Source: Candidatus Endomicrobiellum trichonymphae
Lineage (GTDB): Bacteria > Elusimicrobiota > Endomicrobiia > Endomicrobiales > Endomicrobiaceae
DNA length: 64,000 nt
Direction: 5' to 3'
Assembly: GCF_002355835.1 (NCBI RefSeq)
Contig: NZ_AP017459.1
Span: 868,001 to 932,000, forward strand
Shown: one piece after another, positions 1 through 64,000 of the stretch
Numbering within the stretch: the stretch's first letter is position 1
How the letters are laid out: the number at the start of each line of letters is the position of its first letter
Program-made: the position numbers and the translations under genes
The notes under the pieces: generated by a model
Database searches by the model: none
Told to the model about the DNA's origin: nothing
Seen by the model: only the letters and a program-made list of their open reading frames with translations

Positions 1-1054
1 CGGGATATTCTCTTGTATATCCGTATCCACCGAATATCTGCACCGCATTTGTGGTAACTCTCATCGCCACTTCCGAGCAGAAAAGTTTAGCCATCGCCGA
101 TTCTTTGCTTGTGCGTTTTCCGGTTCCAGAATCAATCATTCTCGCAGAAGCATAAAGCAACGCTCTTGCAGCTTCAACTTCAGTCGCCATTTCTGCAAGC
201 AAGTGTTGTATTGCCTGAAAAGAAGCTATGGGCTGTCCGAACTGAACTCTCTTTCTTGCGTATTCGACGGCTTCATCTAAAGCTCCCTCCGCAATACCAA
301 GCGCCTGCGCCGCAACGCCCGGACGGGAATTATCCAACGTTGCCTGCGCCGTAAGCAAACCGTGTCCTTCTTTTCCAATCAATTGATCTTTATGCACTCT
401 GCAGTCATCAAATATAAGTTCTCTTGTTGAAGACGCTCTAATACCCATCTTTTTTTCTTTTTTGCCAAACTCAAACCCCGGTGTGCCTTTTTCCACGATA
501 AAACACGAAATTCCCCTCGCACCTCTATCCGGATTTGTCTTTGCAAAAATGGTATATATTTCAGCATCTCCACCATTAGTTATAAAACATTTTGTTCCGT
601 TTAATACGTAATAATCACCGTCTTTAACAGCAACTGTAGCCATTCCGGTTGCATCTGAACCTGCTCCCGCTTCCGTTAAACCGAAAGCCGCAAGTTTTTT
701 GCCCGATGCAATGTCAGGCAAATATTTTTTCTTTTGTTCTTCACTGCCGGATATAAGAATAGGAAGAGTTCCCAGTGCCGTCGCGGCAAGTGACAATGCG
801 ATTGCTCCGTCAACTTTACACAGTTCTTCTACAACAAGCACAAGTCCCATAATGCCTTTGCCAAAGCCACCGTATTCTTCCGGAATGTATGCTCCGCATA
901 AATCGGATTGTGCGAACTCTTTTACGATTTCCCATGGAAATTCTTCTTTCTCATCATAATGTTCTCTTATTGGTTTCATTTTTTCAACTGCAATCGCTCT
1001 TGCGGTCTCAATCATCAGCCGCTCTTCTTCAGACAACATATAATCCATTACCAT
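1..1054 (-). CDS. Acyl-CoA dehydrogenase (short-chain/butyryl-CoA type), 3' end outside window
   Basis: The minus-strand frame is open from an ATG at 1054 to the window edge, about 351 residues of an expected ~380. It oxidises short-chain acyl-CoA at the alpha-beta bond with FAD and passes electrons to electron-transfer flavoprotein. Visible family marks are FGLTEAGAGSDA (FAD/substrate loop), KCFITNGG, the GARGISCFIVEKGTPGF strand and, near the edge, VQIFGGYGYTREYP. The C-terminal segment that carries the catalytic glutamate in butyryl-CoA dehydrogenases lies beyond the window. A GAGGAG ribosome site stands about 7 bases before the ATG. It follows rnc on the same strand with a 40-base gap. 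Family certain; exact substrate inferred. Confidence 0.9.
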   Translation of the reverse strand, partial: MVMDYMLSEEERLMIETARAIAVEKMKPIREHYDEKEEFPWEIVKEFAQSDLCGAYIPEEYGGFGKGIMGLVLVVEELCKVDGAIALSLAATALGTLPILISGSEEQKKKYLPDIASGKKLAAFGLTEAGAGSDATGMATVAVKDGDYYVLNGTKCFITNGGDAEIYTIFAKTNPDRGARGISCFIVEKGTPGFEFGKKEKKMGIRASSTRELIFDDCRVHKDQLIGKEGHGLLTAQATLDNSRPGVAAQALGIAEGALDEAVEYARKRVQFGQPIASFQAIQHLLAEMATEVEAARALLYASARMIDSGTGKRTSKESAMAKLFCSEVAMRVTTNAVQIFGGYGYTREYP

Positions 1055-1093
1055 ATTAAAACTCCTCTTTATCCTATCGCCCCAATTTATTGT

Positions 1094-1825
1094 TTATTTA
1101 AGAGTTCGTTCCCGCCGTTTATTTCCACATTCCAATTTCCACACCTCACTCTCTGCCCTTATGTTTTTCATTGCCTGCTTGGCGGCGAACTGCTGGGCTT
1201 CTTTTTTGGAATTTCCCGCGCCTTTGCCTAATAACTCACTTTTTATATATACAGCAACTTCAAATTTCTTATTATGATCGGGACCAGATTCTTTTATTAC
1301 TTTGTACTCGGGAAGCTCTTTATATATCGACTGCAGAATTTCCTGTAATCTGCTTTTATAGTCTGTAATCTCTATCTCTTTCTGATCGTTCAAAAATCTT
1401 AAAACAAACTTTTTTGCATTCTCAAAACCACCGTCTAAATATATCGCTCCGATGACAGCCTCAAATACATCACACAACAAACTTTCTCTCTGCCTTGCTT
1501 CTTTTGTGTCTTCACTTTTACCTAAATATATACAACCGCCCAAATCCATTTCCCTAGCCCAACTGCTCAAATTATGAGCTGAAATAATCTGAGCTTTAAA
1601 CTGCGACAATTTCCCCTCGCTTTCTCGAGGATATCTCAGATAGAGCGTTTCTGCAACAATAGCCGAAAGAATACTATCTCCCAAAAATTCCATACGTCTA
1701 TTATAATTTTCTCCGACGGTCTCCGCCGCATAGGATTTATGCGTTAATGCCGTTGCTAAAATTTTAGGATCGCCAAACTTGTATTCAATAATCTTTTGAA
1801 ACTTTTCCCAATTTTTATTCAACAT
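1094..1825 (-). CDS. rnc: Ribonuclease III
   Basis: Cleaves double-stranded RNA in rRNA and mRNA maturation. The 243-residue protein has the catalytic signature RMEFLGDSIL (residues 45-54; E46 and D50 bind metal) and the second acidic pair in CDVFEAVIGAIYLDGG (D119, E122). A double-stranded-RNA-binding domain fills about residues 155-225 and ends in KKEAQQFAAKQAM. The signature starts NYNRRMEFLGDS rather than the common NERLEFLGDS, a mild variation that keeps all catalytic residues. Its start overlaps the end of fabF by 11 bases, so it is the last gene of the fatty acid operon, a common bacterial linkage. Confidence 0.96.
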   Translation of the reverse strand: MLNKNWEKFQKIIEYKFGDPKILATALTHKSYAAETVGENYNRRMEFLGDSILSAIVAETLYLRYPRESEGKLSQFKAQIISAHNLSSWAREMDLGGCIYLGKSEDTKEARQRESLLCDVFEAVIGAIYLDGGFENAKKFVLRFLNDQKEIEITDYKSRLQEILQSIYKELPEYKVIKESGPDHNKKFEVAVYIKSELLGKGAGNSKKEAQQFAAKQAMKNIRAESEVWKLECGNKRRERTLK

Positions 1826-3056
1826 ATTTTTTTATTACAACGGTCGCATTATGTCCGCCAAAACCAAGAGAATTTGAAAGAGCGCAATTGATCTGCTGAA
1901 TACGCGACGTATTCGGAACATAATCCAAATCACATTCCGGATCGGACGTCTCATAGTTTATCGTAGGATGTATAAAACCTTCCTGCATTGCAAAAACCGT
2001 AGCCGCAAGCTCTACAACAGCTGCACCGCCTAAAAGATGTCCCGTCATCGACTTCGTAGATGAAATTGGTATCTTATACGCTTTCTCGCCGAAAACTTTT
2101 TTTATTGCAAAAGTCTCCGTTCTATCATTTAACACAGTTGACGTGCCGTGTGCATTAATATAGTCAACTTCTTCTTTGTAAATGCCGGCATCTATTATTG
2201 CTTTTTCCATAGCCAAAACAGCGGCTCTGCCTTCAGGTTCAGGAGCAGTAATATGATAAGCATCGTCAGACGCCCCGTATCCTGCAAACTCAGCATATAT
2301 TCTCGCACCTCTATTTAGCGCATGTTCCAGAGTCTCGAATACGACTATGCCAGCACCTTCGCCCATAACAAACCCGTCGCGAGTTTTGTCAAAAGGCCTC
2401 GAAGCCTTATGCGGCTCGTTATTTCTCTGCGAAAGAGCTTTAATTGAACAGAAACCCGCAAGCCCCAAAGGAACGATCGTTCCTTCCGCCCCACCCGAAA
2501 TTATCACGTCAGCATCACCGCTGCGAAGCAATCTTAAAGCATCGCCCATAGCATTATTAGAAGATGCACACGCGCTTGTAATCGCATAATTCGGTCCCGT
2601 AAAACCGTAATTAATAGCTATTTCACCCGGAAGCATATTAGTAATTATCATAGGAATAAGGAAAGGACTTACTCTTCTGGCTCCTTTTGACAAAAGAACT
2701 CGTTCTTCTCTTTCAATTATATCTAAACCTCCGATGCCGGTTCCTGTTATAACGCCGATTCTTGACAAATCTTCCTTAGAAAGATTAAGTCTTGAATCCT
2801 CAACAGCCATTTTGGCCGCTGTAAATCCAAGCTGTGTAAATCTTGCCATTCTTTTTATTTTCTTTTTGTCAATAAATTTTTCAGGATCAAAGTTTTTAAC
2901 ACTAGCTGCAAATTTCGTGGTATATGCGGTTGTATCAAATGATTCAATGGCAGAAACTCCAGATCTACCCTCTTTTAAAGCTTTTGTAAATTCAGCATTT
3001 CCTATACCTATAGGAGTAACAACTCCTATGCCAGTTATAACTATTCTTTTGTTCAT
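1815..3056 (-). CDS. fabF: 3-oxoacyl-ACP synthase II (KAS II)
   Basis: Elongates acyl-ACP with malonyl-ACP in type II fatty acid synthesis. The 413-residue length is typical. The active-site cysteine is C163 in ITSACASSNNAMGDAL; the two catalytic histidines lie in NAHGTST (near residue 303) and MTGHLLGGA (near residue 340). The C-terminal NSLGFGGHNA motif is present. It sits 9 bases after acpP and overlaps rnc, so the operon is translated as one unit. No fabB, fabI or fabK is seen in the window, so the enoyl reductase must be elsewhere. Confidence 0.97.
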   Translation of the reverse strand: MNKRIVITGIGVVTPIGIGNAEFTKALKEGRSGVSAIESFDTTAYTTKFAASVKNFDPEKFIDKKKIKRMARFTQLGFTAAKMAVEDSRLNLSKEDLSRIGVITGTGIGGLDIIEREERVLLSKGARRVSPFLIPMIITNMLPGEIAINYGFTGPNYAITSACASSNNAMGDALRLLRSGDADVIISGGAEGTIVPLGLAGFCSIKALSQRNNEPHKASRPFDKTRDGFVMGEGAGIVVFETLEHALNRGARIYAEFAGYGASDDAYHITAPEPEGRAAVLAMEKAIIDAGIYKEEVDYINAHGTSTVLNDRTETFAIKKVFGEKAYKIPISSTKSMTGHLLGGAAVVELAATVFAMQEGFIHPTINYETSDPECDLDYVPNTSRIQQINCALSNSLGFGGHNATVVIKKYVE

Positions 3057-3065
3057 TTTAATGCC

Positions 3066-3305
3066 TTATTTTCTAACGTGAGTTTTAACATAATCTATCG
3101 CACTTCCAACCGTCTGGATTTTTTCCGCTTCCTCGTCCGGAATTTCAATGCCAAACTTTTCTTCAAAAGCCATAACAAGTTCTACAGTATCCAAAGAATC
3201 CGCACCCAAGTCATTAACAAAAGATGCACCGGTTACCACTTCAGCTGGATCTACACCTAATTGCTCAACAATAATTTCCTTTACTCTAGCTTCAAAATCT
3301 GCCAT
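3066..3305 (-). CDS. acpP: Acyl carrier protein
   Basis: A 79-residue acidic carrier with the phosphopantetheine attachment serine S37 in the invariant [11 protein letters not shown] motif. It holds growing acyl chains for FabD, FabG, FabF, FabH and FabZ. The length and the four-helix pattern with [18 protein letters not shown] after the serine are exactly those of the family. It lies between fabG (150 bases upstream) and fabF (9 bases downstream). A GGGGGA-type ribosome site is just before the ATG. Confidence 0.97.
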
Positions 3306-3455
3306 TTTGTACTCCCCCTTTGATGATCCTTCTATGTCTTTAATTTATGTCGAAATTACTTTGGACAATAAATACTCTTCTTTCTTTATAATTACGCAAA
3401 GATATAGTGCTGATATTGTTTCCATTGCTGGCTATACTCTCCCCAAAACAACCTG

Positions 3456-4199
3456 TTACATATACATTCCGCCATTTACGGACAAAACATGTCCTGTTAT
3501 ATAAGATGAATCATCACTTGCCAAAAATAACGCTGCTTTTGCTATATCAGAAACTTCTCCAAGCCTTACAAGAGGTATTATTGAAGTCATCATCTGCCTT
3601 TGCCCTTCCGTCAATTTATCCGTCATTGCAGTGCGGATAAATCCTGGAGCAATAGCATTTACTAAAATATTTCTCGAAGCAAATTCTCTCGCACAGGTTT
3701 TTGTTATTGCAATCACACCACCCTTTGATGCAGAGTAATTTATCTGACCTGCATTTCCCATCTGACCTACGACAGAAGATATATTTATTATTCTGCCTTG
3801 TCTCTGCTTAAGCATTATTTTACTTACGGCTTTTATACAATTAAATACACCCTTTAAATTAACCGCTATAACTGAATCCCATTCCGATTCGCTCATTCTC
3901 AAAACCAGATTATCTTTAGTTATTCCGGCATTATTAATTAGTATATCTATTTTTGAAAATTTGTCAATAGAAGTTTTGACCAAATCCTCGCAGTCTTCCA
4001 ATTTTGAAACGTTTCCGGCAACCGCTATTGTATCAAAACCATATTTTGTCTTTATTTCATCTGCTGTTTTTTGTGCCGACTCTATATTGATATCGGAAAT
4101 CACAAGTCGAGATCCTTCCGACGCAAAAACCTCTGCTATCGATCTTCCTATTCCCTGCGCCGAACCCGTAATAACTGCCACTTTACCCTGAAGTTTCAT
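3456..4199 (-). CDS. fabG: 3-oxoacyl-ACP reductase
   Basis: NADPH-dependent reduction of 3-oxoacyl-ACP. The 247-residue short-chain dehydrogenase has the cofactor motif TGSAQGIG (residues 11-18), NNAG (89-92) and the catalytic set S141/S142, Y155 and K159 (NYSASKGGV). The C-terminal GHVLSVNGGMYM is typical of FabG. The start overlaps the fabD stop by 4 bases (ATGA), so the two are translationally coupled. Confidence 0.96.
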   Translation of the reverse strand: MKLQGKVAVITGSAQGIGRSIAEVFASEGSRLVISDINIESAQKTADEIKTKYGFDTIAVAGNVSKLEDCEDLVKTSIDKFSKIDILINNAGITKDNLVLRMSESEWDSVIAVNLKGVFNCIKAVSKIMLKQRQGRIINISSVVGQMGNAGQINYSASKGGVIAITKTCAREFASRNILVNAIAPGFIRTAMTDKLTEGQRQMMTSIIPLVRLGEVSDIAKAALFLASDDSSYITGHVLSVNGGMYM

Positions 4200-5125
4200 T
4201 TATTTAGTTCCTCCAACGTTTTTTGTAAGCTTGCCGAATCTTCTATATTTAACGCTTTTTTTGATCTGTCTATTTTTCTTAAAAGCCCGGACAAAATCTT
4301 TCCGGGACCGACTTCTACAAATTTATAGTATCCCAATTTAATAATATTCTGAACAATTTCATCCCACTTTACAGGACTTTTGATCTGTCTTACAAGTTTT
4401 TCCTTAATAGCGGAGGTATCTGTCGTCAATAAGGCATCGCAGTTCGTATAAACGCTAAAAGACGGCGCAGTGAAATTATATTTCTCAAGTTCTTTTGACA
4501 TGTCATCCGAGGCCGGCGACATAATAGAAGAATGAAACGGGCCCGAAACATTTAAAATAACGGTTTTTGCTCCTGCAGTAGCTGCAAATTCAACCGCCTT
4601 ATTTACCGCCGACACAGTTCCAGCTATAACAATTTGTCTAGGTGAATTAAAATTAACCGCTTCGCAGACACCCACGCCCGAAGCTCGCTTGCATAAATCC
4701 TCAACAGCAGATTTTTCCATGCCTATAATTGCCGCCATTATTCCGGGCGTTTTTGCAGACGCTTTTTGAATAAACTTTCCTCTCGCCGTGACCATAGCTA
4801 AACCGTCCTTAAAGCTGAAAAAACCGGCCGCACACAAGGCAGAATATTCGCCTAACGAGTGTCCAGCAGAGACAAACCCGTCGACTGAAAGCCCATAAGA
4901 TTCTTTGAAAACTTCAAAAGCTGCCATGCTAACAACAAATATTGCGGGCTGCGCATATTCAGTAAGTTTTAAAGTTTCTTCAGTCCCCTCGAAAATAATA
5001 TTCTTAAGCTCGTTTCCTGCCAAATCAATTATTTCTCTAGCTTTGAGGTATTTATCATAAAGATCTTTTCCCATCCCGACAGTCTGCGCTCCCTGACCAG
5101 GAAACATCAACGCTATTTTTGACAT
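4196..5125 (-). CDS. fabD: Malonyl-CoA:ACP transacylase
   Basis: Loads malonate from CoA onto ACP. The 309-residue protein begins with IALMFPGQGAQ, has the nucleophile serine S90 in GHSLGEYSAL, and the catalytic histidine in SGPFHSSIM (near residue 197). The partner arginine is expected in VTARGKF. It is the third gene of the fab cluster, after fabH with a 113-base spacer and before fabG with a 4-base overlap. Confidence 0.96.
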   Translation of the reverse strand: MSKIALMFPGQGAQTVGMGKDLYDKYLKAREIIDLAGNELKNIIFEGTEETLKLTEYAQPAIFVVSMAAFEVFKESYGLSVDGFVSAGHSLGEYSALCAAGFFSFKDGLAMVTARGKFIQKASAKTPGIMAAIIGMEKSAVEDLCKRASGVGVCEAVNFNSPRQIVIAGTVSAVNKAVEFAATAGAKTVILNVSGPFHSSIMSPASDDMSKELEKYNFTAPSFSVYTNCDALLTTDTSAIKEKLVRQIKSPVKWDEIVQNIIKLGYYKFVEVGPGKILSGLLRKIDRSKKALNIEDSASLQKTLEELNK

Positions 5126-5238
5126 ATCTATAACCCCTTAAAGAACAGTCCGTACAACTAAGACTGGAACTTTCAATTCAACATGCCAACTTTGCAACAG
5201 TGCCCGACAGAAAAGAACTTAAATAAACTTTATCTTTT

Positions 5239-6225
5239 CTATATTCTTATTACTGTAGCACCCCATGTAAACCCGCTGCCGAACGCAATCAATTCCGCGA
5301 GGTCGCCTTTTTGCAGTCTGCCGGTTTTTATTGCTTCGTCTAGTGCCGTAATTGTTGTCGCAGCCGAAATATTTCCCGTCTTATGAACATTTACAAAAAC
5401 TCTGTCCATAGAAACGCCCATTTTTTTGGCAACCGCTTCAATTATTCTCATATTTGCCTGATGAGGAATAAAAAGTTTTATATCTTTAAGTTCTTTCTTC
5501 GAAAAACTAAGCGCTTTTTCGGCAGCAAGCACCATTTTCGGCACAGCAGATTTAAAAACTTCTTTACCTTGCATCTTTATTGTATGTCCATTCATGTCAT
5601 CTGCCGGATCATAACAAGCCGTTCCACATGCAGGCAAAAAAAGCAAATTCGAATATGAACCGTCAGCTCCGAGAAACACAGACAAAACATTGTCATTTTC
5701 CTCTGAAGCCGATAAAACTATTGCTCCCGCTCCGTCGCCAAACAAAATACAGGTATTTCTATCGGTCCAATCCATAAATTTTGTAAGTTCTTCGGCGCCG
5801 ACCAATAAAATCGTCTTGTATAATCCCGACTCAATAAAAGCTTTCGCCGCTGAAATTCCATAGATAAAACCGCTACATGCGGCAGACAAATCAAACGACG
5901 GAGCCGAATTGGTAAGTCCCAGCCTCTTGTGCAGAAAGCATGCAGTTGACGGAACTAACATATCAGGAGTCATCGTTGCAATAATTATCAAATCTATCTG
6001 TTCAGGCAAAATACCTGCATCTTCCAACGCTTCAATTGAAGCCTTATAAGCAAGTTCTGAAGTCGGCTCATTTTTTTCAGATACTCTTCTTTCTTTAATT
6101 CCGGTTCTTGTACGTATCCACTCATCAGAAGTATCAATCATCTTTTCCAAATCTGCATTCGTAAGAACTTTTTTTGGGAAATATGATCCAGTACCTAAAA
6201 TCTCCGTGCCGATTTTTTTATTCAT
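5239..6225 (-). CDS. fabH: 3-oxoacyl-ACP synthase III (KAS III)
   Basis: Starts fatty acid synthesis by condensing acetyl-CoA with malonyl-ACP. At 328 residues it is of standard length. The catalytic triad is visible: C117 in DLSAACSGFIYG, the histidine in IPHQANMRI and the asparagine in KTGNISAATT. The N-terminal DEWIRTRTGIKERR motif that lines the CoA tunnel is intact. The start follows the plsX stop directly, forming the usual plsX-fabH pair. Confidence 0.97.
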   Translation of the reverse strand: MNKKIGTEILGTGSYFPKKVLTNADLEKMIDTSDEWIRTRTGIKERRVSEKNEPTSELAYKASIEALEDAGILPEQIDLIIIATMTPDMLVPSTACFLHKRLGLTNSAPSFDLSAACSGFIYGISAAKAFIESGLYKTILLVGAEELTKFMDWTDRNTCILFGDGAGAIVLSASEENDNVLSVFLGADGSYSNLLFLPACGTACYDPADDMNGHTIKMQGKEVFKSAVPKMVLAAEKALSFSKKELKDIKLFIPHQANMRIIEAVAKKMGVSMDRVFVNVHKTGNISAATTITALDEAIKTGRLQKGDLAELIAFGSGFTWGATVIRI

Positions 6226-7242
6226 TTATACGACCTTATTATTATATCTTAATATCGCTTCCTTAATTCCAGCTGCAATATTATGTTTTGCAGTTTCCGC
6301 ACCAGCAAAAATTGCATTTTTCACCGCTTTCCCATTTGAACTTCCATGACCTATTATACATACGCCCTCAACACCTAAAAGTGGAGCGCCGCCGAACTCG
6401 CTGTAGTCAACTCTTTTTCTTAAATCTTTTATCGCAAGCCATAAAAAAGGAAGAGACGCCCACGTCATCGGATGCTGCTTAAATTCTTTTCTGATAAGCT
6501 TAAGCATCATTTCAGTAAGACCCTCACCTAACTTTAATATTACGTTTCCTACAAATCCGTCACATATAGCCACATCGACTTTGCCTCCAGGAATATCTCT
6601 CCCCTCGACATTACCTATAAAATTTATATCCGCCTTCTTTAGAAGCTCAAAAGCCGCCAGTGTAAGTTCATTGCCCTTTGTAGACTCTTCGCCAATTGAA
6701 ACCAAACCAACTCTGGGATTCTCTACACTGGCAACTTTTTCACAAAACAGACTCGCCATTATTCCAAACTGAAGAAGATATTCAGGCGTACAATCTACAT
6801 TTGCACCCATATCGGCAATTATGCAATGTCCGCCAAAGTTTGGAAAAACTGTTGAAATTGCCGGTCTTAAAACACCCTCTATTCTTTTTAAATAAAAAAG
6901 TGCCGCAGACATTGCAGCACCGGAATTGCCCATAGAAACAAAAGCATCAGCTTTACCATCTGCCACAAGTCTTGCACATACGGATAAAGAAGAATCCTTT
7001 TTCTGACGAACAGCTTTGGCGGGATGTTCATCCATAGTAATAAATTCAGTCGCATTTATTATCTCTATATTAAGTGACTTAAGATCATAGCGGCCTCTAT
7101 ATTTTAAGAGTTCTCCTACTAAAATTTTTTCTATTCCTACAAGCAGAATTTTATGCTTGGATTCTTTAGCTGCAAAAATTGCACCTTCAACTGTTGAAGC
7201 AGGCGCAAAATCCCCCCCCATTGCATCAAGAGCAATTATCAT
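6226..7242 (-). CDS. plsX: Phosphate acyltransferase PlsX
   Basis: Converts acyl-ACP to acyl-phosphate for the PlsX/PlsY phospholipid route. The 338-residue protein starts IIALDAMGGDFAP and contains DEHPAKAVRQKKDSS, VSMGNSGAAM and FGGAPLLGVEG, all PlsX hallmarks. The codons for Met-Gly-Gly-Asp hold an uninterrupted run of eight G (7212-7219 on the plus strand as C), a possible slippage site inside a gene that must be made. The start overlaps the end of rpmF by one base, giving the classic rpmF-plsX-fabH order. Confidence 0.96.
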   Translation of the reverse strand: MIIALDAMGGDFAPASTVEGAIFAAKESKHKILLVGIEKILVGELLKYRGRYDLKSLNIEIINATEFITMDEHPAKAVRQKKDSSLSVCARLVADGKADAFVSMGNSGAAMSAALFYLKRIEGVLRPAISTVFPNFGGHCIIADMGANVDCTPEYLLQFGIMASLFCEKVASVENPRVGLVSIGEESTKGNELTLAAFELLKKADINFIGNVEGRDIPGGKVDVAICDGFVGNVILKLGEGLTEMMLKLIRKEFKQHPMTWASLPFLWLAIKDLRKRVDYSEFGGAPLLGVEGVCIIGHGSSNGKAVKNAIFAGAETAKHNIAAGIKEAILRYNNKVV

Positions 7243-7466
7243 TATCTATTAACCTCTGCTATATCCTCAGCAGACTTTTTTGCCTTTTTAGGCACAATGA
7301 GTCTGCCATTATAAAATCCGCACTCTGGACATACTCTATGCGACAGTTTTGCCGCACCACAATTTAAACATTTACCTAAATTAGGTGCGTCAAGCTTTGA
7401 GTTCGCCGATCTCCTGCAATCCCTGCGATGAGGGGTATGTTTTCTTTTCGGATTTGGCATTTTCAC
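7242..7466 (-). CDS. rpmF: 50S ribosomal protein L32
   Basis: A 74-residue basic ribosomal protein with the N-terminal MPNPKRKHTPHRRDCRR stretch (second Met, residue 3, is the usual family start) and two CxxC knuckles, CLNCG and CPECG, that bind zinc. It opens the fatty acid operon. The C-terminal tail (KKAKKSAEDIAEVNR) is slightly longer than in many L32 proteins. A AGGAGG ribosome site precedes it. Confidence 0.95.
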   Translation of the reverse strand: MKMPNPKRKHTPHRRDCRRSANSKLDAPNLGKCLNCGAAKLSHRVCPECGFYNGRLIVPKKAKKSAEDIAEVNR

Positions 7467-7479
7467 TTCCTCCTAACAT

Positions 7480-7890
7480 ATTCACTTAACAATTCTTTCA
7501 ATCTTTTTCTTATAAGTCCGACACTAACGTCGTCATCACAATAACAGAAATCTCCTTTTTATTATGTTTATCGCAAATTTTAAACATATCACAGTCCCTG
7601 CTGCACAACGGTTTCATTGGCATTTCAAGCAACAGCAACTGGTGCACTTCCTATTCAAATATTAAATATCCATACAAACATCTATTGCGATTTCCACAGG
7701 ATGTCAGACAGCAAGAGCATTCAAGATAGAACGAACTCTTTATCTTCACGCTTATATATATTAACAACTTTAGATAATACAGAAATATAGGATTTACAGT
7801 CTATGTCGCCTTTATAGTCATATGTTTTTATTTCAACGGTATCTGCTTTCAAAAAATCAGACAAACTTAGAATTAATTTATTAATACTAA
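7480..7890 (-). pseudogene. Relic of a DUF177 (YceD) protein
   Basis: No open frame covers this stretch, but minus-strand translations in shifting frames give a DUF177 pattern. An N-terminal piece reads LILSLSDFLKADTVEIK, a middle piece reads YKGDIDCKSYISVLSKVV, and the diagnostic C-terminal piece reads LLLLEMPMKPLCSRDC (around 7600-7650), matching the family's LLLElPmkPlCsxDC. A last piece RKRLKELLSEYVRRK runs up to rpmF. DUF177/YceD normally stands directly before rpmF and helps 23S rRNA/ribosome maturation, so position and motif agree. In-frame stops and shifts show it is dead. Confidence 0.72.
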
Positions 7891-8013
7891 TCCTTTATAT
7901 TATAAATTGTTGACTACCTTTTTGTCAACATATTAGCTGAACGGCACTGATAACAAAGATTTTTATCTAGAAAGTTTTGTAAACGCTTATAAGCAACAGA
8001 TAAGCAGATTATT

Positions 8014-10116
8014 CTAACCTATATTTATAAACTTTATTTTATCTGAAAAATGCTTACATATCAGACTTTTTAACACTGCATTTTCACCTTTGGAAAGATA
8101 GGGATCCTGTTCGGTAATTTTAGCGGCAAGATTCTTTGTAAATTCAATAATATCGGCATCTTTTATCAAATCACCCGCCTTAAATTTAGGAAAACCGTGC
8201 TGTAATGTCCCCATCAATTCTCCATGACCTCTCATCTTAAGATCTTCCTCTGCAATTTTAAAACCGTTGTTCGTGGAAGTCATAACCGAAAGTCTTTTGC
8301 GGGCAGCTTCATTTTTTAAATCCCCTATGAGGTATGTATAAGATTGTTTAGATCCCCTGCCTATTCTTCCCCTGAGCTGATGGAGATCCGACAGTCCAAA
8401 CCTTTCGGCATGCTGTATTATCATAACCGTAGCGTCAGGAACATCTATCCCCACTCCGATGACAGTCGTAGATATCAGAACATCAAACTCTTTGTTTTTA
8501 AACTCCAGCATTATTTTATTTTTTTTCGACGATTTCATTCTCCCGTGCAACAGACCGACTTTAAAATCTCTAAACCACGTCTGCGACAGTTTTTTCGATT
8601 CCTGCTCCGCAGACTTTAAGACAAGTCTGTCCGATTCGTCTATAATAGGATATACAATATACACCTGATTTTTATTCTTAAGCTCTTCAATTGCCTTTAT
8701 ATAAGCGGATTGTTCAGCCAAAAAATAAGTTTTTACGGAAGTTCTTCCGGGAGGCAACTGCTTAATCGCGGTCATATCCATTCCGCCATACACAGTCAAC
8801 GCAAGAGATCTCGGAATAGGCGTTGCCGTCATCATTAAAATGTCAGGCGAACGCGCTTTATCAGACATCGCAAATTTCTGCATAACTCCGAATTTTTGCT
8901 GCTCGTCAACTACTATCAACGACAAATTTTTAAATTTTATTTTGTCTTCTATTAATGAATGCGTGCCAATTGCAATTTTTATATCGCCGCTTTCAAATCC
9001 CGCCAATATCTTTTCTCTTTCGCTCTTTTTCTTTAATGTTAAAGAAGTTGCCAAAACAGCTTTAACGCTGAGACCTAAAAGCATATTTGAGACCGTAAGA
9101 TAATGCTGTTCGGCTAAAATTTCAGTAGGAGCAACAATCATCGTCTGATAGCCGTTTCCCACTGCGAGCAAAACCGCACTTAACGCCACGACTGTTTTCC
9201 CGCATCCTACATCTCCCATAAGCATCCTGTTCATGGGATATAGGCTTTGCATATCGGAAAAAATATCGTTTATTGCTTTTTTCTGGTCTTTCGTAAATTC
9301 AAGTTTTAAATTTCTTTTAAAAGCCGTAAACAACGTTTTCTGTATTTCGTACCTTTGCTCTTTACGTTTTTTTCTTATATTGTTGTGCGACAGCGAAAGG
9401 GCAGATTCAAAAATAAAAAATTCCTGTAAAGCAAAAGCTCTCCTTGCATTTTCGACATCTTCCAAAGTGCCAGGATAATGAATCTTTTGAATTGCAAGCG
9501 AAGATTTCAATCTAGGGATACCGCCAAAATCTGGTATTAAATCCAAGACGTCGGGATATAATCCGCAAACAGAATCCAAAATACTCTTAACTGCTTCTCT
9601 TATAAATCTTTGATTCAATCCTTCTGTCAAAGGATATACAGGCATAATTCTGTTAAACAATAAAGGTTTGTCTTTCTCATTTTTGACAGTTTCGTAGTCA
9701 TCTACATCTATAAACCTGCCGCAGTTTCCCGTTTTTGTACTGCCGTAAATATAAGCAAAAGTTCCAGGCTCAAAAGCTTTTTTTATGGAAGCAAAAATGT
9801 CCGTGCTGGAATAAGGGTTTTTCTTTCTAAAAAAACGAGCGTAGCCTGTAGAAACACCGTCAAATATTTCTATATACAAAAGACATAGCCCTCTTGAAAG
9901 CTGTCTATCATAGGCTTTTCCTATTTTACCGAATATACAGCTTTGCGGCTGCTTATAGGCATCTCTTATTGAAACGATATTTTTTCTGTCCTGATACCAA
10001 ACAGGGAAAAAAGTCAGCATATCGCCGACGGTTATTATACCGAGTTTTGCAAACGTTTGCGAGCGTCCGGGACCAATTCCCTTTAAATATTGTATTTTGT
10101 TGTCTAAATTCAACAT
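8014..10116 (-). CDS. recG: ATP-dependent DNA helicase RecG
   Basis: Remodels stalled forks and Holliday junctions. The 700-residue protein has the N-terminal wedge (OB) region, Walker A at residues 301-308 (GDVGCGKT), helicase motif II as VVDEQQKFGVMQ (usually DEQHRFG, so one change H to Q), TATPIPRSLALT, and the C-terminal GVGIDVPDATVMI and QLRGRIGRG motifs. Length and motif order are complete and there is no frameshift. It stands alone between the DUF177 relic and the divergent rpmB gene. Confidence 0.96.
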   Translation of the reverse strand: MLNLDNKIQYLKGIGPGRSQTFAKLGIITVGDMLTFFPVWYQDRKNIVSIRDAYKQPQSCIFGKIGKAYDRQLSRGLCLLYIEIFDGVSTGYARFFRKKNPYSSTDIFASIKKAFEPGTFAYIYGSTKTGNCGRFIDVDDYETVKNEKDKPLLFNRIMPVYPLTEGLNQRFIREAVKSILDSVCGLYPDVLDLIPDFGGIPRLKSSLAIQKIHYPGTLEDVENARRAFALQEFFIFESALSLSHNNIRKKRKEQRYEIQKTLFTAFKRNLKLEFTKDQKKAINDIFSDMQSLYPMNRMLMGDVGCGKTVVALSAVLLAVGNGYQTMIVAPTEILAEQHYLTVSNMLLGLSVKAVLATSLTLKKKSEREKILAGFESGDIKIAIGTHSLIEDKIKFKNLSLIVVDEQQKFGVMQKFAMSDKARSPDILMMTATPIPRSLALTVYGGMDMTAIKQLPPGRTSVKTYFLAEQSAYIKAIEELKNKNQVYIVYPIIDESDRLVLKSAEQESKKLSQTWFRDFKVGLLHGRMKSSKKNKIMLEFKNKEFDVLISTTVIGVGIDVPDATVMIIQHAERFGLSDLHQLRGRIGRGSKQSYTYLIGDLKNEAARKRLSVMTSTNNGFKIAEEDLKMRGHGELMGTLQHGFPKFKAGDLIKDADIIEFTKNLAAKITEQDPYLSKGENAVLKSLICKHFSDKIKFINIG

Positions 10117-10186
10117 AAAGATAAGCGATATTATATAAAATTAGCCATTGTTATGCTTCAGCAGCGAAAGCTTTAAGAAAACCAAT

Positions 10187-10215
10187 TTGACTATAAACAG
10201 CCGATAATGTATAAT
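10187..10215 (+). promoter_or_regulatory. Consensus sigma-70 promoter for rpmB
   Basis: A -35 box TTGACT (10187-10192) and a perfect -10 box TATAAT (10210-10215) are exactly 17 bases apart. They are followed by the GGAGG ribosome site at 10236-10240 and the rpmB ATG at 10251. This is the cleanest promoter in the window. Confidence 0.75.
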
Positions 10216-10250
10216 TCCAAAGTATCAGGACTATCGGAGGTGCGTAAAAA

Positions 10251-10442
10251 ATGTCTTACAAATGCGCAGTTTGCGGCAAGGGTTCGAGATCGGGCAATAC
10301 AGTAAGTCATTCAAATAAAGCCTCAAAAAGACTTTTTAGACCTAATCTCCAGAGTTTGAATATTCTGCTCAACGGCATAAAAACCCGTGAGTATGTTTGT
10401 ACATCCTGCATTAAATCAAACAAAGCAAAAAAGGCAATATAA
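10251..10442 (+). CDS. rpmB: 50S ribosomal protein L28
   Basis: A 63-residue basic ribosomal protein. It begins [15 protein letters not shown], has [14 protein letters not shown] in the middle and a second CTSC knuckle near the end, so it is a zinc-binding L28 with paired CxxC motifs. A GGAGG ribosome site lies 10 bases upstream and a strong promoter (10187-10215) upstream of that. It is transcribed away from recG and towards the lpxB relic. Confidence 0.95.
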
Positions 10443-10620
10443 AAACTGTTTTATTTTTGGCAGATTTAATTTCATAATAAATATAAACTTGTCTAAAACT
10501 TAAATATCGGCGCAGTTTTTCAGTGTTGCCGTCATTTGTTTATTATATGAAGCGGGCTTGCTTAAAAAACGGCATAACTCATCCCCATTATTGTTTTTTA
10601 CGAAACCGGATATTCACCGC

Positions 10621-11678
10621 TTACTGCCAGTCTTCTAAAATAATTTCAGCTACTCTTCTACTTACGCCCGGTGTTCCAAGCATTTTTCTGAAAGCAAGCA
10701 GTTTCTCAACTTTCGGCATATAACTTTGTACTTTCAGCAGTTCCAATACCGATGATGCGATTTTCTGCGGTTTCGCATCAAATTGTATAAATTTCGGCAC
10801 AATACTTCTGCCGGCCAAAATATTTACTATAGCTGCGTATTCTATCTTTATAATTGCTTTTATAAAAAAATAGTTAAAATAAGACAGTTTATACATCACA
10901 ACCATCGGGATTCCCATTAAAGCGTTTTCAAGACTTATTTCAAAATCTCCAGAAGTTTCAAGTTCAATGTATTCAGGCAAATCAAAGACAGCACTGCCGG
11001 ATACGCTAAACATTACAAATTTTGCGTTTATTTTTTTTCTTCAAGTATTTTAGCAGTTTCAAGGATTACCCGTATATGACGACTAAATACGCTTTCTGCG
11101 ACTGCCGGGGAATAAGTCCCTATTAAGAGCGGATTTGATACTTTAAAACTCCTTTTCTCCAGTACTCTATCTATCAAAGGATTTCCGACAAAAATGGCAT
11201 CAACACCGTTATCTTTATACAATTTTTCTTCAAACGGAAAAATTACAAGTATTTTTTTTGACCGTTTCGGCAAGTTTTTTTATTCTTCCGACGCCCAAAC
11301 CTGCGGACTTATATAATAGTAAACCGGAATATTTAATTTTTTTGTAAGTTTTGCGACAAATATATGAAATCCATAATAGTCCACAAGCACGACTTTATCG
11401 GGACATTCTTTAACAAAATAAGTCTCAAGTTTTTTTAAAACTTTCTTTAAATAGAAAACCTGTTTTAGGGGCAGAAAACCGAAAGCATTTATATTTACTA
11501 TATCTTCAAGAAATTCGTCGGCAACAGATTTTAAATTGCCACCGCCTACAGCGGAAATACGACATAAAGGACTGATGCTTTTTATCTCTTTTACGAGATT
11601 TGAAGCATGTATTTCACCGGAAAGATCCCCAGCAGAAATGAAGATTTTATCGTTCGCCATTTTTACCTTATAAAACAC
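10621..11678 (-). pseudogene. lpxB: Broken lpxB (lipid-A-disaccharide synthase)
   Basis: Three minus-strand pieces in different frames add up to nearly the whole ~380-residue glycosyltransferase. The N-terminal piece (11280-11678) has ISAGDLSGEIHASNLVKEI, SAVGGG and ISPQVWA. The middle piece (11028-11273) has ILVIFPFEEKLYKDNGVDAI and FVGNPLIDRV. The C-terminal piece (10621-11013) has TSGDFEISLENALMGIPMV and ends in an LpxB-like arginine-containing helix. At least two frameshifts and stops separate them, and a short segment after the QVWA motif is lost. The enzyme would join the two glucosamine units of lipid A. It is the last gene of the decayed lipid A cluster. Confidence 0.9.
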
Positions 11679-11756
11679 TCAATGATCCGGACAGAGTGGC
11701 AGCGGCAAAGACCGCATTTCGTCCGAATTTAATTTTTACTCTCACGCTTTTTGTCA

Positions 11757-12602
11757 AAACACCATATTTTTAAGAATGTTCAGCAACAATTCAACGGCAT
11801 CTCCCCCTTGCTCACCTGAAACAGCGGTTTTTTCTCCTTTAATAACGCTGCTGAGGAAATTATCAACTTCGTAAAAAAGCGGTTCATTCACTAAAAGTTC
11901 AGATTTTTTAACATCTATGCCAGAAAAAGAAACTATCTTTTTTTCCTCTTTTTTTTATAAACACTGAGACTTTTTCCTGAATAATCTAGAGAACCATAAC
12001 TGTCTGGCTGAAAAATTCTTATTTTTCTATACTTCTCCATTGAAACCTGCTTGCAGACACGTTTGCCACACAGTCGTTTAAATATTTTAACCTGACTTTT
12101 GCAATATCCTCAGAGTCCGAAAGAATTTTTGCCCCATGCGCTTCAAAAGAAACAACACTATCTTTTACAAGAGAAAATAAAATATCTAAATCATGTATCA
12201 TCAAATCCAACACTACGCCGATATGATTCTGGGCACATAAGGGTCCGAGTCTGCTAACTTCAATAAATTTCGGACTATTTATAAACGGCATAGCGGCAAT
12301 AACCGCAGGATTAAATCTCTCGACGTGTCCTACCCCTGTAAAACCAAATTTCCGGTTTTAGCCGTTTCTATAAGTTCTTCAGCTCCCTCAACGCTTAGAG
12401 TAAAAGGTTTTTCGACAAGGCAATGTATACCGTTTTGCAAAAGCGGTTTTGCCACCAAATAATGATACCCTGTAGGAACTGCAATTACTGCCGCATCGAT
12501 TTTCCCTAAAAGCCCACCGAAATCAGTTAAATGATCTGTCTTATTTACTTTTGCAACTTTTTTGGCTCTTTTTTCATCTACATCAACGACAAACTCAAGC
12601 TT
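11757..12602 (-). pseudogene. Broken Gfo/Idh/MocA oxidoreductase (GnnA-like)
   Basis: Pieces in several frames form an NAD-dependent sugar oxidoreductase. The N-terminal half keeps GKIDAAVIAVPTGYHY and HCLVEKPFTLSVEGAEELI (the EKP motif), then a frame change leads to GVVLDLMIHDLDILFSLV (12019-12291) and a further change to the C-terminal IFQPDSYGSLDYSGKS piece. The Rossmann GxGxxG start is gone, because a deletion fused what remains to the neighbouring aminotransferase. Gfo/Idh plus DegT genes beside lpxA are known as GnnA/GnnB, which make the 2,3-diamino sugar of some lipid A; that role is inferred from position. Confidence 0.8.
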
Positions 12603-13340
12603 AGAATATAGTACTTCGTCTGTAGCTTTTTCCGCTTCTCTGCACAATCCGTCCTTGTATCCGAACCGTCTGCAAAACGATTGTTTATATAATACGGTAT
12701 TATAATAAATTCCGCTTTCTATGCCGCTATCCGATAGATATTCAATAAACTTTTTTCTTTCGGAAGACGAAATTCTTATCGTATACTGATGAAAAACGTG
12801 TCTGCAGTTTTCTGGAACATAAGGCGTTTGCAGGAAACTCAAATCTTTAAAAGCTTCACTTTATTTACGGGCATTCGCAATCCTTTTTGCAATCCAGTTT
12901 TCAAGCTGGGCTATGCCTATTGCCGCCGCAAGATTTGTAAGTCTGTAATTATATGACTGAGAATCACATCAATATCGCACGGAACTCCGTAGAGATGAAC
13001 AGTCAAAACAGCTTTGATATTTTTTCCCGTTTTTAACGTTTTCTCAAGTTCGACAGGATCTATGTTAAAAGTTTTCGGGTCAATATATGCAAAAACAGGC
13101 TTTGCACCACAGAAAAGAATTGAATTTAAAGTTGCTATAAATAAAAAAGGCGTCGTAACAACTTTATCCCCCGGCTTAACTCCGCACATTAGGAGAGCCG
13201 TATGAAGCGACGCTGTTCCATTTACATTTGCAATACCGAATTTTACACCGCAGTACCGCGCAAAAGACTGTTCAAACCAAGCAACGTATTTACCGTTTGC
13301 AAGAATTCTTGAATCCAAAACTTCCTTAATCAGCCACCTT
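12603..13340 (-). pseudogene. Broken DegT/DnrJ/EryC1 sugar aminotransferase (GnnB-like)
   Basis: The N-terminal piece (12917-13318) reads CGVKFGIANVNGTASLHTAL, PGDKVVTTPFLFIATLNSIL and VHLYGVPCDID, typical of PLP sugar aminotransferases. After a deletion a second frame gives SYNYRLTNLAAAIGIAQLE, and a third gives HVFHQYTIRISS and GIESGIYYNTVLYKQSF. The region between YGVPCDID and YNYRLTN, which carries the PLP-binding lysine, is missing, so the protein could not work. The C-terminus runs straight into the oxidoreductase relic. It probably paired with that enzyme in lipid A amino-sugar synthesis (inferred from the neighbouring lpx genes). Confidence 0.82.
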
Positions 13341-13374
13341 TCTTTTTTTTCTTTACTTTTGCTTTTGTTAAAGA

Positions 13375-13590
13375 CTAAAGAGTTTCCACATTTTCACTTT
13401 TTAAAGCGTCTATGATCTTCTGAAATTCCCATATAGAAAGCCGGTAGGTTTTATCGCATAATTTTTCCAGCCCGGCATCCGCCTCTTCTTTTAAAGCAAT
13501 GCAGACAACACTGCTACCACTTCTTTTTATTTCTTCTGCTACCAGAAAAGGGAATCTATTATTTCCCGCTATAAGACCTACATTTTCCAT
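13375..13590 (-). pseudogene. lpxI: Truncated lpxI (UDP-2,3-diacylglucosamine pyrophosphatase, DUF1009)
   Basis: Only about 71 of ~270 residues remain. The piece starts ENVGLIAGNNRFPFLVAEEI and continues SVVCIALKEEADAGLEKLCD and SIWEFQKIIDALKSENVE, which is the N-terminal Rossmann-like half of LpxI. The catalytic C-terminal domain is absent; the aminotransferase relic begins 35 bases further on. LpxI replaces LpxH in many bacteria and commonly sits between lpxA and lpxB, as here. Confidence 0.8.
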
Positions 13591-13648
13591 AGAAAAACTC
13601 TTCTCTGGCTCAGTTTATCCTCATAGAAGCAATAACCCCGGACAGCAC

Positions 13649-14223
13649 TTATACGGGTCTTGCTATTCCTCTTTTGGAATTCTTTATAAATTCGACTATT
13701 TCCTGCACGCAAACGGACGCGCTCTGTTCTATTCCCGTCAAAGCATCTTTAAGCAAATTTTTTGACATAAAGAGAGTACGGTAAGCGTTCTTAACAGCAT
13801 CGATTTCTTTAAGAGATATTTTCTTTCTTCTCATATCAACCAAATTCAAACCGTTGAGCATCGCCCTATATCCTATACATAAAGCGTAGGGAATTATATC
13901 CATAGTAACGGCGCATCCATCGTGCCTTTTTCAATTTTTGTAAACTGTTGAATTCCGACATACCCGCTTATAAAAGCATCGTCACCAACTACAACTTTTG
14001 TCTTTTCACCATGGTATTTCAAATCCTGAGGACATTTGCCTACCGACGAAAAATTAAAAATCTCACAGTTATTGCCTAACTCGGCATATTCAATAACAGA
14101 TTGTCCGTGTATTTTGGTCCCGCTCTTTATAATTGTGCTAGGACCTACAATCGTATATGGTCCTATTTCTAAATTTTCTTCAATAACTGCACCTTTATCA
14201 ATTACAGCTGTCTGATGAATCAT
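13649..14223 (-). pseudogene. lpxA: Broken lpxA (UDP-GlcNAc acyltransferase)
   Basis: The first piece begins MIHQTAVIDKGAVIEENLEI and keeps the left-handed beta-helix up to CPQDLKYHGEKTKVVVGDDA, then jumps to GYVGIQQFTKIEKGT. A frameshift leads to the C-terminal helical piece (13649-13903) with NGLNLVDMRRKKISLKEID. Roughly 80 residues of the helix between GDDAFIS and GYVGIQQF are deleted, and they include the catalytic histidine region. The first step of lipid A synthesis is therefore lost. Confidence 0.9.
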
Positions 14224-14355
14224 TTGATGCCTTCCATTTATCTCGTCTCGGATGTTACAGTAATAACCACATACAGACAAATATATTCTCCACTTTCCTA
14301 TTTTTCTTCTGTCAGTAAGGAAAAAAGAAGATATACAATTATCCCGCTCTGTCTT

Positions 14356-14847
14356 TTACTCTCTGTCAACAATAATAAATGAAAATTCAGCTTCTGCTAC
14401 CAATTTTTCGTCAACATGAGCTCTGCCTTTCATCTTACCGCGTCTTCCGCTGTCTTTTAATACCTCTACGCACAGCTCAAGAATATCTCCAGGTTTTACC
14501 GGTCTGCGAAATTTTGCGTTGCCTATAGACATAAAATACGCAAGACATCCTTTCATTTCAGGGCGTGAAAGAAACATAACACACGACGTCTGCGCCATCG
14601 CTTCAAGAATTAAAACGCCGGGCATTATCGGCATTCCCGGAAAATGCCCTTGAAAGAAATTCTCATTCCCGCTTACGCACTTATATCCTACGACTTTTGA
14701 GAGATCCGTTGTATTTATCTTAACTTTATCAATCAGCAGAAATGGATACCTATGAGGTATACACTTTAAAATTTCCTCAGTACTTAATATTTTTTCGGTT
14801 CCTGTCGATTTTGTATTTTTAATATTATTGTCCATTTCTACCCCCAT
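14356..14847 (-). CDS. fabZ: 3-hydroxyacyl-ACP dehydratase FabZ
   Basis: Dehydrates 3-hydroxyacyl-ACP in fatty acid elongation. The 163-residue hot-dog protein has IPHRYPFLLIDKV, the catalytic histidine in GHFPGMPIMPG and the catalytic glutamate in LILEAMAQT, then AKFRRPVKPGD. It is complete and free of damage although every neighbour on both sides (lpxA, lpxC) is a relic, which shows selection for its fatty acid role rather than for lipid A. The start may be Met1 (14847) or Met5 (14835), which has GGGGG a few bases upstream. The N-terminal 20 residues are longer than usual. Confidence 0.96.
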   Translation of the reverse strand: MGVEMDNNIKNTKSTGTEKILSTEEILKCIPHRYPFLLIDKVKINTTDLSKVVGYKCVSGNENFFQGHFPGMPIMPGVLILEAMAQTSCVMFLSRPEMKGCLAYFMSIGNAKFRRPVKPGDILELCVEVLKDSGRRGKMKGRAHVDEKLVAEAEFSFIIVDRE

Positions 14848-15325
14848 AGCTTTTGACTGCCTTTTTCAAAAATTCTTTTACAAAAACTATATTATTCTGA
14901 TGTCCCGGTTTTTCAGCAACTATCTTAGCTTTTATAGGTTTTCCCGCCAAATATATATCGCCTATCAAAATCAAGGATTTTATGTCTTACAAATTCGTTG
15001 TTGTAACGCAACAACCCTTCATTCTGTACTCCGTCTAAAGCTATGACTATAGCATTATCCATAGATCCGCCCAAAAAAGCAAGCCCTTTCTTTTTGAGTG
15101 CTTCTATCTCGTAATCAAAGTAGAAAGCTTTTGCCGGAGCAATATCGTTTAAGTCTTTTAAAGACATCTGCTGAAAACGCAAAAACTGATGGTCAAAACC
15201 TATAATACATTTTATTTCAAGATGATCCGACGGATATGCGGATATTCTAGTTTTTCCAGCTTCAAAATGCATAGGCTTTTTGAGAGCATAATACTCTCTG
15301 AGAGCGTCAAATTCTTTCACCCCCC
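14833..15325 (-). pseudogene. lpxC: Broken lpxC (UDP-3-O-acyl-GlcNAc deacetylase), C-terminal half
   Basis: The main open piece (14925-15320) carries TRISAYPSDHLEIKCIIGFD, EIEALKKKGLAFLGGSMDN and the zinc/catalytic stretch FVRHKILDF, followed after a frameshift by PGHQNNIVFVKEFLKKAV. The normal HKxLDxxGD is damaged after the Asp. The N-terminal half of the gene, with the first zinc histidine, is gone; the relic starts at a run of ten C (15320-15329) that joins it to the lpxD relic. LpxC is the committed step of lipid A synthesis. Confidence 0.87.
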
Positions 15326-15329
15326 CCCC
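15320..15329. repeat. Homopolymer run of ten C at a relic junction
   Basis: Ten consecutive C stand exactly where the lpxC relic ends and the lpxD relic begins. Runs of C or G this long are unexpected in this AT-rich sequence and here lie in DNA with no coding function. Confidence 0.9.
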
Positions 15330-15339
15330 AGCTAAATAA

Positions 15340-15778
15340 TAACCCTGTCACCTATCAGTGTATCCTCTTACAACAACATTCGTATATATAAGACATTCTT
15401 CTCCAATTTTTACATTTTTACACCTATTATGCACACATTTGGAAATATCTTTGCATTGCCACCGATTTCAGATCCAGACTCAATCACAACATTTTGCCCT
15501 ATATACGCATCTTTTCCCAACTTTACATCATCTGCTATCGAGGCAGATATATGTATATTTCTTTCTACTACATCTAATTTCTCTTTTTCAACAATAGAAA
15601 GGACAATGCCGTAGGCATAATAGAGGTTTGACACTTTTATTACATTTTTATTTTTAAACCGAGAAATATCGTCTTTATTCGCGGCTGAAAGTCCGCTGAT
15701 ACCTGTCAAAACAATATTTTTGTCGCCGATAAGCTCTCCAGAAACAAGCTCCTCAAGTTCTGATGCGGTAATCTTCAT
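15340..15778 (-). pseudogene. lpxD: Truncated lpxD (UDP-3-O-acylglucosamine N-acyltransferase)
   Basis: The open piece (15410-15778) starts MKITASELEELVSGELIGD, has the uridine-binding-domain stretch YYAYGIVLSIVEKEKLDV and then hexapeptide repeats VKLGKDAYIGQNVVIESG. A frameshift leads to a further repeat stretch GEECLIYTNVVVRGYT and then the sequence breaks off at the C run. The catalytic histidine and the C-terminal helices are missing. It directly follows bamA on the same strand, the standard bamA-(skp)-lpxD order of Gram-negative bacteria. Confidence 0.88.
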
Positions 15779-15953
15779 TTATCCATCCTCTGCCGTTTTT
15801 ATAAATTTGTTAGCCGCAGATTTCCCAGCAGAAACGTTTTGTTAGTTTAAAACTATACCTATACCTGCATTACATTCTATATCTACACGCAATACCATAC
15901 CTTAAATATATTTATTCCCTATAACTTCGTAAAAATAAAAACAATAACGAACG

Positions 15954-18230
15954 TCAATTATCTCCGAAAGAAAAATAAACTTGAGACTGTCTTTTCGCTT
16001 TTTCATGATTTAACCCATATCCCCACTCAATCTTTAAAGGAATCAGGGGAACCATAATCTTTATTCCAAAGCCTATACCCGAATGAACATTTTCCTTCTT
16101 ACTCCCCCAAACTAAATTTATATTGCAATAATTTCCCCAACTTCCGCCTATGTCATAGAATATTATGCCCTGAATTAATTCTCTCCCTTTATAAAAAACT
16201 ATCGGAAATTTATACTCAATATTCATAAATCCCATAATTGTACTGCCTTTTAGGGAGCCGATTTCAGTTCTTAAAGCATACCCTCTTATAGTATCTGAAC
16301 CACCTAAGTAAAACCTATCGTAAATAGGAATTTTTGACTGATTTTTTTTGTATGGTATAATTACGCCATTTTGTAAACTAACACTTAATATAAATTTCCA
16401 AAATGTAGGAAAAAACCACTTTGACTTGACAATTCCTTTAACAAAATTTACATTCCCGCCCAACAAATCGCTTGCCAGATATAAATCTGCAATATGTATG
16501 CTTCCTCTTGAAGGATTAAAAACATAATCTCTCAAATCATATATAAATTGAGTAAAAATGCTCGATGGTTTATCTCTTTCTTTTGCAAAATCCAATTCTT
16601 CTTTAATTTTTAATTCTAAAGACGGACTTATATCTAAAAGCTTAACATGTTCATAACTATATCCGAATAACAAACTCATGTAATTATTGATTTTATGCCC
16701 AGCTTTTATCAAAAATCCTATCCTGTTTTCTTTGTATGTATGATCTTTACTACTGCTATAATTCATATTTTTTTTAACATTAAATGCGTTTAAAATCAAA
16801 CTCATGTTTTTATCAAAAATATAGGGTTCTATCCATTCTATTTCATAATCCTGCTTTTTTTTACAAAATTCCCCCAATAAGCTTAATTTTTGTCCCAAGC
16901 CAAATATATTAGGATGCTGAATTTGCGCCGATGCGACAAGTTGATTATCCGAAGAATATCCGATACCACCGCCAATCTTGCCACTGAAGTCTTTCTCAGT
17001 AATTAAAATCTTTAAATCTACAACATCAGGGTTGTCGGTAGCAAACAGTTGATGTTCTACATTGCTGACAAATCCCAAATTGTAAATTTTTTCAATACTT
17101 CTATGCAGATTTCCACTTGTTAACACTTCTCCGGGTTTTATAAGGAGTTCTCTTCTTATAACTTGGTCTCTTGTCGAAAGAAGTCCGCCAATGTAAATAT
17201 TTCCCACATAAAGAGTTGAATTTTCTTCGATTGATAAATTTACATCAACAATTCCGCCATCAATGTCTTTATTAAAATGCGGAATAATCTTTGCACACGT
17301 ATATCTTCTCTCGTAATAAAGTTTGTAGATGAGGTTCATTGCTTCAATAATTTTATCTTGGTTAAAAATCTGGCCTTTTTTAAATTTAATTGTTTTTTCT
17401 ATTTCTTTACTATCAACGATAGAATTACCGTCATAAGTTATGGAACTTATTTTGTATCTGCTGCCTTCACTGATATTTAAAGTCAGAAACATCTTCGTTC
17501 TGACGGCATTATACACAACTGTTGGAGAAACAAACTTATAGTCAATAAAACCGTTACTCTTATAAAACATTTCTATTGACTTTAAATCTGTCTGATAAAT
17601 ATCTTCCCTAAACATTTTTCCCGGATTTGTATTCATAAGTTTAAGAATTTCTTTCTCTTTAAAAAAAAACATGCCTTTAACTTTAACTTCTTCGACAACG
17701 ATTCTGTTATTTTCAGTTATAAGAAAAGTTATCGTCATTCTATTCGTGTCCAAATCAGTACTAGGATAAACTTCAATCTTGCAATCGGCATAACCTTCAT
17801 CTCCGTATAAAGAGCTTATCTTTTTCTTTGTCTCTTCAAGCTTTGAAAAATCATAGTAATTTTTTTCCTTTAACACGCTCTCTCTTTTAAGCTTTCCTTC
17901 GGAAAACTCCAAATTGCCGTTGAAAGCAATACGCTCTACATACGGTTTCTCCGTAACAACAAAAGTGAGATTTCCACTGATATTATCAAACCGAATTTCA
18001 ACATTATCAAAACAACCCATTTCCAGAATTGAACGGACATCTTTTCTTGCTGCAACGCTTGAATAGCATTTACCTTTTTTAAGATTTACAACTGACAAAA
18101 CGCTTATTAGTTTTACATTTTTCAGCCCCTCGATTAAAACATCTGAAATTATGACAGTGCCTGCATAAGTGTATGTGGAAAACAGAGTTAGAATAGATGT
18201 CAAAACCAAAACTAAAAGAGTTCTCATCAA
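15954..18230 (-). CDS. bamA: Outer membrane protein assembly factor BamA
   Basis: Folds beta-barrel proteins into the outer membrane. The 758-residue protein has a signal peptide (residues 1-23, ending TYAG), five POTRA-type repeats over about residues 25-345, and a C-terminal Omp85 barrel from about residue 400. The barrel includes GGGIGYSSDNQL, GSDTIRGYALRTEIG (the RGY/RGF motif of the substrate-gating loop) and a terminal strand QVYFSFGDN. It is full length and undamaged although the lipid A genes that follow are all dead, so an outer membrane with barrel proteins is still made. A putative promoter lies at 18265-18293. Confidence 0.95.
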   Translation of the reverse strand: MMRTLLVLVLTSILTLFSTYTYAGTVIISDVLIEGLKNVKLISVLSVVNLKKGKCYSSVAARKDVRSILEMGCFDNVEIRFDNISGNLTFVVTEKPYVERIAFNGNLEFSEGKLKRESVLKEKNYYDFSKLEETKKKISSLYGDEGYADCKIEVYPSTDLDTNRMTITFLITENNRIVVEEVKVKGMFFFKEKEILKLMNTNPGKMFREDIYQTDLKSIEMFYKSNGFIDYKFVSPTVVYNAVRTKMFLTLNISEGSRYKISSITYDGNSIVDSKEIEKTIKFKKGQIFNQDKIIEAMNLIYKLYYERRYTCAKIIPHFNKDIDGGIVDVNLSIEENSTLYVGNIYIGGLLSTRDQVIRRELLIKPGEVLTSGNLHRSIEKIYNLGFVSNVEHQLFATDNPDVVDLKILITEKDFSGKIGGGIGYSSDNQLVASAQIQHPNIFGLGQKLSLLGEFCKKKQDYEIEWIEPYIFDKNMSLILNAFNVKKNMNYSSSKDHTYKENRIGFLIKAGHKINNYMSLLFGYSYEHVKLLDISPSLELKIKEELDFAKERDKPSSIFTQFIYDLRDYVFNPSRGSIHIADLYLASDLLGGNVNFVKGIVKSKWFFPTFWKFILSVSLQNGVIIPYKKNQSKIPIYDRFYLGGSDTIRGYALRTEIGSLKGSTIMGFMNIEYKFPIVFYKGRELIQGIIFYDIGGSWGNYCNINLVWGSKKENVHSGIGFGIKIMVPLIPLKIEWGYGLNHEKAKRQSQVYFSFGDN

Positions 18231-18264
18231 AATTCCTTAGTAAAAATTACAAATTAGCTTTTAC

Positions 18265-18293
18265 ATTTTATTAAAAAACACAAAAAAATTCAA
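18265..18293 (-). promoter_or_regulatory. Putative sigma-70 promoter for bamA
   Basis: On the minus strand TTGAAT (18288-18293) and TAAAAT (18265-18270) are 17 bases apart, about 35 bases before the bamA start. The spacer is a T-rich tract. Match is good but the region is very AT-rich, so chance matches are likely. Confidence 0.4.
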
Positions 18294-18416
18294 TCCCAAA
18301 ACACTAAATACAGCATTTTAAAATTCTGGAGCACGACATTTTAATTCATTTCTTTTCGTCTTTCAAAAAACTGCACTTAATCATTGAGCCGGAAACTCCG
18401 GTTAAATCAAAGAATA

Positions 18417-18445
18417 TTGCTTTCTGCAATACAAAAGGATATAAT
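18417..18445 (+). promoter_or_regulatory. Putative sigma-70 promoter for mnmG
   Basis: TTGCTT (18417-18422) and a perfect TATAAT (18440-18445) are 17 bases apart. It lies about 220 bases before the mnmG start, implying a long leader, and in the only divergent gap between bamA and mnmG (18231-18668). I see no other gene or DnaA-box cluster in this gap. Confidence 0.4.
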
Positions 18446-18668
18446 TTATAAGTAATATAATTTGTAAAAAAAAGAAAAAATATTATTGATTTCACTTATT
18501 GAGGATGCTGAATTCATGTCAAGCCACAATGGGGAAATGATATGGTAGATGCAAAGTTTAATATATGTAATATGTAGCGACTTCGTTTCAGGAAATGGCT
18601 AATTAGTATTGTATATAATACACGAGCACAGCCGTATGTCAGTCAGAGGTTTTGTAGTAGGATTTTCA

Positions 18669-20456
18669 ATGGAAAGAAAATACAATGTAGCAGTAGTCGG
18701 AGCCGGACATGCCGGCTGTGAAGCTTCTTTAGCATGCGCAAGAATGGGATTGAAAACTCTTATAATCACGTTAAATGCCGATTCAATGGCAAGAATGCCC
18801 TGCAATCCGGCCGTCGGTGGTATCGCAAAAGGACAAATGGTAAGAGAAATTGATGCTATGGGCGGCGAAATAGGACGGATAACGGACCGCGCAGGGTTGC
18901 AGTTTAAAATGTTAAACAGTTCAAGAGGTCCCGCGGTTTGGTCTCCGAGGGCACAATGCGACAAAGAACTCTATTCTGTTTTAATGTCAAAATCCGTACA
19001 AAATCAGCAAAACCTCGAAATACTGCAGTCTGAGGCCACATCTTTGACGGTAAAGAACGGAAAAGTCTGCGGAGTAAAAATACTCACCGGAGAAACTATA
19101 GAAGCGGATGCCGTCGTAATAACTACGGGAACTTTTTTAAAAGGCACGATACATCTTGGCAAAATGCATTTTAACGGCGGAAGATTTAACGAAGTATCTG
19201 CTCTGTATCTTTCAAAATCGCTAATTGAAGACTGCGGACTGAAGCTTGGAAGATTTAAAACGACCACAACGCCGAGAATCAACAGCCGTTCAATAGATTA
19301 TTCAAAAATGACTGAGCAGTTCGGCGACGAGAAACCCGTCCCTTTCTCTTATTCTACAAAAGTTGAAGAATGGAGAAAAAATCTGAAACAGCTCTCCTGC
19401 TGGCTCACATACACAAATCCAATAACGCACAAAATAGTCAGCGACAATCTCGGACTTTCATCTATTTACATCGGCGAAGTAAACAGCAAAAGTCCTAGGT
19501 ACTGTCCCTCGATAGAAGAAAAAATAGAACGCTATCCCGAAAAAACAAGCCATCACGTCTTTGTAGAGCCGGAAGGATACAACACTAATGAAGTTTATCT
19601 TAACGGACTCTATACAGGACTCCCTTTTAATTTGCAGCAGCAAATGATAAATTCAATAGTAGGTCTTGAAAACGCAAAAGTAATAAGATACGGATATGCT
19701 ATTGAATACGATTATTCAAGTCCTTTACAGATAAAAAAGACTTTGGAAACAAAAACTGTTAAAAATCTTTTCTTGGGTGGGCAAATAAACGGAACGACAG
19801 GCTATGAAGAAGCGGCAGCGCAAGGTTTTGTCGCGGGCGTAAATGCCGGTCTCAAAGTTTTAGGGAAAACTCCGTTTATCCTTGAAAGAAATGAATCATA
19901 TATAGGAATACTCGTAGACGATATAACTACAAAAGGGATGGACGAGCCTTACAGAATGTTTACTTCCAGGGCAGAGTATAGACTTTCAATAAGAAATGAC
20001 AACGCCGATTTAAGGCTTATGGATGCAGGACATTCAATAGGTCTTATATCAGACAAGGCATATAAAAAATTCGAACTATACAGAAAAGCATTTACAGATA
20101 TATGTGAAAACAATGCGGAAAACCTGCCAGACGATGAGGATTTGTCTCCATGGTCTATTGAAAAAGCAAAAGAAGAAGTTTATATTCACAAAAAATATGA
20201 AGGCTACATTGAAATTCAAAATAAAATGATAAATAAAATGAAAAAAAGCAAAGACCGCAAAATCCCAGAAGATTTTGATTACAATAAACTCAAATCACTT
20301 TCTGCAGAAACAAAACAAAGACTTTTTGAAGTACGCCCGCAGACGATAGGACAGGCTTCGAGAATATGCGCAATAAAACCATCCGATATAGCAATATTGA
20401 CCGTATACCTTGAAAAACAGAAAAAAGAAAGGAAACAAAAAAACATAACAAAATAA
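18669..20456 (+). CDS. mnmG: tRNA uridine-5-carboxymethylaminomethyl modification enzyme MnmG (GidA)
   Basis: With MnmE it modifies the wobble uridine of several tRNAs using FAD. From the ATG at 18669 the protein has ~595 residues. It opens with the FAD motif VAVVGAGHAGCEASLA, then NPAVGGIAKGQ, RGPAVWSPRAQ, GTFLKGTIH and FLGGQINGTTGYEEAAAQG, and ends in the helical MnmE-binding domain with IGQASRICAIKPSDIAIL. The frame is open 60 bases further to a TTG at 18609, but the ATG puts the FAD motif at the normal distance from the N-terminus and has an AGGA site six bases upstream. First gene of a short plus-strand block. Confidence 0.95.
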   Translation: MERKYNVAVVGAGHAGCEASLACARMGLKTLIITLNADSMARMPCNPAVGGIAKGQMVREIDAMGGEIGRITDRAGLQFKMLNSSRGPAVWSPRAQCDKELYSVLMSKSVQNQQNLEILQSEATSLTVKNGKVCGVKILTGETIEADAVVITTGTFLKGTIHLGKMHFNGGRFNEVSALYLSKSLIEDCGLKLGRFKTTTTPRINSRSIDYSKMTEQFGDEKPVPFSYSTKVEEWRKNLKQLSCWLTYTNPITHKIVSDNLGLSSIYIGEVNSKSPRYCPSIEEKIERYPEKTSHHVFVEPEGYNTNEVYLNGLYTGLPFNLQQQMINSIVGLENAKVIRYGYAIEYDYSSPLQIKKTLETKTVKNLFLGGQINGTTGYEEAAAQGFVAGVNAGLKVLGKTPFILERNESYIGILVDDITTKGMDEPYRMFTSRAEYRLSIRNDNADLRLMDAGHSIGLISDKAYKKFELYRKAFTDICENNAENLPDDEDLSPWSIEKAKEEVYIHKKYEGYIEIQNKMINKMKKSKDRKIPEDFDYNKLKSLSAETKQRLFEVRPQTIGQASRICAIKPSDIAILTVYLEKQKKERKQKNITK

Positions 20457-20700
20457 AATAGATGAGAATACGCATATTACAGCAGAAAAAACTGCGGAAA
20501 TATTTCAAAATTCAAAAGAAGATATTTTGTCGCCTAAAGATATTTATCAAAAAGGCGATGGATATTCCGTTGATATTTTTAAAGATAAAAATTATCTTTT
20601 AACATAAACGCAAGATTTTGCAACGCTAAATAACTTAAAAACCGCAAAAGAATATTTATTTTTAAAAATATATTTTTTGCCAAATTAGGTTTTACTACAG
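20457..20700 (+). pseudogene. Relic of unknown protein after mnmG
   Basis: Directly after mnmG a plus-strand frame without a start codon reads ITAEKTAEIFQNSKEDIL and GDGYSVDIFKDKNYLLT, then meets a stop and continues TQDFATLNNLKTAKEYLFLK in the same frame. Such well-behaved coding sequence with an internal stop suggests the tail of a decayed gene. I do not recognise the family. The rest of the gap up to 20779 holds only the ribosome site of the next gene. Confidence 0.4.
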
Positions 20701-20779
20701 ACAAACGGTGTGGAAATTTATTTTAGAAAATGATTAAATTTAGTACGGTCAAAATGCTAAGTCTAAAGGAGACAAAAAA

Positions 20780-21064
20780 ATGACTTTTCTTAAGATTTTA
20801 GGTTACACTGCAGGTTTCATTTCTATGACATCTTTCATACCGCAAGTTTATAAAACTTGGAAAGTTAAATCCGCAAAGGATGTTTCAATTCAAATGTTCA
20901 TCATCTATTCTACAAGTACTTTCTTATGGATAGTTTACGGCATAAAATCTGATCCTGTTCAATATCCAATTTGCGTGCCAAACACGATAGTACTCTTTCT
21001 TTCAATTGCCCAAGTTATCTTAAAAATAAAATACGACAGAGCGGAGAAGAATGCTCAGAAATAG
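20780..21064 (+). CDS. SemiSWEET-type sugar transporter (PQ-loop protein)
   Basis: A 94-residue membrane protein with three predicted helices (about residues 5-25, 37-54 and 63-83). Helix 1 carries the PQ motif in MTSFIPQVYKTWKVKSAKD, and FIIYSTSTFLWIVYGI and VPNTIVLFLSIAQVIL form helices 2 and 3. This is the layout of bacterial SemiSWEETs, which work as dimers and move sugars down their gradient. A perfect AAAGGAGA ribosome site lies upstream. It is intact although relics lie on both sides, which points to selection, plausibly for uptake of sugars from the host cell. Substrate not readable from sequence. Confidence 0.85.
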   Translation: MTFLKILGYTAGFISMTSFIPQVYKTWKVKSAKDVSIQMFIIYSTSTFLWIVYGIKSDPVQYPICVPNTIVLFLSIAQVILKIKYDRAEKNAQK

Positions 21065-21071
21065 ATAATAA

Positions 21072-21327
21072 ATGAAAATATCCGCACTTGTTTTTTTATA
21101 GCGACATTTACCTTTACGCTCAAAAAGACAGTACTTTAAATGATTCCGCTTCTATAACAGTAAAAGAAATGAATAGAAAATCGAAAAACGACAAAACCTC
21201 TCTGATATGCATTACGAAGCAAGTAAAATGAGAAAAGAAACGGATAAAAAAGCAAACTATTATTATGGATTATCATAAAAAAATTAATCAGGCAAAAGAA
21301 CTGTCTAAAAGCGTTGAAAAATAAGAT
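21072..21327 (+). pseudogene. Relic of a small exported helical protein
   Basis: Combining frames gives a signal-peptide-like start MKISALVF...IATFTF, then QKDSTLNDSASITVKEMNRK, MHYEASKMRKETDKKANYYY and finally MDYHKKINQAKELSKSVEK with a stop just before rsmG. The charged helical body is typical of small periplasmic coiled-coil or lipoprotein genes. Frameshifts and stops break it at least three times. Family unknown. Confidence 0.45.
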
Positions 21328-21329
21328 AT

Positions 21330-22160
21330 ATGTCTGACTTTATAGAAAATGAAACGCTTTTCACTGAATTTGAACATTATGCCGTAAAAAATGTTATACC
21401 TTTTTTTTCAAAAGAAACACGTAAAAAATTTGAGACATATTTTTATGAACTTAACAAGTGGAATAAAAAGTTTAATCTCATTTCATTTAAAAACGTAAGA
21501 GATTTAGTATATAGACATTTTTGCGACTCTCTCTACAGTGCAAAAGCCATAAGCGATATTTTAACGGTATATCGACTATCTATTTATTCAAAGAGAAAAA
21601 GAAAAAGAGAGGGTGCAGGCAGAAAACAAAAGTCGGCAGAAAGTGCGTTTAAGGTTGCCGACTTAGGAACAGGTTCAGGAATGCCGGGAATACCTGTAAA
21701 AATTGCTCTTCCATGCATTAAACTTACATTGATTGAATCGATAACAAAAAAATGCAGGTTTCTCAATAATATAAATAACAAACTTGGATTTAATACAGAA
21801 ATATTAAATAAAAGAGCTGAAGAAATAGGACAAAACACGTCTTACAGACAACAATATGACTTTATCTTATCAAGAGCCGTAAGCAAGCTCTCCCCTAATC
21901 TTGAAATTTCAATACCGCTTCTAAAAATCGGCGGATACTTTATAGTCCATAAAACAAAAAAATCAGCAGAAAGTTCAAAAGATGGGCTTCAGTCAGCAGA
22001 AAATGCGCTTAAACATTTAGGAGCAAAGCTCGAACGGACAATATATTATAATCTGCCGGAATACGAATCTGATTATTGTATTTTGATTTTCAAGAAACAC
22101 AAAGACACTCCGGCAAACTTTCCCCGCAAATCAGGCATTCCTGAAAAAAACCCGTTATAA
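21330..22160 (+). CDS. rsmG: 16S rRNA (guanine-N7) methyltransferase RsmG (GidB)
   Basis: Methylates G527 of 16S rRNA with S-adenosylmethionine. The protein has NKWNKKFNLIS and YRHFCDSL at the N-terminus, the SAM motif ADLGTGSGMPGIP at residues 110-122, and FILSRAVSKL. At 276 residues it is longer than the usual 210-240: a basic stretch (about residues 85-107, SKRKRKREGAGRKQK) is inserted just before the SAM motif, and the C-terminus carries a polar tail. The insertion is in frame and the rest intact. mnmG and rsmG are often close neighbours in bacteria. Convergent with rluD. Confidence 0.93.
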   Translation: MSDFIENETLFTEFEHYAVKNVIPFFSKETRKKFETYFYELNKWNKKFNLISFKNVRDLVYRHFCDSLYSAKAISDILTVYRLSIYSKRKRKREGAGRKQKSAESAFKVADLGTGSGMPGIPVKIALPCIKLTLIESITKKCRFLNNINNKLGFNTEILNKRAEEIGQNTSYRQQYDFILSRAVSKLSPNLEISIPLLKIGGYFIVHKTKKSAESSKDGLQSAENALKHLGAKLERTIYYNLPEYESDYCILIFKKHKDTPANFPRKSGIPEKNPL

Positions 22161-22216
22161 CTGTAAAGAAAAAAAATTTCAAAATAAGCAGAAGAACAAA
22201 AGTATTAAGTCAATTT

Positions 22217-23107
22217 TTAATTTGCCAATTTAAATATTTCTTTCATATCATTAGGAAGCTGCGCTATAAATTTAACGGTTTTTGAAGTCGACGGATGCGT
22301 AAAAGTTATATTATGTGCATGCAGCATTTGCCTTTCACATCTTTTTAAGCCAATTGTTTCCGGTCCGCCGTACTGTTTATCGCCTATAACCGGGTGGTTT
22401 ATATATTTCATATGACTTCTTATCTGATGCGTCCTGCCGGTAATAATTCTTACTTTCAGCAAAGTGTAATCGTCTTTTCTTTCAATGACTTTAAATTCTG
22501 TAATAGCTGCCTTTTTCGCAAGAGGATTTACCGATACAAGTTTTCTATTTTTAGGAGATCTTCCAAGCGGCGCTTTTATTATTCCTCTGTTTTCGGCAAT
22601 AACGCCTTTAACAGCGGCATAATATATTTTCTTTACAACTCTTTTCTGAAGCTGTTTTGAAATGCTTATTTTAGCTTTTTCAGTCTTTGCAAAAACAATG
22701 ACTCCCGAAGTATCTTTGTCAAGTCTGTGAACCAAATAAGGATTATATTTACCAGCAGAATACCCCATTAAAGCATTGAGCAGAGTTCCCGACAGATGAC
22801 CGTAAGACGGGTGAACTACAATACCGGACCGCTTATTTACGACAACAATATCATCATCTTCGTATATAATGTCAATCTTTATCTTTTCAGGCTTTATTTG
22901 AAGTTTCTCTTCTTTTTCAAATTCAATCGTTATAATATCTCCGCGTTTTAATTTATGGCTTACAGGAATAATTTTATCGTTTACAAAAACTCTTTGCCTG
23001 TCCGTAAGTTTTTGAAAATAAGAGCGGGAATAATCTTTATATATCGAAGCCAAATAAGAATCTGCTCTCTCTCTTTCAAATTTTTCATATATTATTTTTT
23101 CCTGCAT
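22217..23107 (-). CDS. rluD: RluD-family 23S rRNA pseudouridine synthase
   Basis: Isomerises uridines in large-subunit rRNA or tRNA. The 296-residue protein has an N-terminal S4 RNA-binding domain (about residues 12-75) and the catalytic domain with VVVNKRSGIVVHPS, the active-site aspartate D130 in VHRLDKDTSG, and GRTHQIRSHM. The exact target helix cannot be read from sequence; RluD is the closest by domain layout and C-terminus (QMLHAHNITFTHP). Its start overlaps the lgt stop by 16 bases in the lspA-lgt-rluD string. Confidence 0.9.
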   Translation of the reverse strand: MQEKIIYEKFERERADSYLASIYKDYSRSYFQKLTDRQRVFVNDKIIPVSHKLKRGDIITIEFEKEEKLQIKPEKIKIDIIYEDDDIVVVNKRSGIVVHPSYGHLSGTLLNALMGYSAGKYNPYLVHRLDKDTSGVIVFAKTEKAKISISKQLQKRVVKKIYYAAVKGVIAENRGIIKAPLGRSPKNRKLVSVNPLAKKAAITEFKVIERKDDYTLLKVRIITGRTHQIRSHMKYINHPVIGDKQYGGPETIGLKRCERQMLHAHNITFTHPSTSKTVKFIAQLPNDMKEIFKLAN

Positions 23108-23847
23108 ATTATAAAAACTCCAGCTGTAAACAAAAAAACAGATATTATCTGCGATACAGAAAAATCAAAATACTGCACCCCTCTGTAATCGCCCCTGAAA
23201 AACTCAATAATAAATCTCAAAACCGCATAACCTGTAATATAAACTGCAAAAGAGACGCCAGACTTATGTCCCTTCTTAGAATAAAAATATAAAAATACAA
23301 ATAATAAAAGATTTGCAAAAGCTTCATAAAGCTGTGTCGGATGCAGAGGCTTTCCCCTGACAGCCAAAGAATGTTCGTTAATAAACGCCACCGCCCATGG
23401 AAGACTGCTCTCTTTTCCGTAACAACAACCGGCAAAAAAACAGCCGATTCTTCCTAAGGCATGTCCCAAAGCTAAAGCCGGGGCAAAAAAATCGCCTAAT
23501 TTAAGCAAATGTATTTTTTTCCTTTTAGCGTATGTAATCGCAAAAATTATTGAAGCGATAAAGCCTCCGTAATAAACAAGACCGCCCTGCCATATCTTAA
23601 AAATACCCAGCGGATATAAAATAAATTCATTCAAATCAGTAAAAACAAAAAAAAGTCTCGCTCCCGCTACGCTGAAAACCATAATATACATAACCAAAGA
23701 GTATAAATCATCTTGCGAAATAATTTTTTCTTTTGATTTTTTTATTGAATACGAAAGATAGAAAATCGCCGTGGCAAAAGCTGTAGCCACGGAAAAACCG
23801 TAAGTATGTATTGTAAAATTCCCAAACGTGAAAAGAATCGGATGCAT
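23092..23847 (-). CDS. lgt: Prolipoprotein diacylglyceryl transferase
   Basis: Adds diacylglycerol to the lipobox cysteine of prolipoproteins at the inner membrane. It is polytopic with WQGGLVYYGG, the signature GRIGCFFAGCCYG and HPTQLYEAF. I place the start at 23847 (MHPILFTFG), two bases past the lspA stop and with AAAGG upstream, giving 251 residues; the frame is open to 23886 but that would overlap lspA. Together with lspA it shows that lipoprotein maturation is retained. Confidence 0.94.
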   Translation of the reverse strand: MHPILFTFGNFTIHTYGFSVATAFATAIFYLSYSIKKSKEKIISQDDLYSLVMYIMVFSVAGARLFFVFTDLNEFILYPLGIFKIWQGGLVYYGGFIASIIFAITYAKRKKIHLLKLGDFFAPALALGHALGRIGCFFAGCCYGKESSLPWAVAFINEHSLAVRGKPLHPTQLYEAFANLLLFVFLYFYSKKGHKSGVSFAVYITGYAVLRFIIEFFRGDYRGVQYFDFSVSQIISVFLFTAGVFIICRKK

Positions 23848-23848
23848 A

Positions 23849-24316
23849 TTATACCTTTCGTCTGCCAAACACCAGAATATCAGCAAGAATAAGAACCAAC
23901 GCTATAAAAATACAGGAATCTGCGACATTAAACGCAGGCCATCTTAACGAATTAATCCCGAAATCAAGAAAATCCACAACAGCACCACGCAGTAATCTGT
24001 CTGTAAGATTACCAAGACCCCCTGAAATAATAAGGCAGAAAGCATATATTTGAATTTTATGCAGTTTATTCCAGTTTTTATAAAGCCATCCCGACAGAGC
24101 AGTTAAAAACAAAAACACTATAAGCGCAAAGAATGAATTCCTGCCGCGAAATATGCCGAAAGCCGCTCCTGTGTTATAAACGTTTACAATATTGAAAAAA
24201 TCAAGAAACGAAATAACGTTGACTGAAGAAGCATAGATTATAAATCTATCCACCAAAATTTTTGTAAGTTGATCTAAAATAAACATAATAATGCCTATCA
24301 AAAACGGCGCTTTCAT
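23849..24316 (-). CDS. lspA: Lipoprotein signal peptidase (signal peptidase II)
   Basis: Removes the signal peptide of diacylated lipoproteins. The 155-residue protein has four predicted membrane helices, the motif VNVYNTGAAFGIF and the two catalytic aspartates in GGLGNLTDRLLRGAVVDFLDF and PAFNVADSCIF. It overlaps the ileS stop by 4 bases and is followed at once by lgt. The ileS-lspA pair is a widespread conserved arrangement. Confidence 0.95.
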   Translation of the reverse strand: MKAPFLIGIIMFILDQLTKILVDRFIIYASSVNVISFLDFFNIVNVYNTGAAFGIFRGRNSFFALIVFLFLTALSGWLYKNWNKLHKIQIYAFCLIISGGLGNLTDRLLRGAVVDFLDFGINSLRWPAFNVADSCIFIALVLILADILVFGRRKV

Positions 24317-27102
24317 TTATCAATAACCTCTCTGCATCTCGGACATAATCCATCTTTTATACCATCGATATGTCTCCAACATCTTGCGCATTTTTCATAT
24401 TCTGACTTTGCAGCTTCTATAAGCAAATCGTCTTCCTTATCCGAAAAATTACACTTTACATCCCAGCTGCCTAGAGTCAGATTTACAAGTTTTAAATCTT
24501 TAAAAACTTCATTATATTTTTGCCCGTACTTTATATTTAACGAAGCTTCAAGATTTGAACCTATAACTTTATTCTGTCTCAATCTTTCATAAGCAGCTAG
24601 CGCTTCTTTTCTTACGTAAAGTATTTTTTTCCATTTTTCAAGAGTTTCGGCATGAAGAACATATTTACTGTCTGTCACTGGAAAATCTAAAAGAAAAACC
24701 GACTGTGGCACATCATGCAGCAATTTTGCTAACTCTCTCCAAGCCTCTTCGGCGGTAAAGGAAAGTATCGGCGATATAAGTCTTATTATAACGGAACAAA
24801 TTTTAAGCATTGCAGACTGTGCGCTTTTTCTTTCTATGCCGTCTTTTTTATCACAGTAGAGAACATCCTTTAAAACATCAAGATAAAAACCGCTTAAAAA
24901 CACCGTGCAGAAATTACCTATTGCCGCTGCGGCTTTATGAAACTCATAGCTTTCATAAGCAGCTAAAGAAATCGATATAAGCTGCTGAAGCCTACTTAAC
25001 GCATATTTATCTGTTTCCTGCATATCTTTAAAAGGTAGAGCTTTCTTTAAATCAAAATCCCCTATATTCCCCAATAAAAATCTTATAGTATTTCTTATTT
25101 TCCTGTAAGTATCGCTTAAACCCCTTATAATCTCGTCGGATATTCTTATGTCCTCTTTGTAATCGCTTGAAGCTATCCAAAGCCGGACGACATCGGCTCC
25201 GTATTTATTTATCAGATTATCACTTGATACAATATTGCCTATCGACTTTGACATTTTCTTTCCTTGACCGTCGACAACAAAACCATGCGTCAAAACATTT
25301 TTATAAGGCGATTTCCCTTTTACTGCCACAGATGGAATCATAGAAGTTTGAAACCACCCGCGATGCTGATCGCTGCCTTCAATATACAAATCCGCGGGAT
25401 ATTCTAAATCTTTATAGTTTCCGCTTGACAAAACGGCTTCATAAGAAACACCAGAATCGAACCATACGTCCAGTATGTCTTCTTCTTTTTTAAAACTTGC
25501 AGAATTACATGAAAGACACTTTGCACCAGTACCTTTTAAAAGCTCTTTTTCGCTCACTTCAAACCATAAATCAGATCCTTTCTCGCCGAACAACGCCGAT
25601 ATTTTGTCTATAACTTTAGAATCGAGTAGCGGCTCGCCGCACTCTTTACAGTAAAAAACCGGAATAGGAACTCCCCACAAACGCTGACGGCTCAAACACC
25701 AGTCTGGACGTCCTTCAAGCATTGCCGTTATTCTGTTTTCACCATATTCTGGAATCCAGCGGACAGTCTTTACAGCTTCTAACAGTTTTTTTCTCAAATC
25801 ATTATGTTCTACCGATAAAAACCATTGTGGCGTAGCTCTAAAAATTATCGGATTTCCGCACCTCCAGCAGTGCGGATATGAATGAGTTAATCTCAGCTTC
25901 GCAAGAATCTTTCCTTCTCTGTCGAGTTTTCCAATTATTAAAGGATTTGCCTTGTAAATGTGAATGTTTTCAAACTCAGGAACTTCTTTTGTGTACAATC
26001 CTTTATCATTGACGGGAGATATAATTTCAAGACCGTATTCCAAACCTGCCTGATAATCTTCCTGTCCGTGCCCCGGCGCTATATGCACTATACCTGTTCC
26101 GTCTTCAATACTCACAAATCCGGCGACAATACCCTGCGACTGTCTGTCTTCAACCAGTGGATTTCGGCATTTTAAACTTACAAAATCAATGCCTTTAGCT
26201 TCCCAAACAATCTCAAAACTTACGGCTTTTATCTTATCTTTAACATTTTCAGCTAACGCCTTTGCGACTATAAGTTTTTCCTCTCTTGAATCTTCAAATT
26301 TATAAACTGCGGCTGCATATTCGGATTCTTTGTTAAACGCCAATGCGACGTTTGCAGGAAGAGTCCATGGAGTTGTCGTCCATATTAATACAGAGAAATC
26401 TTTTAACAAAATCTCTTTAGTCTTAACCGGTTCGGGAAGCAATATTATCTGGAACTTTACAAAAATAGAGTCTGAACTGTAATCCGAATATTCTACTTCG
26501 GCGTCTGCCATAGCCGTTTCGCACGTCGGACACCAGTAAACAGGTTTTTTTTTCCTGTATATAAATCCCTTCTCCACCAAATCACCGAAAACTTTTACTA
26601 TAAACATCTCGTATTTAGGATCTAAAGTAAGATATGGATGATCCCAGTCTGCTATAACACCAAGCCTTTTGAATTCGCTTTTTTGTATTTCAACAAATTT
26701 ACTCGCAAAATCGGCAGCCTGCTTTCTGAAAACAACCCTGTCGACTTTACTTTTGTCGGTTTTCATTTCTTTTAAAACGAGCTGCTCGATAGGAAGACCA
26801 TGGCAGTCCCATCCGGGAGTAAAAGGCACGTAATTTCCGGACATAGAACGATACTTTATAATGAAATCTTTTAAAACTTTATTGAGTCCGGTTCCTATAT
26901 GTATATTCGCATTTGCATAAGGTGGACCATCATGAAAAATAAATTTTTCCTTATCTTTATTTTTTTCGCAGATCTTAACATAAAGACGCTCCCTATCCCA
27001 TTCTTCAATGAAAACAGGTTCTTTATACGCAAGGTCTGCTTTCATCTGAAAATCCGTTTTAGGAAGATTCACCGTTTTTGAATATTCCTTTTTTTTATCC
27101 AT
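24313..27102 (-). CDS. ileS: Isoleucyl-tRNA synthetase
   Basis: Charges tRNA-Ile, with proofreading against valine. The 929-residue class I enzyme has the HIGH-type motif as NIHIGTGLNK (HIGT), the connective editing domain with TTTPWTLPANVAL, the KMSKS motif in GKKMSKSIGN, and the tRNA-binding SDYKEDIRIS. The C-terminus ends with a zinc ribbon built from CARCW and CPRC. This is the bacterial-type enzyme of standard length. A 4-base overlap links it to lspA. No T-box leader is seen upstream. Confidence 0.96.
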   Translation of the reverse strand: MDKKKEYSKTVNLPKTDFQMKADLAYKEPVFIEEWDRERLYVKICEKNKDKEKFIFHDGPPYANANIHIGTGLNKVLKDFIIKYRSMSGNYVPFTPGWDCHGLPIEQLVLKEMKTDKSKVDRVVFRKQAADFASKFVEIQKSEFKRLGVIADWDHPYLTLDPKYEMFIVKVFGDLVEKGFIYRKKKPVYWCPTCETAMADAEVEYSDYSSDSIFVKFQIILLPEPVKTKEILLKDFSVLIWTTTPWTLPANVALAFNKESEYAAAVYKFEDSREEKLIVAKALAENVKDKIKAVSFEIVWEAKGIDFVSLKCRNPLVEDRQSQGIVAGFVSIEDGTGIVHIAPGHGQEDYQAGLEYGLEIISPVNDKGLYTKEVPEFENIHIYKANPLIIGKLDREGKILAKLRLTHSYPHCWRCGNPIIFRATPQWFLSVEHNDLRKKLLEAVKTVRWIPEYGENRITAMLEGRPDWCLSRQRLWGVPIPVFYCKECGEPLLDSKVIDKISALFGEKGSDLWFEVSEKELLKGTGAKCLSCNSASFKKEEDILDVWFDSGVSYEAVLSSGNYKDLEYPADLYIEGSDQHRGWFQTSMIPSVAVKGKSPYKNVLTHGFVVDGQGKKMSKSIGNIVSSDNLINKYGADVVRLWIASSDYKEDIRISDEIIRGLSDTYRKIRNTIRFLLGNIGDFDLKKALPFKDMQETDKYALSRLQQLISISLAAYESYEFHKAAAAIGNFCTVFLSGFYLDVLKDVLYCDKKDGIERKSAQSAMLKICSVIIRLISPILSFTAEEAWRELAKLLHDVPQSVFLLDFPVTDSKYVLHAETLEKWKKILYVRKEALAAYERLRQNKVIGSNLEASLNIKYGQKYNEVFKDLKLVNLTLGSWDVKCNFSDKEDDLLIEAAKSEYEKCARCWRHIDGIKDGLCPRCREVIDK

Positions 27103-27166
27103 TTTTACTTATCCTCAAGGAAATTTTCTGCCTTGTCATATAAAATTATATACGCTTTACGTAAAC

Positions 27167-27430
27167 TTACGGTATCGTATCCAAAACTTCATTAAGTTCT
27201 TCTTCCAAACGTCCCAACACTTCAATAGTTTTTTCTCTGCCTCTTTCGCCTTTTCTCAGAAAAATCATCGATCTTTTTACGTCAAAAAAATCTGATAAAA
27301 AATCGCATAGCTCTTCATTTGCTCTGCCCTCAATCGCAGGTGCCGTGATTTTTACCCTTAAAATAGAACCCACTCTGCTTACGACCTCATTTCTTTTTGA
27401 GTTAGGTATCACTCTGACTTTAATAATCAT
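27167..27430 (-). CDS. DUF167 (YggU) family protein
   Basis: An 87-residue protein beginning IKVRVIPNSKRNEV and containing KITAPAIEGRANEELCDFLSDFF and IFLRKGERGREKTIEV. This pattern (a strand, the APAxxGxAN loop and GxxxRxK) is the DUF167/YggU family, of unknown biochemical role. The order yggS - proC - (yggT) - DUF167 - ileS is common in bacteria, and all but an intact proC are present here. A GAGGAG site precedes the start. Confidence 0.9.
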   Translation of the reverse strand: MIIKVRVIPNSKRNEVVSRVGSILRVKITAPAIEGRANEELCDFLSDFFDVKRSMIFLRKGERGREKTIEVLGRLEEELNEVLDTIP

Positions 27431-27439
27431 TATAACTCC

Positions 27440-27760
27440 TCTTTTACAGGTAAAAATTTATTTACTGATTTCTCTGAATCTTTTCACAGTCTATTTCATA
27501 ACTTCATATACAATATCCGAAAGATTTTTAGACTCGAAATAATCCAATGTCGTTTCAGTCATTCCGTGCGGATTTCTGCATAAGCTCACAAAAATAAAAT
27601 ATGTCCGCAGGACCAAAAGAGGGGTGGGAGGATATTTAAAACTTTTTCTTTAACTATATCGTTGCAGACAATGTTTTCAGCCTTAACAAGTCCTACTCTT
27701 AAAAAACCACTTATAACACCTGCGCTATATTTCCAGAACTGATAAAAAAAGTTTTTTATT
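27440..27760 (-). pseudogene. proC: Relic of proC (pyrroline-5-carboxylate reductase)
   Basis: Minus-strand pieces in different frames match both ends of ProC. The N-terminal piece reads KKLFFISSGNIAQ and then SGFLRVGLVKAENIVCNDI, matching the glycine-rich NADPH loop and following helix. The C-terminal piece reads NPHGMTETTLDYFESKNLSD and IVYEVMK, matching the ProC end motif SPGGTTxxxLxxLE. About 200 residues between them are missing. It lies between yggS and DUF167, where proC is found in many genomes. ProC makes the last step of proline synthesis, so that step is lost here unless a second copy exists. Confidence 0.68.
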
Positions 27761-28451
27761 TATTTCCATAGTTTCTTTTCCCAAATATTGCCGAACCTAT
27801 TCTAATCATAGTGGCACCTTCTTCTACAGCAATTTTATAATCATCTGACATTCCCATAGATAAAATATTAAATTCAGAACTGCCGTAAGATTTTCTTATG
27901 TTTTCAAACAAATTATATACCTGCTTAAAATAAGGTCTAGAATCTTCAGGATTGTCGCTGTATGGAGCTATAACCATCAACCCTTTTATCAAAATGTTTG
28001 GAATTGAAAGACACTGTTTATAAAAATCCTCAACATAATTCGGATTGACGCCTGTTTTAGTAATTTCCTGCGAAACCTTTACTTCAATGAGACAATTCTG
28101 CAACTTATCTATATTGGCCGCATAGAGGCTTATGCTGCCAGCAAGCTTTACACTGTCTAAAGAGTGTATCAGATCAAAGTTTTCTACGGCTTTTTTCACC
28201 TTGTTTGACTGCAGATGTCCGATAAAATGTTTTGTAATGCCGACAAGAGACGAACCAAGCTGCTCAAATTTAGGCAACGCTTCTTTTATCTTACTTTCTC
28301 CAATATGTTTTATTTCGCATTTTAAAGCTTCTAAAATGCACTGATAAGGAAAAGTTTTTGTTACTGCTATCAGTTCAACGACAACAGAAGTATTTTTGGC
28401 TGAATTTACAGTGTTTTTAATGAATTCTATATTTCTGTGGATATTCTTCAT
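27756..28451 (-). CDS. yggS: YggS-family pyridoxal phosphate homeostasis protein
   Basis: A 231-residue PLP-binding protein thought to buffer free PLP. It has the PLP lysine in LIAVTKTFP, then HIGESKIKEALPKF, HFIGHLQSNKVKKAVE, LMVIAPYSDNPEDSRPYF and the phosphate-binding GMSDDYKIAVEEGATMIRIGS. All family motifs are in place. It is the first gene of a string leading to ileS. Two TATAAT-like elements lie in the AT-rich DNA upstream. Confidence 0.94.
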   Translation of the reverse strand: MKNIHRNIEFIKNTVNSAKNTSVVVELIAVTKTFPYQCILEALKCEIKHIGESKIKEALPKFEQLGSSLVGITKHFIGHLQSNKVKKAVENFDLIHSLDSVKLAGSISLYAANIDKLQNCLIEVKVSQEITKTGVNPNYVEDFYKQCLSIPNILIKGLMVIAPYSDNPEDSRPYFKQVYNLFENIRKSYGSSEFNILSMGMSDDYKIAVEEGATMIRIGSAIFGKRNYGNK

Positions 28452-28552
28452 TTTCTTTAATAGTTAGTATAATACTATTATAATTATAGCATACTTTTGC
28501 TGTTTTTAAAAACTTTAAGATGAGCAGACAGACTTTATGGGCATATTGTTGA

Positions 28553-28800
28553 TTACGCAAGGTGATGCAGATTAGCCATAAGCGACGCATTCATTGTAAA
28601 CTTGCGAGCGAGATCGTCACGAGCTGAAAATACGCTTTTGCCGGTGATGAACAAAGCTACGCTTGAACTGCGTGATAAATAATGTTTTCTTTTTCCCGAC
28701 TCGGCATAAAAAGTCCGCGTATTTGCAGCGATAAGCATCAGCGACAAAACAACTGCTGCTATTTTATTATAAAGATTCTGCACCTTTCCATTTCCATTTT
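28553..28800 (-). pseudogene. Truncated exported protein, possibly a PorV-like outer-membrane protein
   Basis: A short open frame starts with a signal peptide (KIAAVVLSLMLIAANTRTFYA) followed by a polar stretch and ends SARDDLARKFTMNASLMANL. The last part resembles the MGGAFxAxADDxxxxxxNPAxL signature of the PorV/UPF0164 family common in Elusimicrobiota. The barrel that should follow (about 280 residues) is absent: after 28552 there is only the yggS upstream DNA. The family call is an inference from this one motif. Confidence 0.42.
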
Positions 28801-29860
28801 ATCTGAATATTTCTTCGTTAAAACTGCCAAATAAGTGCCGTCATAAAGCAGTCTGCCGGTACTGTCTCTTCCGTCATATCTTTATAGTCTGCGAGGTATT
28901 TCGTGAAAAGAAAGCAGAATCCGATTCCCACACTTTATCACCATACTCGAAATAAATCATTATCCGCGACGTTCCGTCGCAGCGCATATGAAAAACAAAA
29001 CAAGTTTTGTCGTCTTTTATTGGACTGAAAAGATTTGGAGCACTTGATTATAAAGCAATACATTTAGTCTCAAGAGAAGCACCGAACTTATTTTTTACTA
29101 TCATATACCAATAATGTCATTTTTTATGTTCGAGCCCTGAAAGACAAATGCCGCCGAATTGACGCCGGGACAGTTTTCAAACTTATTCAAATCTAGTTTC
29201 GACGGTTTAAATCCGATATACAACTTGTAAGACAACTCATCATTTTTTCATCGCTGCTTACGCTCCATGAAAAGCAAACAGTATCAGGTAAAACATCATC
29301 AACGGGATCTTTCTTGACAAAATTATAAGGTCTTGTAGTAACCCCATTGCCCCGATATTTCGCAGCGTTCGTTCGCAGTTGAGTACTTACCCTTTTTCCC
29401 AAGACAAAGCGTATATATAGACATTATTCCCCGGGACACTTTCATTCATCACATAAGTCTGCGTTGAGCACAGACGGGAACATCAAAAAAAGTTAAGGAG
29501 TGACCGTTTGACCGTAACACTACCCGAAAAACCGCATATTCTTCATCATATATTGAAAAAGTATTCTGCTCGTGCAGTTCCATAAGTTTAAATCTGCCTG
29601 TCGGATCATAATCAAATTCCTGAAAATAATTGCATAAAATCTCATCGTGATCTTTGTCGCCAACCTTAAACAAAACTGTTCCGTCAAACTGAAAAATAGT
29701 AACGCTTACATAAACTTCTTGATAGCAAATAAAAAAGCTGCTCTAATCCAGACTGTGGTAAATTAGCGACGGCTCAGCACGTATTTTGCGTCGACAAACA
29801 TCGCAGTGCAAAAAGCCGAAAACAGCGGAACATAAAATATCTTTCTCATAAATTTAAAAT
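28800..29860 (-). pseudogene. Broken large secreted protein with a FlgD-like Ig domain
   Basis: Pieces on the minus strand include a possible signal peptide (IFYVPLFSAFCTAMFVDAK) near 29850, a polar body (29449-29673: KVGDKDHDEILCNYFQEFDY, RFKLMELHEQNTFSIYDEEY), a piece with VYIYALSWEKG, and a C-terminal FlgD-like domain: FSPIKDDKTCFVFHMRCDG, then TIK-YDGRDSTGRLLYDGTY (the WDGxxxxGxxxxxGxY motif) and LAVLTKKYSDKM. At least six stops or shifts interrupt it. Such domains end many secreted surface proteins. The exact protein is unknown. Confidence 0.55.
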
Positions 29861-29959
29861 ATATCACCAAAATGTCTGTCAAAAATCAAAAAAATTAACT
29901 TATTTATACAAATAAACTTATGAGGAATTCTTTACTTTTTCAGCCGGGAAATCCCGATT

Positions 29960-30785
29960 TTTTCTAAACGACTTTTACTTTTACAGGATATTTACGTGCA
30001 TAGTATTTCTTTAACGTTTTTATTTCCCTATTCTTTTTAAAATAATTGTAAGTCCGATGAAGAATAACCCCGTGCTTTCTGTACTTATCTTCAAATAAAA
30101 GATATCTTATCATATTCGCCTGTATTTTTAACGACATAGGAAGAATTTCGTCTATTATTCCCCGTTAAAATCCGACAGAGGCACAAAATTCGTAGAGAAC
30201 TCAATAGAAGACAAACCGTTGCAGTTCTGCCCGCAAAAACCTATATGCTGAATATAACAATTTTTCACAACCATAAGTCTTACGCTACAGTCAATTAAAA
30301 AGCTAGATAATTTAAAGTCCATAAATCCTAAGCTTTCTTTCTGTTTTGAAACAAATTTTTGAAGAAGATTTTTTGATATGCACATTCCGGCAAAACCGGC
30401 ATCCTCTTTATATACAAATTCACCGTCAAAATATATGTCCCTGTGAAGCTACGAATTATACAATCCAAGAAAACCGTCAGTTCGCGCAAAGTTATTAAAA
30501 ATATAATCAACAGCATCAGGTCTCAACAATAAATCAGAATCGCAGATAAACAAGCGTAATCTGATAAGCATTTCCGTCGGCTTTTAAGTTCTTTTCTCTA
30601 TTTATAATGCGGGCATTAAATTTATTAAACAGCTGTTTTAAATAGTTATCATCAAATTCAGTGCTGCAATCATTAAAAACTCTTATTAAGCTTTTATCAA
30701 TATTTGAATACTCATATAAAGATTTTGCAGTAGTCTCAAGATATTTTTCCCTGCTATAAACAGGTATTGCTATCATCAGTTTCAT
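29960..30785 (-). pseudogene. Broken family-2 glycosyltransferase
   Basis: The N-terminal piece (30534-30785) reads MKLMIAIPVYSREKYLETTA and LIRVFNDCSTEFDDNYLKQL, the nucleotide-binding start of GT2 enzymes (IPVYNR...NDxST). Downstream frames give CDSDLLLRPDAVDYIFNNFA (the D-x-D metal site) and FAGMCISKNLLQKF. A stop at 30534 and several shifts kill it. The likely role was in surface polysaccharide synthesis; the sugar is unknown. Confidence 0.75.
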
Positions 30786-30819
30786 TTTAAAAATTCTTAT
30801 AAAAGTTTTTGTAAAGCTT

Positions 30820-31600
30820 TTAAAATATCGACACTGGGTATATTTTTATGTCATTTTCCAAACTGTCATTTTTTGTATCGACAAAAAGCTGGACAGCATT
30901 CGAATTATTAGGTGCCCAGATAATATTGATTTTTTCATAAGTATTTGAATAATCCCAATATAAAGCTACTGTTTTTTTTCTAAAAGCCGACGAAATATGG
31001 ACTATAGACGTATCAGGAGTAATTGCCGCATTCGCATACTTTATTAAAGCGGCACTTTCCAGAACGGATTCAAAGCAGGACACAAAAGTTATATCATTTT
31101 CCAAAAACTTTATTTTTCCCTCATTTACAAATACGCAGCAATCAATCTCATCCTCTATAATGTCGATCAGTTCTTTAAGTCTGCAATAACTGAAACTTCT
31201 ATGTCTGCTTGCGGCAAAAGGATTTAAAACCACTCTGTGTTCAGCATTACATTTTTCTATTAATTTAAGAACTTTTCTCTCTTCCATAGATATTATATGA
31301 ATTCTTGTAAAATCCTATAAGAAATTCCGGAGCAATAATGCGCAGCATCAGTAGATGTTTGAAACGCGGTCTGAACGGATAAAAATCGACGGCAAGACTT
31401 ACATTCTGTTTCCGCAGTTTCCTGAAAACGGAAATATTCTCAAAAAAACTTTTTACGGTTTCATATATCCGACTGACATTATTGTTATATCTTATTATTT
31501 CTTTGTTATTCCTGCGCAAAGAATTATAATCTCAACATCGGGATATTTTTTTATTTCATATATTTAAAAATGTTGCAAAATTGTTCATTTTCCTCTTTCA
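30820..31600 (-). pseudogene. Broken family-9 glycosyltransferase (heptosyltransferase type)
   Basis: The N-terminal piece reads KYPDVEIIILCAGITKK and then IIRYNNNVSRIYETVKSFF (31265-31519). The second piece (30820-31287) has RVVLNPFAASRHRSFSY, ALIKYANAAITPDTSIVHIS and VALYWDYS, the substrate-binding signature of GT9 enzymes. A frameshift near 31270 splits them and the start is damaged. GT9 enzymes add heptose or similar sugars to the LPS core, so the decay fits the loss of lipid A. Confidence 0.8.
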
Positions 31601-31957
31601 CTTCTGGAAATTTGACATCATCATAAGGCTTATCCTGTCCATTTGTCTGTCGGTTTATCGCTCATCAGTTCACACTCCTTTCAGAGAGCGTTTTCTTTCG
31701 TTTGCTTCTTTAATGGATGTTGACTGTTTATTTCTTTTGAGCTGATGTTTTATTCTTATGTCGTTTGCTTCTGTGTTTATTTTTAGACTACCCAGCCAGC
31801 CTCAGACAGTCACATTTGTATCATCGGTACTATTTTCAGCAGTGGCTTCATTTTCGGATTTATTCTCATCAACAAGCTGATAACGCAAGACAATAAATTT
31901 CATATAATCTTTTTTAGTAGTTACAAAATAACCCGTCACTGTTTATTTTCATCTGCA
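31601..31957. other. Gene-free stretch with unrecognised coding traces
   Basis: No open frame of note. Minus-strand traces read VLRYQLVDENKSENEATAEN and DKPYDDVKFPEVKEENEQ, separated by stops, with an AAGGAGTG ribosome-like site before MSDKPTDKW. They look like worn small polar proteins, but I cannot name a family. Confidence 0.3.
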
Positions 31958-34421
<2,464 letters not shown>

Positions 34422-34480
34422 AAAAACCTCTTATAACAGAAAATTAAAGCGACGCAATTGCAGTATCAGCGTAAACATGC

Positions 34481-35490
34481 TTAGGAATATTCCTCCTCCA
34501 TCACTATAGAATCAAACAATGTTATATTGCCCGGTATTATTGTGCCAAAGCCTACTATAGTGTTTATTATTTTCACATTGCTACCGATTTTTGAATTATC
34601 CCAAACTATTGATTTTTCCACAGATACATTACTGCTTATTTTCACATTATCTGATATCACGGCGTACGGCTTAATTATCACATTTTTTTCTATTACAACA
34701 TTACTTCCTATAAAGCACGGTCCGTATATTTTAACGCTCTTGTCAATTTCCGTGTTAGAACTTATGTACTTGTCTCTTTTTTTCTTAATTCCCGTATTAA
34801 CTTCAATCCTGCCGTCTAACACATCGAAAACACCTTTTTTATATTCAAAAGTACTTCCTATATCAGTCCAGTATTCGTCCATTACGTAACCATAAACTTG
34901 TTTCCTATTCCTCATTAAAAGTGGAAACAAATCCACACTAAAATCAAAAAATTTATTCGCGGGAATAAATTTAAACATTTCAGGTTCAAAAATATAAATC
35001 CCCGTATTTATTCTATTGTCAAAAATATCGCTCCAAAGCTTTTTCAACAAACGATTTTATTTTGCCGTCTTTACCACCGTATGCAACACTCAAATCTATT
35101 TTTTTCAAGACTACCGTAGCTGAAGATTTTTTTATGAAAATCAACAGCTTTTCCAAGATTAATATCACTCAATCCATCTTCCGACATAACCACAAACGTA
35201 TCGTCAAAAAAAACTTTCTTTATTCTTTATTGCGCCGACTGTTCCCAAAAGTTTTTTCTCGATAGAGAAATCCAATTTAACGCGCTAGTATCATTGTTTT
35301 TTTTAAAACTCATTATAGTGTCAGGATGATGGATATAGATTTACACAAACGCTGTCAAACCCGTTCTTCTTAAGGTTTAAAAACGTATGGTATAAAGCAG
35401 GTTTTCTCAAAATGGGAATCATCGGTTTTGGAATATCAATCGTCAGCAGTCTAAGTCTTTTCCCTGCACCTGCCGCCCAGAACAAAAGCT
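34481..35490 (-). pseudogene. Broken sugar-nucleotide (NDP-sugar) pyrophosphorylase with hexapeptide domain
   Basis: The start is readable near 35480 as LFWAAGAGKRLRLLTIDIPK and MIPILRKPALYHTFLNLKK, the LAAGxGTRLxPxTxxxPKPM signature. After several frameshifts a long open C-terminal part (34481-35050) follows: NTGIYIFEPEMFKFIP, YVMDEYWTDIGSTFEYKKG, then left-handed helix repeats such as IYGPCFIGSNVVIEKNVIIK. It belongs to the mannose-1-phosphate guanylyl / glucose-1-phosphate nucleotidylyl group used for heptose or other surface sugars. The catalytic half is broken, so it is inactive. Confidence 0.82.
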
Positions 35491-35491
35491 T

Positions 35492-36121
35492 TCATTTAAC
35501 ATTCAAAGTCTCAGCGACATGCATGCAGCCGCCGTCAGTATCAATATGAAGCGCCGAGTATTTAATAACTGAGCAAAGCTCGTCAAAAGAAGTTTTTCCG
35601 TTTAAATACAAATCCGTCTCTTCCAGATAATCACTGTTTATACCGACTTGAACTATCTTAAATTTTTTTAATTCTCTCCTTATATTTTCCAACAATCTTT
35701 TCCAGTTTTTCGTTTCCCATATTTTTGTATATCGCCCGCTCATGCCGGTGATATAACCCTTATTTCCCCAGCCGTGCTGGAAAGTTATGTACTTATCTTC
35801 TTTATCCAACCCGAATTTTGAAATATTCCGCTCTTTATAATTTAGCACCAAATTATTTTTTTGATGCTTTAATCCCGGCGCTCAGTTTAATAATATCATT
35901 TATCTTTAAACCGTTTTTAACAGCTTTTTTCTGAAAAAGATATTGGTTTTTAAAACTAAAACAGTACGAATATTCTTTTTTTATTTCTTCAAAACCATCT
36001 GCAAATTTTCTTACAGCGGATTTTTTTATTTTTTGACGTTATCTTCACACTCAGCAAAGTCAGATCCGTATCTGCTTCTTTTAATGCTGCTTCATCTGCT
36101 TTAGGGCAAAACAAAATCATT
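35492..36121 (-). pseudogene. Broken family-9-like glycosyltransferase
   Basis: The open piece 35492-35851 reads DKYITFQHGWGNKGYI, KTKNWKRLLENIRREL-like helices, FKIVQVGINSDYLEETDLYL and ALHIDTDGGCMHVAETLNVK, which is the GT9 C-terminal half with the D-G-x-x-M/H-x-A pattern. Upstream the start MILFCPKADEAALKEADTDL and IRCKKICRWF lie in other frames. The C-terminal end runs directly into the start of the pyrophosphorylase relic, suggesting an old overlap or a deletion. Probable surface glycan function, now lost. Confidence 0.68.
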
Positions 36122-36132
36122 AGTTTCTCCCA

Positions 36133-37197
36133 TTATTTTTTGACAGATTTAAAAGATTTTTCTTTTATAGATTCTACTTTTTCAACATATTCTTTTTTCT
36201 CATCTTCTCCTAAAATTTTTTCTCTTATTTTAGCTTCTATCTCTCCGGCAACTGCAGAATTTTCAGATAAATAAGTTTTCACGTTATCTCTTCCCTGTCC
36301 GAGTCTTTCGCCATTATAACTGAAAAATGCTCCCGCCTTTTCAATTATTCCGTCATTTACACCCATATCTATCAGATATCCGAGCTTATCAATGCCCTGC
36401 CCGAAAATTATTTCAAATTCAGCCTGCTTAAAAGGAGCGGCAACTTTATTTTTCACAACTTTAACCCTTACTCTGTTGCCTAAAATTTCGTCGCCTTTTT
36501 TAATTGATTCAATTCTTCTTATATCGAGCCTTACCGAAGAGTAAAATTTGAGAGCAAGCCCTCCGGGAGTTGTTTCGGGACTTCCCCACATCACTCCTAT
36601 TTTTTGTCTCAGCTGATTTATAAATACTATTGAAGTTTTTGATTTGGAAATATTTGAGGTAAGTTTTCTAAGAGCCTGACTCATAAGTCTTGCCTGAAGA
36701 CCTACGAAAGAATCTCCCATTTCACCCTCAATTTCGGCTTTAGGAACAAGAGCCGCTACGGAATCGACAACTATAATATCAACCGCTCCGGAACGTATAA
36801 GTTTATCCGCAATTTCAAGACCTTGTTCGCCTGAATCCGGCTGCGATATTAGAAGATTGTTTATATCTACGCCCAGTTTTTGCGCATACTCAGGATCCAT
36901 TGCATGTTCTGCATCGATATATGCCGCAATACCGCCGAGTTTTTGCGCTTCGGCAACCATACATAAAGCCAGAGTTGTTTTCCCCGACGATTCCGGGCCG
37001 TAAATTTCAATTATTCTCCCGCGCGGTATTCCTCCTATACCAATAGCTATATCAAGAGGAAGAGCGCCTGTCGGTATTGAATCAACCCTTTCCTTAGAAT
37101 GTTTCTCACCAAGCCTCATAATTGCTTCTTTCCCAAAATCTTTTTCAATCTGCGAAAGAGCTAAATCCAACGCTTTAAGCTTCTCATCTTTTGCCAT
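36133..37197 (-). CDS. recA: Recombinase RecA
   Basis: ATP-dependent strand-exchange protein of homologous recombination. The 354-residue protein has the Walker A motif [14 protein letters not shown] (about residues 64-77), [33 protein letters not shown], the loop [16 protein letters not shown] and [22 protein letters not shown]. The lysine-rich C-terminus is typical. GGAGG lies upstream. With recG it shows that recombinational repair is kept despite genome decay. Confidence 0.97.
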
Positions 37198-37228
37198 AAC
37201 TCCCTCCGAGTTCTATCCCTTCCCTTGC

Positions 37229-37447
37229 TTATACTCCTTCTAATCCTCCCATTATTTTAACGACAGGGTAGGAAAAGGGGAACTTAACCCTTTTCCACCA
37301 AGTCCCAACCGGAGCAGATGAAATTTTAACTGAAGCGTTTCTGTCTGCAACAAAATTATGAAGCCTGTTTATCGTTCCGTTATTGTCAAAACCGCCGTTT
37401 GTTGATTTTAATTTTCTTTTAAATATTTCTTTAAACCAATTTTTCAT
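37229..37447 (-). CDS. Small hypothetical protein upstream of recA
   Basis: A 72-residue basic protein starting MKNWFKEIFKRKLKS and containing SSAPVGTWWKRVKFPFSY. It ends 31 bases before recA on the same strand, so the two may be co-transcribed. I do not recognise the family; no membrane helix or known motif. It may equally be the tail of a decayed gene, since the frame before it (37448-37470) also reads as protein-like sequence. The ribosome site (AAAGAGA) is weak. Confidence 0.35.
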   Translation of the reverse strand: MKNWFKEIFKRKLKSTNGGFDNNGTINRLHNFVADRNASVKISSAPVGTWWKRVKFPFSYPVVKIMGGLEGV

Positions 37448-37475
37448 TTTATCTCTTTCATTAAGAAAAGCAAAA

Positions 37476-37616
37476 CTAACGCAAAACCACTGCCCAAGCC
37501 AACGATGTTTCCCATTTACCTCTTATTGCTCTCCAAAAAGCCAAGCCCAACATTATTAACATTGACACAAAACTTATTATCACCATCACAATTATAAATA
37601 TTTCGGACCAGTCCAT
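37476..37616 (-). CDS. Small single-helix membrane protein (46 residues)
   Basis: The ORF starts MDWSEIFIIVMVIISF at 37616, has one strong membrane helix (about residues 5-28) ending LGLAFWRAIRGK, and stops after VVLR. An AGGAG site lies 11-12 bases upstream. It is followed 28 bases later by the 72-residue ORF and then recA. Family unknown; small helix proteins of this kind occur in phages and in host genes alike. Confidence 0.35.
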   Translation of the reverse strand: MDWSEIFIIVMVIISFVSMLIMLGLAFWRAIRGKWETSLAWAVVLR

Positions 37617-37629
37617 TTTTACTTCTTTC

Positions 37630-38011
37630 TCCTCTTTTGTTTTTCTGTCTTTATTTCGTTTTCTTAAAATCAGTAATCTTTCTAGTAAATCTAATTAATA
37701 TATCTTTTCGTCTGCTACTAGATTAAGCCGTTTATAAATCTCAAAAAGTCATCCATATCAATAACAAATATCCATATTCCTTTTTCTCTCTTTCCATTTG
37801 TCTGATTTAACATTACTGAGCGCATTTCCTATGCTTCCTCTCTGCGATATCCGTCCCTACAACTGCTTCATGCGTTATACGTCCTTTTAAAAACCATAAT
37901 TTTTAGGTTTGAAATATCCGATATTTCCTCAGGTTTTCAAGACTTTGCAACAAAGCGGCTTCACCTTTTTAAAACGGCAAAAGCATACTCATCAGCATCT
38001 TGTTTCTAAAT
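37630..38011. other. Non-coding stretch with coding traces
   Basis: No gene is open here. A minus-strand trace reads LKGRITHEAVVGTDIAERKH (near 37870), followed by RQMERKREKGIWIFVIDMDD after a frame change, which looks like worn coding sequence of unknown family. Otherwise AT-rich DNA between the DUF2779 gene and the small ORFs. Confidence 0.3.
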
Positions 38012-39460
38012 TCAAAAGACAACAGTCTTTAAGAATTGATGGATTTTTACCATAGCCAACGTATCTCGGGCGCAATATTTCAGCAAGTTTTTTTTTGTTT
38101 CTTCAATTTTTTTATCATCATAGAGTCCCATCGCCATAAAAGCAAAAGAGGCAGCGGCATTTCCGCCGTCTCCTATTTCCAAATCTGCATAATTCATTTC
38201 AGGAACTAGTACCGGAAGAACTTTCTTAATAGACGAACGACCGTGAAAATTTATGTCATAATAATTTTTTTTTAAGATCAGTTCCAAATCGACAATCCTT
38301 TCGGTTATTTTATTAAGTTTTTCACCTAAATCAGAAAAAAGTCTCGCAAGATTAGATATGCAAATACGTTCAAAATTCGCATAGGTTATAACATTGCCTT
38401 CTTCGCCCAAACATTTAATAAGTCTTTCTGCAACTTCACGACGACAGTCTTTTGTCTGATCCGCAATATACTCATAATGATCCAATATATTTCCTGCATC
38501 ATCGGTTCTATCTATTGAGAACTGCGTCAAAAACTGCATATGCGGAGCAATGTCCCGATATAACGGCATTATAGTCATCACCGACTCAAAGTCGAGATAA
38601 TAAAAAGGCTGCTTTATATTATTCATCTCTGTTTTTAAATTTTCCGATACATAATTTGTATTTGTTAAAACGCAGTTTTTAACTATCTGCTGCATTCGCG
38701 AAAGTTCAAAATCAGCTGGAATTTTATCAATCATATCCACACCCGCAGTTATTAATTTCTCTATCGCAAGAACTGAAAGTCTCGGCAGGTCAAATATATG
38801 GTTTTTTATATCTTTACTTATGCAGCCGTCAAACACCAGACAGTTCTTACAATTTCTTTTCAAATAAGGTTCCGGCATATTTTCAGATTCAATATTTTCA
38901 AGAACCTCATCTGAAAGAATTAAAAATTTCTGAACTTTCGACTTAACTTTTTCAGTACAATCCAATCTTTTAAAAAGCTGTGATATATCCATTCCGAGAC
39001 GATAGTCATTTGATAAACAAAGAATAGTAGCTTTACTTACATCGAGTCCTGATTTAGCCAAAACCATTGCTTTAAAAGATATGTCGCGAGCGTATTTAAC
39101 TTTATATTTGTTGCCTGACTTAACCTCAAATAAATGCCATGAATTGTCATCAAGTTTTTGCAGTATATCAACTTTTGTAAAATAACCGCCTGCAACAAAA
39201 GAAGCTCCACAAATTGTTTTAACGCCGGGATCCAAAAGCAACTCTTTAGTATATAATACCGCATCGTAGATTCCAAGTCTTCCGACTTCTACCGCGTTCG
39301 AAAAAAGTTGCCATGAAATATTACGTATCTTTCTCCCCTCAAGCCTCAGAAGTTCATTTCTAGAACAGGTAAGTTTTGGAAGCATATTTCTTCTTGTCAT
39401 CCAACCCAAAGTAGGACAGCTCAAATAGTTGATAAAAGCAGTTTTATTTATATATCTCAT
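38012..39460 (-). CDS. DUF2779 protein: Cas4-like Fe-S nuclease fused to a DnaQ-like exonuclease domain
   Basis: The 482-residue protein has two nuclease-like parts. Residues ~10-215 form a PD-(D/E)XK domain with Asp in TKVDILQ and the E-x-K in HLFEVKSGNKYKV, plus four cysteines placed as in Cas4/AddB iron-sulfur nucleases: C15 (NYLSCPTLGW) and CKNCLVFDGC near residue 205-214. The C-terminal half has FYYLDFESVM (DxE), VITYANFERICISNLA and YCARDTLAMVKIHQF, an RNase-H-fold exonuclease pattern of DUF2779. The frame is intact. It lies 229 bases after the methyltransferase relic on the same strand, so it may belong to a defence locus. Function inferred from motifs. Confidence 0.75.
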   Translation of the reverse strand: MRYINKTAFINYLSCPTLGWMTRRNMLPKLTCSRNELLRLEGRKIRNISWQLFSNAVEVGRLGIYDAVLYTKELLLDPGVKTICGASFVAGGYFTKVDILQKLDDNSWHLFEVKSGNKYKVKYARDISFKAMVLAKSGLDVSKATILCLSNDYRLGMDISQLFKRLDCTEKVKSKVQKFLILSDEVLENIESENMPEPYLKRNCKNCLVFDGCISKDIKNHIFDLPRLSVLAIEKLITAGVDMIDKIPADFELSRMQQIVKNCVLTNTNYVSENLKTEMNNIKQPFYYLDFESVMTIMPLYRDIAPHMQFLTQFSIDRTDDAGNILDHYEYIADQTKDCRREVAERLIKCLGEEGNVITYANFERICISNLARLFSDLGEKLNKITERIVDLELILKKNYYDINFHGRSSIKKVLPVLVPEMNYADLEIGDGGNAAASFAFMAMGLYDDKKIEETKKNLLKYCARDTLAMVKIHQFLKTVVF

Positions 39461-39689
39461 GACTTAAATTGACAACTTGCACATTTTCAAATACTATCTG
39501 TTCTGCACATAAAATATAAATGCAAAACAGTTTTTTCACTCACTTCACAGCTTATTTTTTTCATTCCCCTGAAAGTTAAACCACTGAGCAACATATCTTA
39601 GAACTTTTATGCCAGTTCTTAACTTTGACTTTTATCAAACTATTCGCCCAATTTCAGATAATATTTGCCCTCTCCAAAAACTTTTGTGA

Positions 39690-40178
39690 TCAGAAATCCC
39701 CCAGCGACAACTGGCCTTCCTCTTTTATCTTCCAGTCCTCTTTGCCAACGCGCTGACCTATATCTTCAAGCACGTTCAATATAGTTTGATTTTCAGTCGT
39801 TACACCGTTTTTCAAAAGCGGCAATATATGTAACACTGTTTCGTCAAAAGTCGGATTTCTTTTTTCTCTTTCCATTCTGCGCAGATAGCTAATTAGGTAA
39901 TATCTAATACGCAATTTAACGTCAATATGCGTCTGAAATTTTGCATTCTCTTTTATTGTAAAAATTTTTGTTTGTTCGTCGTAGTCAAAACTTTCACGAA
40001 GCAAAGTCGTAAGATCTGAATATTCCTTCTTTAACAAATCAAGAAAACCAAGCTCCAGTCCCTTAATAATTAACTCGTCGTTTATCTGTTCTAAAGTTGC
40101 GCCATTGTTTTTTGCAATTATCCCCTCTATCGTCTGCGTAACTATATCAGCTATATCCATACCTAAATTCGCTTTCAT
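39690..40178 (-). pseudogene. C-terminal fragment of the DNA methyltransferase
   Basis: The 162-residue ORF starts KANLGMDIADIVTQTIEGII and ends TILNVLEDIGQRVGKEDW. I read this as the C-terminal helical part of the same methyltransferase as the ORF at 40147-41559: it overlaps that ORF by 32 bases in another frame, and neither part contains the DPPY catalytic motif expected between them. It includes a run RYYLISYLRRMEREKRNPTF that is typical of such tails. A deletion with frameshift has joined the two halves. If translated alone it would have no catalytic site. Confidence 0.7.
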
Positions 40179-41559
40179 TATCCCAAAAAGATAAATCTGC
40201 CGCCGTACCTTTTAAAATCTGTACGTTTGAAATTGTTTTATCATTTATAAAATATTCCATTTCTTTTTTTGCCTCGCTTACCTTTTTATAGCGAAGTTCA
40301 AAAGTTTTAATGAAATTCACATCTTTAGGAACTGGAGCTATCCTATATCGATAATACTGAAATGCAGCAACATTGCCGCCATTTTCTGTTTTTACATAGC
40401 TTGAAGCATGATAAGTTAAATTAACTCTTGTGACCAGTCCTGAAAACATCAATAATAATGAACTTTTAATATTTTCATTTTTCTGCTTTTTTATTATTGA
40501 TTTTAATAACGCAAGCCGCACCATTTGTATGTCGCTGAATAGCTTGTCAACAGTATCGACGTCTGAACCCTTGGGTAGCGCAAGTTTTTTTGGTCCCGGA
40601 TATTTCTTCAACGCTTTTTCAATTTCTTCTTTTGTTTTTGGTTCTTTTTTAACATACTCGTCCTTCACTTCTTCAAATGCCTGCGCTAAATCAGATTGTC
40701 TAACAATCGTAGTCATAAGCAATGACTTCACTAAAAAAATCGCCATAGGATTCAAATCTATATTTATAGCTTTTCTCCCGTTCATCAAGGCTTCAACGGC
40801 AGTAACTCCGCTTCCGCCAAAAGGATCAAGCACTAAATCGCCGGGCTTGCTATAGTTTTTAATATATTCGGCTACTATATTCCAGCTCTGTTTTGTAAAG
40901 TATCCGTGAACGCCGAAATGTCTTTTTGCGGCTCGTTTTTTTACTGGTATTTCTTCAAGCAGAAGTCTGTTGACATAATCAAACTGATTTTCATATAATC
41001 CAGTCGTTTCTCTCGGTTCATAATAAAACCTTTTGCCTGTTTGAAAACTTGCAGGAGACAGCAAAGTTATCAGTTTTTCCCAATTTTCATCTATATTTTC
41101 AAGTTTAAAATATAAAACAGGCTTGCCGTCTGTTGAGAAAGAAGTCCTAAAAACTGAAAACTCTAAGCCGTTGCAAAGCGCAAAATATGTGCTGCTTATT
41201 TCACGGTGCGCAGCATAACTGTAAACTTGCTCTACATTATCGCTATTTATAACTTTTTGATCCGGCGCTTTTGCATCTAAAACCCATGCGCAATTATTCC
41301 CTACTTTTAAAACATAATCAGGTATAAGGTTTACAGCTCTCTTTTTACTCCCAACTTTTAAAAAAGGATGCTGCAAAGTTCTACTGCGGACAATGTTTTC
41401 CTGCGCATATCCAAGTTTTTTCAGTATAGGCGAAATTATAACTTCTCTAACACTATCTTCCTTAAAATCACGATCAGAAGCTATTTTGTTGAAATTGAGA
41501 TCAGAAAATACAGTTTCTTTCATTTTAAACTTTAAGTCTCTTTTTATCTGTTTCGTCAC
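40147..41559 (-). pseudogene. DNA methyltransferase with N-terminal HsdR-N-like domain, catalytic motif lost
   Basis: A 470-residue ORF. Residues ~20-150 resemble the HsdR N-terminal nuclease-type domain, with LIPDYVLKVGNN and WVLDAKAPDQKV (the D...DAK pattern). Residues ~235-290 carry the SAM-binding motif DLVLDPFGGSGVTAVEALMN and NIDLNPMA. The frame ends at ADLSFWDNES plus seven out-of-frame residues; in this methylase type the DPPY motif should follow at once. It is absent here and in the downstream fragment, so about 110-130 residues have been deleted. Probably a dead restriction-modification methylase. Confidence 0.72.
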
Positions 41560-41655
41560 ATATACGCACTAAAAACAGTCGCAAAACATTTCTGTACTTT
41601 AAATCAAAATATTTGGAAACAACAAATAAAAAAAGATATTCCAGCTATTTGTATG

Positions 41656-42531
41656 CTAACTCCCAACCATCTTTTCTTTTATTCTCTTAAGATTTTCCAC
41701 AACGGAATAAGGCACTCTCATTTTGCCAATAATATGATGTTCTTTTTTGTGCGGACCGTGGCAATCTGACCCACCCGTTGCAATAAGATTAAACTTTTCG
41801 GCAAGACTCAAAAATTTTTTCACAGTATTTCCCGAATGTTTTATATGCCAAGCTTCAATACCCATAAGTCCGTCTTTTATAAACGATTTAAACATATTTT
41901 CATCATTATAGTGAATATAATAAGGATGTGCCATAACAGGAATTCCGCCGGCATTTAAAATAAGTTTTATTGCATTATGCGCCGATATAGAACATTTAGT
42001 AGGCACATAAGCCAGTTTTCCCTTAGACAAATATCTTTGAAATGCTTCATTAACGCTTCCAACAAGCTTTTCTTCAACCAGCGCTTTGGCAAAATGCAGT
42101 CTTCCTATAACCTTATCTTCAATCTTTTTAAAAAAACTGTCATCTTTCAATTCAGCGCCGCTCTTTTTAAGCTTTTCAAAGATTTCAACAGCTCTTTCAT
42201 ACCTTGCTTTCCTAAAAACAGTCAAAGTTTTTTTTAATTTTTCTGATTTATAATCTATATAATATCCTAAAATATGCATCTCGCTCTTCTGCGAATCCAA
42301 TATAACTTCAGATGACAATTCAATTCCGGGAACAATTTCAAGACCAGTTTTTGATGCAATTTCCAGAGCTTCATCAATACCGTCCACACAGTCATGATCT
42401 GTTATGCTTATTGCGGCAAGCTTCATTTTAGAGGCATACTCAACCACTTCTTTAGGAGCAAATACACCGTCAGAATAATTAGTATGAATATGCATATCAA
42501 CATATAAATTAGCGGCACCAACATTATCCAT
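41656..42531 (-). CDS. PHP-domain phosphoesterase (YciV/TrpH type)
   Basis: A 291-residue metal-dependent hydrolase. PHP motifs are visible: VDMHIHTNYSDG, ISITDHDCVDGIDEA, IVPGIELSSE, PVMAHPYYIHY and GGSDCHGPHK, each supplying metal-binding His/Asp. The E. coli relative YciV (RNase AM) trims 5S and other rRNA ends and degrades 3',5'-nucleoside bisphosphates; the exact substrate here is not readable. It is followed by ftsB 48 bases upstream on the same strand, then eno. Confidence 0.88.
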   Translation of the reverse strand: MDNVGAANLYVDMHIHTNYSDGVFAPKEVVEYASKMKLAAISITDHDCVDGIDEALEIASKTGLEIVPGIELSSEVILDSQKSEMHILGYYIDYKSEKLKKTLTVFRKARYERAVEIFEKLKKSGAELKDDSFFKKIEDKVIGRLHFAKALVEEKLVGSVNEAFQRYLSKGKLAYVPTKCSISAHNAIKLILNAGGIPVMAHPYYIHYNDENMFKSFIKDGLMGIEAWHIKHSGNTVKKFLSLAEKFNLIATGGSDCHGPHKKEHHIIGKMRVPYSVVENLKRIKEKMVGS

Positions 42532-42578
42532 TAAAGAGTCTCCGATACTAAAGCAGAAAGATTGTTTTTTTCGTTCTT

Positions 42579-42857
42579 TTATGAAAACCTATACTCTATT
42601 TCCTCGGCTGCAATAACTTTTAACTCGCTGCGCACCATTCTTTCAAGATAAGACGGCTCATTTTCAAGATAACATATTCTGTCTTTCAGCAAATCGTTCT
42701 CATCGCGCGCATTTTCTATGTCTTTTTTTAATTTGTTTTGCTCAAAAAAACGCCTCAAAAGAGTTCTATTGCCTTCGTTGAAAGCTAAAACTAAAAAAAC
42801 TGCTAAGAAAATGATATAACGAATTTTAAATCGTTTTTTTAATTTTTTCTTGTCCAT
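42579..42857 (-). CDS. ftsB: Septum formation initiator FtsB/DivIC
   Basis: A 92-residue bitopic protein: basic N-terminus, one membrane helix (about residues 13-27, RYIIFLAVFLVLAF) and a coiled coil with FEQNKLKKDIENARDENDLL and the short conserved DRICYLENEPSYLERMVRSEL. This is the FtsB/DivIC layout. FtsB bridges FtsL and FtsQ at the division site. Its position next to eno is the classic eno-ftsB linkage, supporting the call. Confidence 0.85.
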   Translation of the reverse strand: MDKKKLKKRFKIRYIIFLAVFLVLAFNEGNRTLLRRFFEQNKLKKDIENARDENDLLKDRICYLENEPSYLERMVRSELKVIAAEEIEYRFS

Positions 42858-43153
42858 TGCAATCTTTAAGCGAAAATCCGTTTCACTTTGCCATCATAAA
42901 AGAACAAAATTACTTAAAACATTCAATCTCTTTTCAGGATCCATGAAAAGCGGAGCTTACTTAAAATAACATAGCCTTTCACCGCATATCGACAAAGTAT
43001 CAAAATTTCAAATGTTTGTGAGGAATATCCTTTACTGTACAATCCCTGCTTTTATACGGTCAGACTCCGCTATCTTAATCCTAAATTTTAATAAGATACT
43101 TGATCGACTGTCCATCCTTCCCTGTCAGGAAATAGGAGAGAATAAACAAACAG

Positions 43154-44458
43154 TCACTTTATGCTTGAAAATGCAGACTTGCCTAAATAGGCTGATTTAG
43201 ATCCCAGCTCTTCTTCAATTCTTAAAAGCTGATTATATTTACACATTCTGTCAGTTCTTGATGCAGATCCCGTTTTAATCTGTCCAGTATTGAGAGCAAC
43301 GGCTAAATCCGCAATAATACTATCTTCAGTTTCACCCGAACGGTGCGACATAACCGCCGTATAGCCCGCTTTATATGCCATCTGAACGGCAGCAACCGTT
43401 TCGGAAAGAGAACCTATCTGATTAACTTTTATAAGAATTGAATTTGCAATGCCTTTATCAATGCCGTCTTTAAATATTTTTGTGTTTGTAACAAAAAGAT
43501 CATCGCCGACAAGCTGAAGTCTTGATTTCAGTTTTTCTGTCAAAATCTTCCAGCCGTCCCAATCAGATTCGCTCAGTCCGTCTTCTATGGATATTATGGG
43601 ATATTCTTTCAAAAGATCTCCATAAAAAGCAATCATATCTTTTGACGTTTTTACTTTCTCTTTTACTTCGCCTTCAAGAGTATATTTATTGTTTTCATAG
43701 AGTTCACTCGCCGCAACATCCAAAGCAAAAACAATGTCTCTGCCGACTTCATAGCCAGCCACTTTAACGGCTTCGCATATTACTTCCAGAGCCTGCGCAT
43801 TAGATTTTAAATTTGGAGCAAAACCTCCTTCATCGCCAACTCCGGTCGCATAACCTTTTTCATTTAAAACTTTTTTCAAACCGTGAAAAACTTCACAACC
43901 CATCCTTAAAGCTTCGCGGAAAGTAGGAGCACTCACGGGAGCAATCATAAATTCCTGCAAGTCGACGTTATTGTCGGCATGTTCTCCGCCGTTAATAATA
44001 TTCATAAGCGGCACGGGTAAAACATATTTGTCGCTTTTAACATTGTAAATCTCCCTCACATACTCATATACGGGAAGTTTATTTGAATTTGAACCGGCTT
44101 TAGCACAAGCAAGCGATACTCCTAAAACTGCATTCGCGCCAAGACTGCTTTTAAAATCCGTGCCGTCAAGTTTTATCATTATATCGTCAATATCCTGCTG
44201 CTTTGTTATTTCAAGACCCGTGAGTTTAGGGGCAATTATATCGTTGACATTTGAAACTGCTTTTAACACGCCTTTACCGCCGAACCTTTTTTTGTCGCCA
44301 TCTCTGAGTTCCAAAGCTTCCCTTGAACCCGTTGAGGCACCGGACGGAACAGCTGCTCTTCCCAACGTACCATCACCAAGTCTAACGTCGACTTCAACCG
44401 TAGGATTTCCGCGTGAATCAATAATTTCTCTCCCTGCAATTTTTACGATCTTTGCCAT
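43154..44458 (-). CDS. eno: Enolase
   Basis: Interconverts 2-phosphoglycerate and phosphoenolpyruvate. The 434-residue protein begins [20 protein letters not shown], contains [17 protein letters not shown], the catalytic glutamate region [14 protein letters not shown], metal ligands in [23 protein letters not shown] and [10 protein letters not shown], and the C-terminal [18 protein letters not shown]. All are standard. Glycolysis is therefore active at this step. Confidence 0.97.
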
Positions 44459-44479
44459 ACTTAATACCCATCCTCCTTA

Positions 44480-44890
44480 TTAAGCTCTAAGCTTTTCAAA
44501 AAACTCAACAGAAAGTTTCTTTGCCAGCAGGCTGTTATTAGAAATAACCTCAACTTTTACGCCGCCGGTTTTCGTTTCCGTTATGAAAATACCTGCTTCT
44601 GTTGAATTCAAACAACAATCAAAACTGTTTGAAAAATTTAAAGCTATTATATATCCGTTTTTAAAACTTTTATGCACAACTTCCGCCTCAAGATCTTTTA
44701 TTATGTTGAGGCTCTTATCAAAACAATCCTGCTGCTTTAACATCACAAAAACTTCATAAAATCTCCCGGTTTTTTCATTTTTAAACTTTTCAATGGAAAA
44801 ACCCAATGCGCGTTTTGGATAATCTAAAACCGTGTAGGACATCAGAAGCAAACAGAACATTATTAAGATAAAAATAAACCGCATTTTCAT
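44480..44890 (-). CDS. Small exported or membrane-anchored hypothetical protein
   Basis: A 136-residue protein with an N-terminal hydrophobic segment (residues 4-20, FIFILIMFCLLLMSYTV) that could be a signal anchor, then a polar domain of alpha/beta appearance including FYEVFVMLKQQDCFDKSL and KTGGVKVEVISNNSLL. I do not recognise the family. It lies 21 bases upstream of eno on the same strand. A promoter with a perfect -10 stands so close (44901-44929) that the transcript may have almost no leader; Met1 and Met3 are both possible starts. Confidence 0.6.
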   Translation of the reverse strand: MKMRFIFILIMFCLLLMSYTVLDYPKRALGFSIEKFKNEKTGRFYEVFVMLKQQDCFDKSLNIIKDLEAEVVHKSFKNGYIIALNFSNSFDCCLNSTEAGIFITETKTGGVKVEVISNNSLLAKKLSVEFFEKLRA

Positions 44891-44900
44891 AAGTCTAAAG

Positions 44901-44929
44901 ATTATAACAAATCATATTTAATAAGTAAA
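44901..44929 (-). promoter_or_regulatory. Putative promoter giving a near-leaderless transcript
   Basis: On the minus strand TTTACT (44924-44929) and perfect TATAAT (44901-44906) are 17 bases apart. The TATAAT lies only 10 bases from the ATG at 44890, and no Shine-Dalgarno sequence is visible. It would serve the small exported protein and possibly eno. The rest of the 330-base gap up to 45223 shows no gene. Confidence 0.45.
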
Positions 44930-45223
44930 TTTGCCGCCGCATAACATAAATTGATAAATACGGAAGCAGAAAGTATTTTACGTATCCTATGAGAAGGGAG
45001 CATCAACAAATATCCGCTTACAAAACGTCATAGCATATTAAAATTCAGAACATAATCGACGATGGCTTCAGAAAATAAAAAATTCTGAGATCATTTTCAT
45101 ATTTTTTTCTTTTATTGCGCAGTCAAATTGATAAACCATCATAATCACGGCGTTACTTTATTATAATTTTACAATGTTATAAAATTAAAAATGTAAAAAA
45201 TCATTCTATTAATTTTATTATTT

Positions 45224-45919
45224 ATGAAAAACAGTCTGATACCGATTAGCTTTTTAAAAACACCAACTGACAATTCCAGCACGGCGGCAGGATTAAAAGA
45301 TTTTTGGAAAAAAGTTTTTCCGCTTATTTCATACAGAGAAAAACATTTTAGCAACGTATGGAAAAATGCAGCAGAAGAAGAAATTTTCGCGGAACTTGTA
45401 TTTTGTCTTTTTACTCCGCAAAGCAAGGCAGTGTTATGCTGGTCTGCAGTAAATGATCTTGCCGATAAAAATATGATATTTAATTCAAAAGGCGAATGCA
45501 TAGCGAAAGTAATCAACAAAGTTCGATTCAGAAACAACAAAGCAAAATATCTAATTGAAGCAAGAAAATTATTTACGATTGACAATAAAATAAAGATAAA
45601 AGAAAAACTTAAGTCCTTTAAAAATATATACGAATTGAGGAAATGGCTTATAGACAGTACTAAAGGCATAGGCTATAAAGAAGCGGGACATTTCTTAAGA
45701 AACATAGGCATAGGAAAAGATCTCGCCATATTAGACAGACATATATTAAAAAATCTTAAAGTTTACGGCGCAATAAAAGAATTGCCTAAAAAGCTTAATG
45801 TAAAAACATATCTGGAAACAGAAAAACAAATGCAGGATTTTGCAAAAAATATAGGAATTCCGATGTCTCATTTGGATATGTTGTTTTGGTGTAAAAATAC
45901 AGGAGGAATTTTTAAATAG
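45224..45919 (+). CDS. ogg: Ogg2-type N-glycosylase/DNA lyase (8-oxoguanine repair)
   Basis: A 231-residue helix-hairpin-helix glycosylase. The hairpin reads STKGIGYKEAGHFLRNIGIG with the catalytic lysine in GYKEA, and the catalytic aspartate is in LAILDRHILKNL. The N-terminal half has AEEEIFAELVFCLFTPQSKA. This is the Ogg2 pattern, known in archaea and a few bacteria, which removes 8-oxoguanine and cleaves the strand. It stands alone on the plus strand, between a divergent gene and relic DNA. The ATG at 45224 is the only plausible start. Confidence 0.85.
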   Translation: MKNSLIPISFLKTPTDNSSTAAGLKDFWKKVFPLISYREKHFSNVWKNAAEEEIFAELVFCLFTPQSKAVLCWSAVNDLADKNMIFNSKGECIAKVINKVRFRNNKAKYLIEARKLFTIDNKIKIKEKLKSFKNIYELRKWLIDSTKGIGYKEAGHFLRNIGIGKDLAILDRHILKNLKVYGAIKELPKKLNVKTYLETEKQMQDFAKNIGIPMSHLDMLFWCKNTGGIFK

Positions 45920-45959
45920 AACTGCGATATAGCGAAAAAAGTATTGACATCAGGATAAC

Positions 45960-46140
45960 ATCAATGATGTTTGTGAAGTTGTATCCAGAAAGTAAAAGAG
46001 GAAATATTTCGCGGCAATGCGGTTGCTGGAATTGACAGCCCTATCCATACGTCGATCAATACAACGCAAATCCTGAGAAGTATGTACGTGAAACAGAGTT
46101 TGAAGAACGACGGGAAGCAAGACGCAGAAATGAGTGAAAG
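45960..46140 (+). pseudogene. Relic of unknown, possibly phage-derived protein
   Basis: A plus-strand frame reads VKLYPESKRGNISRQCGCWN, then after a stop continues YPYVDQYNANPEKYVRETEF and EERREARRRNE. The charged tail and the string of tiny ORFs that follows suggest remains of a small mobile element or phage, but I cannot assign a family. Confidence 0.3.
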
Positions 46141-46143
46141 AGT

Positions 46144-46350
46144 ATGCAAACTATCTTGATTACAAGACTAGATGATGGCTCATACCTAGCAAGCGCCGAA
46201 AGCAGTCCGAATTCAAAAGCAATCCCTTCCTTTGATTTTCAAGAAGATATGTCAAGAATTCCTGACGAACCTACATTCGAATTAAAACGAAACAAGAATC
46301 AGTCAAAGTCTCTAAGTCCGGCAAATGAGAAAGAGGACGCAAAAGAATAA
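46144..46350 (+). CDS. Small polar hypothetical protein
   Basis: A 68-residue ORF (QTILITRLDDGSYLASAE...) rich in Ser, Lys, Asp and Glu, with no membrane helix and no known motif. It begins four bases after the stop of the relic before it, which is operon-like spacing, but its ribosome site is weak. Codon use is like the neighbours. It could be a real small gene or a chance frame in decayed DNA. Confidence 0.3.
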   Translation: MQTILITRLDDGSYLASAESSPNSKAIPSFDFQEDMSRIPDEPTFELKRNKNQSKSLSPANEKEDAKE

Positions 46351-46389
46351 ACACTAAACAACCGTCAAAAAAAACATTAAAGGAAGAAT

Positions 46390-46700
46390 GTCAAATGATA
46401 ATATTAAGAGAAGACGAGGAAATGTCAAGGTGGGAAATGGTTGTTGATATATATAGTTGGGACAGGAGTAATTTCGGGGATTGGTTATCTTGTAATTGAA
46501 TCCCTAAATAAATATTTGAGGAGTTAACACAATATGCAAAAATTTAAAGACGTGCTGACGATATAACGCTGCTTTTAGTCGACGGATATTTTATCTTTAA
46601 CTTAGCCGACTATCTTGTAGATTTAATTAAATCCCGATAGGAGAACACATGAACATTGATTTGCTTAACCAGATAAATATTTTGCTTTTAGCCTGAGGTT
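46390..46700 (+). other. String of very small ORFs and worn membrane-helix frames
   Basis: Behind the 68-residue ORF lie several short frames with their own ribosome-like sites (GGAAGAATG, GAGGAG, AGGAG). Their readable parts are VVDIYIVGTGVISGIGYLVI, ILLLVDGYFIFNLADYLVDL and MNIDLLNQINILLLA, each a single membrane helix, split by frameshifts. Serial tiny helix proteins of this sort are a feature of small phages; that origin is inference. Confidence 0.3.
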
Positions 46701-47530
46701 TATTTGGTGCTTAGGGCTGAGGCTAATTTTCTCCGTTCAATAGAGCCAACGCTGACGACCACGTATACACTCTTTCTTCTTTTTCTCGTTCAAGGACTTG
46801 CCTCCTATCTACGTAGAGGAAAAAACTCTAATATTTTACTCTTTATCCGTTACTTATCTTCTTTAAACGGCGTTTACAGTATCCTTATCCTAAATTCATT
46901 TTACCGCACCTCATGCCCCCTTATCTGCTATTTATCGCACAATTGGTCTTTCATGCTCACAGTTATAACAAATCTCTTTAATAAAATCCGTTATTTTATA
47001 ACACCCAATTTCAGTCAGTTTTCTTATTTCATCATCTCTTCTGCTGTTAGTTTTAGTCTTTAATCTCCTCCTTCCTTGTTCATAAAATCGTGAACTTCCT
47101 GAAGAGAACCAGATGCTTGTGAAAAAATATCTTTTTGCTCTTTGCACCAACTCTTATCAAAGCCATTATCTGATTTAGAGTCAAAAGTCAAACTTTAAAA
47201 GCTTATCATATATTTTTGCCATTCTGGCATACACAACAAAAGCTATGGACAAATTTTCTTTAGAAAAAAGTTCTTTCATAATATATCTTATCCGCAATCA
47301 TTTTAAATTCTTTTCCAAAATTTCCCGTTTTACTCTCCTATTCTGGCTTTATCAAGCACTTTGTCAAACTCATAGCTTGAAAAGTTGCCGTTCATTATCT
47401 GATTACATACTGAATTTTGTGTCCATTCCACTGGCTATACACTCTTTAATATATTCTGCACTTACTTCTGCTACTGCCGATATACTCTTTTAAAACCTTT
47501 ATCTCTCCATTGTGTCGGCGCTGTCACCAA
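46700..47530 (-). pseudogene. Decayed coding region of unknown family
   Basis: No frame is open for long, but minus-strand pieces read like protein: VSAEYIKECIASGMDTKFSM, YYERTFFSKENLSIAFVVYA, RMAKIYDKLLKFDF, DIFSQASGSLQEVHDFMNKE and KITDFIKEICYNCEHERP. Their order along one strand with many stops marks a worn gene or genes totalling several hundred residues. I recognise no motif that names the family. Confidence 0.35.
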
Positions 47531-47619
47531 CATCATTCCTATGCTATTCATTTGAACACTCCAGTACACTACAAACAATATAGACGACACACCTTGATTA
47601 GAATACGCAACATGCACGC

Positions 47620-47943
47620 CCAATAGTACATAAACTTTTAGTAAAAATTTGAAAAGGAATAGAAGGAATGTATAAGTGCGAATATTTCAGAATTAGGTGT
47701 CGCGGAGCATTCCGGACTGTCCTCTATCGAGAAAAATGCAAGTAGGGACAGCAGTTAAAACAGGTTTTTCCAAATTTATCAAAACCTTAGGACATCTGAA
47801 AAATCAGCAGGCGACGGATTATACAACCAAAGATAGTCACAAGTAAGCAGTTTAGTTAACCTCTTTAAATGCGAACATATCAAGATGGGCAGAACAATTT
47901 TGATATTTATTACTGCAGCGAGCAGTCCAAGAGTACATAAACT
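47620..47943 (+). repeat. 17-base direct repeat flanking about 290 bases
   Basis: CCAATAGTACATAAACT at 47620-47636 recurs with one change (T to G) at 47927-47943, 307 bases apart. The DNA between has no gene. It could be a remnant of a duplicated insertion site, or chance. Confidence 0.45.
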
Positions 47944-47968
47944 ATAAAAAATCTCTTTCAGTCAATTA

Positions 47969-48265
47969 TTATAATCCTGGTATTTTCATTCCGCCGGTAA
48001 GTTTTTTGACTTCTTCAGTCATAACATTCTGCGCTTTTTTACACGCTTCTGCAAAAGCCGACAATATAAGTTTTTCTACCTTTTCTTTCTTTTCTTTAAG
48101 CAGGTATTCCGGAATATTCAAGCTTAAAAATTCGTTTTTAGCGTTTACCTTTATTTTTATACCTTTGTATTCCAAATCCATAACCAGATCTCTTAATCTG
48201 TTATCTATATCTTTCATTTTACTTCTCATATTTATCGCTTCTTTCGCCATTTTAAACAATTCCAT
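47969..48265 (-). CDS. YbaB/EbfC family nucleoid-associated protein
   Basis: A 98-residue helical DNA-binding protein. It starts MELFKMAKEAINMRSKMKDI, has a central strand region DLEYKGIKIKVNAKNEFLSL and ends VKKLTGGMKIPGL, the typical YbaB C-terminus. The usual partners dnaX and recR are not next to it; both sides are long gene-poor stretches. A GGAGG site precedes the start. Confidence 0.86.
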   Translation of the reverse strand: MELFKMAKEAINMRSKMKDIDNRLRDLVMDLEYKGIKIKVNAKNEFLSLNIPEYLLKEKKEKVEKLILSAFAEACKKAQNVMTEEVKKLTGGMKIPGL

Positions 48266-48987
48266 TCTAAATTCCTCCTTTCAATTTTTTATATCTTTCA
48301 CACTATTAAACAAATTAAAATTCACAAATACGCCGCCAAACACTGCACACAATATCCGGACTAAAACAATCGTTTGTATAAAAAAATTCCGCACAAATAA
48401 ATATCGGCAGATATCAAAAATATATATATTGACGCTTTTTTATTTTGATAGATCACTATCCGCCTTCACAACTTTCAAAATCACCATATAAACCATTATA
48501 TTTAAAACAAGAAGAATAAAAAACCGCAATAACTCCAGTATATAAATTTACAAATTTTGCGCTAATGCAGCCTGAATAAATGTTTTATATTTTCTAACAC
48601 TCACACTATTTCTGACGAAAGCACAACCACAATCCATCGAAGCTGTAGGGGAAAATTATGCCAAAGGTAAAAAAACTGCGTTTTAACCGTTTTCTTTTTG
48701 CGTAAGTCAAAAGCCGAGACTCTTCATCAGATTTTTGCCTTAGTCTCTTTACCTGCCGTTGCGAGACTGTCTAAGTATACACTATTCGCTTTGGGTATTT
48801 TGAGTACAAAAAATATTTCATTTTTTATTCCCTTTTTAAATTATCAAAAACCATATTTTGCATACGGGTAATACTTATTATACCCTCTGTGCCTGCTTTA
48901 ATAGTATAGTTCTCGGTCGACCCCACCCCTTGCGATATAGCAGCTCTTGGCGGACTTAGAGCTAGAGAGACTAACAGTCTAATTAAG

Positions 48988-49026
48988 CTTGACAAGCTAG
49001 AGCAGGTCTTGTACTAGCTTGTTAAG
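48988..49026. repeat. 13-bp inverted repeat (hairpin)
   Basis: CTTGACAAGCTAG (48988-49000) pairs with CTAGCTTGTTAAG (49014-49026) over 13 base pairs, with one G-T wobble, across a 13-base loop. No T run follows directly, so it is not a standard terminator. It may be an end of a lost mobile element or a structured RNA. Confidence 0.6.
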
Positions 49027-49081
49027 ATTTCCGCAACCTGTCAAAACTAAAACAAACATTAAATATATATTAACTTTTTCA

Positions 49082-49107
49082 TTTTTTTTTTGGGGGGGGG
49101 GGGGGGG
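49082..49107. repeat. Homopolymer pair T10-G16
   Basis: Ten T are followed directly by sixteen G, in gene-free DNA. A G run of this length in an AT-rich genome is striking; the exact count may also vary with sequencing or replication slippage. Confidence 0.85.
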
Positions 49108-49379
49108 TAGACTTCAACGCACTTAACAAATCACCTTTGAGTATTATTCTTGACACTGATAAAAAAATAAAATTACTATTCTCATTTTCTACCCTCTTTC
49201 TGCAGGCATACTCTGCTTCACAGCCGTCTGCCAGCTTTTGGCGCAACACAGAAAAAAAAATTTAATATATAGTGCGTTAAAATTATTATTTTCAAGAAGA
49301 AAAATTTTTTTTAATTTTTCCCCGCCGGTTGAAACATATTATTTCATGCATAAATAAAAACAGACTTTATACTTTGATT

Positions 49380-50330
49380 TCATTTTTCTGCTCTTCTTAG
49401 AGTTCCAGATACTATCTTTTCAAACTTATTTTTTGTCTCTATGATAAGTCTTCCGCTTTCATCTATACCGAAGCTTTTACCAGTTATTGCATCGTTATAC
49501 CCACCGTCAACAGTCACAAGTGCATTTTTATATGCGGCTTTACTGTTATATTCTTCTAAAAACTGCTTAAATCCGTCTTTTTGAAAATTAAAATATAAAC
49601 TTTCAAATTCCGCTAAAAGCGCAACAATAAATTCCGCCCTGTTTATTTCTCTTTTTAAAACCTCTTTTATAGAAATTGAAATATTTTTTAAATCTTCAGG
49701 CAGACTGTTATTAATGTTTACGCCTATGCCGGCAGCAACCCAGTTTATTATGTCCTGCTCCGCCGACATTTCTATTATTATTCCTGCAACCTTTTTTCCG
49801 CATATAAGAATATCATTAGGCCATTTTATTTCAGAACGGATTCCGTATTTTTTTTCAAGAATCCTATTTAAGACAATGCTAAACAGCAGCGCCAGTTTTG
49901 AAGATTCATCAGGGCGTATCACGGGCTTTAAAAGCATCGAAACCCATAGACCGCCCGCATTTGAACTCCACATCCTTTTAATGCGACCATAGCCTTTAGT
50001 CTGTTTTTCCGCAATGACGACAATTCCTTCGCCAAAATCCTTTTCAGCAAGTTTCTTAACGACAGTTTGCGTCGATGCAGTTTCTTTGTAGTATTTTATC
50101 GTTTTACATATATTAAGCGGTTTTTTTAAATTTGCTTTTATTTCATATTCGTTAAAAAGGTTACACTGCTTTACAATAATATAACCTTTAGAAGAAGATT
50201 TTATAGTATATCCGATTTGTCTTAATCTGTTGATTTGTTTGTGAACAGCAGCTCTTGATATCCCGAGGAATCTGCCTATTTCATTTCCAGAAGTATATTT
50301 TTCCGTTGAGAGAATTTCAATAATACTCAT
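49380..50330 (-). CDS. birA: Biotin-protein ligase with DNA-binding domain
   Basis: Attaches biotin to acetyl-CoA carboxylase carrier protein and, via its HTH, can repress biotin genes. The 316-residue protein has an N-terminal winged helix (GRFLGISRAAVHKQINRLRQ, about residues 20-42), the biotinyl-AMP loop as KQTKGYGRIKRMWSSN (the usual GRGRxGRxW is changed), GGLWVSMLL, the catalytic lysine in IKWPNDILICGKKVAGI, and an SH3-like C-terminus ending GTLRRAEK. It overlaps nadC by 4 bases. Supports the fatty acid pathway. Confidence 0.94.
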   Translation of the reverse strand: MSIIEILSTEKYTSGNEIGRFLGISRAAVHKQINRLRQIGYTIKSSSKGYIIVKQCNLFNEYEIKANLKKPLNICKTIKYYKETASTQTVVKKLAEKDFGEGIVVIAEKQTKGYGRIKRMWSSNAGGLWVSMLLKPVIRPDESSKLALLFSIVLNRILEKKYGIRSEIKWPNDILICGKKVAGIIIEMSAEQDIINWVAAGIGVNINNSLPEDLKNISISIKEVLKREINRAEFIVALLAEFESLYFNFQKDGFKQFLEEYNSKAAYKNALVTVDGGYNDAITGKSFGIDESGRLIIETKNKFEKIVSGTLRRAEK

Positions 50331-51175
50331 TTTATTGTGATTTCAAGAGTAACGTCTAAAGCGGAAGAAGAGTGCGTAATCATTCCTATAGAAATTCTAT
50401 CAGCATCAAGTCTTGCAAATTTCTTGGCGGTTTTCAGGCTTACTCCTCCGGAAATTTCTATTTCAGGATTATATTCTTTTGTAGAATTTTTCCTTATAAG
50501 GCTAATCATTTTTTTTGTATTTTCAAAAGTCGTATTGTCAAGCATTATAATGTCGGCTTTTGAATCCAAAGCCTGTTCAACTTGTTTTAGATTTTCACAT
50601 TCAACTTCAACAGGAATATTCTTATGTTTTTTCCTGAACTCGCTTATCCCAGCAGTTAAATCTTTCATAAGTTTCAAATGGTTGTCTTTTATAAGCACCA
50701 TATCATAAAGTCCCATCCTGTGATTAGCTCCACCGCCGCACCTTACCGCATATTTTGCAAGTTCCCTGTATCCGGGAATAGTCTTTCTAGTATCGTATAT
50801 CTTTGTCCTTCCATTATTTATAGATGTTACAAATCTATTTGTCAAAGTGGCAATTCCAGACATATACTGCAAAAAATTAAGAGCTGTTCTTTCGCCGGAC
50901 AAAATTGTATAAGTGTGCCCTGTAATTTCCAAAATTTTATCGCCACTCTTAATTTGCGAACAATCTTTCATTTTCAGCGACACTTTACATTTTTTATCTA
51001 TAGCTTTAAATACTTTTATAAAAATATCGACACCGCAAAGAATTCCGGGACTATTTGCAATTAACACCGCTTTAGCCCGTTTATCTTTCGGAATAAATTC
51101 TTTAGTGGTAATATCGTCAAAAACACCATCTTCTTTCAGTGCAAGATCAATAAGACTGTCTGTATTATTTACCAT
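50327..51175 (-). CDS. nadC: Nicotinate-nucleotide pyrophosphorylase (carboxylating)
   Basis: Converts quinolinate and PRPP to nicotinate mononucleotide in NAD synthesis. The 282-residue protein has SGERTALNFLQYMSGIATL, the phosphoribosyl site TRKTIPGYRELAKYAVRCGG, NHRMGLYDMVLIKDNHL, VEVECENLKQ and IMLDNTTF, ending GGVSLKTAKKFA and DRISIGMITHS. nadC-birA order with a 4-base overlap is common in bacteria. Confidence 0.96.
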   Translation of the reverse strand: MVNNTDSLIDLALKEDGVFDDITTKEFIPKDKRAKAVLIANSPGILCGVDIFIKVFKAIDKKCKVSLKMKDCSQIKSGDKILEITGHTYTILSGERTALNFLQYMSGIATLTNRFVTSINNGRTKIYDTRKTIPGYRELAKYAVRCGGGANHRMGLYDMVLIKDNHLKLMKDLTAGISEFRKKHKNIPVEVECENLKQVEQALDSKADIIMLDNTTFENTKKMISLIRKNSTKEYNPEIEISGGVSLKTAKKFARLDADRISIGMITHSSSALDVTLEITIK

Positions 51176-51599
51176 GTTCCTTCTCTAGCTTATGCGTTAT
51201 TATATCTTACAATCTAAGCCAATTAAAACAATACCCGTGTTTACCGCTGTTTGCGCCTAGTTTACTCCTTTGTAATAACAATAAAAAACTGACGACATTT
51301 CTATTTTGATATTCCCGTTACTACTTTCTCTTTACCATAACCCGGCACCAATAGCACCGATATCATATTTCATTTCCTCTTTGCCCTTTCCCATTGACTG
51401 CTGTCAGTTTCTATGGCACTCTTGAACTCGCCAAAGTTCGTTCCAAGCGACTTGCCCACGCCTATTTTTCCTACCTGCTACCCGCTGTTATGAGTTTAGA
51501 TTAGTAGCAGAATAACAAACATCACAGTCCATAGTCAGAGCAGGTGCAAGACGTAAAAAAATCTTCAGCTATTTCTACAAAATGTTAAAGGTAAAAGCC
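51176..51599. other. Gene-poor stretch between nadC and ftsZ
   Basis: No open frame. A minus-strand trace reads VGKSLGTNFGEFKSAIETDS and SQWERAKRK (around 51390-51450) followed by stops, which suggests a short worn gene end. I cannot name it. No terminator-like hairpin was found after ftsZ. Confidence 0.35.
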
Positions 51600-52700
51600 T
51601 TACTTCAAGAATTTGGGTTTCCAATATGTATATGCCGGTTTTGACGGATCTGTTTCTTCAACTTGAGGCAAACCATGCTGCGAAAAAAAGTCACACTGTG
51701 ACTCTCTATTTTCTATTGCAGATTCAAACTCGGTAGTTTCAAAACCTGTAGCAATAATAGTAATTTTAACCTTATCGTCAAGTCTGTTGTCTATGGTATG
51801 CCCGAAAAAAACATGCCCGTTAATACCATAGCTTTTAATATCTTTAAATATTTCCTGCATCGTCAAAGCGCTGGCAGTAGAATTTGTCGTTACATTAACA
51901 AGTGCCTTCTCAGCTTTTGAAATATCATAATTGTCAAGAAGAGGACTTGTCACCGCTTTTCTTACAGCCTCTTTAACGTTGGAGCTCGTACTTTCACCTA
52001 TGCCTATCAAAGCAGTGCCTGAATTACTCAAAATACTTTTTACATCAGCAAAATCCCTATTGATTTCACCGGTAACGGTTATGACGTCAGTAATCGCCTG
52101 AATACTCTGTCTTAGAACATCGTCAATAATCTGATAAAAAGCATCGAGAGCAATTCTTTCGTTTATAACATTAAAAACTTTTTCATTTGGAATAACGATT
52201 AAAGCGTCTGTATATTCTTTAAGGTTTTTAATTCCTTCTTCAGCCTGCGACATTCTCACATTGCCCTCATGCTCAAAAGGTTTTGTAACGACGCCTATAG
52301 TAAGTATCCCTTCTTCTTTTGCAAGTTTTGCAACTATCGGGGCAACTCCAGTTCCTGTTCCTCCGCCCATTCCCGCCGTAACAAAAACCATATCCGCACC
52401 CACAAGTCTCCCTCTGATCTCTTCCTCGCTTTCTTTTGCCGCCTTTCTGCCAACTTCCGGGTTTCCTCCGACGCCAAGACCTTTTGTTATTTTCTCGCCG
52501 ATCTGAAGTACATCCGGAGCTGAAGATTTAAGCAAAACCTGCGCATCAGTATTAATAGCTACAAATTCGACATTGCCGACATTTGCAGCAATCATTCTAT
52601 TAATGGCATTGCATCCGCCACCTCCAACACCCAGAATCTTTATCACCGCATGCTGCCCCGCGTTTGCTTCTTTTTTAGGCAACTCTATTTTCATATTCAT
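51600..52700 (-). CDS. ftsZ: Cell division protein FtsZ
   Basis: Tubulin-like GTPase that forms the division ring. The protein has VGGGGCNAINRM, the tubulin signature GGGTGTGVAP in VTAGMGGGTGTG, and the GTP catalytic-loop region NREFADVKSIL-type stretch NRDFADVKSILSNSGTAL. The C-terminal tail ends TYWKPKFLK, a form of the FtsA-binding peptide. I choose the ATG at 52700, one base past the ftsA stop with GAGGAAG upstream; the frame is open 18 bases further but would overlap ftsA. Length ~366 residues. Confidence 0.95.
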   Translation of the reverse strand: MNMKIELPKKEANAGQHAVIKILGVGGGGCNAINRMIAANVGNVEFVAINTDAQVLLKSSAPDVLQIGEKITKGLGVGGNPEVGRKAAKESEEEIRGRLVGADMVFVTAGMGGGTGTGVAPIVAKLAKEEGILTIGVVTKPFEHEGNVRMSQAEEGIKNLKEYTDALIVIPNEKVFNVINERIALDAFYQIIDDVLRQSIQAITDVITVTGEINRDFADVKSILSNSGTALIGIGESTSSNVKEAVRKAVTSPLLDNYDISKAEKALVNVTTNSTASALTMQEIFKDIKSYGINGHVFFGHTIDNRLDDKVKITIIATGFETTEFESAIENRESQCDFFSQHGLPQVEETDPSKPAYTYWKPKFLK

Positions 52701-52701
52701 T

Positions 52702-53946
52702 TTAAAAAGCTTCCTCAAACCATCTCGATATTTTTGATACTATGCCGTTTCCAGTCGACTTCTTATTATGCACATAACCTTTTGAACTTAAAAAATTATA
52801 AGCTATCGCCCCTATACCCGCCGTATAAGACGGATTCAGCAGTATTTCATCCGGACCCTTAACCTTATCGGAATTAGGTATTCCATTTCTCACGGAACAG
52901 TTAAACGTTTTTTCAAACGCTTCGGCAAGACCGTAAAGACTGCTGCCGCCGCCTGTAAGAATTATTCCGCCAGACAAAAATTCGTTCCCATAATTATTTT
53001 TTTCCACAACTTCCTTTATTTCATATAGAATTCTGTCGATTCTCGGCGTAATTATACTGCTTACGAGATCGAGTCTGTCACATTTTCTTGCACTTCTGCC
53101 ATCCGCTCCGTTATACTCAAATTCTTCATTTTTAAAATCACTGCAGATAAAAGCTGCACCATACATTTCTTTAATTCCTTTTGAAACAGAGTAAGCCGCT
53201 CTCAGCTTATGTCCAATATCTCTTGTAATGTAATCCGATCCGTCCGAAATTTCATCAGTATGTTTGATTATACCGTCAACATAGTGGACAAGTCCCGTTG
53301 TAAGCCCGCCGAAATCAATCACAAGACAGCTTAACTCTTTTTCTTCTCTTGTAACCAAAACATCGCTTGCAGCCAGATATCCGTAAATTCTATCGTCATA
53401 TTTTATTCCTACGGAATTCATAGCTTTCGTTATATTTCCTATATTGCTGCTTGAAGCTATAAAAGCGTGTACGTCAACTTCAACATATGTCCCCTCCATG
53501 CCAATAGGATTCTGTATGCCCCTTTGCTGATTCAATATGTATTCGCGGGGAACTGTTTGAAGTATTTCCTGATCGGAATTTATTTTTATTTGTTTTCTTG
53601 CACTCTCCAGAGCGTTTTCAACTGTTTCCTGAGTAATTTCTTTATTTGAATAGTTTATATTTGCAACGCCTTTTGAGGTTTTTGACTTTATAAAATTGCC
53701 GCGCATGGCAACAATCACATTTTCTATCTGGCTGTCTGCAGTTTTTTCAGTTTCTTCAAAAGCTTTACCTATAGACAATGCCGCTTCCTGTATATTGATA
53801 ACCGCACCAGCTTTAATGCCGTCGCATGGAACACATATCGCACACAAAACTTTGACAACTCTTGCATCTTCATCGCGTATTCCAGCAACGCAACATACCT
53901 GACTGCTGCCAATATCAAGACCTGCTATAAGCGCTTGTTTTGCCAT
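52702..53946 (-). CDS. ftsA: Cell division protein FtsA
   Basis: Actin-like anchor that links FtsZ to the membrane. The 414-residue protein starts LIAGLDIGSSQVCCVAGI, has the SHS2/1C domain region, CLVIDFGGLTTGLVHYVDG, a GGIILTGGGSSLYGLAEAFE phosphate loop and a C-terminal amphipathic helix (VSKISRWFEEAF) for membrane binding. All subdomains are present. Immediately before ftsZ. Confidence 0.95.
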   Translation of the reverse strand: MAKQALIAGLDIGSSQVCCVAGIRDEDARVVKVLCAICVPCDGIKAGAVINIQEAALSIGKAFEETEKTADSQIENVIVAMRGNFIKSKTSKGVANINYSNKEITQETVENALESARKQIKINSDQEILQTVPREYILNQQRGIQNPIGMEGTYVEVDVHAFIASSSNIGNITKAMNSVGIKYDDRIYGYLAASDVLVTREEKELSCLVIDFGGLTTGLVHYVDGIIKHTDEISDGSDYITRDIGHKLRAAYSVSKGIKEMYGAAFICSDFKNEEFEYNGADGRSARKCDRLDLVSSIITPRIDRILYEIKEVVEKNNYGNEFLSGGIILTGGGSSLYGLAEAFEKTFNCSVRNGIPNSDKVKGPDEILLNPSYTAGIGAIAYNFLSSKGYVHNKKSTGNGIVSKISRWFEEAF

Positions 53947-54123
53947 TGTTTAAATCCTTAAAGAAAGTGCTAATCCCACTTTTTTATTTTATGTTCCAGA
54001 CCATATTGATCCGCCGCACCGCAAATATCAAAAGCGTATATCGCCGACAGCCTATTCTGTCACACAAGCAACACTGCAATATTTGATTTCACTCAAAAAT
54101 AGTGACCTTCGGTAAAACACAAC

Positions 54124-54921
54124 TCATTCTCTAACAGGTTTCACCGTCGCTCTTCCAAAACTGTAAAGAGTCATATCTATATATTCAATCTGTTTGTATT
54201 TTGACATCGCATCGGAATAAATTTTTTGAAATCTATTGAATTTATGCGATAAAACATTCGGTTCTCCATCACCCCAGAAAACTACTGTATTGCCGTGCGT
54301 AACAAAAATTATATCACCGGCACCACTGAATTTCATCTCGGAAACATCACTTAGGAAATCACCGCACATAGGTTTAAAACTTTTAATAAAACTCAAAAGC
54401 TTTTTTCTCTCGACGTCAGATCTATAAAAAAGTTTAGGCACTTTTTCCGCGTTCATAAAACCGCGCAAAGGAAAAGGATTATCGTCAAAATCTATGCCGA
54501 ACACTGTATCGCCTTGCATTACAAATGCTTCCGGAGTTCTCTCACAGAGTTTGATTTTCACCTTCTGCCAAGACCTGTTGATCATAATGCTTTTCAATTC
54601 TGGTTTCAATCTTTTTATTTCGTTTTCAGTTTTTGACAGATTGATTTTTAAAATATTGTCGCCTGTCTCAAAAGGGAGTAATTCTTTTATTTCGGTTTTT
54701 GTGACATTTTTTGTCCCGACAACTTCTATGCTTTTGACAATTATCTTGTCGGATTCATAAGCAAGATTCACTAATTTTCTGCCGCCAAAATAAACCAAAA
54801 AAACAAACAATACAATATATAAAAGCAACTTAATGCTTTTCCTGCCTTTATTTCGCGAATTTGAATAATTGCTAACTCCAGAGACACATCTGTAAACATA
54901 GCGTTTCTTTTTTGCCATCAT
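54124..54921 (-). CDS. ftsQ: Cell division protein FtsQ
   Basis: A 265-residue bitopic protein: basic cytoplasmic N-terminus (~25 residues), one membrane helix (about residues 29-46, IKLLLYIVLFVFLVYF), a POTRA domain (residues ~58-128: KSIEVVGTKNVTKTEIKEL) and the FtsQ beta domain (NPFPLRGFMNAEKVPKLFY). FtsQ joins the FtsB-FtsL complex at the septum; ftsB is found at 42.6 kb. One base separates it from ddl. Confidence 0.9.
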   Translation of the reverse strand: MMAKKKRYVYRCVSGVSNYSNSRNKGRKSIKLLLYIVLFVFLVYFGGRKLVNLAYESDKIIVKSIEVVGTKNVTKTEIKELLPFETGDNILKINLSKTENEIKRLKPELKSIMINRSWQKVKIKLCERTPEAFVMQGDTVFGIDFDDNPFPLRGFMNAEKVPKLFYRSDVERKKLLSFIKSFKPMCGDFLSDVSEMKFSGAGDIIFVTHGNTVVFWGDGEPNVLSHKFNRFQKIYSDAMSKYKQIEYIDMTLYSFGRATVKPVRE

Positions 54922-54922
54922 C

Positions 54923-55843
54923 CTATAATGCGCTCTCAGTTATTTTTAAAACCAAACTTTCAAAACTATATCCGACAGCTCTACTTTCGTCGGGAACCAA
55001 AGAAGTCTCCGTCATTCCGGGAATAGTATTATTTTCAAAAACCCATACTCTATCTTTTCTATCTACAATCATATCAACACGGCATATCGCTCTGCATTTA
55101 AAAATTTCATACACTTTTTCAGCATAATTCTGCACCGTTTCATAAGCCTCTTCGCTTATTCCCGCGGGAATTATATGCTGCGAACCGCCTTTTTGATATT
55201 TAGCCTTAAAATCATAAAATTCCCCTTTGGGAACTATTTCCACCACAGGCAACGCTTTGCCGTTCAGAACTCCTACGGTCACTTCTTTGCCTTCTATAAA
55301 CTGCTCAATAAGAGCTTCGTCGCCATACTTAAACACCTCTTTCACAGCAGCAGCAAACTCTGAAGGTCTCTTCACTATTGCCACACCTATTGTAGATCCC
55401 TGCGAAACCGGTTTTACAACTACGGGATATTTTTTTATTTCCGGCACGGTTCCAAATTTCTTCAACATTTTCCATTCAGGCGTCAAAATATCCGCATATT
55501 TGAATATTTTCTTTGAAACATCTTTATCTATAGAAGCAGCACTTGCAAAAATACCGCTGCCCGTATAAGGAATGCCCAATATTTCAAGCATACCTTGAAT
55601 TGTTCCGTCTTCGCCCATCGGACCGTGCAAAGCTATATACGCAACATCTATTTTTTCTTTTTTAATTTCTTCAGCAATGCTTCTGTTTACATCAATGCCA
55701 CACACATTCAGTTTCAATTTTTTAAATACGTTTAAAACAGCTTTGCCGGACTTAATTGAAATTTCTCTTTCGCTTGAAAGTCCGCCGTACAAAACGCCTA
55801 TTTTTTTATTACTCAACTTTGCCAAAATATCAGAATCTGTCAT
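54923..55843 (-). CDS. ddl: D-alanine-D-alanine ligase
   Basis: Makes the D-Ala-D-Ala dipeptide of peptidoglycan. The 306-residue ATP-grasp enzyme has KIGVLYGGLSSEREISIKSG, YIALHGPMGEDGTIQGMLE, PVVVKPVSQGSTIGVAIV, and the metal-binding RVDMIVDRKDRVWVFENNTIPGMT region. It overlaps murB by 4 bases and is followed by ftsQ, the normal dcw order. Confidence 0.95.
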   Translation of the reverse strand: MTDSDILAKLSNKKIGVLYGGLSSEREISIKSGKAVLNVFKKLKLNVCGIDVNRSIAEEIKKEKIDVAYIALHGPMGEDGTIQGMLEILGIPYTGSGIFASAASIDKDVSKKIFKYADILTPEWKMLKKFGTVPEIKKYPVVVKPVSQGSTIGVAIVKRPSEFAAAVKEVFKYGDEALIEQFIEGKEVTVGVLNGKALPVVEIVPKGEFYDFKAKYQKGGSQHIIPAGISEEAYETVQNYAEKVYEIFKCRAICRVDMIVDRKDRVWVFENNTIPGMTETSLVPDESRAVGYSFESLVLKITESAL

Positions 55844-56712
55844 TTTATTATCTTTATCTCCGTTTCGAGACTTATACCGAATTTCTCTTTTACTTTCTCT
55901 TTTATTAAATTTATCAGAGCCAAAACATCTTCTGCAAAAGCACCACCCGTATTTACTATAAAATTCCCGTGAAGTTCCGAAATTTGCGCTTTTCCAGCAT
56001 ATATTCCTTTTAAACCAGCTTCTTCAATAAGTTTTCCGACACTGAATCCATCAGGGTTTTTAAATATACTGCCAGCGTTAGGTATATTGAGAGGCTGCGT
56101 TTCTAAACGTTTTTGCATATTTTTAGAAATCTCTTTTAGGCTATCATTTTTCATATCTTTTTTCAAAGAAAAAACAACTTTTAAAATAATACTGTTTTCA
56201 AATCCGCTTTTTCTGTAACCGAAAATAGCTTTTTCCCTGTTTATAAGTTCTTTTTTTAAATTTTTATAAACCTCTACGCTCTTTATGACAGCGCTTATCC
56301 ATTTATCTCCTCTACCCACATTTCCGTAAACCGCACCGCCGACCGTTCCTAAAATTCCCGCCGTGCATTCAAGACCCGTCAAACCATTTTCGCAAGCAGT
56401 TTTTAAAACATCTGAAAGCAATGCTCCGCCACCGCATAAAATTTCGTCCCCCGAAACAGAAATTTCTTTGAAACACCCCGTAAGACGAACGATTGTTCCT
56501 CTATAACCCTCATCAGAGAAAAGAATATTCGTTCCTCCGCCCAAAATACAAAACCTGCCATCTGAAATAATTCTTAAAAATTCCGATAAAGCTAATTCAT
56601 TCGGAATTTCAATAAAAAAATCAGCCGGTCCCCCGATTTTAAAGGAACAATGCATGGAAAGCGGTTCATCTTTTAAGACTCTACATCCTAAGGAAGATAA
56701 GATTTCAATCAA
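55840..56712 (-). CDS. murB: UDP-N-acetylenolpyruvoylglucosamine reductase
   Basis: Reduces the enolpyruvyl group to make UDP-MurNAc. The 290-residue FAD enzyme has SFKIGGPADFFIE, the flavin loop FCILGGGTNILFSDEGYRG, TAGILGTVGGAVYGNVG, FGYRKSGFEN and the catalytic serine in PNAGSIFKNPDGF. It lacks the extra Tyr-loop domain, so it is a type II MurB. Four-base overlaps join it to murC and ddl. Confidence 0.95.
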   Translation of the reverse strand: MIEILSSLGCRVLKDEPLSMHCSFKIGGPADFFIEIPNELALSEFLRIISDGRFCILGGGTNILFSDEGYRGTIVRLTGCFKEISVSGDEILCGGGALLSDVLKTACENGLTGLECTAGILGTVGGAVYGNVGRGDKWISAVIKSVEVYKNLKKELINREKAIFGYRKSGFENSIILKVVFSLKKDMKNDSLKEISKNMQKRLETQPLNIPNAGSIFKNPDGFSVGKLIEEAGLKGIYAGKAQISELHGNFIVNTGGAFAEDVLALINLIKEKVKEKFGISLETEIKIIK

Positions 56713-58061
56713 ATCAGAGCTAATAACTCCTCTCCTTTTTTCCAGACGTCTCCCGCTCCTAAAGTTAAAACTACATCTCCAACAGAAAGTCCTTTAGAAA
56801 ACTCTTCTAAATCAGAAAATTTTTCAGCTTTGCATTTATTGCTTAAAAGGCTTTCTAGTATCAAATCCGAAGTTACTTCATCTATAGGCTGCTCTCCCGC
56901 AGAGTAAATGTCTAATACTTTTACAAAATCTGCGTCTGAAAAACTTCTGCCGAATTCATTAAAAAGCTGTTTTGTTCTCGTGTATCTGTGTGGCTGGAAC
57001 AAAACAACGAGTCTGCGTTCGGGCCAAAAAAGTTTTATAGCTCTTAAAGTGGCAGCAACTTCGGTTGGATGATGACCGTAATCGTCTATAACCATCATTC
57101 CATTCTTTTCGCCTTTTATTTCAAGACGCCTGCTGACACCGTCAAATTTATTTATCGTATCTGCAATTGAACTAAACGATATGCCAAGCCTCAACCCAAC
57201 TCCTATTGCCGCAAGAGAATTTGATACGTTGTGCTTGCCCAGAATTTTCATGCAGACACTACCAACTTTTTTTCTCATATAAAAAACGTCAAAACTCGTA
57301 TGGTTTTTCAATACTTTTATATTTGAAGCTTTAATATCCGGATTGCCCATAAGTCCGTAAGTTATGTATCTTCTTGTAATTTGGGGAATTATTTTTCTAA
57401 CAACTTCGTTGTCCGAACAAATTATTGCAGTACCATAAAAAGGAATGCAGTTAATATGTTTAACAAAAGCTTCTTTAAGATTTTCCATACTGTCGTAATA
57501 ATCTAAATGGTCGTTATCTATATTTGTCACAACCGTAATAATGGGCGAAAGTCTTAAAAAAGAACCGTCGGATTCGTCTGCCTCCACAACAATATAATCG
57601 CCTCTGCCCAATTTTGCGTTTGTTTTAAGATTTTTAAGTCTGCCGCCGATAACGATTGTGGGATCAAGTCCTCCATTGTGAAGAACAAGAGAAGTAAGCG
57701 ACGTAGTCGTCGTTTTACCGTGAGTTCCCGTTATTGTCACAGCATATTTCAGTCTTGCAAGTTCAACAAGCATTTCTATACGCGCAATTATAGGAATTCT
57801 TTTTTTTAGTGCAGCTACAACTTCAGGATTGTTCCTGCTTATCGCAGTAGAAGTGACAACAACCTCAGCAGATTTTATATTTTTACAACTATGTCCGATA
57901 TAAATTTTTGCACCAACTGCTTTGAGATATTCGGTAACATCCGTTTTCTTTAAATCAGAACCTGAAACTCTATGTCCTAAATTTATTAAAACTTCGGCTA
58001 TTCCGGACATTCCGGATCCACCTATGCCTACGAAATGTATATTCTGATTTTTTAGAAACAT
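56709..58061 (-). CDS. murC: UDP-N-acetylmuramate-L-alanine ligase
   Basis: Adds L-Ala to UDP-MurNAc, the first amino acid of the peptide stem. The 450-residue ligase has the N-terminal IHFVGIGGSGMSGIAEVL, the ATP loop TITGTHGKTTTTSLTS, EADESDGSFLRL, DNDHLDYY and DDYGHHPTEVAATL. Complete. It is the first gene of the murC-murB-ddl-ftsQ-ftsA-ftsZ string; the murG gene that often precedes it is missing and the HEPN relic stands there instead. Confidence 0.96.
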   Translation of the reverse strand: MFLKNQNIHFVGIGGSGMSGIAEVLINLGHRVSGSDLKKTDVTEYLKAVGAKIYIGHSCKNIKSAEVVVTSTAISRNNPEVVAALKKRIPIIARIEMLVELARLKYAVTITGTHGKTTTTSLTSLVLHNGGLDPTIVIGGRLKNLKTNAKLGRGDYIVVEADESDGSFLRLSPIITVVTNIDNDHLDYYDSMENLKEAFVKHINCIPFYGTAIICSDNEVVRKIIPQITRRYITYGLMGNPDIKASNIKVLKNHTSFDVFYMRKKVGSVCMKILGKHNVSNSLAAIGVGLRLGISFSSIADTINKFDGVSRRLEIKGEKNGMMVIDDYGHHPTEVAATLRAIKLFWPERRLVVLFQPHRYTRTKQLFNEFGRSFSDADFVKVLDIYSAGEQPIDEVTSDLILESLLSNKCKAEKFSDLEEFSKGLSVGDVVLTLGAGDVWKKGEELLALI

Positions 58062-58239
58062 TTATTTTTTTCTACCGTCAATTTAAACGGATTCTCTTTG
58101 TTCAGTGTGATATTTTGCATTTTATGCCCATTTTATATTACACTCACTCATTACTTCTCTTTTGTCTCTCTACTTAAATATTCAGTAGAAACCGTCGTAT
58201 CTTAAGATATTTTTGCTGTAAATCTATTTTTTATTCTCC

Positions 58240-58512
58240 ACCGTCTATTTCTTTAACTCTTTTAAACATGTACTTCGTTAATAAAATTCTTAGCAGTTTT
58301 ATATACCAAATCAGCCTTTGCCTCATCATAAGTATGAGAAATTATATTTTTGTTCTCCTAATACTTGTACCAATTCTTGGGACTGTTAATAAGATTACAT
58401 TTAAATACCATATAAGTTTCTTCTTGTAACCACTTCCATCTTTGGATTAAAATACAAAACAATACAACGCCGTCGTATAATCTTACAAGTTCATTTTTGT
58501 ATTACGTCTGCT
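58240..58512 (-). pseudogene. Relic of an HI0074/HepT-type HEPN protein
   Basis: Minus-strand pieces in shifting frames read LYDGVVLFCILIQRWKWLQE, TYMVFKCNLINSPKNWYKY and ENKNIISHTYDEAKADLVYK then TAKNFINEVHV. This fits the nucleotidyltransferase-substrate-binding HEPN family: a helical body with a W-K and the closing RNxxSHTYD motif, here KNIISHTYD. Such proteins are paired with a MNT nucleotidyltransferase in toxin-antitoxin modules. No MNT gene is visible beside it. The sequence is broken by stops, so dead. The rest of the 530-base gap up to dapL has no gene. Confidence 0.58.
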
Positions 58513-58590
58513 TAGAAAAATTTTTTTTCCATCATATTTATTTTACCAATCACTTGATAAATCAAGTTTCATAAAATCCTCTAGCTTAAT

Positions 58591-59757
58591 TTACCATCTT
58601 ATTTTACCGATACGTTCTACAGCTTCTTTAATTCTCGGCACGTTCACAGTAAGGGCAAATCTGACATAACCTTCGCCACTTTTTCCCATACCGTTACCCG
58701 GAGTGCATATTATAGCAGCCTCTTCAAGAAGTTTTGAAACAGTCTGCGACGACGTATAACCTTTCGGAACTTTTGCCCAGACATAAAAAGACGCTTTAGG
58801 CAGATTCACTTCCCAGTCCAATTTTTGCAGGCCTTCAACTAAAGTATCTCTGCGTTCCTTATATATCTTTCTGGCATCTTCAACGCACTTCTGGGAAGAC
58901 GTAAGCGCCGTAACCGCTGCTTCCTGAATCGCTTGAAAAACACCGGAATCATAGTTATCTTTCACTTTTGCGATACCCGCAACTACATCTCTATTGCCAC
59001 AGACCCAGCCTATACGCCAACCGGTCATATTATAAGTTTTTGAAAGGGAATGAAATTCTACACCCACTTCCTTAGCTCCCGGAATTTCAAGAAAGCTCAA
59101 CGGTTTCTCATTTTCATCATAATATACTTCAGAATATGCAGCATCCGCCGCAACAATTATATTATTCTTTTTTGCAAATTCTATAAGTTTTAGATAAAAT
59201 TTCTCTGGAGCAGTTGCAGCAGTGGGATTATTAGGATAATTTATAAAAATCAGCTTTGCTTTTTTAAGAATATCTAAAGGAATTGCATCTAAATCAGGCA
59301 AAAAACTGTTCTTTTCAAACAAAGGCATAAAGTACGGAACGCCGTCAGTAAAAATTGTGCCTGTGTTATATACTGGATAGCCAGGTTCGGGTATCAAAAC
59401 TACATCTCCCGGATTTATAAACCCCAGATGTATGTGTCCTATACCCTCCTTTGAGCCTATAAGTGCGCAAATTTCATCGGGACTTAAATCAGCTTTAAAT
59501 CTTTTTTTGTACCACTCTGCAATAGCTTTTCTGTAAGAAAGCAGACCTGCTCCGAATGGATATTGATGATTTGCAGGTTTTGTCACAGATTCCTGCATAG
59601 ATTTTATTATATGATCCGGCGTAGGTAAATCTGGATCTCCAACGCCTAAAGATATTATATCTGCCCCGCATTTGATTGCTTCTTTTTTCTTTCTATCTAT
59701 TTCAATAAAAAGATAAGGTGGCAGTTTTTTCAATTTTTCATTGTAACGAATTTCCAT
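58591..59757 (-). CDS. dapL: LL-diaminopimelate aminotransferase
   Basis: Converts tetrahydrodipicolinate directly to LL-diaminopimelate with glutamate and PLP. The 388-residue class I/II aminotransferase has ISLGVGDPDLPTPDHII, the NYPNNPTAA segment, DAAYSEVYYDE, and the PLP lysine in EFHSLSKTYNMTGWRIGW, ending GEGYVRFALTVN. These match the DapL group, and its place after dapB confirms the role. It replaces the DapD/C/E succinylase or acetylase branch. Confidence 0.93.
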   Translation of the reverse strand: MEIRYNEKLKKLPPYLFIEIDRKKKEAIKCGADIISLGVGDPDLPTPDHIIKSMQESVTKPANHQYPFGAGLLSYRKAIAEWYKKRFKADLSPDEICALIGSKEGIGHIHLGFINPGDVVLIPEPGYPVYNTGTIFTDGVPYFMPLFEKNSFLPDLDAIPLDILKKAKLIFINYPNNPTAATAPEKFYLKLIEFAKKNNIIVAADAAYSEVYYDENEKPLSFLEIPGAKEVGVEFHSLSKTYNMTGWRIGWVCGNRDVVAGIAKVKDNYDSGVFQAIQEAAVTALTSSQKCVEDARKIYKERRDTLVEGLQKLDWEVNLPKASFYVWAKVPKGYTSSQTVSKLLEEAAIICTPGNGMGKSGEGYVRFALTVNVPRIKEAVERIGKIRW

Positions 59758-59831
59758 TTTTTCAGTTCTCCTTACGAGATCACAATCTGCATTAAATTTT
59801 TTGTTGCTATAGCCAAACCTCGCTCAAGAAT

Positions 59832-60605
59832 TTACTTCAAAGAAAGCACATCTGACATATCATACAACCCGGGTTTTCGTCTGGCTGCCCACTTAGCCGC
59901 TCTAATGGCACCTGCTGCAAAAGTATCTCTTGAATGAGCTCTGTGAGTCAATTCAATTCTTTCTCCAGGTCCTGCAAAATATACCGTGTGGTCTCCAACA
60001 ATATCTCCGGCTCTTACGGAATGCAAACCGATTTCATCTTTCCTTCTTACCGCATCAGCAGAATATCTGCCGTAAACACTCACATCATTAATATTCTTTC
60101 CTACGGAAGCCGCCGCAATTTCTGCGAGTTTTGCTGCTGTTCCAGACGGTGAATCTTTCTTTTTATTGTGATGTAGTTCAACTATCTCAATATCATAATC
60201 TGGAATTTTTTTTGCGACAGCATCAACGAGCTTAAATAAAATATTTACACCTACAGACATATTAGGTGAAAAAACAACAGGAATACTTTTTGATATTTCC
60301 GCTATTTTCTTTTTCTGCTCTTCATTAAAACCCGTTGTTCCTATAACTATGGGTACTTTATATTTTCCGGCAGCTTCTAAATTTCTTAAAGCACTTTCAG
60401 GATTTGTAAAATCTATTAAAGCATCTGTTTCAGATAAAAATTTTTCTAAATCGCCAACAGAAGATACAACTGGATCGCCTGTACCTATCGCTCTGCTTCC
60501 GTCATATTCCAAAGCGCCCGCAATTTTAACATTTTCATCTGATTTTGCTATCGCAAGTATTGCCCGTCCCATTCTTCCGGTAGATCCGCAAACTGTTATC
60601 TTCAT
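59832..60605 (-). CDS. dapB: 4-hydroxy-tetrahydrodipicolinate reductase
   Basis: Reduces the product of DapA. The 257-residue protein has the NAD(P)-binding start ITVCGSTGRMGRAI, IGTTGFNEEQ, FSPNMSVGVNILFKLVDA and the catalytic signature ELHHNKKKDSPSGTAAKLA, with the C-terminal HRAHSRDTFAAGAI. Standard. Third enzyme gene of the lysine/DAP string. Confidence 0.96.
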   Translation of the reverse strand: MKITVCGSTGRMGRAILAIAKSDENVKIAGALEYDGSRAIGTGDPVVSSVGDLEKFLSETDALIDFTNPESALRNLEAAGKYKVPIVIGTTGFNEEQKKKIAEISKSIPVVFSPNMSVGVNILFKLVDAVAKKIPDYDIEIVELHHNKKKDSPSGTAAKLAEIAAASVGKNINDVSVYGRYSADAVRRKDEIGLHSVRAGDIVGDHTVYFAGPGERIELTHRAHSRDTFAAGAIRAAKWAARRKPGLYDMSDVLSLK

Positions 60606-60786
60606 TTGAAAACTCCTAATATAACAAAAAAATATACTAACCCGCCTGATCCGCTGAAATACACGGTCAGATAGATATTCCTCACTTAATACTCTTAATT
60701 ATCATTAAAGAACTGCTTTCCGACGAATAATTGAAAAACCCAGATGTTTGTAAAACAGCATAAGAGAACGATGTCTGCTTAACTTT

Positions 60787-61662
60787 TTATTTTAACAAAC
60801 CAAAATCTTTCAATGCTTTCTCAAGTTTTAGTCTGTTTGGCTCTTCCATTTCGCACATCGGAAGCCTTAGATCCGCACTGCACATGCCAAGCAGCGAAGC
60901 AACAGTTTTTACCGGTATAGGATTTGTCTCTATAAACATTAATTTTACTAAAGGCAACAGTTTGTAGTGGATTTTCACCGCTTCTTTCAAATCGCCTTTT
61001 TCAAAAGTTTTTACAAGAGATACAATTTCAGTGGGAATAATGTTAGACAAAACCGAAATAACTCCAATCCCGCCTATCGATAATAAAGGGAGAGTAAGCG
61101 CATCATCTCCTGAAATAAGTTCTATATCAGGCACTAAAGATTTTATAGCACTCATTTGATCCAAAGATCCTGACGCTTCCTTTACACCTATAATATTTTT
61201 GCAATTCTTAAAAAGTTTTGCTACCGTCGCGGGTTCAATATTTATGGAAGTTCTTCCGGCAATATTGTAAAGCACAATCGGAATATCTATCGTATCAGCT
61301 ATAGTTTTAAAATGCAGATATAAACCTTTCTGCGTAGGTTTATTATAATACGGCGAAACTACTAATACCCCGTCGCAACCCACTCTCTTTGCAGTTCGTG
61401 TGAAGTATATTGCTTCATCCGTAGAATTAGATCCGGTTCCCGCGAGAACTTTCATTTTTCCTTTCGCTTTTTCAACGCAAAATTCTATAACTTCTTCATG
61501 TTCTTTACAAGACAAGGTGGGCGATTCACCCGTAGTTCCACACGGAACAATTCCATTAACTCCTTTTTTGTACTGATTTTCAATCAGTTTTTCAAAGGCA
61601 TCAAAATCAACTTTGTAATCTTTAAACGGCGTAATTAACGCGGTATATACTCCCGAAAACAT
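60787..61662 (-). CDS. dapA: 4-hydroxy-tetrahydrodipicolinate synthase
   Basis: Condenses pyruvate with aspartate semialdehyde. From the ATG at 61662 the 291-residue TIM barrel reads MFSGVYTALITPFKD, GVNGIVPCGTTGESPTLS, VSPYYNKPTQKGLYLHF, VLYNIAGRTSINI and the Schiff-base lysine in IIGVKEASGSLDQM. The frame is open upstream to 61770, but MFSGVYTALITPF is the normal start and a G-rich site (GGGGGGA) precedes it. 149 bases from dapF. Confidence 0.95.
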   Translation of the reverse strand: MFSGVYTALITPFKDYKVDFDAFEKLIENQYKKGVNGIVPCGTTGESPTLSCKEHEEVIEFCVEKAKGKMKVLAGTGSNSTDEAIYFTRTAKRVGCDGVLVVSPYYNKPTQKGLYLHFKTIADTIDIPIVLYNIAGRTSINIEPATVAKLFKNCKNIIGVKEASGSLDQMSAIKSLVPDIELISGDDALTLPLLSIGGIGVISVLSNIIPTEIVSLVKTFEKGDLKEAVKIHYKLLPLVKLMFIETNPIPVKTVASLLGMCSADLRLPMCEMEEPNRLKLEKALKDFGLLK

Positions 61663-61811
61663 GAATCCCCCCATGAGACGCTTCGCGTCAGTTTTGAGTT
61701 TAGAGTGTAAAAAAGAACGTGAAACATTAAGCCAACAACAAATCGTCAACGCTGTTTCCGTTGTCAACACGCTGTCCAGACTCCAAACTACTGCTATTAA
61801 AACCGCACTCT

Positions 61812-62636
61812 TTACACTTCGCTTTGTATTTTAACTGTTCCTTTAAACGTTATAAGAGCAGGTCCTTCAAGCACAACATTACTTATTTTATCATTTGGAT
61901 TTCTTAAAGAAACCGATAATTTGTCTCCGCCTCTTGCAATCACTTTAACCGGAGACGTCGCAAAACCTTTAAGAACAGAAATGATTCCCGAAGCAGTTAT
62001 GCCGGTCCCGCAGGCTAAAGTCTCATCCTCAACACCTCTTTCATAAGTGCGCACAAGAAGAGTATTGTCTTTTATAACTTTTACGAAATTAACATTTGTA
62101 CCTGCAGGAGCAAAAGTTTTATGACGCCTTATGGCTCTCCCGTACCCAAAAACATCAATCTTTTCAATATCGTCAACAAATATGACTACATGCGGAACAC
62201 CGGTATTTATAAAATTGACATCAAACTCTTTCCCATTGACTTCAACTTTTATATCTTTTTTAAAATCCCTAGGATTGTATAAATCAAGTCTTACTCTGTC
62301 TTCCGGTAAAATTTCGGCGTTTATAACTCCTGCATCAGTTTCAAAAACCATTTTTAAATTTGCAACACACAAATCATAAGCAAATTTTGCAATAGATCTC
62401 CCTCCATTTCCGCACATAGAAGCATAAGATCCGTCAGAGTTAAAATATTTCATTTTAAAATCTTTGCAAGCGCTTTTCTCAAGTAAAATTAAACCATCGG
62501 CACCGATTGAATATTTTCTGTCACAGAGTTTTTTTGCAAGAGCCTGACAGTCTTCTTGGGCAATTATATTTTCTCTGTTGTCTATCAAAATAAAATCATT
62601 TCCGGCAGCAGTAAGTTTTGAAAAATTTATATCCAT
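61812..62636 (-). CDS. dapF: Diaminopimelate epimerase
   Basis: Turns LL- into meso-diaminopimelate, needed for both peptidoglycan and lysine. The 274-residue protein has the two catalytic cysteines in ASMCGNGGRSIAKF and DETLACGTGITASG, and the N-terminal KLTAAGNDFILIDNR. Intact and of normal length. The DapF step fits the peptidoglycan genes found at 54-58 kb. Confidence 0.96.
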   Translation of the reverse strand: MDINFSKLTAAGNDFILIDNRENIIAQEDCQALAKKLCDRKYSIGADGLILLEKSACKDFKMKYFNSDGSYASMCGNGGRSIAKFAYDLCVANLKMVFETDAGVINAEILPEDRVRLDLYNPRDFKKDIKVEVNGKEFDVNFINTGVPHVVIFVDDIEKIDVFGYGRAIRRHKTFAPAGTNVNFVKVIKDNTLLVRTYERGVEDETLACGTGITASGIISVLKGFATSPVKVIARGGDKLSVSLRNPNDKISNVVLEGPALITFKGTVKIQSEV

Positions 62637-62834
62637 TTTTATCTCTTTCTCTTGTCATGGTAAAAGACTTTATTTTCGAAATATCCGTATTCTTGTCTTT
62701 ACTATGACACCGAAAAGCAAAACAACTTTGTCTTGAAATCTTAAAGCATCCAGTCTTCTATACTTAATACTTTGTTCAAAGTCCTCAGTCTTTCATAACG
62801 ACAGGTTTCTTTACTACCTTGAAACGGCAACTCC

Positions 62835-64000
62835 TCAAACCTCGTTCAACAACAAATCCTCATATTTTGCTCTTTTTCTTATTAACATGGTTTTGTCACC
62901 ATTAACTAAAACTTCCGCGAGTAAAGGTCTAGAATTATATTCCGACGACATCGCAAATCCATAAGCGCCGGCACAAGTTATAAGAAGATATCCGCCCTGC
63001 TCCACAAAAGGAAGCATTCTGTCTTTACCCATAAAGTCGCCGCTTTCGCATATAGGTCCCACAACATCGGTTTTAACTTTTTTATCATTTGTCATTTTTA
63101 CAGGCAAAATCTCGTGATAAGCTTCATATAAAGTAGGTCTTATTAAATCGTTCATTCCAGCGTCGGTAATAAGAAAACTTTTTCCACCCGAAATCTTCCT
63201 ATATATAACTTTCACAAGAAGATGCCCAGCATTTGCTATTATTGAACGACCAGGTTCAAAAATAAATTTCTTATTTTCGTCAAACACCGGAAAAAGTTCT
63301 GAAATCAGCTGCTTAGGAGACGGAGCTTTTTGATCTTTTTTATATTCGATACCGAGACCTCCGCCGAAGTTTACGTACTCAAGTTTTATGCCGTTCTTTT
63401 CCACGATGTTAACAATCTTTTTTATTTTCTGCGCCGCAAGCCTAAACGAATCGATATCCAAAATCTGCGAACCGATATGCGAATGTATCCCGAGAATTTC
63501 AATATTTTTCTTTTGCTTTGCAACTAAATACGCTTTCACCGCTTCTTCGTAAGGAATACCAAACTTTGTTCCTTTTTTGCCAGTAATTATATAAGAATGA
63601 GTATCAGGATCAACATGAGGATTTATTCGGAATGCAATTTTTGCTTTAATTTTAATTTTAGCGGCTATTTTATCTATCGCATCAAGCTCCTCAAAAGATT
63701 CAACGTTAAACATAAAAATTCTACTTTTTAAAGCATATTCTACTTCTTCTGCAGTTTTACCTACGCCCGCATAGACTATCTTTGATGGATCAAAATCTGC
63801 TTTTAAACATCTGTATATTTCGCCACCGGAAGTTGTATCTGCTCCGGCTCCGAGTTTAGCAAGCAGCTTTAAAATCGTTCCATTTGAATTTGTTTTACAG
63901 GCAAAACATATAAGCCCTTCTCTGGAACCTAGCGCTTTTTTATAGTTTTCAAAGTTAGTCACAATCTTACTCTTTGAATAAACATAGGTGCTGGTCTTAT
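62835..64000 (-). CDS. lysA: Diaminopimelate decarboxylase, 5' end outside window
   Basis: Decarboxylates meso-DAP to lysine. The frame continues past 63962 to the window edge as STYVYSKSKIVTNFENY, so the true start is beyond 64000; an internal GTG at 63962 is not the start. The PLP lysine is in ICFACKTNSNGTILK, followed by GADTTSGGEI, HSHIGSQI, GGGLGIEY, EPGRSIIANAG and the active-site CESGDFMG. Fifth gene of the lysine pathway string. Confidence 0.94.
   Translation of the reverse strand, partial: KTSTYVYSKSKIVTNFENYKKALGSREGLICFACKTNSNGTILKLLAKLGAGADTTSGGEIYRCLKADFDPSKIVYAGVGKTAEEVEYALKSRIFMFNVESFEELDAIDKIAAKIKIKAKIAFRINPHVDPDTHSYIITGKKGTKFGIPYEEAVKAYLVAKQKKNIEILGIHSHIGSQILDIDSFRLAAQKIKKIVNIVEKNGIKLEYVNFGGGLGIEYKKDQKAPSPKQLISELFPVFDENKKFIFEPGRSIIANAGHLLVKVIYRKISGGKSFLITDAGMNDLIRPTLYEAYHEILPVKMTNDKKVKTDVVGPICESGDFMGKDRMLPFVEQGGYLLITCAGAYGFAMSSEYNSRPLLAEVLVNGDKTMLIRKRAKYEDLLLNEV

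Follow-up and report, generated by a model that had tools for sequence, protein, structure and literature searches.

Decay of the lipid A operon around intact bamA and fabZ in an Endomicrobium trichonymphae-type endosymbiont

The window, a 64,000-nt stretch of DNA, comes from a 'Candidatus Endomicrobium trichonymphae'-type endosymbiont whose genome (1.13 Mb in four contigs) is 99.6% complete. Bacteria of this type live inside the protists of termite guts. We named genes from their open frames together with NCBIfam and Pfam models. At 8-18 kb, the minus strand carries, in order, bamA, lpxD, lpxC, fabZ, lpxA, lpxI, a DegT-family and a Gfo-family gene, lpxB and recG, with rpmB on the plus strand between the last two. 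Whole genes at this locus are limited to bamA, fabZ and the outer genes; the relics of all the other named genes lie on the minus strand at 10621-15778, flanked by intact bamA and recG (Table 1). The pathway to which the lpx genes belong is that of lipid A, the anchor of lipopolysaccharide.

Table 1 Genes and gene relics of the lipid A locus, with positions in the window
Feature	Position	Strand	State
bamA (Omp85)	15954..18230	-	Intact, 758 aa; five Pfam POTRA domains and Omp85 in one frame
lpxD relic	15326..15778	-	Small indels and an in-frame loss of 84 bp; 3' half gone through an 860-bp deletion into lpxC
lpxC relic	14844..15325	-	N-terminal ~119 codons lost, +1 frameshift, 10-bp loss at the 3' end
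fabZ	14356..14847	-	Intact; likely start 14835 (MDNN...) or 14847
lpxA1 relic	13989..14223	-	5' part only, 78 codons
lpxA2 relic	13649..13988	-	3' part only; a 1,525-bp deletion fuses lpxA1 to lpxA2
lpxI relic	13350..13617	-	First ~80 codons left, remainder deleted
DegT-family aminotransferase relic (GnnB-like)	12608..13348	-	Start, middle 238 bp and end deleted
Gfo/Idh-family dehydrogenase relic (GnnA-like)	11757..12607	-	Start deleted; five more frame-breaking indels
lpxB relic	10621..11660	-	Frame broken by five indels; 42 bp also deleted
recG	8014-10116		Flanks the relic string opposite bamA; recognised from its sequence

As the reference for these lesions we used the nearest relative compared, Endomicrobium sp. 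Hs463_bin80 (L003; the same contig, at 100% identity, is also G023), in which the string bamA-lpxD-lpxC-fabZ-lpxA1-lpxA2-lpxI-DegT-Gfo-lpxB is entirely intact. Most other relatives examined share this collinear, intact operon, and near-full-length LpxC is found in 62 of the 77 family genomes. In a global alignment of 7.7 kb of the window with 11.4 kb of L003, the two strings were collinear throughout, with 87-93% nucleotide identity where aligned; relative to L003, deletions in the window total 3,675 bp and insertions 41 bp. Each of the eight genes besides bamA and fabZ is disrupted, and together they carry 21 distinct frame-breaking indels over 4,398 aligned bp. No complete frame for LpxA, LpxC, LpxD or LpxB is left, and order and homology identify the string as a relic operon.

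An earlier, sequence-only reading of this DNA had held that lpxD, lpxC, lpxA, lpxI, lpxB and the DegT/Gfo pair are broken, with particular residues lost, and the alignment with L003 bears this out: the lpxA deletion takes out the HIAHD catalytic region, the N-terminal part of LpxC is gone, and the 238-bp DegT deletion includes the PLP lysine (Lys182 in L003). The single lpxA of that reading is indeed a relic, but is really the 5' end of one gene joined to the 3' end of another, since L003 has two intact lpxA genes; the accompanying count of six lpx-type genes holds if both copies are counted, although only five were listed. The 84-bp lpxD deletion is flanked by copies of a 9-base direct repeat. 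Further losses run from lpxI into DegT (~680 bp) and from DegT into Gfo (149 bp), and numerous small frameshifts are present in Gfo and lpxB. Both members of the DegT/Gfo pair probably belong to lipid A synthesis too, as they resemble gnnB/gnnA, the pair associated with GlcN3N lipid A; the best match of the intact L003 Gfo protein is UDP-GlcNAc 3-dehydrogenase, at 211 bits and below the 450-bit equivalog cut-off, and that of L003 DegT is PseC, also below cut-off.

The claim that bamA and fabZ are untouched was likewise upheld by comparison with L003: over 2,735 bp they contain no frame-breaking indels, whereas the density seen in the relics predicts 13 (Poisson P about 2e-6). FabZ is recognisable as a dehydratase by score (172.7 bits for NF000582, cut-off 113; 163.8 bits for TIGR01750, cut-off 155) and by its retained active-site motif, HFPG..IMPG...EAMAQ, and BamA by its five POTRA domains and barrel. 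The locus fabZ is the only FabA/FabZ-family gene in the genome, which would account for its survival; the type II fatty acid genes fabF, fabG, fabD, fabH and plsX are intact in the same window, at 1.8-7.2 kb. BamA inserts barrel proteins into the outer membrane, and is expected to be required for as long as such proteins exist.

We estimated omega from a three-taxon codon model, comparing the window's branch with background. For the pooled relics, window-branch omega was 0.40 (background 0.17), which differs both from background and from 1; for the ileS control it was 0.15. The relic value fits constraint followed by recent release and, as a rough inference, leaves about the last quarter of the window's branch unconstrained. 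Window-branch omega was 0.64 for fabZ (background 0.15) and 0.92 for bamA (background 0.44; above background, p 0.009). bamA may therefore be partly relaxed; a polarised relative-rate count for this gene was 68 vs 51 (p 0.14), with no clear excess. The dN/dS comparison that had been proposed as a check thus fails to separate the spared genes from the relics, as neither bamA nor fabZ falls below the relic value, and the case for selection is carried by frame integrity and retention across lineages. The idea that lipid A loss is generally accompanied by faster BamA evolution was considered and rejected: in the lineages with losses, BamA/IleS terminal-branch ratios were 6.1, 2.6, 1.9 and 1.8, and the median elsewhere was 2.2 (p 0.67).

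We read the locus directly in about 30 relatives and found four further lineages (G006, G026, G027 and G034) without a working lpx operon there. G026 retains scraps of lpxC, and G006 scraps of DegT, Gfo and lpxB; around bamA and fabZ in G034 and G027 nothing recognisable remains, and in G027 the two genes stand side by side. Both are in full frame in all four lineages. LpxA, LpxK and WaaA gave no matches in these four genomes, which are incomplete MAGs (60-83% complete), and we regard the reading of the locus as firmer evidence than missing matches. A tree of IleS, BamA and FabZ indicates five separate losses, the window's included, of which at least four are forced by well-supported branches. 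G021 and G035, which are missing LpxC, were rejected as extra losses, as a contig end cuts the operon and the remainder is intact. Intact frames in the window, together with retention of bamA and fabZ in four other lineages, support the earlier proposal of selection on single genes within a dead operon.

Partial states also occur: the loss is confined to the DegT/Gfo pair in G024 and to lpxA1 in G004, hinting at possible shifts between amide- and ester-linked lipid A. Two tandem lpxA genes with an adjoining GnnA/GnnB-like pair are present in many relatives (L003:14951-17060; L061; L065). Elsewhere (L076; G017:C118), a contig ends in a tandem duplicate of ~1.1 kb that includes a broken lpxA, perhaps an assembly artefact.

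The majority of the 77 family genomes encode an LpxC-FabZ protein of ~450 aa, with FabZ as its C-terminal half. Such a fusion is already known, having been noted in Chlorobium (PMC516016), and is represented by NCBIfam PRK13188, against which the window's FabZ has its best score. Unlike these fusion proteins, the window's version is split, and its LpxC half is dead. LpxC and FabZ are also separate frames in G004 and G023, the window's nearest kin, with a Shine-Dalgarno-like AGGAGGTGA upstream of fabZ in G004 and GGAGGGTGA in L003. The separate frames in all three genomes place fission before the loss of LpxC in the window's clade. Fission is not a general prerequisite for loss, as lpxC has disappeared from G006 and G034, whose relatives have the fused form; the start of FabZ in G006 falls within the former LpxC-FabZ linker.

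We consider it very likely that the locus belongs to an intracellular symbiont whose lipid A pathway has recently undergone reductive decay, and that bamA and fabZ were retained because both do other essential work. The intact operon of L003 would date the decay after the split between the window and L003. The pathway presumably became dispensable, and the eight genes would then have eroded through deletions and frameshifts. fabZ would have been kept because the cell has no other 3-hydroxyacyl-ACP dehydratase, and bamA for outer-membrane barrel insertion, with both proteins presumably active, and FabZ could have been spared because the ancestral LpxC-FabZ fusion was already two genes in the clade. 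Two observations count against recent decay with selective retention, namely that window-branch omega for bamA and fabZ is not below that of the relics, and that LptF and LptG are intact (see below).

The first of these would fit a reading in which bamA and fabZ are also leaving, and are intact merely since decay has not yet arrived there; the omega of about 0.9 for bamA, and the little time that has elapsed since the loss, are in its favour. However, the absence of frame-breaking events where 13 are expected, the persistence of both genes where the lpx genes have been wholly erased, as in G027, and the status of fabZ as the only copy make this improbable.

Family (profile) searches across the window's genome returned only the window's own fragments for LpxC, LpxA and LpxB, and model PF04613 found no match for LpxD genome-wide; these searches revealed no second lpxA, lpxC, lpxD or lpxB. 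LpxK is broken across two frames (C1:503959-504866) and WaaA contains stops (C1:823004-823455), so that a check for further copies, set out as one way to overturn the sequence-only reading, left it standing. Given the lack of second copies and the broken lpxK and waaA, the cells probably make no lipid A, a prediction from the genome. Near the broken lpxK (C1:503000-506000; L088) there are more broken frames that by eye resemble glycosyltransferase and heptose-bisphosphate phosphatase genes, and core sugar genes may also be dead.

LptF and LptG, which are usually linked to lipopolysaccharide export, are intact in the window's genome (C1:954559-956762; L109:4539-6778), as they are in G006 and G026, both predicted to lack lipid A. 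Some lipid is perhaps still exported, which would suit a cell that makes lipid A through an incomplete or alternative pathway, using the remaining fragments or host-supplied precursors. We hold this to be very improbable: the enzymes of the first steps (LpxA, LpxC and LpxD) have been lost and are not duplicated elsewhere in the genome, LpxK and WaaA are defunct as well, and LptFG are also present in control genomes that lack LpxC (Thermotoga, Thermus and Deinobacterium). Under reductive decay, the retained LptF and LptG may export another lipid. LptD has been reported missing across the whole family (PMC11257099).

Together with LptF/LptG, the intact bamA and an intact TolC-type OEP protein of the window's genome suggest a diderm envelope. 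The sequence-only reading had gone further, to a diderm cell that inserts barrels without making lipid A; the intact bamA and OEP genes and the lack of lpx copies are consistent with this, although its two physiological parts, absence of lipid A and activity of BamA, stay predictions.

That the operon works and its frameshifts arose through sequencing or amplification error can be practically discounted because the largest lesions span hundreds of bases and are not homopolymer slips. A few single-base indels do adjoin short A or G runs, but faulty base calls cannot explain five deletions ranging from about 150 to 1,525 bp (the lpxI one aligned in pieces). In addition, bamA and fabZ have no frame-breaking indels, lpxK and waaA are broken elsewhere in the genome, and the same pathway is given as pseudogenised in the separately sequenced Rs-D17 in a passage of a published account (PMC4505116).

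That passage, in a 2015 paper citing Hongoh et al. 2008, describes lipopolysaccharide biosynthesis as interrupted by pseudogenes in Endomicrobium trichonymphae and intact in the free-living E. proavitum (PMC4505116). 'Candidatus Endomicrobium trichonymphae' Rs-D17 belongs to the same named species group as the window's genome, one small replicon of which is, over parts, 91-94% identical to the three Rs-D17 plasmids; the plasmids differ, however, and Rs-D17 is another strain. Because the passage already reports such decay for the species, the window's decay is less surprising than had been held. A survey by Mies et al. (2024) found that many Endomicrobiellum lack key lipopolysaccharide genes, which most other genera have; its main text does not name lpx genes, parallel bamA-fabZ retention or LpxC-FabZ fission (PMC11257099). 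In symbionts of Edessa stink bugs, which have lost nearly all of the lipid A pathway, lpxA, lpxB and lpxD are gone and the adjacent fabZ and rnhB are kept, a likeness to the window; these are Pantoea-type bacteria, however, with lpxC elsewhere, between ftsZ and secA, and unfused to FabZ (PMC8032781). That this symbiont has lost lipopolysaccharide synthesis was thus already published, and decay of this kind is well documented; the detail added here is the parallel losses and the LpxC-FabZ fission. In open-licence papers we found no description of the repeated bamA-fabZ remainder or of fusion fission in these symbionts.

The locus is a clean snapshot taken soon after pathway loss: a near relative still has the operon intact, and in more distant ones it is fully erased. 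It belongs to a natural series for how a cell with an outer membrane abandons lipopolysaccharide, and for how an essential enzyme leaves a bifunctional protein as its partner half decays. We tentatively propose, at rather less than even confidence, that Endomicrobiellum dropped lipid A at least four to five times, always keeping bamA-fabZ, that FabZ was freed by prior fission or by salvage upon LpxC loss, and that LptF/LptG export a different lipid.

Elsewhere in the window, at 38012-41559, a DUF2779/Cas4-like nuclease-domain protein is encoded near a DNA methylase, possibly as a defence remnant.
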